Position numbers and translations under genes: made by a program
DNA from: Aquificota bacterium
Lineage (GTDB): Bacteria > Aquificota > Aquificia > Aquificales > Aquificaceae
DNA length: 44,397 nt
NCBI GenBank assembly: GCA_030950545.1
Contig: JAUZRJ010000081.1
Coordinates: 1 to 44,397 of the forward strand
Direction of reading: 5' to 3'
Part shown: positions 1 to 44,397 of the stretch, piece by piece
Layout of the letters: every line of letters starts with the position of its first letter
Numbering within the stretch: position 1 is the stretch's first letter
Notes under the pieces: model-generated
Databases searched by the model: none
What the model was told of the DNA's origin: nothing
The model's input: only the letters and a program-made list of their open reading frames with translations

Positions 1-985
<985 letters not shown>

Positions 986-1097
986 GGCACAAGCTACTCC
1001 TAGCTGGACCCCAGATCCAGAGGGTTCCTTCCCCCTATTCAGTTGCCAAGGAGCCGGCGGGCCTCTTGGGACCCGCTTACCTCAAGTGCGGTCTATT

Positions 1098-1126
1098 AAT
1101 ATATCACCCGTTTAAGCGGTTGTCAA
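1098..1126 (-). promoter_or_regulatory. Promoter of the rRNA operon: TTGACA-17 bp-TATATT
   Basis: Reverse complement reads TTGACA accgcttaaacgggtga TATATT, about 115 bp upstream of the 16S 5' end. Confidence 0.8.
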
Positions 1127-1191
1127 GCCTTACCCCTGTATGTCGTGCGCAAAAATCCCAGAAGATACAACGCCTTACAGAACGCAGAAAC

Positions 1192-1220
1192 TTGAAAATC
1201 TTTGACTTCAGGTATATACT
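1192..1220 (+). promoter_or_regulatory. Promoter of tRNA-Arg(CCU)/tRNA-Phe: TTGAAA-17 bp-TATACT
   Basis: TTGAAA (1192-1197) and TATACT (1215-1220) with 17-bp spacing; predicted start a few nt upstream of the tRNA at 1233. Confidence 0.6.
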
Positions 1221-1232
1221 TTTTATCTGGCA

Positions 1233-1309
1233 GTCCCCGTAGCTCAGGTGGATAGAGCGCGAGATTCCTAATCTCGAGGTCGCAGGTTCGAGTCCTGCCG
1301 GGGACGCCA
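1233..1309 (+). tRNA. tRNA-Arg (anticodon CCU), CCA encoded
   Basis: Cloverleaf: gtccccg/cggggac acceptor, D arm, anticodon loop ttCCTaa, T loop ggttcgagtcc, GCCA end. Confidence 0.96.
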
Positions 1310-1318
1310 TTTATCAAA

Positions 1319-1391
1319 GGCCCGGTAGCTCAGTTGGTAGAGCACCCGGCTGAAAACCGGGGTGTCGGCGGTTCGAGTCCGCCCTGGGCCA
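1319..1391 (+). tRNA. tRNA-Phe (anticodon GAA)
   Basis: Acceptor ggcccgg/ctgggcc, anticodon stem cccgg/ccggg, loop ctGAAaa, T arm ggttcgagtcc. Confidence 0.96.
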
Positions 1392-2976
1392 TAACCTCCT
1401 TAAAGAGCTCCCTGACGACCTCCTTCCAGTTCCTCCTTCCTTCCTCAACCTTGTCCAGCTCCTCCTCCATCCTGGCCGTGAAGTTGTAATCCATGAGAAC
1501 GGTGAACTTCTCTCTGAGAACCTTGGCGACGCTAATCCCCTTCTCAGTAGGGTATAGCTTCCCCTTGACGACCCTGACGTAACCTCTTTCTTTCAGAGTC
1601 CTCACAATAACCGCGTAGGTGGAAGGTCTTCCTATACCGAGCTTTTCGAGGGTTTTTATCAGAGCTCCCTCAGTGTACCTCGGGGGTGGCTGGGTGACCT
1701 TCTCCTCGACAAATACCCTGACAACCTTAAGTCTGTCCCCCTCTCTGAGGTCGGGGAGAGTCTGTCCCTGTACCTCGTATGGGTATACCTTTGTCCACCC
1801 ATCGAAGAGGACCTTAACCCCTTTGGCGGTCAGTAAAACGGGTTTTCTCAGTGCGGGAGAGACCACCTCTATGCTGACCTCGGTCCTTTGCAGGACCATA
1901 TCGGACATCAGACTTGCGGTGGTCCTTCTGAAGATGAGGTCGTAAACCTCTTCCCCTTTAGGGGGTCTGCCTCCTACGGATGTAGGCCTTATGCACTCGT
2001 GGGCTCCCTGGGCGGTTTTTCTGTCCCTGAGCCTTCTCCGCTTCCCCACGTACTCTTTCCCGAAGTTATGTTCTATGAACTCTATAAACATCTTCACAGC
2101 ATCACCGCTCATCCTGTAGCTGTCGGTCCTGGGATAGGTTATGAAGCCTTCCTCGTAGAGCATCTGGGCTATAGACTGGACCCTTTCGGGTGACAGGCCA
2201 AGCCTTGAGCTTCCTTCAGACTGAAGGGATGAGGTTATAAAGGGTTTCGGGGGCGGTACCTTATCTTCCTTTTTGATAACGGACGCGACCACAAATATAC
2301 CGTCCCTTATCCGCTCCTCTATGTCCTTTGCGTCCGACGGGTTCGAGTAGCGGTAATCGTAAACCGCTTCGAACGTCCTTCCGTCCTTCTCAAGTATAGC
2401 CTTAACGTAGTAATACTTCCTTGGCTTGAAGTTCCTTATCTCCTCTTCCCTATCCACTATAAGCCTCAGGGCGGGTGACTGGACCCTTCCTGCGGAGAGG
2501 TTCCTTGACCCCAGCTCCTTCCAGAGTACGGGGGACACCTTGTAGCCTATCAGCCTGTCCAGTATCCTTCTGGCGAACTGAGACCTGACCAGGTTCATGT
2601 TTATATCACCCGCCTCTTCTATCCCCTTCCTGATAGCCCTTTCCGTTATCTCGTAAAAGACCACACGTCTTATCTCCGCTCCGGTGTCTCTCAGCTCCTC
2701 CTTGAGGAAGTAAGCTATAGCCTCCCCTTCCCTGTCAGGGTCCGTTCCTATGTAGACCACCTTAGATCTTCTGGCGATCCTCTTGAGGTCCCTGAGCTTC
2801 TTCTTCTTGCCCCTCAGATATACATACCTCGGCTTCAGGGTTCTTTCATCAACGCCTATGTCGTTTTCGGGAAGGTCCTTTATGTGGCCGAGGGTCGCCC
2901 TTACGATGAACTCTTTGCCGAGGATCCTGGATATGGTCTTGGCCTTGGTGGGTGATTCGACTATGAACAGAAACAT
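1330..2976 (-). CDS. topA: DNA topoisomerase I (type IA)
   Basis: N-term FLFIVESPTKAKTISRIL, TDPDREGEAIA, FITYPRTDSYRMS (active Tyr), GIGRPSTYAVIVRTL; no C-terminal Zn fingers seen. The last ~20 codons run antisense through tRNA-Phe. Confidence 0.95.
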   Translation of the reverse strand: MFLFIVESPTKAKTISRILGKEFIVRATLGHIKDLPENDIGVDERTLKPRYVYLRGKKKKLRDLKRIARRSKVVYIGTDPDREGEAIAYFLKEELRDTGAEIRRVVFYEITERAIRKGIEEAGDINMNLVRSQFARRILDRLIGYKVSPVLWKELGSRNLSAGRVQSPALRLIVDREEEIRNFKPRKYYYVKAILEKDGRTFEAVYDYRYSNPSDAKDIEERIRDGIFVVASVIKKEDKVPPPKPFITSSLQSEGSSRLGLSPERVQSIAQMLYEEGFITYPRTDSYRMSGDAVKMFIEFIEHNFGKEYVGKRRRLRDRKTAQGAHECIRPTSVGGRPPKGEEVYDLIFRRTTASLMSDMVLQRTEVSIEVVSPALRKPVLLTAKGVKVLFDGWTKVYPYEVQGQTLPDLREGDRLKVVRVFVEEKVTQPPPRYTEGALIKTLEKLGIGRPSTYAVIVRTLKERGYVRVVKGKLYPTEKGISVAKVLREKFTVLMDYNFTARMEEELDKVEEGRRNWKEVVRELFKEVMAQGGLEPPTPRFSAGCSTN

Positions 2977-3468
2977 CTAAACTATTCTGCCCAGGACCTT
3001 CTCCCCCAGCTTTACGTGATACTCTAAGGTCCTCATTATGTCCTCAACCGTCTGTGCTATCTCATCGGTCGCCAGATTCTCCGCGTCCTGTATGGAGCTC
3101 TCTATGAACTCCGCGACAGCCTCTATCCTCTCAAGAAGCGGTTCCTCGTACAGGCTGACGCTCTCCAGGAAAAGGGGGGAGAAGGTCTCAAGGGCGGGAA
3201 GGAGAATGGAAGCCAGGGAAATACTCTCCGAGGTGAGTATTAGGGCTCTCTCCTTCGCGCTCCTCTCCTGCACAGTTTCCATCTCGTCCAAGATCAGGTT
3301 TATCAGTCTGAAGATCTGCACAAGCCTTTTGAGGATGTCTATGCTCCTTGATGTGATCTCCGTACTTACACTCTGGCCCGCAAAGAGAAAGGTGTTTATC
3401 GCTTTTCTCTGAAAGCTTATCTCCTCCTCGAGCTTGGCAAGGAGAATGTAAAAGGCTCCCGTATCCAT
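2977..3468 (-). CDS. Uncharacterised helical protein (start probably MDTGAFYIL, not the 3522 ORF start)
   Basis: ORF between kamA and topA; the 3468 ATG removes most of the overlap with kamA (ends 3485). No family recognised. Confidence 0.7.
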   Translation of the reverse strand: MDTGAFYILLAKLEEEISFQRKAINTFLFAGQSVSTEITSRSIDILKRLVQIFRLINLILDEMETVQERSAKERALILTSESISLASILLPALETFSPLFLESVSLYEEPLLERIEAVAEFIESSIQDAENLATDEIAQTVEDIMRTLEYHVKLGEKVLGRIV

Positions 3469-3484
3469 TATCTTCTGGATCAAG

Positions 3485-4612
3485 TTAAACGTATTCCTCT
3501 TCCGTTTCAACCCTATACTCATCTACGAGTTCTGTGTAGTCGTCGAACCAGTGGGCCTCCGGATTCCTCCTGAAGACCATGAACTTACCCCGGTTTTCAG
3601 GATCCGCAGCCCTGTGGTACCTGAAGAATATGAGGCTTTCCGTCTTACCCAGGATCTCTATCTTTCCCGTCTCGTGGGACATGACATACCTGACACGGGC
3701 TGCGAGCCCGGAAGCTCTGGCCCTGGCTCTTTCGACTATATCTACCGTCTCCTCTATTTTCGTGGAGTACGCCTTGTTACCAGCTGTGGGCCTGCACTGG
3801 AAAAGGTAGTAGGGAGGGACACCCATAAAGGACAGCTCCTCTATCAGCTCCCTTATGACCTCCGCATCGTCGTTTATGCCTTTGAGAATAGGCGTCTGGT
3901 TTGTCTGGACGGTTCCCGTCCTGTGGACAAGGTCGACCGCCTGGCGGGCCTCTTTGGTGAGCTCCCTCGGGTGGTTGAAGTGGTTCATAAGGTACAGCTG
4001 TTTACCTGTCTTCGCGTTGAACCACTCGAAGAGCTCAAGGAGGGCAGGGTCGTCGGAGATCCTGAAGGGGTTTACCGCTGTCATCTTGGAGCCTATCCTC
4101 ACTATCCTCACGTGGGGTATGTCCGCGAGGGCGGTGAGGATCTTCTCCAGCTTCTTCGTGGCCAGGATCAAGGGATCGCCCCCCGTCAGAAGGACGTTGT
4201 TGATCTCGGGATGGTTCCTTATGTACTCAAGGCCCTCGGATACGTCCCTTGCCACCTCGTCGTTATCGTTCATGAACAACCTCTTCCTGAAGCAGAACCT
4301 GCAGTATATACCGCACACATCGGTGACAAGCAGGAGGGCTGTGTCCGGATATTTGTGCTCAAGTCCGTGGACCTTGGTGTACTTACTCTCGTTAGAGGCG
4401 TCCAGCTTACCCCATACCTCCAGCTCCTCCCGTGTGGGTATGACTATGCGTCTTATGGGGTCGTCCGGGTCGTCCCAGTTTATGAGCGAGTTGTAGTAGT
4501 CGTTGGTCCTGAAGGCGAACTTTTCAGTTACTTCCTGAAGCTCTTCTCTCTCGGATTGGGGAAGTTGCTCCACGAACTTCAGATCTATGATGTATTTAAC
4601 CCTTCTTTTCAT
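3485..4612 (-). CDS. kamA: Radical SAM lysine 2,3-aminomutase family protein
   Basis: CGIYCRFCFRKRLF (CxxxCxxC), LLTGGDPL, QTPILKGIND, PYYLFQCRPTAGN; SD GGAGGTGG before the ATG at 4612. Confidence 0.88.
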   Translation of the reverse strand: MKRRVKYIIDLKFVEQLPQSEREELQEVTEKFAFRTNDYYNSLINWDDPDDPIRRIVIPTREELEVWGKLDASNESKYTKVHGLEHKYPDTALLLVTDVCGIYCRFCFRKRLFMNDNDEVARDVSEGLEYIRNHPEINNVLLTGGDPLILATKKLEKILTALADIPHVRIVRIGSKMTAVNPFRISDDPALLELFEWFNAKTGKQLYLMNHFNHPRELTKEARQAVDLVHRTGTVQTNQTPILKGINDDAEVIRELIEELSFMGVPPYYLFQCRPTAGNKAYSTKIEETVDIVERARARASGLAARVRYVMSHETGKIEILGKTESLIFFRYHRAADPENRGKFMVFRRNPEAHWFDDYTELVDEYRVETEEEYV

Positions 4613-4722
4613 AGCACCCACCTCCTTCTGGTTGATAAAAGTGAAGCTGTAGCCAGTTTTTGCAGGAATTTATTTTAAATTTAAGGTCCCGGATGTCAAG
4701 CCTTCACAGACTGAAAGTCTTT

Positions 4723-4743
4723 AAAGTGTATAATCTACACTTT
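4723..4743. promoter_or_regulatory. Perfect inverted repeat AAAGTGTA-taatc-TACACTTT overlapping a TATAAT box
   Basis: 8-bp perfect arms with a 5-nt spacer; TATAAT at 4729-4734; start codon at 4746. Confidence 0.6.
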
Positions 4744-4745
4744 AG

Positions 4746-5510
4746 ATGGGGTTTTCAGGTTTGGTTTTAGGTTTTATATTTTTGAGTTTGATGTTTTTAG
4801 AGAGCTGTGGTGTGAAAAAACCGCCAAAACCACCTCCTTATCCTGAGTTTCAGGTTAAGAGAATAGGCGATCTCGTTTACGTGATCCCGAAAGGTAGAGA
4901 AGTTGTGGTTAAGGGTTTCGTGAAAGGAGAAGGATTCTGGTACAGGAAGGAAGAAGGAAGGTTCTGTTTTAAAGTCTCACACAGGAGGGGCAGATCGGTT
5001 CTGAGCTGTGTTGAGGGCAAGGTGACGGGCAAGCCCGAGGTTGAGGTCAGGGTTCTGGAGGACAGAGTGGTGATACGGGCAAGGGGGTTTGAGGGTTACA
5101 GGGTGTATCCGGTGATGGATGAGCTTATACCGATAGAGGTAGCCAGGTTCCGGAATGAGACCACCCTGAGGAGGGAACACACCCTGAGAAGATACGGGAT
5201 CACAGGAGTTGTACGGGGTGCGGAGACGGAGCCTGTAATAGTTGAGGTTCCTCCCCTGGAGCCTCCGGTCCCTGATCCTCCTGAAGATCTCAGCTACACC
5301 GTCAGAGGAAACAGAATAGTTATCTTCTGGAGGTGGGAGGAGGGTGTGAGCTACCTTGTCTACAGAGGGGATAAACTACTCACGGAAAAGCCTATAAAGA
5401 CAAACGTCTTCGTGGACGACCTCCCGCCAAGGGTGACCGTTTACAGGGTTGTTGCTGTGAACAGATTCGGGAAGAGAAGCAGACCCGCGGTTATAGTTTA
5501 CAGGCCGTAA
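4746..5510 (+). CDS. Predicted lipoprotein with fibronectin type III-like domain
   Basis: Hydrophobic N-term followed by LMFLESCG (lipobox-like), proline-rich linker, then PPEDLSYTVRGNRIVIFWRW...YRVVAVNRFGKRS, typical of Fn3. Confidence 0.75.
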   Translation: MGFSGLVLGFIFLSLMFLESCGVKKPPKPPPYPEFQVKRIGDLVYVIPKGREVVVKGFVKGEGFWYRKEEGRFCFKVSHRRGRSVLSCVEGKVTGKPEVEVRVLEDRVVIRARGFEGYRVYPVMDELIPIEVARFRNETTLRREHTLRRYGITGVVRGAETEPVIVEVPPLEPPVPDPPEDLSYTVRGNRIVIFWRWEEGVSYLVYRGDKLLTEKPIKTNVFVDDLPPRVTVYRVVAVNRFGKRSRPAVIVYRP

Positions 5511-6931
5511 TGGGCAGCTATCGCGGCGGATATGGCGAGGACCATATCCTCCTTATCTATCTCACCCTCCACCTCAAAGTCGTACTCGCCCCTCCGCAGT
5601 TTCTCCTCCAGAAACCTGACCCCGAAGTCCCCCTTCATGAAATCCGGGTCCCTGACTATCTCCCTGTAGAGGGGTATATTGGTGGGTATACCCCTTATGA
5701 TGAACTCGTCTATGGCACGTCTCGCCCTGGCGACCGCCTTTTCCCAGGTAAGGGCCCAGACTGTCATCTTGGCTATGAGTGAGTCGTAGTAGGGGGGTAT
5801 TATGTAGTCCTTGTAGACGCTCGCGTCTATCCTGACACCAGGCCCTCCGGGGGAGTAGTAGGCGGTTATCTTGCCCGGTGAGGGAGCGAAGTTCTTCTTC
5901 GGGTCCTCCGCGTTTATCCTGAACTCTATGGCGTAACCCCTGAAGGTTATATCGCTCTGGAGATAGGGAAGGGGTTCTCCCGCAGCTATCCTTATCATCA
6001 TCTCCACTATGTCCACACCCGTTATCGTCTCGGTTATGGTGTGCTCGACCTGAAGCCTCGTGTTCATCTCTATGAAGTAAAACTCCTTACTTTCCCTGTC
6101 CACGAGAAACTCAAGGGTCCCCGCGTTCTCGTAGCCCACCTTCATGAGCGCCTTAACCGCACTCCCCAGTATCCTCATCCTGAGCTCCTGGTCCAGGGCG
6201 GGCGACGGGGCTATCTCTATGAGCTTCTGGTGCCTCCTCTGGATCGAGCAGTCCCTCTCCCCGAGGTGTATTATGTTCCCGTATCTGTCTCCGAGGACCT
6301 GAACCTCTATGTGCTTGGGGTTGTCAAGATACCTCTCTATGAAGAGGTCTCCCTTCCCGAAGAAGGTCTCCGCCTCCCTGAAGGCGGACTCGAAGGACCT
6401 CTCGAGCTCTTCCTCCGATCTTACGACCCTCATACCCCTACCGCCCCCTCCGTAGGCGGCTTTCAGCATGAGGGGGAAGCCTATCTCCTTAGCAGCATGT
6501 TTTGCGTCCTCAAGAGACTTGACGGGTTCATCGGCTCCGGGAACTACGGGGAGACCCGCCTCCTTCATTATCCTCTTAGCCTTCACCTTGTCACCGAACA
6601 TCTCTATCTGTTCAGGTGTCGGACCTATGAAGACTATCCCCCTCTTCCTGCAGTATCTTGCGAAGTCCGCGTTCTCCGCCAGGAAGCCGTAACCGGGGTG
6701 TATCGCCTCCGCACCCACCTGGCGGGCGAGGTCCACTATCCTGACGTAGTCAAGGTAAGCCCTCACAGGGTCTCCGGGTATGAGGTAAGCTTCGTCCGCC
6801 TTCTTCACGTAGAGGGCCTTTACATCCGCCTCCGAGTATACCGCTACCGTTCTTATACCGAGCTCCTTGCAGGCCCTTATTATCCTGAGGGCCACTTCTC
6901 CCCTGTTGGCGACGAGAACCTTCTTGAACAT
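5498..6931 (-). CDS. Biotin carboxylase subunit (pyruvate carboxylase subunit A / 2-oxoglutarate carboxylase small subunit type)
   Basis: MFKKVLVANRGEVALRIIRACKELGI, HPGYGFLAEN, AAYGGGGRGMRVV, ERDCSIQRRHQK, EMNTRLQVEHTITE. Start set to MFKKV (6931). Confidence 0.93.
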   Translation of the reverse strand: MFKKVLVANRGEVALRIIRACKELGIRTVAVYSEADVKALYVKKADEAYLIPGDPVRAYLDYVRIVDLARQVGAEAIHPGYGFLAENADFARYCRKRGIVFIGPTPEQIEMFGDKVKAKRIMKEAGLPVVPGADEPVKSLEDAKHAAKEIGFPLMLKAAYGGGGRGMRVVRSEEELERSFESAFREAETFFGKGDLFIERYLDNPKHIEVQVLGDRYGNIIHLGERDCSIQRRHQKLIEIAPSPALDQELRMRILGSAVKALMKVGYENAGTLEFLVDRESKEFYFIEMNTRLQVEHTITETITGVDIVEMMIRIAAGEPLPYLQSDITFRGYAIEFRINAEDPKKNFAPSPGKITAYYSPGGPGVRIDASVYKDYIIPPYYDSLIAKMTVWALTWEKAVARARRAIDEFIIRGIPTNIPLYREIVRDPDFMKGDFGVRFLEEKLRRGEYDFEVEGEIDKEDMVLAISAAIAAHYGL

Positions 6932-6947
6932 AAGGAAAATATTAGCA

Positions 6948-7069
6948 TCACTGGGCACAGCAGGAGAGCCTGGAGATATCCTTCCTGAAGCTCTGTGCCC
7001 AGAGCTTTACGCACTCGGAGAAGGTCGGGTAAACGTCCACAGTGTCTATTATGTCCGCGAGTGTTAAAC
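6948..7069 (-). pseudogene. C-terminal fragment of mercuric reductase (merA remnant)
   Basis: Manual translation: ..VECLTLADIIDTVDVYPTFSECVKLWAQSFRKDISRLSCCAQ*. It resembles the MerA C-terminus (..TVDDIIDTVHxxPTxSEaiKlaAQSFxRDxSKLSCC), including the terminal CC pair. No upstream MerA domains are present. Confidence 0.75.
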
Positions 7070-7105
7070 ATTCCACCCGACTGGAAGGCAAGTATCTTTT
7101 TACAG

Positions 7106-7843
7106 GTGAGGAGGCTGAAGAAGGAGCTCGGACAGCACATACTCGTATCGGGCGGAGTTCTAAGGAGGCTGGTAGAGTTCCTGGAGGTGTCCGAGGGGGA
7201 CACCGTGGTCGAGGTAGGGGGCGGGACGGGAAACCTCACGAGGGAGCTTCTCAGAACCCGCCTCGGGAGACTCGTAACCCTGGAAGTTGATGGTGATATG
7301 GTTAAGGAGCTGAGGAAGATAGAAGACAACAGGCTCACCGTTCTGGAGGCGGACGCCACCGCCTTTGACCTCTGCTCCCTGGGAGAGAACGTCAAGGTCA
7401 TAGGCAACCTGCCCTACAACGTGGCGTCCCTGATACTGGAGAACACGGTAAGGTGCAGGTCGTGTGTCCCCCTTGCCATCTTCACCTTCCAGAAAGAGGT
7501 AGCCCTCAAGCTGACAGGGAAGACAGAACCCGGCTGGCTTACCCTCTTTGTCCACACCTTCTACAGGGTAGAGTACATGATGAGCATCCCTCCCAAGTTC
7601 TTCTTTCCGAAGCCGAGGGTCGAGTCCGGGGTTGTGAGACTGAGAAGACGGGAGGATGCGGGTGTCGGGGATTTGATCTCGTACAAGAGATTCCTGACGA
7701 GGGTCTTCTCAGGCAAAAAGAAAAAGATCAAGAACCTTATACCCCAGGACATTGTAAACCGTGCGGGGATAGACCCGGACCTCAGACCTCACCAGCTATC
7801 CCTAGAGGAGATCCTGAGGCTGTATAATGTTCTTGAGCGATGA
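7106..7843 (+). CDS. rsmA: 16S rRNA dimethyladenosine transferase RsmA/KsgA (GTG start)
   Basis: RRLKKELGQHILVSGGVLRRLV, VVEVGGGTGNLT, VIGNLPYNVAS, FQKEVALKL, FFFPKPRVESGVVRL. The ORF-track start at 6995 runs through the merA-remnant region. Confidence 0.93.
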   Translation: MRRLKKELGQHILVSGGVLRRLVEFLEVSEGDTVVEVGGGTGNLTRELLRTRLGRLVTLEVDGDMVKELRKIEDNRLTVLEADATAFDLCSLGENVKVIGNLPYNVASLILENTVRCRSCVPLAIFTFQKEVALKLTGKTEPGWLTLFVHTFYRVEYMMSIPPKFFFPKPRVESGVVRLRRREDAGVGDLISYKRFLTRVFSGKKKKIKNLIPQDIVNRAGIDPDLRPHQLSLEEILRLYNVLER

Positions 7844-8682
7844 AGGACGTTCTGTTCTTCGAGAGGGACCCTTACGCACCCATAAGGCACTGCTACCCGG
7901 TCTCCAAGGTCCTCTACGAGGGAAAGAGCGATTATCAGGAGATACTTGTGATAGAAACCCCCGATTTCGGGAAGCTCCTGATACTTGACGGTGTGGTTCA
8001 GCTCGATGAGAAGTACGAGTTCATGTATCACGAGTTTCTCGCCCACGTTCCCATGCACGCACACCCGAAACCGGAAAGTGTCCTGATAATAGGAGGCGGT
8101 GACGGAGGCACCCTGAGGGAGGTCCTGAAGCACGACTGTGTGAAGAGGGCTGTCCTCGTCGACATAGACAGGGAGGTCATAGAGGTCTCCAAGAGGTTCT
8201 TCCCAACACTTTCCAAGTCTTTCGACGACCCGAGGGCCATAGTGGTAAACGAGGACGGCTACAAGTTCGTCCAAGAGTGTGAGAACGAGTTCGATGTAAT
8301 CATAGTGGACTCCACGGACCCTGTAGGCTTTGCCCACGCACTCACCACAGAGGAGTTCTTCAGGTTCGTCCACAGGGCTCTTAAGGAGGACGGCATATTC
8401 ACCGCCCAGACAGAGTCAATCCACTACCACCTGGACATGGTCGTCAGGATACAGAAGAGTCTGAGGAAGATCTTTCCCGTGGTGGACCTCTTCACCTCCG
8501 TCATTCCCGTATACGCGGGCTACTGGTGGACCTACTCCATAGCTTCTAAGAAACACCCCGTAAGGGAGCCCGTCAGGGAGGTGAAGGTCCAGACGAAGAT
8601 ATACTCGGAGGAGATGCACAGGTACGCCTTCCTGCCGGAGGGTTTTTACAGGAAGATACTCGAGGGAGGGTTTAAGTTATAA
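7840..8682 (+). CDS. speE: Spermidine synthase / polyamine aminopropyltransferase
   Basis: ILDGVVQLDEKYEFMYHEFLAHVP, VLIIGGGDGGTLREVLKH, DVIIVDSTDPVGFA; overlaps the rsmA stop (atga). Confidence 0.95.
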   Translation: MKDVLFFERDPYAPIRHCYPVSKVLYEGKSDYQEILVIETPDFGKLLILDGVVQLDEKYEFMYHEFLAHVPMHAHPKPESVLIIGGGDGGTLREVLKHDCVKRAVLVDIDREVIEVSKRFFPTLSKSFDDPRAIVVNEDGYKFVQECENEFDVIIVDSTDPVGFAHALTTEEFFRFVHRALKEDGIFTAQTESIHYHLDMVVRIQKSLRKIFPVVDLFTSVIPVYAGYWWTYSIASKKHPVREPVREVKVQTKIYSEEMHRYAFLPEGFYRKILEGGFKL

Positions 8683-8715
8683 TATCTTGACTGTCCCAAG
8701 TCCGGAGGTAAGGTT

Positions 8716-9057
8716 ATGCCGAGGCAGAGACACTACAGGACCCTGAGATTTTACGAGACCGTCTTTGTCCTAAAGCCCACCCTGAACGAGGAGGAAGTCA
8801 AGAGAAGAGCTGAGGAGATAAAGAAGTTCATAGAGTCCAAGGGAGGGGAGATACTCCACTTCCAGGACTGGGGGACCAAAACCCTCGCTTACAGGATAGA
8901 CAACTACAACCACGGAAGGTACTTCCTCATCCAGTTCAAGACGGAAAACCCCCAGCTACCCAACGAGCTCGACTTCCAGCTCAAGATAAACGAGGACGTG
9001 ATAAGGTGGCTCAACTTCCAGATAAAGGAGAGCGAGGTGATAAGAAGTGCTAAATAA
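8716..9057 (+). CDS. rpsF: 30S ribosomal protein S6
   Basis: RFYETVFVLKPTLNEEEV..DWGTKTLAYRIDNYNHGRYFLIQFKTE; first gene of rpsF-ssb-rpsR-rplI. Confidence 0.96.
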   Translation: MPRQRHYRTLRFYETVFVLKPTLNEEEVKRRAEEIKKFIESKGGEILHFQDWGTKTLAYRIDNYNHGRYFLIQFKTENPQLPNELDFQLKINEDVIRWLNFQIKESEVIRSAK

Positions 9058-9469
9058 GGTCCTCCTGATAGGAAGGCTGGTAAAGGACCCCGTGATAAGG
9101 TATCTCCCTTCGGGAACACCTGTTACCGAGTTCGGGATAGTCTGGAACAGGAGGTTCAGGTCGGGGGAGGAGTGGAAGGAGGAGAGCCACTTTTTCGACA
9201 TAAAGGCTTACGGCGGTTTGGCGGAAGACCTCGCCAGCAGGCTTTCCAAGGGGTACACAGTTGTGGTTGAGGGCAGGCTCTCCCAGGAGCGGTGGACGGG
9301 CCAGGACGGAAAGACCTACAGCAGGGTCAGGATAGTGGCTGAGAGCGTGAGGATCATAAGGAAGCCCAAGATGGAGGAGGTGGAGTCGGAGGAGCTACCT
9401 GAGCCAAAGGTCTCCCCCGGCGTTGAAGAAACCTCACCCTTCGGTGAGGAGGACGAGATACCCTTTTGA
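9047..9469 (+). CDS. ssb: Single-stranded DNA-binding protein
   Basis: MLNKVLLIGRLVKDPVIRYLPSGTPVTEFGI..., acidic tail ending EEDEIPF. Confidence 0.95.
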   Translation: MLNKVLLIGRLVKDPVIRYLPSGTPVTEFGIVWNRRFRSGEEWKEESHFFDIKAYGGLAEDLASRLSKGYTVVVEGRLSQERWTGQDGKTYSRVRIVAESVRIIRKPKMEEVESEELPEPKVSPGVEETSPFGEEDEIPF

Positions 9470-9481
9470 GGAGGTAAGGAC

Positions 9482-9703
9482 ATGGCGATAAAGAAACCCG
9501 CCAAAAAGAAGAGCTGTTACTTCTGCGAGGCGGGCAGGGAACCTGACTACAAGAACTACGAAGAGCTCAGGCAGTTCATGACCGATAGGGCCAGGATAAA
9601 GTCGAGGAGGCAGACGAACCTCTGTGCCAAGCACCAGAGGAGACTCGCCCTGCAGATAAAGAGGGCGAGACAGCTGGCCCTGCTCCCGTACGTGGTTGTT
9701 TAG
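9482..9703 (+). CDS. rpsR: 30S ribosomal protein S18
   Basis: KKSCYFCEAGREPDYKNYEELRQFMTDRARIKSRRQTNLCAKHQRRLALQIKRARQLALLPY. Confidence 0.97.
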   Translation: MAIKKPAKKKSCYFCEAGREPDYKNYEELRQFMTDRARIKSRRQTNLCAKHQRRLALQIKRARQLALLPYVVV

Positions 9704-9713
9704 GAGGGGTCCG

Positions 9714-10166
9714 ATGAAGGTCATACTCACAAGGGATCTTGAAGGCTACGGTTTTTTTGGTGATATAGTTGAGGTCAAGGACGGGTTCGCCAACAACTAC
9801 CTGATCCCGAGGGGCTACGCCCTTCCCGCGACGGAAGGAAACGTAAGACACGTACAGGAGATCCTGAAACAGAAGAGGAGAAAGCTCGAAAGGGAAAGGA
9901 GGAAGGCGGAGGAGATAGCCAGAAAGCTGGAAGGTGTGGTCGTTCGTGTGGAGAAGCAGGCGGGAGAGGGTGGAAAGCTCTTCGGATCGGTCACCCCTGC
10001 GGATGTGGTCGAAGCTCTCAGAGAACAGGGCGTTGAGATCCAGAGGAAGATGGTGATCTTCCCCCACCCCATAAGGGAGGTAGGTGTTTATCCGGTAAAG
10101 ATAAGGGTTCACAGGGACGTAACCGTTGAGATCAAGGTCGATGTCAGACCGAAGGAGAAGGAATAA
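9714..10166 (+). CDS. rplI: 50S ribosomal protein L9
   Basis: MKVILTRDLEGYGFFGDIVEVKDGFANNYLIPRGYALPAT; start at 9714 after SD aggaggggtcc. Confidence 0.97.
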   Translation: MKVILTRDLEGYGFFGDIVEVKDGFANNYLIPRGYALPATEGNVRHVQEILKQKRRKLERERRKAEEIARKLEGVVVRVEKQAGEGGKLFGSVTPADVVEALREQGVEIQRKMVIFPHPIREVGVYPVKIRVHRDVTVEIKVDVRPKEKE

Positions 10167-10178
10167 ATTATTTGAACC

Positions 10179-11114
10179 ATGAAAGAGGTCGCGGTAGAGA
10201 AGAAGAGGATAGGGGTTCCGTTAGGCTTTATCCTGGCTCTGGGAGGTTTCCTGACAGCGGTCGGTCTCTCACTTCTTCCCTTTGACAACGTCTTCTGGTA
10301 CAGGTCCGCCATGTTAGCTTACGGACTGGGGTCCGTGGTCTACATAGCCCACGCTGTCCTCAGGGACAGGATAATAGGAGGGGTAGCCACAGGGGTTCTC
10401 TCTCTGGGACTTCTCCTCAACCTCACAGGCATGATAAGGAGGTCCATAGAGAGCTACCAGCTCGGTATATTCCATCCGCCCTGGAGCAACCTCTTTGAAG
10501 CCCTCACCTTCTGGAGCTTCATAGCGGGTTTTGTTTACCTCATCATAGAGAGGAAGTACGGCTTCAAGCTCATAGGAGCCTTTGTCCTCCCGGTTATATT
10601 CTTCACATCCGCCTTCGCCATATTCAAGGCTACCCACGAGATCCAGCCCCTCATGCCCGCCCTGAGGAGCTACTGGCTCTACATCCACGTCGTGACCGCC
10701 TTCACAGGTTATGCGGGATTTACGGTCGCCTTCGGAGGTGCGGTTGCGTATCTTATAAGGGAGTACCTCGGTAAGCACGAGAAGGTGAGGCGCTACCTGC
10801 CCTCACCTGAGATCCTCGACGAGATAACCTACAAGTCCATAGCCATAGTGTTTCCCGTGTGGACCGCCTCGATAATCCTGGGTGCCGCGTGGGCGAACGA
10901 GGCCTGGGGAGGGTACTGGAGCTGGGACCCCAAGGAGGTCTGGTCCCTTATAGTGTGGCTCTTCTTCGGAGCTTACCTGCACGCCCGCCAGCTGATGGGT
11001 TGGAGGGGCAAAAGAGTAGCTTGGATGGTCGTGGCGGGATTCGTGACCGTCCTGATATGCTTCTTTGCCATAAACCTGTACTTTCCGGGTCTTCACAGCT
11101 ACGCTACTGAGTGA
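10179..11114 (+). CDS. ccsA: Cytochrome c biogenesis protein CcsA (haem handling, WWD domain)
   Basis: Multi-TM; WGGYWSWDPKEVWSLIVWLFFGAYLHAR (WWD motif); HPPWSNLFEALTFWSF. Confidence 0.92.
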   Translation: MKEVAVEKKRIGVPLGFILALGGFLTAVGLSLLPFDNVFWYRSAMLAYGLGSVVYIAHAVLRDRIIGGVATGVLSLGLLLNLTGMIRRSIESYQLGIFHPPWSNLFEALTFWSFIAGFVYLIIERKYGFKLIGAFVLPVIFFTSAFAIFKATHEIQPLMPALRSYWLYIHVVTAFTGYAGFTVAFGGAVAYLIREYLGKHEKVRRYLPSPEILDEITYKSIAIVFPVWTASIILGAAWANEAWGGYWSWDPKEVWSLIVWLFFGAYLHARQLMGWRGKRVAWMVVAGFVTVLICFFAINLYFPGLHSYATE

Positions 11115-12321
11115 TCTCCCTTGTGATCCGGTGGGCGGTTTCGACCGCGGACCTGACCTTTTCGGGAGGGACTTTCAGGACCCTCGCCACCTTCCCTATG
11201 AGCCCGCTGTCCTCCGGGTCCTCCTCCAGAAGCTCGACTAAGGAGAGTATTAGCCCGAGCTCGTTATACCTCGTCTCGTAAGCCTCCACTATCTCCTCGT
11301 CTAAGTTGAGCTCCCTCGCTATGTCCTGAGGGTGTTCGCCCATAAGTTCGTCCATGAGTGAAAAGAGGCCGGTTATGTAAGCCTTGTCCTCCAGCCCGGG
11401 GGCATAGAGGCGGGCGAGCTCTTCCGACATGCTCGCCCTGAGGAGTGACCTCTTTATCAGCTCCTCCTCTTCATGCCCAGCAAAGAGCTCCGTTATGGCG
11501 AGTGCGAGGGTGAAGTTGGCCACGTTGTTTAGACTGAGAAGAGATATCGCGTCCTCCACGGAGTTTATCTCATGGGCACGCTCTTTGTACAGAGACTTCA
11601 CGAACCTGAGAAGTCTGTAAGTAGCTCCCACGTCCTGCTCTATAACCTCCGCAGCTTTCCTCAGGTCCCTCCTCTTCAGGGCTTCGTAGAGCTTTATCAC
11701 GGTGCTCTTCATGAAGTAGAGGCTCCTTATGTCTCTCAGGGGAACGGGTCTGGCGAGATAGTAGCCCTGGAAGTAGTCCACACCCGCCCTTTTGGCGCGG
11801 TCGTAGTCCTCCTCCGTTTCTATATGCTTGGCTATGACGCCTTTTCCGAGCTCCTTCAGGACGTTCATAACCTCCTTCAGCTCCTCTTCCGTGTAAACGA
11901 GCTCCCTCCAGTTTATCTTCACGAGGTGACACCTGCTCAGCAGGGGGAGGTAGTTGACCTTCTCAAATCCGAAGTCGTCTATACAGAAGATAAAGCCCCT
12001 GTCCACCAGCTCGTTGACCGCCCTTAGGAGCTCATTTGTTATGCTTCTGTTCTCAACAAGCTCTATGCCCACGTACTCGGGGGGCAAGAGTTCGAACATG
12101 GTCGCCTCTAAAAAGAGGGACGGGACGTTTATAAAGACGGGCTTTCCCCTGCCCACCTTCTCCGGGTTCAGGTCCGCAACGATGTTTATGGTTATAGATG
12201 TGGCCCTGAGGGGGTCAAGCCCCTCGGGAAACCTCTTGGTCTTTATGTCCTTCAGGGTAAGCTCGTAGAAGGCTACGTTACCTTCCCTGTCGAAGATGGG
12301 CTGTTTAAACAGAACGTACAT
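11104..12321 (-). CDS. EAL/HDOD signalling protein (YuxH-like)
   Basis: FKQPIFDREGNVAFYELTLKD, FCIDDFGFEKVNYLPLLSRCHLVKIN, then a C-terminal HDOD-like helical region (INSVEDAISLLSLNNVANFTLALAITELF). Confidence 0.82.
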   Translation of the reverse strand: MYVLFKQPIFDREGNVAFYELTLKDIKTKRFPEGLDPLRATSITINIVADLNPEKVGRGKPVFINVPSLFLEATMFELLPPEYVGIELVENRSITNELLRAVNELVDRGFIFCIDDFGFEKVNYLPLLSRCHLVKINWRELVYTEEELKEVMNVLKELGKGVIAKHIETEEDYDRAKRAGVDYFQGYYLARPVPLRDIRSLYFMKSTVIKLYEALKRRDLRKAAEVIEQDVGATYRLLRFVKSLYKERAHEINSVEDAISLLSLNNVANFTLALAITELFAGHEEEELIKRSLLRASMSEELARLYAPGLEDKAYITGLFSLMDELMGEHPQDIARELNLDEEIVEAYETRYNELGLILSLVELLEEDPEDSGLIGKVARVLKVPPEKVRSAVETAHRITREITQ

Positions 12322-12333
12322 ACTCTCATCATT

Positions 12334-13554
12334 TTATATAACGGAGTGTTCCCTGGCTTCTTTAATCTCCCCGACAAGGTAAAGGGAACCGAGGGCGAGC
12401 ACGTTCTCATCTATGGTCCAGACCTCCGCGGGAGTCCTCAGGACCTCCACCTTTCTAAAACCGATTTGCCTGGCCACCTTGTAGAGGTTGGCCACACTCT
12501 CACCCCTGTGGTAGCTCACCTGGGTGAGGTAGACGGTGTCCGTGTGTCTCCTTATTATCTGAAGGGATAGCTCCCACTCTTTATCTCTGAGGCCCGTGAA
12601 GAGTATGCGGACATCGAACACCCTGAGGGCCTCTTTGACGACCTTGGCGATGGCGTAAGGGTTATGGGACCCGTCCACTATGAGGAGCGGGTCTTCCCTC
12701 AGGACTTCCATCCTGCCTTCCCACCGTGCGTCCTCAAGGGCCTTCTTTGCCTTGGAGGGGTCAAGGTCTGTGAACAGATGGGAGGCGGTGAGGGCAAGGG
12801 CAGCGTTGTCCACCTGCCACTTACCCCAGAGACCGAGCCTCGCCCTGTCCAGGTGCAGGTCCTGAAAGCTGTAGTCCTCCAAAAAGGTGTCTGAACCTTC
12901 CACGCTTCCCGAGTAGGTGAAGTCCGCCCCCGCGACCACAAGGTTCTCAGCCCCGAGCTCCATAGCCCTGGTGTAGAGGGGATACCTTGAGCTTCCTATG
13001 ACCAGCGGTTTCCCTGGAACGCGGAGGTTCAGCTTGTCCTCCGCTATCTCCTCCACGTTTTTACCGAGCCATCTGGTGTGATCCCTTTCCGCATTTGTGA
13101 TCACAACCACTTCAGCACCACAGACCTTGGTCGCGTCCCACCTTCCGCCCATCCCCACCTCCATGACCGCAACGTCCACACCCTGGTCCGCAAAATAAAG
13201 GAGGGCTATAAGGACCGTCGCCTCAAAGTAGGTGAGCCTGAACCTCTCGAAGACACCTTTCAGGTCCTTTATGTAGTGGTTGAGCGTTTCGTCGGTTATC
13301 TGGTTCCCGTTCACCCTCCACCTTTCGTTTTCCGAAACCAGATGGGGGGATACGAACCAGCCCGTTTTGAAACCGTGATATCTTAAGATCCTCTCCAGAA
13401 ACGCGCAGGTGGACCCTTTGCCGTTCGTCCCCCCGACGAGCACAGCGGGAAACCTCCTCTGGGGGTTGCCCACATAGTCCACCGCCTCTTTAATCCTTTT
13501 CAGAGTGGGAACTATGTTGTAGTCCCTTCCCCTGTAAAGGTCCCAGAGCTTCAT
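12334..13554 (-). CDS. folC: Folylpolyglutamate synthase / dihydrofolate synthase
   Basis: VLVGGTNGKGSTCAFLERIL, SPHLVSENERWRVNG, VAVMEVGMGGRWDATKV, LIVDGSHNPYAI. Confidence 0.93.
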   Translation of the reverse strand: MKLWDLYRGRDYNIVPTLKRIKEAVDYVGNPQRRFPAVLVGGTNGKGSTCAFLERILRYHGFKTGWFVSPHLVSENERWRVNGNQITDETLNHYIKDLKGVFERFRLTYFEATVLIALLYFADQGVDVAVMEVGMGGRWDATKVCGAEVVVITNAERDHTRWLGKNVEEIAEDKLNLRVPGKPLVIGSSRYPLYTRAMELGAENLVVAGADFTYSGSVEGSDTFLEDYSFQDLHLDRARLGLWGKWQVDNAALALTASHLFTDLDPSKAKKALEDARWEGRMEVLREDPLLIVDGSHNPYAIAKVVKEALRVFDVRILFTGLRDKEWELSLQIIRRHTDTVYLTQVSYHRGESVANLYKVARQIGFRKVEVLRTPAEVWTIDENVLALGSLYLVGEIKEAREHSVI

Positions 13555-13626
13555 GGGAGATGAAATTTAGAGTACATCAACCTCTTTTCAAGTTAAAATG
13601 ACCAGAAACACTTAGGAGGTGGAAGG

Positions 13627-14928
13627 TTGAGGAGGTATACGCTTCCCGAGACGGAGATCCCGAAAAAGTGGTTGAACATACTCCCCCTGCTTCCAGAACC
13701 GCTGGACCCTCCCCTTGACCCCGAGACCAGGGAACCCGTCTCCCCCGACAAGCTCCTGGCTATCTTTCCAGAACCCCTTGTGGAGCAGGAGGTATCGGAT
13801 AAGGAGTGGGTGGACATACCCGAGGAGGTTCTTAACGTTTACTCCCTCTGGAGACCCACACCCCTTCACAGGGCGAAAAACCTTGAGGAGTATCTGGGAA
13901 CTCCCGCCAAGATCTTCTACAAGAACGAGAGTGTCTCTCCGCCCGGGTCCCACAAGCCAAACACCGCGGTGGCCCAGGCTTACTACAACAGGATATCCGG
14001 CGTGAAGAGGCTAACCACGGAGACGGGAGCGGGTCAGTGGGGAAGCGCCCTCTCCTTTGCGACGCAGTTCTTCGGCCTTGAGTGCAGGGTTTACATGGTC
14101 AGGGTAAGCTACAACCAGAAGCCCTACAGAAGGGTACTCATGGAGACCTGGGGTGCGGAGGTGGTGCCTTCGCCCAGCCCGAACACAGAAGCAGGCAGGA
14201 GGTTCTACGAGAAGGACTCCGAACACCCGGGGAGTCTGGGAATAGCCATAAGTGAGGCTATCGAAGAGGCGGTAACCAGAGAGGACACAAAGTACTCCCT
14301 CGGAAGCGTCCTGAACCACGTCCTCCTGCACCAGACAGTTATAGGTCTTGAAGCGAAGAGGCAGATGGAGGAGGCAGGGTTGTACCCCGATGTAGTTATA
14401 GGTGCGGTTGGGGGCGGTTCAAACTTCGCAGGGCTCTCCTTACCCTTTATAGCGGACAAGCTGAGGGGTGAAAGGCCCGACCTTGAGGTCATAGCGGTAG
14501 AACCCACCGCCTGCCCGACCCTCACAAAAGGCGAGTACAGATACGACTTCGGAGACACAGTCGGACTTACACCCCTGATAAAGATGTACACCTTAGGACA
14601 CGAGTTCGTACCTCCGCCGATCCACGCGGGAGGTCTCAGATACCACGGGGACGCTCCTATAGTTTGCAAGCTCTACGACCTCGGGTACATATCCGCGGTC
14701 GCCTACAGCCAGAGGAAGGTGTTCGAAGCAGCTCTTATGTTCGCCAGGACCGAGGGTATAGTCCCAGCTCCCGAGTCCGCCCACGCCATCAGGAAGGCTA
14801 TAGACGTGGCTCTTGAGTGCAGGGAAACGGGGGAGGAGAAGGTTATACTCTTCAACCTCTCAGGACACGGCTACTTTGACCTGTCCGCCTATGAAAGGTA
14901 CCTGAAAGGTGAGCTCGAAGACACCTGA
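13627..14928 (+). CDS. trpB2: Tryptophan synthase beta-like, TrpB2 type (TTG start)
   Basis: [68 protein letters not shown]; length and N-terminus fit TrpB2. SD aggaggtgg. Confidence 0.9.
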
Positions 14929-14947
14929 GCGCTATATTTAAATTCCC

Positions 14948-15625
14948 ATGATCCGCAGGGTCTTCCAGATATTCCGTGAGAAGGGCGGTCTTCTGAAGGC
15001 CCTTGACCTCTGGGACTGGTACGAGAACCTGGAGCCCAGATACCAGAAGGCCATAAAGAAGTATTACTCCATCAAGGTGATCAAAAACCTGAACTTCCCC
15101 TACAAGGCGAAGCACTTCGACAGCGGAGAGGTGGAAAGACCCCTCTACACGAAGAGGACCTTTCTGGCGACCATAGCCCAGACCGCACTACTCGAAGGTG
15201 ACTACGGGTTTGCGGAGTGGCTCTACAACGAAGCACTGAAGCAGGAAGGCACCCCCTACGAAGCCCACCTCATATACAACGACCTGCTGCTCCTCGCCCA
15301 GAAGATCAGGGACTTCGATAAGATGAAGAGGTACTGCGAGGAGGATATAAAGATCTACCCCCAGTATAAGGAGGAGCTAAAGAACAAGTGGGGAGGGAAG
15401 CTACCCCAGATAAACACCTTTGAGGTTTACGTCTACCTTCTCGAGAGGGAGGGGAAGATAAGGGAATCCCTTGAGTTTGTTGAGTTCATTAAACGGGAAG
15501 GTATAACCTATCCTTACTATGATGAGGTAAAGGAGAGGCTCATCGGGAAGATCGGAGATGAAGGCAACGAGCAGGGTGGTCAGGAAGGTCATAAGGCTAC
15601 AGAGGGAGGAGAGGATAATCCCTGA
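14948..15625 (+). CDS. Uncharacterised TPR-like protein
   Basis: Helical repeats (LATIAQTALLEGDYGFAEWLYNEALKQ...; YVYLLEREGKIRESLEFVEFIKREG); its C-terminus overlaps the tilS start by ~68 nt. Confidence 0.65.
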   Translation: MIRRVFQIFREKGGLLKALDLWDWYENLEPRYQKAIKKYYSIKVIKNLNFPYKAKHFDSGEVERPLYTKRTFLATIAQTALLEGDYGFAEWLYNEALKQEGTPYEAHLIYNDLLLLAQKIRDFDKMKRYCEEDIKIYPQYKEELKNKWGGKLPQINTFEVYVYLLEREGKIRESLEFVEFIKREGITYPYYDEVKERLIGKIGDEGNEQGGQEGHKATEGGEDNP

Positions 15626-16514
15626 AGGCTCATCGGTTCTCGTGGCCTTCTCGGGGGGCGTGGACTCGGTGGTCCTCGTTGAGGTCCTTCTGGAGCTCAA
15701 GGGCTTTTTCAGGCTGAAGAGGATAGCCCTCGCCCACTTTAACCACATGATCAGGAAAGAGGCGGAAAGAGACGAAGAGTTCTGCAGAACCTTTGCGGAG
15801 GCCAGGGGTCTGGAGATATTCACGGGAAGGGAAAACGTTAAGGAGTTCGCGAGAAAAGAGGGAAAGAGCCTGGAAGAGGCGGGGAGGGATCTCAGGTACA
15901 GGTTCCTGAGGGAGGTCAAAAAGAGGGAAGGTTTTGACCTTATAGCGACGGCCCACCACCTCACGGATATGGTTGAGACCGCTATCCTGTGGATGGTGAG
16001 AGGTTCGGGCGTAGAAGGGATCCTGGGCTTTGAACCGAGGGAAGGGGACGTCGTCAGACCCCTTTACAGGGTCAGTAAGGAGGAGATCCTCGAGTTCGCG
16101 AAGGCTAAAGGTCTTTCCTGGGTGGAGGACAGGACCAACTACGACATGAGGTTCTTCAGAAACAGGATAAGGCACAGGGTCATACCCGTCCTCAAAACCG
16201 CCAACAGGAACCTCGAGGAGACCTTCCTCAGGATGAGGGAGATCCTGAAGAGGGAGGACGAACTCCTGAAGAGGCTCTCCCGGAAAGTACTCGAAGAGGC
16301 ACGGGAGGGAGACGAATGCCTGAAGGTTTCGAGGCTCCGCTCTGAGGATGTAGCCCTCCAGAGGAGGGTCATAAGGGACTGGGCGGGTGTAAGGAACCTC
16401 TCCAAGGTCGAGCAGGTGAGGAGTCTCCTGCGGAGAGGAGGTGAGGTGAACCTGGGAGGAGGGCTTCTGGTGAGGAGGAGAGGCCCCCTCCTTTGCTTGA
16501 AAAAGTCAACCTGA
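15558..16514 (+). CDS. tilS: tRNA(Ile)-lysidine synthase
   Basis: SSVLVAFSGGVDSVVLVEVLL (PP-loop), ALAHFNHMIRKEAERDEEFC, ATAHHLTDMVETAILWMVRGSG. Confidence 0.94.
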   Translation: MKATSRVVRKVIRLQREERIIPEGSSVLVAFSGGVDSVVLVEVLLELKGFFRLKRIALAHFNHMIRKEAERDEEFCRTFAEARGLEIFTGRENVKEFARKEGKSLEEAGRDLRYRFLREVKKREGFDLIATAHHLTDMVETAILWMVRGSGVEGILGFEPREGDVVRPLYRVSKEEILEFAKAKGLSWVEDRTNYDMRFFRNRIRHRVIPVLKTANRNLEETFLRMREILKREDELLKRLSRKVLEEAREGDECLKVSRLRSEDVALQRRVIRDWAGVRNLSKVEQVRSLLRRGGEVNLGGGLLVRRRGPLLCLKKST

Positions 16515-16547
16515 GACCCTATCTTCTATTTCTACGGGGGTTTTGAG

Positions 16548-18446
16548 GTGCAGATGTTCAAGAGCTTCTTCGTCTGGATTCTGATCATAGGTGCCACGAT
16601 CGTCGCCTTTAACATCTTCGAGCAGAGACACGAGATGGCCACCAAGATCCCCCTCACAAGCTTCGTTCAGCTCCTCGAGGAGGAAAAGATCCAGGAGGCA
16701 AAGGTAAAGGGTAAAACGATAATAGCCACAACCAAGGACGGCCAGAGGGTAGAGACCGCAATACCTCCCGGCTCTACCATAGTGGACGAGATGGTGAAGA
16801 AGGGTATAAGGGTGGAGGTGGACACGGGTGATTCGGGAGCGGGCTGGCTGATAAACCTGTTCATCTCCTGGCTTCCCATACTCCTCTTCATAGGCATATG
16901 GATAGCCCTGATGAGGCAGATGAGCGGTGGAGGAGGTGCCAACGGGCCGGGAAGGGCCTTCTCCTTCGGGAAGAGCAGGGCAAAGGTCTACATAGAGGAG
17001 AAGCCCAAGGTCACCTTTGAAGACGTCGCTGGCATAGATGAGGTGAAGGAGGAGGTCAGGGAGATAATAGAGTATCTTAAGGACCCTGTAAAGTTCCAGA
17101 AGCTGGGCGGAAGACCACCCAAGGGTGTACTCCTCTACGGTGAGCCGGGCGTGGGTAAGACCCTCCTCGCCAAGGCTATAGCGGGTGAGGCTCACGTTCC
17201 CTTCATATCGGTTTCGGGCTCCGACTTTGTGGAGATGTTCGTGGGTGTGGGTGCTGCAAGGGTGAGGGACCTCTTTGAAACCGCCAAAAAGCACGCTCCC
17301 TGCATAATCTTCATAGACGAGATAGACGCGGTAGGAAGGTCAAGGGGTGTTATAAACCTCGGCGGAGGCCACGACGAGAGGGAACAGACCTTGAACCAGC
17401 TCCTCGTGGAAATGGACGGCTTCGATACCTCAGAGGGGATCATAGTGATAGCGGCGACCAACAGACCAGACATCCTGGACCCAGCCCTCCTGAGGCCTGG
17501 GCGGTTCGACAGGCAGATATTTATACCGAGGCCTGACGTTAAGGGAAGGTACGCGATCCTCAAGGTCCATGCCAAGAACAAGAAGCTGGCGGAGGACGTT
17601 GACCTGGAGCTCGTCGCCAGAGCAACACCCGGCTTTACGGGTGCGGACCTTGAGAACCTTCTCAACGAGGCAGCCCTCCTAGCGGCGAGAAAGGGTAAGG
17701 AAAAGATCTCAATGGAAGAGGTGGAGGAGGCCATAGACAGGATAACCATGGGCCTTGAGAGGAAAGGCATGGCGATATCGCCCAAGGAGAAGGAGAAGAT
17801 AGCCTACCACGAGGCGGGACATGCCCTGGTTGCCCTCATGACAGAAGACTCCGACCCCGTCCACAAGGTTTCCATAATACCCAGGGGTATGGCCCTCGGA
17901 GTTACCCAGCAACTTCCCATAGACGACAAACACCTCTACGACAGGAAGACCCTGTTCTCCAGACTGCTCGTCATGATGGGGGGAAGGGCGGCGGAAGAGG
18001 TGTTCTACGGGAAAGACGGTATAACCACCGGAGCGGAGAACGACCTCCAGAGGGCCACCGAACTCGCCTACAAGATGGTATCCATGTGGGGTATGAGCGA
18101 TAAGGTCGGACCCATAGCCATAAAGAAGGTGTCAAACCCCTTCATAGGGGGTATGACCAACAGCGTGGAGACGAGCCCGGACCTCATGAGGGAGATAGAC
18201 GAAGAGGTGAAGAAGATCCTCACGGAGGCTTACCAGACCGCCAAGAACATCATAGAGACCCACAGAGAACCTCTGAGGGCGGTCGTTAAGAAGCTCCTCG
18301 AGAAGGAGACCATAACCTGCGAGGAGTTCATAGAGGTTCTGAAGCTGTACGGTGTTGAGGTGAAGAACGGGTGCAAGAAGGAGGAGACGAAGACCTTTGA
18401 GACCAAGGAAGAGGAGTTTAAGGAGAAGAAGGAGGAGGTGGTCTGA
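16548..18446 (+). CDS. ftsH: ATP-dependent zinc metalloprotease FtsH
   Basis: [55 protein letters not shown] also possible at 16554. Confidence 0.97.
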
Positions 18447-19744
18447 TGGGTATGACTATAACCGAGAAGATCCTCGCGGATCATGCGGGGAAGAAGGAGG
18501 TCAGGCCGGGTGACCTCATAACCGCTAAGATAGACCTCGCGATGGCCAACGACGTCACCGCCCCCTTGGCCATAAAGATCCTCGAAAAGTACGGCATAGA
18601 CAGGGTCTTTGACCCGGAAAAGATAGCCCTTGTTCTCTCCCACTTCGTTCCGGCCAAGGACATAAAGTCCGCGGAGCAGGCGAAGATAGTGAGGGACTTT
18701 GCCAAGAGGCACAGGATAAGGTGGTTCTTCGAAGAGGGAGAAGGTATAGAGCACACGATCCTGCCCGAGGAGGGGATAGTTGTCCCCGGAGACCTGGTGG
18801 TGGGTGCGGACTCCCACACCTGCACCTACGGGGGTATAGGCGCCTTCGCAACCGGAGTGGGCTCCACGGACATAGCATACGCCATGGCGACGGGAGAGAT
18901 ATGGCTGAAGGTTCCCGAGTCCATGAAGTTCATATTCTACGGAAAACTTAAACCCTGGGTAACGGGTAAGGACCTCATACTTCACACCATAGGTCAGATA
19001 GGGGTCGACGGCGCACTCTACAGGGCGATGGAGTTCGAGGGAGAGACCATAAAGGAGCTTTCCATAGACCAGAGGCTCACCATAACCAACATGGCTATAG
19101 AGGCAGGAGGAAAGAGCGGGATAATAGCTCCTGATGAGAAGACCTTAGAGTACGTGAAAGCGAGGGCTAAAAAGGAGTGGAAGGTTTACACCTCGGACCC
19201 CGATGCGGAGTACCACTCCGTTTACGAGTGGGATGCGGGTAAGATAGAACCCCTCGTCGCCTGGCCATACCTTCCTTCGAACGTTCACCCTGTGTCCGAA
19301 TCCACCCACATAAGCGTAGACCAGGCCTTCATAGGCTCCTGCACCAACGGAAGGCTTGAGGACCTCAGGCTCGCCGCCAAGGTCTTTGAGTCTGCTTTGA
19401 AGCAGGGGAAGAAGGTACACCCCTATGTGAGGTGCATAGTCATACCCGCCTCCAAGAAGGTTTACATGCGGGCCATGAGGGAAGGGCTTATAGACATATT
19501 TATGGAAGCGGGGTGTGTGGTCTCCACCTCCACCTGCGGACCCTGTCTGGGAGGACACATGGGGGTTCTGGCGGAAGGGGAGAGGTGCATATCCACCTCA
19601 AACAGGAACTTTCCCGGAAGGATGGGACACCCGAAGGCGGAGGCGTATCTGGCCAATCCCGCGGTGGTCGCAGCGAGCGCGGTCCTCGGGAGGATAGCCC
19701 ATCCGGAAGAGGTTGTGAAGGCTGAGGAGCTGGTGGGGGCTTAG
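18446..19744 (+). CDS. leuC: 3-isopropylmalate dehydratase large subunit (LeuC family)
   Basis: TITEKILADHAGKKEVRPGDLI, VVGADSHTCTYGGIGAFATGVGSTD, AFIGSCTNGRLEDLR, CGPCLGGHMGVLAEGE, SNRNFPGRMGHP. Confidence 0.92.
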   Translation: MGMTITEKILADHAGKKEVRPGDLITAKIDLAMANDVTAPLAIKILEKYGIDRVFDPEKIALVLSHFVPAKDIKSAEQAKIVRDFAKRHRIRWFFEEGEGIEHTILPEEGIVVPGDLVVGADSHTCTYGGIGAFATGVGSTDIAYAMATGEIWLKVPESMKFIFYGKLKPWVTGKDLILHTIGQIGVDGALYRAMEFEGETIKELSIDQRLTITNMAIEAGGKSGIIAPDEKTLEYVKARAKKEWKVYTSDPDAEYHSVYEWDAGKIEPLVAWPYLPSNVHPVSESTHISVDQAFIGSCTNGRLEDLRLAAKVFESALKQGKKVHPYVRCIVIPASKKVYMRAMREGLIDIFMEAGCVVSTSTCGPCLGGHMGVLAEGERCISTSNRNFPGRMGHPKAEAYLANPAVVAASAVLGRIAHPEEVVKAEELVGA

Positions 19745-20070
19745 AAGGTCTCAAAGAGCCACTCCGCAACCCTTTCCTTCTCCTTCTCGCTCATACTCCT
19801 CCCGACAGGGGGCATCACACCGAAGACCATGTAGGTCATAGGCATGCACACCCCCTTATCGGGGGAAGGTTTGGTTATGTAGTCCTTTACAAACCTAACA
19901 AATTCTTCCCTTTTCGGATAAAAGAGCTTGACCCTGTAGGCGACCATGCTCATGGGCGGAGCCTTCAGGGGAGGAGGGTATAAGGAGTGGCAGGAGGAGC
20001 AGTATCTTTTGTAGACCTCGAAGCCCTCAGCACCAAACACGAAGAAGGGCATAAGCAGTAGAGCGAGCAT
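19741..20070 (-). CDS. Small periplasmic c-type cytochrome
   Basis: Signal peptide MLALLLMPFFVFGAEG, haem motif YCSSCH, possible Met ligand in MPMTYMVFGVMPP. Confidence 0.82.
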   Translation of the reverse strand: MLALLLMPFFVFGAEGFEVYKRYCSSCHSLYPPPLKAPPMSMVAYRVKLFYPKREEFVRFVKDYITKPSPDKGVCMPMTYMVFGVMPPVGRSMSEKEKERVAEWLFETF

Positions 20071-20087
20071 ATAATTAATTTACTCCG

Positions 20088-20921
20088 ATGCTCGGAATAA
20101 TAGGAGGAAGCGGTCTTTACTCCTTAGAGGGCGTAAGGATCGTGGACGAGGTCTTCCCCGAGACCCCCTTCGGCGAACCTTCATCACCCCTCACCGTTGC
20201 GGAGGTGGAGGGCAGGCGGGTGGTCTTTCTTGCGAGGCACGGGAAGGACCACTCCTTACCGCCACATCTGGTCCCTTACAGGGCGAACCTGTGGGCTATG
20301 AGGGAGCTGGGTGTTGAGAGGGTCCTGGGTGTCTCCGCGGTCGGCGGTATAAACAGAGACCTAATGCCCGGGGACCTCTTCATACCCACAAGTTTTATCG
20401 ACCTCACCAGAAGCAGGGAGAGGACCTTCTACGAGGGAAGGTTCTCAAAGAAGGTGGAGGGTGAGGACAGGGTGGCGAGGCTCATGAGGGAGGGTAAGGT
20501 CGTCCACGTTGACGTCTCCGACCCTTACTGCCCCGAGATGAGGAACACCCTGGACAGGATCCTGAGGGACCTTTCGCTGAGGTACGTTCACGGTGGAGTG
20601 TACGTCTGCACTGAGGGACCAAGGTTCGAGACCACAGCGGAGATACGTATGATAGATAAGCTGGGCGGTGATGTGGTCGGCATGACGGGTGTACCCGAGG
20701 TGGTCCTGGCGAAAGAGCTCCGGATGTGCTACGCATCTCTCTGCGTTGTGTCGAACCCGGCAGCGGGCATATCGGAGAACAGACTGACGAGCGAGGAAGT
20801 CCTGGAGATGATGGCGGAGAAGGAGGAGGATATAAGAAGGGTTGTCCTGGAGTTCGTGAGGAGAGTTCCACAGAGCAGGTCCTGCCCGTGTCCCGGCTCC
20901 CTGGAGGGGGCGGAGGTTTGA
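20088..20921 (+). CDS. mtnP: S-methyl-5'-thioadenosine phosphorylase (purine nucleoside phosphorylase family)
   Basis: [83 protein letters not shown]. Confidence 0.93.
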
Positions 20922-21223
20922 GTCTTCAGGAGCTGAACTTTCCGGAGTCCGTAAGGACCGCTGGGCTCGGCGGTGCGGTGGGCTTCTTGGTGGGGTTCAC
21001 CTTGAAGAGGGCCTTCAGGATGTTCATCGTCTTTCTGGGCATATACCTTCTCTCACTCCTCTGGCTCTCCGACCTCGGGCTGATAGCGGTAAGGTGGTCC
21101 GAGATGGACAGGTTTCTGGGGGAGGTCCTGACATCCATTTCCGAGCTTGCGGGCTGGCTGGTCAGAACCCTTCCCTTTACGGGGAGCTTCCTAGCGGGGT
21201 TCCTGCTGGGTCTGAAATTATAA
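20918..21223 (+). CDS. FUN14-family small membrane protein (TTG start)
   Basis: [40 protein letters not shown]...[20 protein letters not shown] at 20918 overlaps the mtnP stop, SD ggaggt. Confidence 0.7.
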
Positions 21224-21234
21224 TATTGACCATC

Positions 21235-22764
21235 ATGAAGAGGGAGCTGTGGGCTACCAGAATAGGCCTTATCCTCGCCATGGCGGGGAACGCGATAGGC
21301 CTCGGGAACTTCCTCAGGTTCCCCGTCCAGGCTGCGGAGAACGGAGGGGGAGCCTTCATGATTCCCTACATAATCGCCTTCCTGATTATAGGCATACCTC
21401 TCATGTGGATAGAGTGGGCTATAGGTAGGTACGGGGGCTCCAAGGGCCACGGTACTACACCCGCCATATTTTACCTCCTGTGGAGGAACAGGTTCGCGAA
21501 AGTTATAGGGGTCTTCGGCCTCTGGATACCCCTTGTCGTGATCATCTACTACATATACATAGAGTCCTGGACCCTGGGCTTCGCGATCAAGTTCTTGCTT
21601 AACCTGGTTCCACAGGCTTCCCCCGAGGTGGAGGATCCCGAGACCTATCTGAGACCTTTCAAGGAGTTTCTCACCGAGTACAAGGGTTCAGGAGATGAGT
21701 TCCTGAGACCCTCCCTTTACGCCTATTTTGTATTTCTCCTCACCATGGCCATAAACGTCGCCATACTGATAAGGGGTGTGTCGAGGGGTATAGAGGCCTT
21801 TGCCAAGGTCGCCATGCCCACACTCTTCATCCTTGCGGTGGTCCTGGTAGTCAGGGTGTTCCTCCTTGAGACCCCCAGAGGGAGCGCTATCGAGGGTCTT
21901 AACTTCCTGTGGACGCCTGACCTCTCGAAGCTGACGGACCCGGGCGTGTGGATAGCTGCGTCCGGACAGATATTCTTCACCCTGAGTCTTGGCTTCGGGG
22001 CCATAATAACCTACGCATCTTACATAAGAAAGGACCAGGACGTTACCCTCAGCGGTCTTACCGCCTCAACCCTGAACGAGACCGCGGAGGTCATTCTGGG
22101 AGGTTCCCTGGCGATACCTGCGGCTGTAGCCTTCTTCGGTGTTGCGAACGCGGTCGCCATAGCCCAGGCGGGTGCCTTTGACCTGGGCTTCATAAGCCTT
22201 CCCGCCATCTTCGTTAACATGCCCGCGGGAAACTTCTTGGGCTTTATGTGGTTCTTCCTGCTTTTCTTTGCGGGACTCACCTCCTCCATAGCCCTCATGC
22301 AACCGCTCATAGCCTTTTTTGAGGACGAGTTCGGTCTCTCGAGGAAAAACGCGGTTCTGATGACCGCGGGGATAGTCTTCTTCAGCGCTCACCTCGTTAT
22401 ATTCCTGAGCGGTTCCCTCGATGAGATGGACTTCTGGGCGGGGACCATAGGGGTTGTGTTCTTCGGCCTTCTGGAGATAATCCTGTTTTTGTGGATCTTC
22501 GGGGGTGAGAGGGCGTGGGAGGAGATAAACAGGGGAGGGATCATCAGGATACCCAGGGTCTACTACTACGTGATGAGGTATGTGACTCCCGTTTTCCTCA
22601 CAGCCCTTCTCGTAACCTGGGCGAGGGAGTACATACCTAAGATCCTGGCGGAGACCCACTGGACCGTTTGGGTTACAAGGTTCTTCCTGATAGGTCTGTT
22701 CCTGTTCCTCACGCTCCTCGTGTTCATAGCAGAGAAGAAGAAGGCAAAGGAGGTTGAAGGTTGA
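21235..22764 (+). CDS. leuT: Neurotransmitter:sodium symporter family amino-acid transporter, LeuT-like
   Basis: [47 protein letters not shown] and most later segments closely match remembered Aquifex LeuT; start reset to ATG 21235. Confidence 0.94.
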
Positions 22765-23171
22765 ACAGGGTTATGATATTCCTGCTATCCTTTTACTTCG
22801 GTCTCGGGACCTTCTTCAGCTTCGTAGTGGCTCCCACCCTCTTCAGGGTTCTGGAAAGACAGCAGGCGGGGGCTGTGGTTGAGAAGGTCTTCCCTGTATA
22901 TTTCGGAATAGGTCTCGGAGCTGTGGGCATATCACTGCTTCTCGGGATAACCTCCAAGATGAGCAAGTTTCTGAACCTCCTGCTCCTTCTTAACCTTCTT
23001 GTCCTGATCGCCCTTGAGTTTTACGTCCTGCCGAAAGCCCACACCCTGAAGATCGCGGGTTCTCCTGAGTTCATGAAGTACCACCTTATATCGGTTATAA
23101 TGAGCACGGTCTCCCTGTTCTTCACCTTCGGAGCTATAGTTTACCTTATAGTCAGGGATGGTCGTCCTTAG
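22761..23171 (+). CDS. DUF4149-like integral membrane protein
   Basis: Four predicted TM segments, [41 protein letters not shown]. Confidence 0.72.
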
Positions 23172-23532
23172 GCTCTCCCAGATCCCGGTTCCCAAAACGA
23201 ACAGGTATATAAGGAGAAAGGGGGGTAAGGTGTTCAAGCCACCGAGGGTGAAAAACTGGGAGGTGAGGGCCCTCTGGGAGATAAGACAGCAGTACAGGGG
23301 AGACCCGATAGAGGATAAGGTCTCTATCGATATAACCCTCACACTCCCGAACCGCAGGAAGAGGGACATAGACAACATGCTCAAGAGCCTGTGGGACGTC
23401 CTTGAGAAGGCGGGCGTCATAAAGAACGACAACCTGATCTACGAGGTGAGGACCGTAAAGAGGGTGGTGAGGGGAAAAGAGGGTGTGGAGATAAAGATAA
23501 GGGAGTTCAAGGATCCTGAAGGTAGTTCCTGA
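23158..23532 (+). CDS. rusA: RusA-family Holliday junction resolvase
   Basis: PVPKTNRYIRRKGG, VSIDITLTLPNRRKRDIDNMLKSLWDVLEKAGVIKNDNLIYEV (conserved Asp-rich D.DN.K core). Confidence 0.87.
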   Translation: MVVLRLSQIPVPKTNRYIRRKGGKVFKPPRVKNWEVRALWEIRQQYRGDPIEDKVSIDITLTLPNRRKRDIDNMLKSLWDVLEKAGVIKNDNLIYEVRTVKRVVRGKEGVEIKIREFKDPEGSS

Positions 23533-24421
23533 CTATAAGCTCAACCGCCCCTTCCCTCCCTAACCTGTCCAGGTCCACCTCTGTCCAGCCCTGCTTCCTG
23601 AACCACCTTATCTGCCTTCTGGCGTACTCTCTCGTGTTTCTGACAGCTTCCTTAAAGGCTTCTTCAAAACTCACCTTCCCCTCAAGGTAGGGTATGAACT
23701 CCTTGTAGTTGATCGCCTGGGGCGAGGTGAGAAAGCTCTTAAAGCCCCTATTCAGAAGCCCTCTTATCTCATCCAGGAGGCCTCTTTCTATCATGGACCT
23801 TAGTCTTTCCTCTATCCTTTTAGATAGACTTTCCCAGCTTCTCATCAGTACAAAGCCTGCAAAACTCAGCCTCGGCCTTTCCCACCTGTGGAAGCTGGAG
23901 AAGGGCTTTCCAGTAGCTATAAAGACCTCAAGGGCTCTGACTATCCTCCTGAGGTCGTTAGGGTGTATCTTCCTCGCGTAAACCGGGTCCACGACCCTCA
24001 GCCTCTCGTAAAGGTACCCGCTTCCTTTTCTCTCCGCCACCGCGTAAAGCCTCCTCCTGAGCTTCCAGTCGGGCTCGGGTGTCTCCTCTATGCCGTAGAG
24101 GAGAGCCTGCAGGTAGAGATAGGTTCCCCCTACCACGAGCGGGACCTTTCCCCTTCCCGTTATGTCCTCAATAGCTTTAAGAGCCTTTTCCTCAAAGATC
24201 TTCGCGTCAAAGTAGTCTCCGGGATCTACGACGTCTATGAGATGGTGCCTTACCTTCTCCATGCACTCGAGAGGTTTGGCTGTGCCTATGTCCATGCCCC
24301 TGTAAACGGTCATCGAGTCAGCGCTCACTATCTCGCCCCCGAGCTTCTGTGCTATCTGGCAGGCGGTTTCCGACTTTCCCACAGCGGTGGGACCACCTAT
24401 GACGAGGAGCTTCCTCCGCAT
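23507..24421 (-). CDS. miaA: tRNA dimethylallyltransferase
   Basis: LLVIGGPTAVGKSETACQIAQKLGGEIVSADSMTVYRGMDIGTAKP, HHLIDVVDPGDYFDAKIF; start at 24421, since the longer ORF is antisense tRNA-Pro. Confidence 0.95.
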   Translation of the reverse strand: MRRKLLVIGGPTAVGKSETACQIAQKLGGEIVSADSMTVYRGMDIGTAKPLECMEKVRHHLIDVVDPGDYFDAKIFEEKALKAIEDITGRGKVPLVVGGTYLYLQALLYGIEETPEPDWKLRRRLYAVAERKGSGYLYERLRVVDPVYARKIHPNDLRRIVRALEVFIATGKPFSSFHRWERPRLSFAGFVLMRSWESLSKRIEERLRSMIERGLLDEIRGLLNRGFKSFLTSPQAINYKEFIPYLEGKVSFEEAFKEAVRNTREYARRQIRWFRKQGWTEVDLDRLGREGAVELIVRNYLQDP

Positions 24422-24438
24422 ACTAAAATAATTATTGA

Positions 24439-24511
24439 CGGGGCGTAGCTCAGGTGGCAGAGCGTCGGCTTTGGGAGCCGAAGGTCGGGGGTTCAAGTCC
24501 CCCCGCCCCGA
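24439..24511 (+). tRNA. tRNA-Pro (anticodon UGG)
   Basis: cggggcg/cgccccg acceptor, anticodon stem tcggc/gccga, loop ttTGGga, T arm gttcaagtcc. Confidence 0.95.
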
Positions 24512-24521
24512 GGGGAACACA

Positions 24522-25781
24522 ATGAGGAAGTTTCTTCTCTCCGTTCTGGTCCTGCTGTTGTCCTGTGCCCCTCTTTCAGAGACAATACAGCACGCTATCC
24601 TTCCTCCTGAGGAAGAGATAAGGATAGGGAGAAGCTACGTACCTTACGCGATAGCGGAGAACGAGGGTCTGTACCCGGACCCGCAAGTTCAGGAGTACGT
24701 GAGATCACTGGGAGAAAAACTCTCTAAGCTCTCGCCCAGAAAGGTTCCCTACAGGTTCTACGTGGTGAACTCTTCGGTCCAGAACGCCTTCGCCCTTCCC
24801 GGCGGCCCTGTCTTCATAACGAGGGGCCTGCTCCTCATGCTGGAAAACGAGAGTGAGCTGGCGAGCGTCTTGGGACACGAGATAGGCCACATAGGCAGGA
24901 GGCACCACGCAAGATACCTGGAGAAGGTGCTCGGCCTTTCCCTGCTTCTCCGGGTAACCGCGGTTTTAGTTGGAGACAGGGGTGCGAGCTCGCAGATCCT
25001 CCTTCAGGTGGCTAATATAGGAGCGAATCTCCTTGCCCTTAAGTTCAGCAGGGACCAGGAAAGGGAGGCGGACGCCTTCGGCGTTGGTCTCGTTGCAAAG
25101 GCGGGTTACGACCCAAAGGGTTTTGTTGGTCTTTTCGAGAAGTTCAGGAAGATCCAGAAGGAAAGACCTCCCGCCTGGCTCTCCACCCACCCGCTTCCCG
25201 AGGAGAGGATAAGAAACGTCTCACGGATGATAGCGAATTACAGAAAGCCCGGCATGAGGGTTGACTCCGCTGAGTTCAGGAAGGTAAAGGAGAAGATCCT
25301 CTCGACCAAGAGGTCTTTTGACCTGTACGAAGAGGGAAAAAGACTCTTCAGGGAGGGTAAAAAGGACCTTGCCCTTGAGAAGTTCAGAAAGTCCCTGGAG
25401 GTCTTTGAGAGAAACCAGATGGCCCACATCTACATAGCGGTGATCCTGACAGACAGGGGAAGACACAAAGAGGCGCTGAAGCACGCAACGGAGGCGGTGA
25501 GGATAGACCCTGACCTTCTCTGGGCGAGGTTTGTAAGAGGGGTAGTACTTTTCAACACAGGGTCTTACAGAGAAAGCCTGAAAGAGCTTGAGAGGGCAAG
25601 ACAGCTCGTTCCCGCCTTTCCGGATACTTACTACTACCTCGGCAGGAACCTGGAAGCTCTGGGGAGGCTGAAAGAGGCCCTCAAAAATTACGAGAGAGCT
25701 TTGAGCCTCGCAAGGGGTGATGAGCCCTGGTTGGGGGATGCGAGGGAAAGGTATGAGAGGTTGAGGAGATACGTCTGGTAG
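24522..25781 (+). CDS. M48-family metalloprotease with C-terminal TPR repeats, probable lipoprotein (BepA-like)
   Basis: [57 protein letters not shown] (HExxH), [26 protein letters not shown] tail. Confidence 0.9.
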
Positions 25782-25803
25782 CCTAAAATATAAAACTCGG
25801 AAA

Positions 25804-25880
25804 GGGCCCGTAGCTCAGCTGGATAGAGCAGGGGATTTCTAATCCCCGGGTCGGGGGTTCGAGTCCCTCCGGGCCCGCCA
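25804..25880 (+). tRNA. tRNA-Arg (anticodon UCU), CCA encoded
   Basis: gggcccg/cgggccc acceptor, anticodon stem gggga/tcccc, loop ttTCTaa, T arm ggttcgagtcc, GCCA. Confidence 0.95.
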
Positions 25881-25901
25881 CCCTTATATACTTCTTTGTT
25901 A

Positions 25902-28523
25902 ATGAGATACATAATAACCCTGCTGTTTCTGATCTCATCCGCATCGGGTGAGGTCTTCATAGAGTCCAATTACCCTCTCAGAAAGACCAACCTCGGAGAA
26001 GTAGCCACAGAGGAGAACCTGGACCTTGTCCTGTGGGTCCTCAAAAACCTCAGGGACGTCAGGGATGTGAAGGTTTTCAAGGTAGGCGATGACACGGTCA
26101 TCTACGTAGAAAGATACCCGATACTCAGAGAGGTTAACATAAAAGGAAACAGGGGCATAGGAGAGGAAGAGATAAAGAGCTTTCTTGGTCTCAGGGAAGG
26201 AGAACCCCTCATAGGGTTCAGCCCTGACACAGCGGAGGAGGCCCTGCTCAGGTTTTACCGGGACAGAGGGTACGTGGAGGCAAGGGTTCAGGTGGACCTC
26301 AGCGTGGACGAGGACGGCTTCGCCCGTGTGGACATAGAGATTGAGGAGGGAGATATACACTTCCTCGGCGGTGCCCTGTTTGAAGGGGCGAAGTCTTTTT
26401 CCGGGAGGAGGCTTCTCTACGAGTCGGGGCTTGAAGTGGGCGAGGTCTTCGGAGGGGATATGGCGGAAAAGGGAGAGGAGAAACTCAGGGAGTTTTACAG
26501 GAGGGAGGGTTTTCTGGAGAGTTACGTCTACCTGAAGGATATAAAGATGGTAAGAGCAAAAAAACCCTTCGCCTACGTTCTTATACCCGGATACAGAAGA
26601 AAGGGCTTCAGGGACGCTCTGAGGTCCTTCCTGAGGGGTGTGTCGAACATGCTCTCCCATCCTGTAGCGGTCCTCAACGCCCTGAGGGGGAGAGGACACC
26701 TCGCAGTTCCCGTTTACAGGATCGTCGAGGGGAGGAGATACACATTCAGATTCGAGGGCAACAGGTTCCTGAGCTCGGAGGAACTCTCTCGCCTTATAGA
26801 CAGGGAAACTCCGGCGGTTGACCTGACCTTTCTGGAAAGGCTGAAGGAAAGCATAAGAGAACTTTACAGGAAAAAGGGTTTCTTTGACGTTGAGGTGGAT
26901 TACAGCTTCGAAAGGAACACGATAGTCTACAGGATAAGGGAAGGTCAGAGGTACAGAGCGGTGCCCTTCGGCAGAACGGACCTGGGTCTTCCCGAATACT
27001 ACGACGAGGAGAAGATAAGGGAGGTTCTGGAGAGGGAAGTGAGAAGGTTAAGGGAAGAGGGATTTCTCACAGCGAGGTACAGCCTCAAAAGGAAGGTAAT
27101 CAGGGAAAGAAAAGAGGTCTGGGTAGTCTTAGACGTGGTCAGGGGAAAGAGGATACTTCTTAAAGACCTCATTCTGGATAAGGGTCCAGAGGGATTGAGA
27201 CAGGTATTTGCAAAACACAGGGCCATCCTTCCCGCTGTGCTGGACGAGCGGATCATAGACTCCCTCAACAGGGACCTGGAAAGGTTTCTTCTGGACAGGG
27301 GCTATCTGGAGGGTAAGTTCTCGGTGGACATCAGGGTAGAAGAGGACGAGGAGAACATGTATCTGACCTACGTTTACTCCGTGGAAACGGGACCGAGGTA
27401 CACCTACGGGAAGCTCATAACCTACGGGAACGAAAAGACCAGGTACAGGGAGATCCACTACACCGTCGTGAAGCAGAGATACTTCTCAAAGGAGGCGGAG
27501 GAGGAGAGTCTGTGGAACCTTATAAGGAGCGAGATATTCACGGGTGTGAGGATAGAACACTTCGTAGACAGGGAAAAAAAAGTGGTCCACAGGCTCGTGG
27601 AGGTGAGGGAGGACAGGAGGGGAGTTCTCGAGCTTTCCGTCGGCTACAACACGGAGGAAAGGCTGAAGCTGGAAGGGTCGGTAAAGCTGAAGAACCTCTT
27701 CGGCGTCGGGATCACAGGCAGGCTCTCCGCATCGAAGAGCGAAAAGTACGAGACGTATGAGGCGGGCCTTTCGGACAGGTTCCTCTTTTCGAGAAGATAC
27801 TTCTCGGATATGGCCCTTTTCAGGAGGCTTGAGTTCCACAGGAGCTTTGACCTGACAAGCCAGGGTTTTTCCGTTTCCCTCGGCTACAGGTTTTCGAGGT
27901 GGGTGTCCGCCAGCCTGTTTTACTCCCCAACTACTAACGATGTGGACGGGTTTGAGGCGGGAAGAACCCACCTCAGGAAGGTCGGCCTCCTGACCGCCTA
28001 CGAGAGGAGAGACAACCCTGTAAACCCGAGGAGGATAACCCACGTAAGTCTCAAGATCAGCTACGCATCGGGTGACAGGGACTACTACGGTGCGGAAGGT
28101 AATCTCTTTATCCTCAGGGAGATAACACCGAAGGTTTCGGTGAACTTCAGGCTGGCTGGCGGTGCGGTGGGTAGAGATGCCCCCATCTTCGACAGGTTCT
28201 TCCTGGGAGGTCTGAGGAACATGAGGGGGTATGATTTTGAGATCATAGGTTACCCTCAGGGTGGCAGGGCGTACGTGTTTTCAAGGGGCGAGATCGTGTT
28301 TCCCTTAAAGGACCCTTTCAGGGGTGCGGTTTATGTGGACTCGGGATCAGTTGGTGACAGTCTGAAGGAGGCGGTCGGAGATCTCAAGTACGGTGCGGGT
28401 GTGGCGGTCGGCGTCGGTTCACCTGTGGGTTTTGTGAGGGTAGACCTGGCGGTCCCCTTATCCGGGCTACCTGTTCCCACGTCGAGGTTCAGGGTCTATC
28501 TATCAATTGGGTTTGTTTACTGA
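25902..28523 (+). CDS. bamA: Outer-membrane protein assembly factor BamA / Omp85 family
   Basis: Signal peptide, several POTRA-like modules ([28 protein letters not shown]...; [21 protein letters not shown]), C-terminal Omp85 barrel with [15 protein letters not shown] and [13 protein letters not shown]. Confidence 0.9.
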
Positions 28524-29376
28524 TGGCATTCCGGAGGTAGGCGAGGAGTTCTTCCTTTATGTCCTCCCTCTTCATTGCGAACTCAAAAACTGTCTTCAGG
28601 TAGTCAACGGGGTTTCCTGTGTCGTAAACCCTTGTCTCCACCTTGTAGGCGTAGATCACCTCCTCCTTGAGCAGGAGTCTCATCGCGTCCGTCAGCTGGA
28701 TCTCACCACCCTTTCCCGGTTTTGTGTCCCTGAGCATCTCAAAGATCTTCGGTGTGAAGACGTACCTTCCCACTATGGCCAGGTTCGAAGGCGCCTCCTC
28801 AGGAGAAGGCTTCTCCACCAGGTCCTCCACTATGTAAACCCCTTCCTCTATCTCCTTCACCTTTGCTATCCCGTACTTTTTCACCTCCTCCCTTTCAACC
28901 TCGTGCAGGGCTATGACGCTCTTTCCGAACCTCTGGAATGTATCCACCATCCCTCTCACTATCTCGCTTCCCTTTTCAAGTATTATGTCCCCGAGGGATA
29001 CGAGGAAGGGCTCCCCGCCCACAGCAGGCTCAGCGGTCAGGACCGCATGGCCGAGACCCAGCTGTTCCTTCTGCCTAACATATATGGGGTTTATCATGTG
29101 GCTTATCTCCCTTATGTTCTCAAGGACCTCCCTCTTCCCCGCCTCTTCAAGGTGCTTCTCCAGGTCCGTGTTTATGTCAAAATGGTGCTCTATGGGTCTT
29201 TTGTGTCTTCCCGTCACAAAGATTATGTTCTCTATACCCGCCTCAAGAAGCTCCTCTACGATGAACTGGATCACAGGCTTGTCTATTATGGGGAACATCT
29301 CCTTGGGCATGGCCTTGGTTGCGGGCAGGAACCTGGTCCCCCACCCCGCGACGGGAAGGACCGCCTTCCTTACCAT
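28489..29376 (-). CDS. galU: UTP-glucose-1-phosphate uridylyltransferase
   Basis: VRKAVLPVAGWGTRFLPATKAMPKEMFPIIDKPVIQFIVEELLEAGIENIIFVTGRHKRPIEHHFD. Confidence 0.95.
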   Translation of the reverse strand: MVRKAVLPVAGWGTRFLPATKAMPKEMFPIIDKPVIQFIVEELLEAGIENIIFVTGRHKRPIEHHFDINTDLEKHLEEAGKREVLENIREISHMINPIYVRQKEQLGLGHAVLTAEPAVGGEPFLVSLGDIILEKGSEIVRGMVDTFQRFGKSVIALHEVEREEVKKYGIAKVKEIEEGVYIVEDLVEKPSPEEAPSNLAIVGRYVFTPKIFEMLRDTKPGKGGEIQLTDAMRLLLKEEVIYAYKVETRVYDTGNPVDYLKTVFEFAMKREDIKEELLAYLRNAISKQTQLIDRP

Positions 29377-29380
29377 CCCC

Positions 29381-30109
29381 TCACCCTCCTTTTATAAGCG
29401 CTATCATCTCCCTGACCGCCCTCTCAAAGCCGAAGATCACCGCGTTGGCCACTATGGAGTGGCCTATGTTAAGTTCCTCTATTATGCCCTTAAGCCTCAG
29501 TATACCCTTTACGTTCTGGTAGGTGAGCCCGTGTCCCGCGTAAACCCTGATGCCCAGATCCCTCGCGACCCTTCCCGCCCTCTCCAGGCGCTTCAGCTCC
29601 TCCTCCGCCTCCTTAAACCTGTGTTCGTTCCAGAGATTCGCGTAGGTCCCCGTGTGGAGCTCGACCGCGTCCGCCCCCACTTCCCTGCTTGCTCTGACCT
29701 GATCCTCCTCCGGGTCTATGAAGAGGGAGACCTCTATCCCCGCACCCTTAAGGGGCTCTATGAAAGTTTTTAAGACCTCTTTTGATGAGACAACGTCAAG
29801 CCCCCCTTCGGTGGTTATCTCCTCCCTCCTTTCGGGAACGAGGGTAACCCTGTCGGGCTTTACCCTCAGGGCTATGGTCCTCATCTCCTCGGTGGGAGCC
29901 ATCTCAAGGTTTACGGGGATACTCACAAGCTCCCTTATGAGCTCAAGGTCCCTGTCCTGGATGTGTCTCCTGTCCTCCCTCAGGTGAAGGGTTATCTGGT
30001 CCGCCCCTGCCTGCTGGGCTATCAGTGCCGCAAAGACCGGAGATGGCTCAAAGGTCCTCCTGGCCTGCCTTACGGTTGCCACGTGATCTATGTTTACTCC
30101 GAGACGCAT
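29381..30109 (-). CDS. pdxJ: Pyridoxine 5'-phosphate synthase
   Basis: [57 protein letters not shown]. Confidence 0.96.
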
Positions 30110-30123
30110 AGGGTTATTTTAAT

Positions 30124-32661
30124 TCAGGATTTAAGCTCAGGAGAAGGTCTCCCGAAGAAAAAGCCCTGCCCGTAATCAACACCACACTCCTTCATGACCT
30201 TGAGGGTTTGTTCGTCTTCTATGAACTCCGCCACAGTTCTTATACCCATTCCCCTTGCAAGTGTAACTATTGACTCAATGAAGGTTTTATCCTTCCAGTC
30301 CGTGACAGCGCCCTGTACAAACTCCCCTTCAATCTTCACAAAATCCGCAGGAATCTTCTTCAGGTAATGGAAAGAAGAGTATCCAGAACCAAAGTCGTCT
30401 ATGGCAAAGCTGACTCCTATATCTTTCAGGGAGCGGGCAAAGGACTCTACAAGATCGGGATTCCTTATGCTCTCCCTTTCAGTAAGTTCAAAGACAACGT
30501 TTTCCGGTTTTATTCTGTAATCTTCTATCAGCTTCCTTATTCTGACCACGAACTCCTCCAGAGTAAGCATCCTTGCTGAAAGGTTAATAAATATCTTCTT
30601 ATCGTAGTTCTCCTCCCTTACCCTCCTGAACACTTCCTCATAGAGTATCATGTCCATTCTTGTTATCACACCAAGGTTCTCCGCAACTTCTATAAACTCA
30701 CCTGCAGGCATGTTCTCCTGTCCTATTCGCATAAGTACCTCATTTGCAAAGACACTGCCGGTTTTCAGGTCAATTATGGGCTGGAAGAAAGGCTTTATAG
30801 TCCTTTTGTTTAAAGCGTCCAGAACCTGTATGCTTTTTCTTGTAAGCTCACGGCGGGGCAAGCTCAGGTCTTCAAAAGAAGGCACCCTTATTCTGCTCCT
30901 TCCTTCCTCTTTCGCTTTCCTGAGCATGCTGTCCGCTATCAAAAACAGGTCCTTAGGATTCTTGGCATGGTCGGGGTAAGTTGATATCCCTATGGATACC
31001 TGCAGTACGACAACTTCCTGACCGCTTACAGAAAAGGAAGATGACTCAATAGCATCCTTTATTCTCTTTGCAAGGCTGAAAGCCTGCTCAACGTCTGAAC
31101 CTACCGCTATTATCGCAAACTCGTCCCCGCCGTACCTTGAGGCAACGTCCGCTTTCCTTTTGGTCTCAGAAAGTATCCTCGCCACTTCCCTGAGAATCTT
31201 GTCCCCGAAGGCATGACCGTAAGTATCGTTTATCACCTTGAAGTTGTCCAAATCCATCATTATCAGGGAGAGCTTCCTCCCGAAGCGGTTTGCCCTCTCA
31301 ATCTCGTAGTTGAGAAGCTCCCAAAATGTCCTCTGATTGTAGAGGAAGGTGAGCGGGTCCCTCATGGCGTAAAACTCAATGTCTTTTATGTAGGAACTTA
31401 TGGCTTTGGTTGAGCCTATAACGTTCACAAGGGTGGCAAGCACCGTATCTATAACGGGCTCTCTGTGTCTGTCCAGGGCAAGGTCGGTGGTCATACCCAC
31501 ACCCACCACCCCTCCCAAGTGGGGCTTGTCCAGTACGAGGGTCTTGGTCCTCATCCTGAGCTTTTCCTCTTCGAATCCGTTGAAGCTCTCACCTTCCAAG
31601 GCTACGTTGTGGTTTATGTTCAATGTTCTGTTACCCACTATGGATATGGGTATCCTGCTCATCACCTGCTCTTCCAGACTCTTCTCAAAGGCTTTTCTGA
31701 GTTTATCATCAGGCCTTTTGAGCCAAAAGACCTCTGTGTTTATGTGGCTGTCCTCTATAAAGATTGAGAAGACTCGCTTTACATCCGTGACCTTATGTAT
31801 ATCACCGAGCAGAGAGGATATGTACTCCTTCCAGTCCTTTATGAACTGGTGGGTGATTATGAACCTCTCAAGTATGTTAATTTCCAGCTCAAGGATATCT
31901 TTGTCTATGGCTATCTCCCTTATCTTCTCCGCCAGGCTCTTGAGGGACCTGTTCAGTTCATCAAATTCTCTGTAAGGTACCTCAGCTTCTACAAGCCTCT
32001 CTACATCTTCCACCCTTTTTATGCTTTCAATAGCGCTCTCAATGTTTTCCCTTATCCTCCTTATGCTTCTCATGAAAAGCAGGGAGACCCAGATGGAAGT
32101 CCCTATACCAAGGGGTACGATGAAGAGGCTTGATAGGAAAAAAGTGCTCCTGACCTTGGAGAACATGGAGGACATGTCTATCTTTGTTTCCACAACACCG
32201 AGAACATCACCCTCCCGCGCGTTCACGTGGCACTTTACACACTCACTCCTAGCCACTATAGGCTGGACATACCTGTACAAACTTTCCCTGATCTGGGAAG
32301 TGGAAGCTTTGAGCTTGAAAGCCTTTCTGATCACATCATCCCTCTGGGGTTCTGGCACGCTCCCGAAGAGATCAACCACCTTGTCCCCCCTGTATATGTT
32401 CACACTCAAAGGTGTGTCTGCATAGGAAACCTCCAGAGCCCTCAGAAACTCAATCACATCGCTTCTTTTCCATCCTCTGCTCATAACCTGATACATGGAA
32501 GCAAAAACCTGCCGTGATATACCCTTTGCGGTCATTTCAGCCATATCTTCTGCGGACCTTCGCACCATGCTCCAGAAGAGGAAGTAAATCGCACCGAGGG
32601 AAAACAGGAGTATGGAAAGGGTTATAAAGAAAGTTGCCAGGCTCAGAGAGCGGGTTCTCAT
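30124..32661 (-). CDS. GGDEF-EAL protein with N-terminal periplasmic haem-c-motif (DUF3365-like) sensor domain
   Basis: Two TM segments flank a domain containing SECVKCHVNAREGDVLGVVETKID; then DPLTFLYNQRTF...SRYGGDEFAII and EAL core ANEVLMRIGQ, FAIDDFGSGYSSFHYLKKIPADFVKIEG. Confidence 0.9.
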   Translation of the reverse strand: MRTRSLSLATFFITLSILLFSLGAIYFLFWSMVRRSAEDMAEMTAKGISRQVFASMYQVMSRGWKRSDVIEFLRALEVSYADTPLSVNIYRGDKVVDLFGSVPEPQRDDVIRKAFKLKASTSQIRESLYRYVQPIVARSECVKCHVNAREGDVLGVVETKIDMSSMFSKVRSTFFLSSLFIVPLGIGTSIWVSLLFMRSIRRIRENIESAIESIKRVEDVERLVEAEVPYREFDELNRSLKSLAEKIREIAIDKDILELEINILERFIITHQFIKDWKEYISSLLGDIHKVTDVKRVFSIFIEDSHINTEVFWLKRPDDKLRKAFEKSLEEQVMSRIPISIVGNRTLNINHNVALEGESFNGFEEEKLRMRTKTLVLDKPHLGGVVGVGMTTDLALDRHREPVIDTVLATLVNVIGSTKAISSYIKDIEFYAMRDPLTFLYNQRTFWELLNYEIERANRFGRKLSLIMMDLDNFKVINDTYGHAFGDKILREVARILSETKRKADVASRYGGDEFAIIAVGSDVEQAFSLAKRIKDAIESSSFSVSGQEVVVLQVSIGISTYPDHAKNPKDLFLIADSMLRKAKEEGRSRIRVPSFEDLSLPRRELTRKSIQVLDALNKRTIKPFFQPIIDLKTGSVFANEVLMRIGQENMPAGEFIEVAENLGVITRMDMILYEEVFRRVREENYDKKIFINLSARMLTLEEFVVRIRKLIEDYRIKPENVVFELTERESIRNPDLVESFARSLKDIGVSFAIDDFGSGYSSFHYLKKIPADFVKIEGEFVQGAVTDWKDKTFIESIVTLARGMGIRTVAEFIEDEQTLKVMKECGVDYGQGFFFGRPSPELKS

Positions 32662-32686
32662 GATTTAAGTGTATGATAATACAGCC

Positions 32687-33361
32687 TCACTCCCTCCTCC
32701 TGTTCAGGCTTATGTATATCTCAACCCTGTTGTTCCTCTCCATCAGGATAGGCTGCCTCCACGTGTAGAGGGGTCTTGTATCACCGTAACCCGCTGCGGC
32801 CATTCTCCCGGGGTCAACTCCGAGCCCCTGGAGGAACCTGACTACTTCGGTCGCCCTCCTCAGAGAGAGCTCCCACCTGTCCCTCACGTAAGGGTCCTTT
32901 ATCTCAACGATTTCGCTCACGTGTCCCTCCACCCTTATCTGGACGTTTTCGGGTAGCTTTTTCAGAACCTCAACTATCTCCTCAAGGGTCTTCCGGGCTT
33001 TCGGCGTCAGCCTGTAGGTTCCGTCTTCAAAGAAGATCTTGTCAAAGAGCCTCAACTTAACGAAGTCGGAGGTGACGACTATCTGGAAAGCCCAGGGAGG
33101 GAGAACCTTCTGGATCCTTCTCTTTATCTTCAGAGCGACCTCCTTAGGCGGTGGGTTTATCGGCTCGAGTATGGACGTCTTCTTAAGGTAGAACTTCCTT
33201 TCGGGCTGGAAGTAGGAGATGAACTTCTCAAGCTGGGCTATGTCGAGACTGCTCATCGCGTAGATGAGTATGAAGAAGGTAAGAAGCAAAGACATGAGGT
33301 CGCTGAAAGAGGTGAGCCAGGCGGGAGGTCTTTTGCACTCTTCCTTCTTCCTGAAGGCCAT
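32687..33361 (-). CDS. MotB-like stator protein / OmpA-family protein, copy 2
   Basis: PPAWLTSFSDLMSLLLTFFILIYAMSS (TM with conserved Asp) plus OmpA-like VEGHVSEIVEI...WELSLRRATEVVRFLQ...GYGDTRPL. Confidence 0.88.
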   Translation of the reverse strand: MAFRKKEECKRPPAWLTSFSDLMSLLLTFFILIYAMSSLDIAQLEKFISYFQPERKFYLKKTSILEPINPPPKEVALKIKRRIQKVLPPWAFQIVVTSDFVKLRLFDKIFFEDGTYRLTPKARKTLEEIVEVLKKLPENVQIRVEGHVSEIVEIKDPYVRDRWELSLRRATEVVRFLQGLGVDPGRMAAAGYGDTRPLYTWRQPILMERNNRVEIYISLNRRRE

Positions 33362-33370
33362 GTCAGTACC

Positions 33371-34072
33371 TCAGGGGTTTAGCTTTATGCACAGCTCTAT
33401 CCTCCTGTTTCTCTCCCTTCCCTCGGGCGTGTCGTTGGGAGCTATAGGTCTGTACTCGCCGTAACCGACCGCGGATAGGAGGTCAACGGGGTAACCGCAG
33501 TCCTCGAAGATCCTCAGAACCGATACCGCCCTTGCCGCGGAAAGCTCCCAGTTTGAGGGGAACCTCGGCGTTGATATAGGAAGGTCGTCGGTGTACCCCT
33601 CAAAGGTGATGGGGAGGGAGAAGGGTTTCAGCCTGTAACATATATCCCGCAATATGTCCACCGCCTCCGGGTACGGGTTCTCGCTCCCCAAGGGAAATAT
33701 CCTCCCGGTTGTTATTCTCAGCTTCATGCAGGTTCCAGTCACGAGGTAGTCCGCCTCTATGCCCATGCTCATGAGGGTCTCCTTTATCTTGAGGATCTCC
33801 TTCTTCAGATCCGCGAACTTCTTTACCCTGAAGTGCATGTTCTCCATCTCTATGGGTATCCTGGAGGCCTTGATGGACCCGTCCTCAGAAAAGACGACCT
33901 GCCTTCCACCAAAGGCCTCTATCAACCCCTTGAGAACCTGGTAGAACTTCTCGAGAGATATTATGCTCATGGAGTAGAGCAGGATGAAAAATGTAAGGAG
34001 CAGGGACATAAGGTCTCCGAAGGAGGTGAGCCAGGCGGGAGCCTTCTTGCACTCCTCCTTCTTTTCCCTCAT
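33371..34072 (-). CDS. motB: MotB-like stator protein / OmpA-family protein, copy 1
   Basis: APAWLTSFGDLMSLLLTFFILLYSMS, FEGYTDDLPISTPRFPSNWELSAARAVSVLRIFEDCGYPVDLLSAVGYGEYRPIAPN..GRERNRRIEL. Confidence 0.9.
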   Translation of the reverse strand: MREKKEECKKAPAWLTSFGDLMSLLLTFFILLYSMSIISLEKFYQVLKGLIEAFGGRQVVFSEDGSIKASRIPIEMENMHFRVKKFADLKKEILKIKETLMSMGIEADYLVTGTCMKLRITTGRIFPLGSENPYPEAVDILRDICYRLKPFSLPITFEGYTDDLPISTPRFPSNWELSAARAVSVLRIFEDCGYPVDLLSAVGYGEYRPIAPNDTPEGRERNRRIELCIKLNP

Positions 34073-34836
34073 CAGGTTTCCTCCGCCACCTCGATGCCGA
34101 GCATTATGGAGAGCTCCTGTCTGAGGATGTTCGGGTTCACACCCTTCTGTATGGCTTCTATGGCGAGGAGGTATATGTTCCTGTAGAGTATCTCGGTGTC
34201 CTTTATCTTTTTGAGCTTGGAGGCTACGGGTATGGCAAAGGCGTTGGCGAGGATAGCACCGTAGAGGGTGGTGATGAGGGCGACCGCCATGCCGGGCCCC
34301 AGGGCGGATGGGTCGTTTAGGTTTCTGAGCATCTGGATAAGACCTATTAAGGTCCCTATCATGCCGAAGGCGGGGAAGAGCTCACCGAGCCTTTCCCAGA
34401 CAGCGACGTTTGTGGATAGCCTCTCCTCGAGCTGGGCTATCGCCCCTTCCGCACTCATCTTTATCTCCTCAAGCTCCAGACCGTCCACCAGCATCCTTAT
34501 CATGTCCCCGAGGAGAGGGTCCCTCTGGTAGTAGAGGTCTATCTCCGACTCAAGGGCGAGTATACCTTCCCTCCTCACCTTGGTCGCTATCTCCGACAGA
34601 AACTCCACCGTCTCGAGGGGATCGGGAGGCTTCCAGAGGAAGGCGTCTTTGATCGAGGCAAGGCCCCTTATGAAGTCCTTGAGGGGAAAAGCACCCAGCG
34701 TCGCAGCCATGCCACCGCCGACGACTATGAATATCGAAGGGATGTTTATAAAGGCGGTCGGACTACCGCCTATGATAATGGCGATGGAGATCATGGCAAA
34801 GGCTCCGAGAATCCCTATGAGGGCTGACGGATCCAT
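34072..34836 (-). CDS. motA: Flagellar stator protein MotA
   Basis: Four TM segments, INIPSIFIVVGGGMAATLGAFPL, FPAFGMIGTLIGLIQML, GPGMAVALITTLYGAILANAFAIPVASKL. Confidence 0.93.
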   Translation of the reverse strand: MDPSALIGILGAFAMISIAIIIGGSPTAFINIPSIFIVVGGGMAATLGAFPLKDFIRGLASIKDAFLWKPPDPLETVEFLSEIATKVRREGILALESEIDLYYQRDPLLGDMIRMLVDGLELEEIKMSAEGAIAQLEERLSTNVAVWERLGELFPAFGMIGTLIGLIQMLRNLNDPSALGPGMAVALITTLYGAILANAFAIPVASKLKKIKDTEILYRNIYLLAIEAIQKGVNPNILRQELSIMLGIEVAEET

Positions 34837-34874
34837 CAGGAATATAAATCGGAATCTAACTTATAATTTAAAAC

Positions 34875-36989
34875 GTGAAAGAGAGAAGAAAGAGTCTGTC
34901 TGAGAAGCAGATCCTCGACATACTCACCAGATCCAAAAAACCCCTCCACTTCCTGCAGATAGCAAAGGCTCTCGGGCTTGATAAGGACGGCAGGAAGAAG
35001 CTGAAGAAGACCCTGAGAAAGCTCAAGAGAGAAGGCAAGGTAAGGGTGGTGGGAGGCAAGTTCACAGCGGAGAGGGAGGAGAAGGTGGTGGGAAGGGTGG
35101 TTCCCTATCCGGGTGGCTTCGGCTTCCTTGAGGTCGATGAGGGTAAGGACCTTTACATACCCCCCTTTGAGATGGCTAAGGTCTTCGCAGGGGATCTGGT
35201 GAGGGCCAAGGTTGTTGAGTTCAGGGGAAAGAAGGAGGTAAGGATAGAGAGGGTGATCAGAAGGGCGAGGCAGGAGATAGTGGGGAAGGTCATAAAGGAG
35301 GAGGGAACCTGCAGGGTAGTTCCCCTCGACGACAACGTCCACCAGGTTCTCGTCCTGAGCAGGAAGGACTGCTCAAGAGTAGAAGACGGAACGGTTGTTG
35401 TCGCCAGGATAACCCAGTTCCCGACCGAGAGATCACCCGCCAGGGCAAAGGTCAAAGAGGTGATAGGCCACCCCGAGAAAAGGTTCATAGCCATAGACCT
35501 TATTATCAGGAAGTACAACCTCCCGACGGGATATCCCGAAGACGTCATGAAGGAGGCGGAAGCACTACCCGGAGACATACCCAAAGAGGAGATAAAGAGG
35601 AGAAGGGACCTCAGGGACCAGATCTGCTTCACCATAGACCCTGAGAGGGCGAGAGATTTTGACGACGCGGTAGCCATAGAGACGACGGAGGAGGGTCACT
35701 ACAGGCTCTTCGTTCACATAGCGGACGTAACCTACTACCTTAAAGAGGGGTCCGCCCTCGACAGGGAAGCCTACAGAAGGGGCTTTACCTTTTACCTTCC
35801 CGACAGAGCCCTTCACATGCTTCCCGAGAGGCTCTCTTCGGACCTTTGCAGTTTAAAGCCGGATGAGGACAGGCTGGCAATCACCTGCGAGATGGTATTT
35901 GACGAAGAAGGGAACCTTGTCTTTTACGACATTTACGAAAGCGTCATAAGGAGCAGGGCAAGACTCACGTACAACGAAGCCCTCTCCCTCATAGTTGGCG
36001 ACCCCACCCTCGAGAACAAGTACCCCCACCTGGTAAAACCGCTGAGGCTCATGGAGGACCTCTACAGGATCCTGAGCAGGAGGAGGTGGGAGAGGGGAAG
36101 CATAGACTTTGACCTGCCTGAGGCTGAGGTTGTGGTGGATGAGTTCGGGGAGCCTACCGCGGTAGTTCCCTACGAGAGGCACATAGCCCACAGGATAATA
36201 GAACACTTCATGATATCCGCCAACGAGACCGTGGCGAGACACCTGGAGACCCTGGGATACCCATGCCTCTACAGGGTCCACGAGCCTCCTGACCCTGAAA
36301 GGGTTGAGAACCTGCTCGAGATCCTAGAAGGCCTGGGATACAGGGTAAAGAGGCCGAAGGAGTACACGCCCAAGTTCTTCCAGAGGATAATAGAGGACTT
36401 TGAGGGAAGGCCAGAGGAACAGCTCATAAGGTTCCTCACCTTAAGGTCCATGGCGAGGGCCAAGTACAGCCCCCACAACCTCGGGCACTTCGGCCTTGCG
36501 TCCGACACATACACCCACTTCACATCACCCATAAGGAGGTATCCGGACGTAATAGTCCACAGGCTCCTCAAGAAGGCCTTAAAGGGTGAGGACGTAGATT
36601 CGGAGAGGTGGCTGGAGTACTTAGAGGAAGCGGGGGAGCACCTGTCTCAGCAGGAGAGGCTCGCGGACGAGGTGGAGTGGGAGGCGCTGGACGTACTCAA
36701 GGCGAGGTACATGAAGTCTAGGGTGGGAGAGGTCTTTGAGGGGATAATAACAGGTGTGACCTCCTTCGGCTTCTTCGTTGAGATAAAGGAGACCCTCGTC
36801 GAGGGTCTTGTGAAGATCTCAACCCTCACCGACGACGACTACGTTTACGACGAGCCCGCTCACAGGCTCGTCGGTGTGAGGACAGGAAAGGTTTACAGGC
36901 TCGGTGATACGGTAAGGGTCAGGGTTTTATCCGTTGACGAGGAGAGGGGGAAGGTGGACCTCATCCTTGCAGAAGATAGTCAAGTATGA
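34875..36989 (+). CDS. rnr: Ribonuclease R (GTG start)
   Basis: CFTIDPERARDFDDAVAIETT, LYRVHEPPDPERV, YTHFTSPIRRYPDVIVHRLL, C-terminal S1 domain VGEVFEGIITGVTSFGFFVEI. Confidence 0.95.
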   Translation: MKERRKSLSEKQILDILTRSKKPLHFLQIAKALGLDKDGRKKLKKTLRKLKREGKVRVVGGKFTAEREEKVVGRVVPYPGGFGFLEVDEGKDLYIPPFEMAKVFAGDLVRAKVVEFRGKKEVRIERVIRRARQEIVGKVIKEEGTCRVVPLDDNVHQVLVLSRKDCSRVEDGTVVVARITQFPTERSPARAKVKEVIGHPEKRFIAIDLIIRKYNLPTGYPEDVMKEAEALPGDIPKEEIKRRRDLRDQICFTIDPERARDFDDAVAIETTEEGHYRLFVHIADVTYYLKEGSALDREAYRRGFTFYLPDRALHMLPERLSSDLCSLKPDEDRLAITCEMVFDEEGNLVFYDIYESVIRSRARLTYNEALSLIVGDPTLENKYPHLVKPLRLMEDLYRILSRRRWERGSIDFDLPEAEVVVDEFGEPTAVVPYERHIAHRIIEHFMISANETVARHLETLGYPCLYRVHEPPDPERVENLLEILEGLGYRVKRPKEYTPKFFQRIIEDFEGRPEEQLIRFLTLRSMARAKYSPHNLGHFGLASDTYTHFTSPIRRYPDVIVHRLLKKALKGEDVDSERWLEYLEEAGEHLSQQERLADEVEWEALDVLKARYMKSRVGEVFEGIITGVTSFGFFVEIKETLVEGLVKISTLTDDDYVYDEPAHRLVGVRTGKVYRLGDTVRVRVLSVDEERGKVDLILAEDSQV

Positions 36990-37371
36990 TCCTCCTGTGG
37001 TCAAAGACGAGCCTGTCAAGGGGTATGTCCTCGAGCCTGAAGACCCTGACCTCCTTCGCGTCGCTTCCAGCCTTCGGTGTGCCTTCCGCGTCACCCACAA
37101 AGACGACGGAGACAACATGGAATCTCGGATCCCTCTTGGGGTCGGAGTAAACGCCGAGGAGTCTTCTGATCCTCACCCTTAACCCGGTCTCCTCCTCTAT
37201 CTCCCTCACAGCAGCCTCTTCCACAGACTCACCCACCTCCACAAAACCTCCCGGTATGGCAAGACCTACCGGTGGGTTCTTCCTCTCCACAAGGACTATG
37301 CCCTTAAACCTCTCTCCCTCCCAGAGGCGGACTATGACATCCACAGCAAGGTAAGGTGTTCTGAGTGTCAT
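36961..37371 (-). CDS. NUDIX hydrolase
   Basis: Nudix box GGFVEVGESVEEAAVREIEEETGL. Confidence 0.92.
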   Translation of the reverse strand: MTLRTPYLAVDVIVRLWEGERFKGIVLVERKNPPVGLAIPGGFVEVGESVEEAAVREIEEETGLRVRIRRLLGVYSDPKRDPRFHVVSVVFVGDAEGTPKAGSDAKEVRVFRLEDIPLDRLVFDHRRIILDYLLQG

Positions 37372-37413
37372 TAAAAAAGATTATAAAAAGGGGCGAAGGG
37401 GGCGCGGAGCTTA

Positions 37414-37896
37414 TCAGGGATATCCTGGTCCCGACTCGACCCTGACGGGCGGATACTCCCTCGTGTTGTCTCCGGGCCTCAGGGGGAATCCCCTGTACAT
37501 GTATATGGCGTACGCTTCAAGCGCCTTCATCTCCTCGCTGTCCTCGGGCAGGGCCTTGCCCTCCAGGGGTCTCTCTATACACCAGTTTATCATCTCCCTC
37601 AGGGTCGCTACCTTCCCCACGTTGTCCTGGAACTTGGGGAAGGTGTGCGGGTTGGTGTTTGCGGCGTCAGGGTGGCAGTTAGCGCAGGTGAGCCCGTTCT
37701 TGCCGAGCTTCGGGCTGTGCCATAGCTCGTCCCCCTTCTTGACGAGGGCCATGAGTTCTTCGTTCATGAGTTTGAGGTCCTCTTCCGTGAAGGGCTTTCT
37801 CGCTTCCGCGGTGTTGATTATGAAGCTTATCCCTATACCCGCTACAGCTCCCGCCCCTAATAGAGCCAGAGTCTTAACACCCTTCATCCCAGCCAC
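37414..37896 (-). CDS. Exported mono-haem c-type cytochrome
   Basis: N-terminal signal/anchor KTLALLGAGAVAGIGISFI, haem motif CANCH, NWCIERPLEGKALPEDSEEMKALEAYAIYMYRG. Confidence 0.86.
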   Translation of the reverse strand: MAGMKGVKTLALLGAGAVAGIGISFIINTAEARKPFTEEDLKLMNEELMALVKKGDELWHSPKLGKNGLTCANCHPDAANTNPHTFPKFQDNVGKVATLREMINWCIERPLEGKALPEDSEEMKALEAYAIYMYRGFPLRPGDNTREYPPVRVESGPGYP

Positions 37897-37903
37897 CTCC
37901 TTA

Positions 37904-38920
37904 TCACAGAGGAACTCCGTCCTTTATGTCCTCAGGTATAAGGTCCGCCCAGGTGTGGTATTTCATGGTGCCGAGGAACGTATCGTCTATAAAGGTGCTG
38001 GCGAACCCCACCCCGTCGTAGATGTCACCCGGGTCCACCCTGAACATCCTGATCTTCGGGAAGGGCAGGTCCACGGGAGGATAGGGCCAGGGCCACGCGG
38101 TTGCCAGATTCCCTATGTGGACCATGTTGCCGGTCTTGTTGTAAACGACCTGGTGGACGTGCCCGTGAATGGCTATGACCTTCTCGAACTTGGAGAGGAT
38201 CTGCCTTATCTGGGGTGCGTCCCTGGTCTGGAAGTTCCACCTCGGGTAGTAGTTCCACAGGGGTGAGTGGGTGAAGATCACGACCGGTGTATCGGGCGGT
38301 AGGTTCTTCACATCCTTCTCGAGCCACTCCAGCTGCTCCTCACCCACACCCCACAGACCGCATATGTGACATTCCAGCTCCGCTATGGCGAGCATCCTCT
38401 CCCAGGGAGACATGTTCCTGGCGGTCCAGTAGTCGTCCACCAGTATGGAGTTCATGCCTATGAAGTGAACACCCTTGTGGTCAAAAGACCAGAAGGGCTT
38501 CCCGAACATCTCCTTCCAGGTCTTACCCATGTCAAGGTACCAGTCGTGCTCTCCGGGTATTATGTAGTAGGGTATGCCCGCCCTCCTGAGCCTGTCTAAG
38601 AACCTCTTACCCTTTTCAAGCTCCTTGACCTTTCCGAACTGGGCGAGGTCGCCTATGAAGAGGACAAAGTCGGGTTTAGGCCTCATGTTGATGACATCGT
38701 TTATCGCCCTTTCGAAGGTCTTGTCGAACCTGTGGTTGGGCATCTCGTAGAGGTGGGCATCACCTATGACCACGAACCTGAAGGGTGTTATTTTGGACCT
38801 CTTTGAGGTCTTGGCCTCCGCGACGTTCACCACACCGAGAAGCGGTGAGACCGCACTCGCGGTAAATGCTGCCATACCCGCCTTAATGAGCTTTCTTCTG
38901 GTTATGCCCTTCATCTTCAA
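37904..38920 (-). CDS. Tat-exported metallophosphoesterase (calcineurin-like)
   Basis: Tat signal GITRRKLIKAGMAAFTASAVSPLLG; VIGDAHL, FIGDLAQFG, GEHDWY, FTHSPLW, IHGHVH metal-binding motifs. Confidence 0.9.
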   Translation of the reverse strand: MKMKGITRRKLIKAGMAAFTASAVSPLLGVVNVAEAKTSKRSKITPFRFVVIGDAHLYEMPNHRFDKTFERAINDVINMRPKPDFVLFIGDLAQFGKVKELEKGKRFLDRLRRAGIPYYIIPGEHDWYLDMGKTWKEMFGKPFWSFDHKGVHFIGMNSILVDDYWTARNMSPWERMLAIAELECHICGLWGVGEEQLEWLEKDVKNLPPDTPVVIFTHSPLWNYYPRWNFQTRDAPQIRQILSKFEKVIAIHGHVHQVVYNKTGNMVHIGNLATAWPWPYPPVDLPFPKIRMFRVDPGDIYDGVGFASTFIDDTFLGTMKYHTWADLIPEDIKDGVPL

Positions 38921-40035
38921 CCACCTCCCTTCGCGATTTCTTCTTCATAGGGCGGAAGTTCTGGTTCTTCAACAAAAGGTATGTTTTCACAGGTGAGGGC
39001 CTCCAAGAAAGCCTTGAGAGCCTCCTTTTCCTCCTCGGTCAGGTTTAGGGGTTTGAGTAGAGGCGACTTGTTGGGAACGTCTCCTCCGCCCCTGTTGTAG
39101 AACTCTATCACCTCGTCGAGGGTCTTAAAGACGCCGTTGTGCATGTAGGGCGGTGTAAGGGCCACGTTCCTCAGGGTAGGGGTTTTGAAGGCACCTTTAT
39201 CTTTTTCCTTCTTTGTTATGAAGTACCTGCCAAGATCTCTGTCGATCTTGTCCGGGTTCTTAAAGCCCGCCTGCCTTAAGACGAAGTTCCTCGTCGCCCT
39301 GACCAGGGCGTCGTCTTCCACTCTGTTCTTGGGAACTCCCGTCACGTGGAACTTGTTGTCTGTGAAGTTAGGACCGTTGTGGCACTGAACACAACCCGCC
39401 TTTCCGACGAAAAGCTTCATACCCTTTATCTGAAGCTCGTCCATGGCGTCCCTGTCTCCCCTCATGTACCTGTCGAAGGGAGAGTCGTTGCAGACGATCG
39501 TCCTCTCAAAGGCTGCTATTGCCTTGGCTACGTTGTCTATGGTTATGGGGTCCTTCTCACCGGGGAAGGCCTTTTTAAAGAGCTCCCTGTACTTGGGTAT
39601 GGCCTTCAGCCTCTCAACGAGGAGGTCATGGTTCATGTTCATCTCGAAGGGGGACTCTATGGGCTTTTTCGCCTGCTCCTCAAGGGTTTTCACCCTCCCG
39701 TCCCAGAACATCATCGTGTTGTAGGCCACGTTAAGGATCGTGGGAGAGTGTCTGAAGTGCTTGTTTTCAGGATAAGCGGGAGACATAACCCTTCTCTTAC
39801 CCCAGGCGTGGTTGGGGTCATGGCAGGTCGCACAGGAAACGGAACCGTCTCCCGACAGTCTGGGATCAAAGTACAGGAGCTTACCCAGTTCCACCTTTAC
39901 GGGTGTTGTCGGGTTGTCGGGCGGGTCTGGTGGTCTGTCGGGCAAGGGTTCTATGGTCGGGGCCTTTTTGGAGTCACCGTAACTCACCAGGAGTGACAGG
40001 GAGACAACAGCAAGGGCTACCGCCTCCTTTCTCAT
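38917..40035 (-). CDS. Di-haem cytochrome c peroxidase (CcpA/MauG family)
   Basis: [12 protein letters not shown] and [12 protein letters not shown] haem motifs, [16 protein letters not shown]-type N-region, [33 protein letters not shown]. Confidence 0.93.
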
Positions 40036-40049
40036 CTTCTCACCTCCTT

Positions 40050-40796
40050 CTATCTCAGCTCAAAGACAACCCTTGCGGGTCTGTCCCCTGAGACGTTAAC
40101 GGTCATGGTCTTCTCACCCAGTCCCTCATGCCACACCTTGAGCTTGTACCTCCCTGGAGGGAGACCTTCTATTCTGAAGGAGCCGTTCTCGTCCGTCACC
40201 GCAAAGTAGGGGTTCTCCACAACAACCGCCCAGGCCTTCATCCAGCCGTGGATGTTGCAGGTGACCTCAACCACGCCCGGCTTTTTCAGGCTCACTTTAT
40301 CCACCATACCCTTTTTGGGTTGAGATATCTGGAATATGGTCTCAAAGTCCTGAACACCGTTCGCCTCGTGCTTGGTCGCGTCCCTGTTCACTATCTCAAG
40401 GGTCGAACCTGCGGTGAGAGCCACAACCCTGGGATGGAACTCACACTTCTCTTGGATCAGCGTGGCACTCCTGGAAGATCGGGTCTTTAGACCCTCAACG
40501 AATACGACCGCGTTCTTCACACCGCCTTCCTCGGAGATCTCATATACCCTGTCTATCTTGTAGCCCCTACCGCAGACCTCCTTATCCTTGGTTATGAGCT
40601 TTCTCCTGTTCTTGAGCTTCCTCTTTCCGACGTAAACCACCTTCCCTTCGATAACACCCTTACCGGTCCCCGCAAAGGCAACACCCGGAAGGAACTCCTT
40701 GACATACCTCACCGAGTAGTGGGAACCTTCCTGAGCACCGAAGGAGACACTGAGGATCAACACCGTGGAGAGTGCAGAGATCCTAAGAGTTTTCAT
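40050..40796 (-). CDS. Exported cupredoxin-like protein with C-terminal carboxypeptidase-regulatory-like domain
   Basis: Signal peptide; potential type-1 Cu ligands H (ATKHEANG) and C-x2-H-x2-M (CNIHGWM); C-terminal NGSFRIEGLPPGRYKLKVWHEGLG. Confidence 0.82.
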   Translation of the reverse strand: MKTLRISALSTVLILSVSFGAQEGSHYSVRYVKEFLPGVAFAGTGKGVIEGKVVYVGKRKLKNRRKLITKDKEVCGRGYKIDRVYEISEEGGVKNAVVFVEGLKTRSSRSATLIQEKCEFHPRVVALTAGSTLEIVNRDATKHEANGVQDFETIFQISQPKKGMVDKVSLKKPGVVEVTCNIHGWMKAWAVVVENPYFAVTDENGSFRIEGLPPGRYKLKVWHEGLGEKTMTVNVSGDRPARVVFELR

Positions 40797-40835
40797 CTTC
40801 GCCCTCCTATCTTTTGCTAACTATTTTTGTATAGT

Positions 40836-40863
40836 TTTATAAGCAAATGATAATTATTTGCAA
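40836..40863 (-). promoter_or_regulatory. Putative Fur-family-regulated promoter; 19-bp operator-like palindrome at 40843-40861
   Basis: gcaaatgataattatttgc is an imperfect palindrome matching 14/19 positions of the E. coli Fur consensus GATAATGATAATCATTATC by manual alignment; on the minus strand it lies between TTGCAA (40858-40863) and TATAAA (40836-40841), 16-bp spacing. Confidence 0.6.
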
Positions 40864-40924
40864 TAAGAAGTGCTAATAGCTACCATAAGCCCGGGTTAAG
40901 TTGCCCTCTGGTAAAATAGCTCTT

Positions 40925-43246
40925 ATGCGTGTTCCCCTGTCGTGGATAGGTGAGTTTGTAGACATAACAGGAAGGGACCCTGAGGAGATAGCTGAGATCC
41001 TGTCCTTAAGGAGCGTGGAGGCTTCCCTCAACACCTTCGGTCCGCATGTGGAGGGGGTGTATCTTGGGAAGGTCGTAAAGGTTGAAGACCATCCGGAGCG
41101 GAATGACCTAGCGGTCGTACTTCTGGACCTCGGCGGGAGAGGTAAGGTGAGGGCAGTAACCTCGGACAGGGGTCTGAAGGAAGGTGTCCGTGTACCCGTC
41201 GCCCCGCCGGGGGCGAGGGTAAAGGGGAAGGTTGTGGAAAAGAGACCTTTCGGGTCAGTGATCTCCGAAGGTTTTATCCTGAGCCCCGGAGAACTCGACC
41301 TTGAAGATGGGGAAGGAGGTGTTCTGAAGATATACGAGGATCTGGAACCAGGAACGGATATAAGAGGCGTCCTCGGCTTCGGAGAGCCTGTCCTTGAGCT
41401 CGATATAACCCCGAACAGGGGGGACATGCTGAGCGTGAGGGGTGTCGCCAGAGACCTCAGCGCCCTCCTTAACCTACCCAAGAAGACCAGGGAGATACCT
41501 GACTACGGGGACCACGGAGACCTTACCATAGAGATCTTGGACCAGGACTGCCACCGCTACAGAGGTGTGGTCGTTGAGGGGGTCAGGGTAGGGACATCAC
41601 CCCTGTGGGTCAGGAAGAGGCTCTGGCAGGCGGGGATCAGAACCATAAACAACGTGGTGGACGTGACTAACTACATAATGATCCAAGAGGGCCAGCCCCT
41701 CCACGCCTTCGACCTTGATAAGATCAAGGGCTGTGTAAAGGTGAGGTCCGCAAGGGAGGGAGAGAGGATAAGGACGCTGGAAGGCTCCGAGGTAGCCCTT
41801 GATGAGGGTATCCTCGTTATAGCGGACGAGGAAAAGCCCATAGCGGTTGCAGGGATAATCGGGGGAGAGGAGACCGCGGTAACAGGGTCAACAGACGCCG
41901 TTCTCTTGGAGTCCGCTTACTTCAGTCCGGAGCGTGTCAGGAGAGGTTCAAAAACGCTCCGCATACAAACGGAGAGTTCTTACAGGTTTGAGAGGAACGT
42001 AGACATAGAGTGGCTTGACAGGGCCCAGAACCTGGCGGTCGGTATGATCCTGAAACTGGCGGGAGGCGAGGTGAGGGCTGTAAGGGACGTATATAAGAGG
42101 AGGTACGAGCCTAAGAGGATCTTCCTTCAGGTCGGCAAGTTCACGAGGTACTCGGGTTCCGAGTTCAGACCAGAAGAGGTCAGCAGGATACTGACCTCAC
42201 TTGAGATACCCTGCGAAGTAAAGAGATGCGGTGTAGAGGCGCTTATCCCTGCCCACAGGTCCTTCGACATCACCAGAGACGTTGACCTGATAGAGGAGAT
42301 CATGAGGGTGATGGGTTACGACAGCTTCGCCCCGGAACAGATAAAATTGCCTTCGAAGGCGGGTCCGGTTGAGGACCCTGTGAGAACGGTAACGGACTAC
42401 CTGAGGGCAAGGGGCCTGAACGAAGTCATAAACATATCCTACGAAGAGGTGGATCTCTACAGGTTACTCCGCCTCCCCCCGCCGGAGGTGGAGATACTGA
42501 ACCCCCTTGTACCTTCCCAGAGGTTCCTGAGATCGAGCCTGATCCCCTCCCTCATAAGGACAGCCCTTTACAACGACAGCCACTACAACCACGACATAGG
42601 GGTCTTCGAGGTGGGGAACGTCTTCTTCAGGGACGGTGAAGACCTGAGGGTCGGTATACTCCTTAAAGGGAACTCATCAACCTTCCCCGAAAAGGAGTAC
42701 GACCACATCGACCTCATGGTCCTGGTGCAGGGTATAGCCAGAGTCCTCGGGTCCGATATAACCTTAGACACATCAGAAGTCCCCTTCCTGCACCCGCAGG
42801 TCCAGGCGCGCGTGGTGATGGGGGAAGAAGAGGTCGGTACACTCGGCAGGCTACACCCTTCCCTGGAGAGGGAGATAGGACTGAAAGGCAGGGTCTACCT
42901 CTGCGAGTTGTCCCTGGGGAAGGTCCTTAAGGGAAAAAGGAAGAGGGTTTACGAGGGTGTGTCCAGATTCCCGCCCGTCATAAGGGACCTGGCCCTCTTG
43001 GTGGACAAAAGCCTCTCTGTGAGTAAATTATTAAATGAGATCCGATCTCATATGGGTGGTATGGTGGAAGAGGTGATGGTGTTTGACCTTTACACAGGCG
43101 AGAAGGTAGGGGAAGGCAAGAAGAGCGTAGGTGTGAGGATAGTTTTCAGAAGCAGGGACAGGAGTCTGTCCGGTGAGGAGATAGGATCAGCTGTCGAGAA
43201 ACTCATCGGGAGGTTGAGAGAGCGGTTCGGGGTGGAGATCAGATAA
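40925..43246 (+). CDS. pheT: Phenylalanyl-tRNA synthetase beta subunit
   Basis: MRVPLSWIGEFVDITG, ITPNRGDMLSVRGVARDLSALLN, NNVVDVTNYIMIQEGQPLHAFD; start set to 40925. Confidence 0.96.
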   Translation: MRVPLSWIGEFVDITGRDPEEIAEILSLRSVEASLNTFGPHVEGVYLGKVVKVEDHPERNDLAVVLLDLGGRGKVRAVTSDRGLKEGVRVPVAPPGARVKGKVVEKRPFGSVISEGFILSPGELDLEDGEGGVLKIYEDLEPGTDIRGVLGFGEPVLELDITPNRGDMLSVRGVARDLSALLNLPKKTREIPDYGDHGDLTIEILDQDCHRYRGVVVEGVRVGTSPLWVRKRLWQAGIRTINNVVDVTNYIMIQEGQPLHAFDLDKIKGCVKVRSAREGERIRTLEGSEVALDEGILVIADEEKPIAVAGIIGGEETAVTGSTDAVLLESAYFSPERVRRGSKTLRIQTESSYRFERNVDIEWLDRAQNLAVGMILKLAGGEVRAVRDVYKRRYEPKRIFLQVGKFTRYSGSEFRPEEVSRILTSLEIPCEVKRCGVEALIPAHRSFDITRDVDLIEEIMRVMGYDSFAPEQIKLPSKAGPVEDPVRTVTDYLRARGLNEVINISYEEVDLYRLLRLPPPEVEILNPLVPSQRFLRSSLIPSLIRTALYNDSHYNHDIGVFEVGNVFFRDGEDLRVGILLKGNSSTFPEKEYDHIDLMVLVQGIARVLGSDITLDTSEVPFLHPQVQARVVMGEEEVGTLGRLHPSLEREIGLKGRVYLCELSLGKVLKGKRKRVYEGVSRFPPVIRDLALLVDKSLSVSKLLNEIRSHMGGMVEEVMVFDLYTGEKVGEGKKSVGVRIVFRSRDRSLSGEEIGSAVEKLIGRLRERFGVEIR

Positions 43247-43250
43247 AACT

Positions 43251-43440
43251 CCTGCCCCGTGCGTGGTCCGGAGCATACTGACGGGGCCTACAGGTCGGGC
43301 TGTAGGGAACCCGGCTTCGGGGAAGCCCCTTAGGGCTCTCCGAGAGGGTACCCACCTGAAAAGGTTGAGGCCCACCGGTATCTCCGGGGATCACGGCGGG
43401 GCGGGTCACCTACCCTCTTGCCTTCCCCTCCTGGAAACAG
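43251..43440 (+). ncRNA. ssrS: Probable 6S RNA (boundaries approximate)
   Basis: Highly structured GC-rich ~155-185 nt gap between pheT and the 5-FTHF cyclo-ligase gene, the location typical of 6S RNA. Closing stem cctgccccg (43251)/cggggcggg (43397-43405); internal accCACCTgaaaAGGTTgagg resembles the 6S terminal/central region. Confidence 0.68.
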
Positions 43441-43444
43441 GAGG
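43427..43444 (+). promoter_or_regulatory. CCTCCTG-GAAA-CAGGAGG hairpin sequestering the Shine-Dalgarno of the cyclo-ligase gene
   Basis: Perfect 7-bp stem with a GNRA tetraloop; its 3' arm contains the AGGAGG SD just upstream of the TTG start at 43452. Confidence 0.65.
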
Positions 43445-43451
43445 TGGAAGA

Positions 43452-44006
43452 TTGACCATCACTAAGGAAGACCTGAGAAGGAGGATCCTGAGAAAGAGGA
43501 TATATCAAGACCCTGCGGAGAAGGAGAGAAAGGACGAGATCATAAGGAGCAGGCTCTTCAGCCTACCCGAGTTCACCAGGGCCAAGTCTGTGCTTCTTTA
43601 CTACCCCGTCAAGGGAGAGCCGGACCTCAGGCCCTTGTTTACCGAGGTGCTCAAAAACGGAACCCTGCTACTACCGAAGGTAAGAGGCGGAGAGCTTGCC
43701 CTCGTCAAGGTGAAGGATCCAAACAGGCTGAGGGCAGGCGCCTTCGGTATTCCGGAGCCTGAAGAAGGCGAAGAAGCGGACCCTGAGGAGGTGGAGCTCG
43801 CGGTAGTTCCCGGGGTGGTCTTTGACAGGATGTGTTTCAGGATCGGGTTCGGAAAAGGGTTCTACGACAGGCTTCTCACCAGGATCAGGGCGCCCAAGGT
43901 AGGTGTAGCATACTCCTTCCAGGTAGTCCAGGAGGTTCCCCGTGACCCCTGGGATGTACCCCTGGACTCGGTCCTTACCGAAGAGGAACTGATAAGGAGG
44001 TTGTGA
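43452..44006 (+). CDS. 5-formyltetrahydrofolate cyclo-ligase (TTG start)
   Basis: KEDLRRRILRKRIYQDPAEKERKDEIIRSRL, VLLYYPVKGEPDLRPLF, VPGVVFDRMCFRIGFGKGFYDRLL; the 63 upstream ORF residues are the ncRNA region. Confidence 0.92.
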   Translation: MTITKEDLRRRILRKRIYQDPAEKERKDEIIRSRLFSLPEFTRAKSVLLYYPVKGEPDLRPLFTEVLKNGTLLLPKVRGGELALVKVKDPNRLRAGAFGIPEPEEGEEADPEEVELAVVPGVVFDRMCFRIGFGKGFYDRLLTRIRAPKVGVAYSFQVVQEVPRDPWDVPLDSVLTEEELIRRL

Positions 44007-44007
44007 G

Positions 44008-44397
44008 ATGGAACCGGTTGTGCTGGTGGCTATAGCGGGAGGTCTGGTCGCGGGTTTTCTCGTGGCGCTGATCATCACAAAGGGATCGGTAAAGCTTAAA
44101 AGGGAGGATCTGGAAAGGCAGGCTGAACAGATAGTTCAGGAGGCGAGGTCAAGGGCGGAAGCGATAATAAAGAGCGCTGAAGAGAAGGCGGAGTCCATAG
44201 TCAGGTCCGCGAAGGAAGAGGCGAGCAGGATAAGGAAAGAGATAAAAGAGCTTGAGGAGATCGTCCACTCCAAGGAGAGGCAGGTGGACAGGAAGTGGGA
44301 GGTCCTGGAAAAGCGGGAGGAGGAACTCTACAGGAGGGAAAGGGAGATAAGGGACCTGCAGAGGCAGGTGGAGCTGAGGGAAAGGGAGGTCTTTGAG
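44008..44397 (+). CDS. rny: Ribonuclease Y, N-terminal part (runs off the window; absent from the ORF track)
   Basis: Manual translation MEPVVLVAIAGGLVAGFLVALIITKGSVKLKREDLERQAEQIVQEARSRAEAIIKSAEEKAESIVRSAKEEASRIRKEIKELEE...: N-terminal TM plus long coiled coil. Confidence 0.88.
   Translation, partial: MEPVVLVAIAGGLVAGFLVALIITKGSVKLKREDLERQAEQIVQEARSRAEAIIKSAEEKAESIVRSAKEEASRIRKEIKELEEIVHSKERQVDRKWEVLEKREEELYRREREIRDLQRQVELREREVFE

Follow-up and report, generated by a model that had tools for sequence, protein, structure and literature searches.

Both ends of a chromosomal mercury-resistance operon at a probable deletion scar between rsmA and accC in an Aquificaceae genome

Introduction

Thermophilic Aquificales possess a chromosomal merT-merP-merA cluster, and their mer operons have been described as devoid of regulatory genes (Boyd and Barkay 2012, PMC3466566); the Aquificaceae hold a central place in discussions of how mercury detoxification originated (PMC3466566, PMC8261052). 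The locus analyzed here differs from these operons in its apparent reduction to a scar, and also in that the intact operons of its sister genomes include a CsoR-family gene (PF02583). It is alike to the deletion scars and truncated pseudogenes of streamlined bacterial genomes, where the two ends of a lost segment are likewise joined at a short shared sequence; there is no essential difference from them, and what is unusual here is that both ends can be recognized.

We analyzed a 44,397-nt stretch of DNA (contig JAUZRJ010000081.1, referred to as the window) from a draft genome of an Aquificota bacterium (G000; 1.53 Mb in 163 contigs, 99.66% complete). The feature lies between accC (biotin carboxylase; positions 5498–6931, minus strand; 93–94% identical to its orthologs in the sister genomes G002 and G011), which forms its right-hand boundary in the reading direction, and rsmA (16S rRNA dimethyladenosine transferase with a GTG start; 7106–7843, plus strand), which forms the other boundary. 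With a probability of roughly 0.93, we interpret it as the scar of an internal deletion in a chromosomal mer operon that kept both operon ends.

Results

The minus-strand peptide noticed in the preliminary description read exactly as given there: the last 39 codons of merA, LTLADIIDTVDVYPTFSECVKLWAQSFRKDISRLSCCAQ, occupied positions 6951–7067 as a pseudogene fragment with an intact vicinal Cys pair, followed by the TGA stop codon at 6948–6950. The peptide had been assigned to MerA over 40 residues, 39 of which indeed belong to merA while its leading C came from promoter sequence. Its identification as a MerA C-terminus with the vicinal Cys pair was borne out by a match to positions 427–464 of the TIGR02053 profile (E = 2.4e-12), the score of which, 46.6 bits over 38 of 465 positions, falls below the curated cut-off for MerA of 454.45 bits. 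A Pfam search with the 40-mer gave no match, the MerA match appearing in NCBIfam. The tail also matched the solved mercuric reductases 4ywo (3.1e-8), 5x1y and 1zk7, and shared 62–79% identity with 18 MerA C-termini from related genomes, reaching 74% with G002 merA at the same locus and 79% with G011 merA; the vicinal Cys pair of the ...RLSCCAQ end aligned with these 18 tails. A chance match can be regarded as excluded.

The C-terminal 39 residues and the vicinal Cys pair are common to the remnant and to MerA as defined by TIGR02053, intact copies of which occur in two congeners, G002 and G011. In the intact enzyme, this Cys pair hands Hg(II) to the active site. In contrast to intact MerA, the remnant is missing the N-terminal HMA domain, the FAD/NADPH domains and the redox Cys motif, and has kept hardly anything of the dimerization domain; the part of merA for the FAD/NAD(P)H domains and the redox-active Cys motif was not found in the rest of G000 either, where a search with the G002 operon DNA found the tail and weak noise only. 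Because these domains are missing, the remnant cannot be an enzyme. Its frame contained neither a stop nor a frameshift, and a Cys residue invariant in 18 of 18 related MerAs was replaced by Trp. The tail also carries a perfect palindrome, AAGCTCTG-ggca-CAGAGCTT (6986–7009), which is the same in G002 merA and is probably a consequence of the codons for KL(C/W)AQSF.

An intact counterpart was present at the same locus of G002, where the genes between rsmA and accC encode, in order, a MerT-like protein, an outer-membrane-like ORF, an HMA protein, CsoR, MerT, MerP and MerA. This merA scored 510.7 bits against the TIGR02053 cut-off of 454.45 and ended on contig C31, with 16 bp separating it from the accC ortholog (93% identical). 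Of the merA loci compared, only those of the window and G002 share the sequence that follows the last merA codon, TGATGCTAATAT. G002 rsmA is located on another contig, C71, where the promoter and the divergent MerT-like gene precede it; an overlap of 112/115 bp within this latter gene links the ends of C71 and C31, so that rsmA, the mer operon and accC form one locus, the continuity of which rests on this overlap rather than on a single contig. In G008, genes for the MerT-like, outer-membrane-like, HMA, YHS and CsoR proteins lie beside rsmA and then run into the contig end, representing the 5′ half of the operon. The earlier suggestion that the lineage or its neighbors carried mercury reductase at this locus agrees with the intact merA of G002 and with the 5′ half of the operon in G008. 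The nearest sister, G011, has a 22-bp accC/rsmA gap without mer at the site and carries its mer modules elsewhere, the 5′ module beside a lepA-looking gene (C109) and csoR-merT-merP-merA on C64. In most other members of the genus in which accC and rsmA share a contig, the two genes are divergent and lie 19–40 bp apart, with no mer genes there.

The other end of the operon was found directly upstream of the tail. Positions 7065–7105 on the minus strand, adjoining the rsmA start codon, were identical at 38 of 41 positions to the G008 sequence that separates rsmA from the MerT-like gene and also matched G002, identifying them by sequence comparison as the 5′ stub (promoter/operator region) of the mer operon. 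None of 5000 shuffles matched as well as the 41-bp stub, and a separate search of G000 with the G008 operon DNA matched 7065–7102 (95%, E = 1.6e-9), with weak matches only elsewhere. The stub contains a decayed dyad, CCTTCCA-GTCGGG-TGGAATG (7069–7088, minus strand), which by comparison appears MerR/CueR-like; the CCTTCCA-N6-TGGAAGG form is perfect in G002, G008 and, at its other locus, G011, and one arm is mutated in the window (TGGAATG). A genome-wide pattern search with a spacing slightly off that of the operator dyad gave matches no better than the control and carries no information on a regulon. Promoter-like elements span 7061–7091 on the same strand, with a −35 TTGCCT (7091–7086), a 19-bp spacer and a −10 TAACAC (7066–7061). 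The counterpart of the latter is TAAGTT in G002 and TAGGTT in G008, its TAACAC form in the window being disrupted by the junction, and a consensus scan called no σ70 promoter at 7061–7091. By eye, the 19-bp spacer and the inverted repeat were seen in G002, G008 and G011 as well; we take TTGCCT, this spacer and the dyad together to resemble CueR/MerR promoters.

Promoter stub and merA tail meet at GTTTAA (7064–7069, minus strand), which forms the promoter end and the TTA of which encodes the first Leu of the merA part; it is a probable microhomology, within which the exact breakpoint is not resolvable. The similarity to MerA does end abruptly upstream, as the preliminary description had noted, the reason being that at this point the tail joins the 5′ end of the operon to which it belonged. 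By the same token, the view of the peptide as the last trace of a deleted merA needs widening: an intact merA does stand at this locus in G002, but the operon promoter survives beside the tail, indicating that the whole operon was lost and not merA alone.

No second, intact merA was found in G000. When all of G000 was screened with TIGR02053, the tail was recovered with 42.1 bits, and none of the proteins exceeded the cut-off. A MerT query that matched in G002, G006, G011 and G016 found nothing in G000, merT and merP linked to merA were absent from it, and searches for other mer DNA with the G002 and G008 operons gave the two stubs plus weak noise only. The best full-length TIGR02053 match in G000 (C122) was considered as MerA and rejected as a lipoamide dehydrogenase (TIGR01350 421.6 bits vs MerA 304.8 bits).

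A tree built from RsmA, SpeE, AccC and RpsF grouped G000 with G011 (98/97) and G002 with G008 (86/80), all four forming one clade (100/100). The simplest history would have mer arriving at this site in the common ancestor of all four genomes, with a scarring loss in G000 and a loss or translocation in G011. Counting against the interpretation as a deletion scar, the lack of mer at the G011 site requires that either this second loss or translocation, or separate insertions, be assumed; that mer entered this site more than once independently is possible.

Discussion

The scar can be explained by the following course of events. A common ancestor of G000, G002 and G008 would have carried the mer operon between the divergent rsmA and accC genes, reading toward accC. 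In the G000 lineage, ~3.8 kb (in G002 coordinates), starting immediately behind the mer promoter and reaching the 39th codon counted back from the merA end, would then have been lost, presumably in a single event and probably through recombination at the short TTTA/TTAA microhomology, so that the promoter/operator stub now continues directly into the final 39 codons of merA (117 coding bases). Most likely, the remnant has no function and is drifting, and we judged it to be decaying because the invariant Cys is now Trp, one dyad arm is mutated and the −10 element now reads TAACAC.

One alternative, which is very improbable, is that the promoter/operator stub was captured as the transcription start of the housekeeping gene accC after the operon was lost; if so, carbon metabolism would at one time have been under the control of a mercury-responsive signal, or would be so, weakly, even now. 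We consider it similarly improbable that the remnant as it stands has been put to use, either by the mer promoter driving accC or as a 47-residue metal-binding peptide ending in Cys-Cys-Ala-Gln. The orientation of both stub and tail toward accC, an open frame with a TTG at 7091, the intact Cys-Cys pair and the uninterrupted 39-codon frame are all consistent with such use. However, the junction interrupts the −10 element and no σ70-type promoter was called, the TTG start falls inside the −35 element, and an otherwise invariant Cys has become Trp; pN/pS over the 39 codons cannot decide, as it mostly reflects pre-deletion history and is uninformative on the time after the deletion. Both promoter capture at accC and a Cys-Cys mini-peptide are possible but unsupported.

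An assembly or binning artefact, with the whole operon present but skipped by the assembler or with unrelated ends joined, would fit the fragmentation of the G000 draft and the interruption of sister-genome contigs at or close to mer genes (C71/C31 in G002, C34 in G008), but it is very improbable: the two pieces share ~4–6 bases at the junction, far below an assembly k-mer, each end has its own substitutions relative to G002 and G008, and G000 contains no further mer sequence. Insertion of a short merA fragment with no operon deletion, for which the empty site in G011 and in most outgroups that have accC and rsmA on a single contig could be cited, is the least probable of all, being in contradiction to the matches of the two ends with G002 and G008, with both outer operon ends in the right order and orientation and the post-stop sequence as in G002.

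Read as a deletion scar, the locus indicates that a heat-loving bacterium once had mercury-resistance genes at this position and has since lost almost all of them, providing direct sequence evidence for mer loss in the Aquificaceae. A scar with two ends separates loss from never having been present, which presence/absence trees alone cannot do. Loss of mer and truncated genes are commonplace, and this is ordinary gene loss, if unusually well documented.

The intact sister operons with their CsoR-family gene are of wider interest than the scar. A gene for a CsoR/RcnR-family repressor (PF02583, 1.4e-26 in G002; L069:1132-1422) directly precedes merT-merP-merA, and csoR homologs were found in the same position in G003, G006, G007, G011, G016 and G022. 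In G008, a CsoR-box-like palindrome, TTTACCCATACCCCCTATGGGTATAATG (L081:636-665), is located upstream of a YHS/TRASH ORF and csoR. A second mer-like module, consisting of the MerT-like protein, a 221-aa outer-membrane-like protein without a Pfam hit and the HMA protein under the CCTTCCA-N6-TGGAAGG dyad, occurs in G008 (L081:683-2013), G002 (L069:1-1083 and L079:1-356) and G011 (L212:2096-3432), where it is separate from merTPA. Finally, the housekeeping gene accC starts 16 bp after merA in G002 (L069:2101-5122), and, judging from this spacing, may be transcribed there within the mercury-resistance unit.
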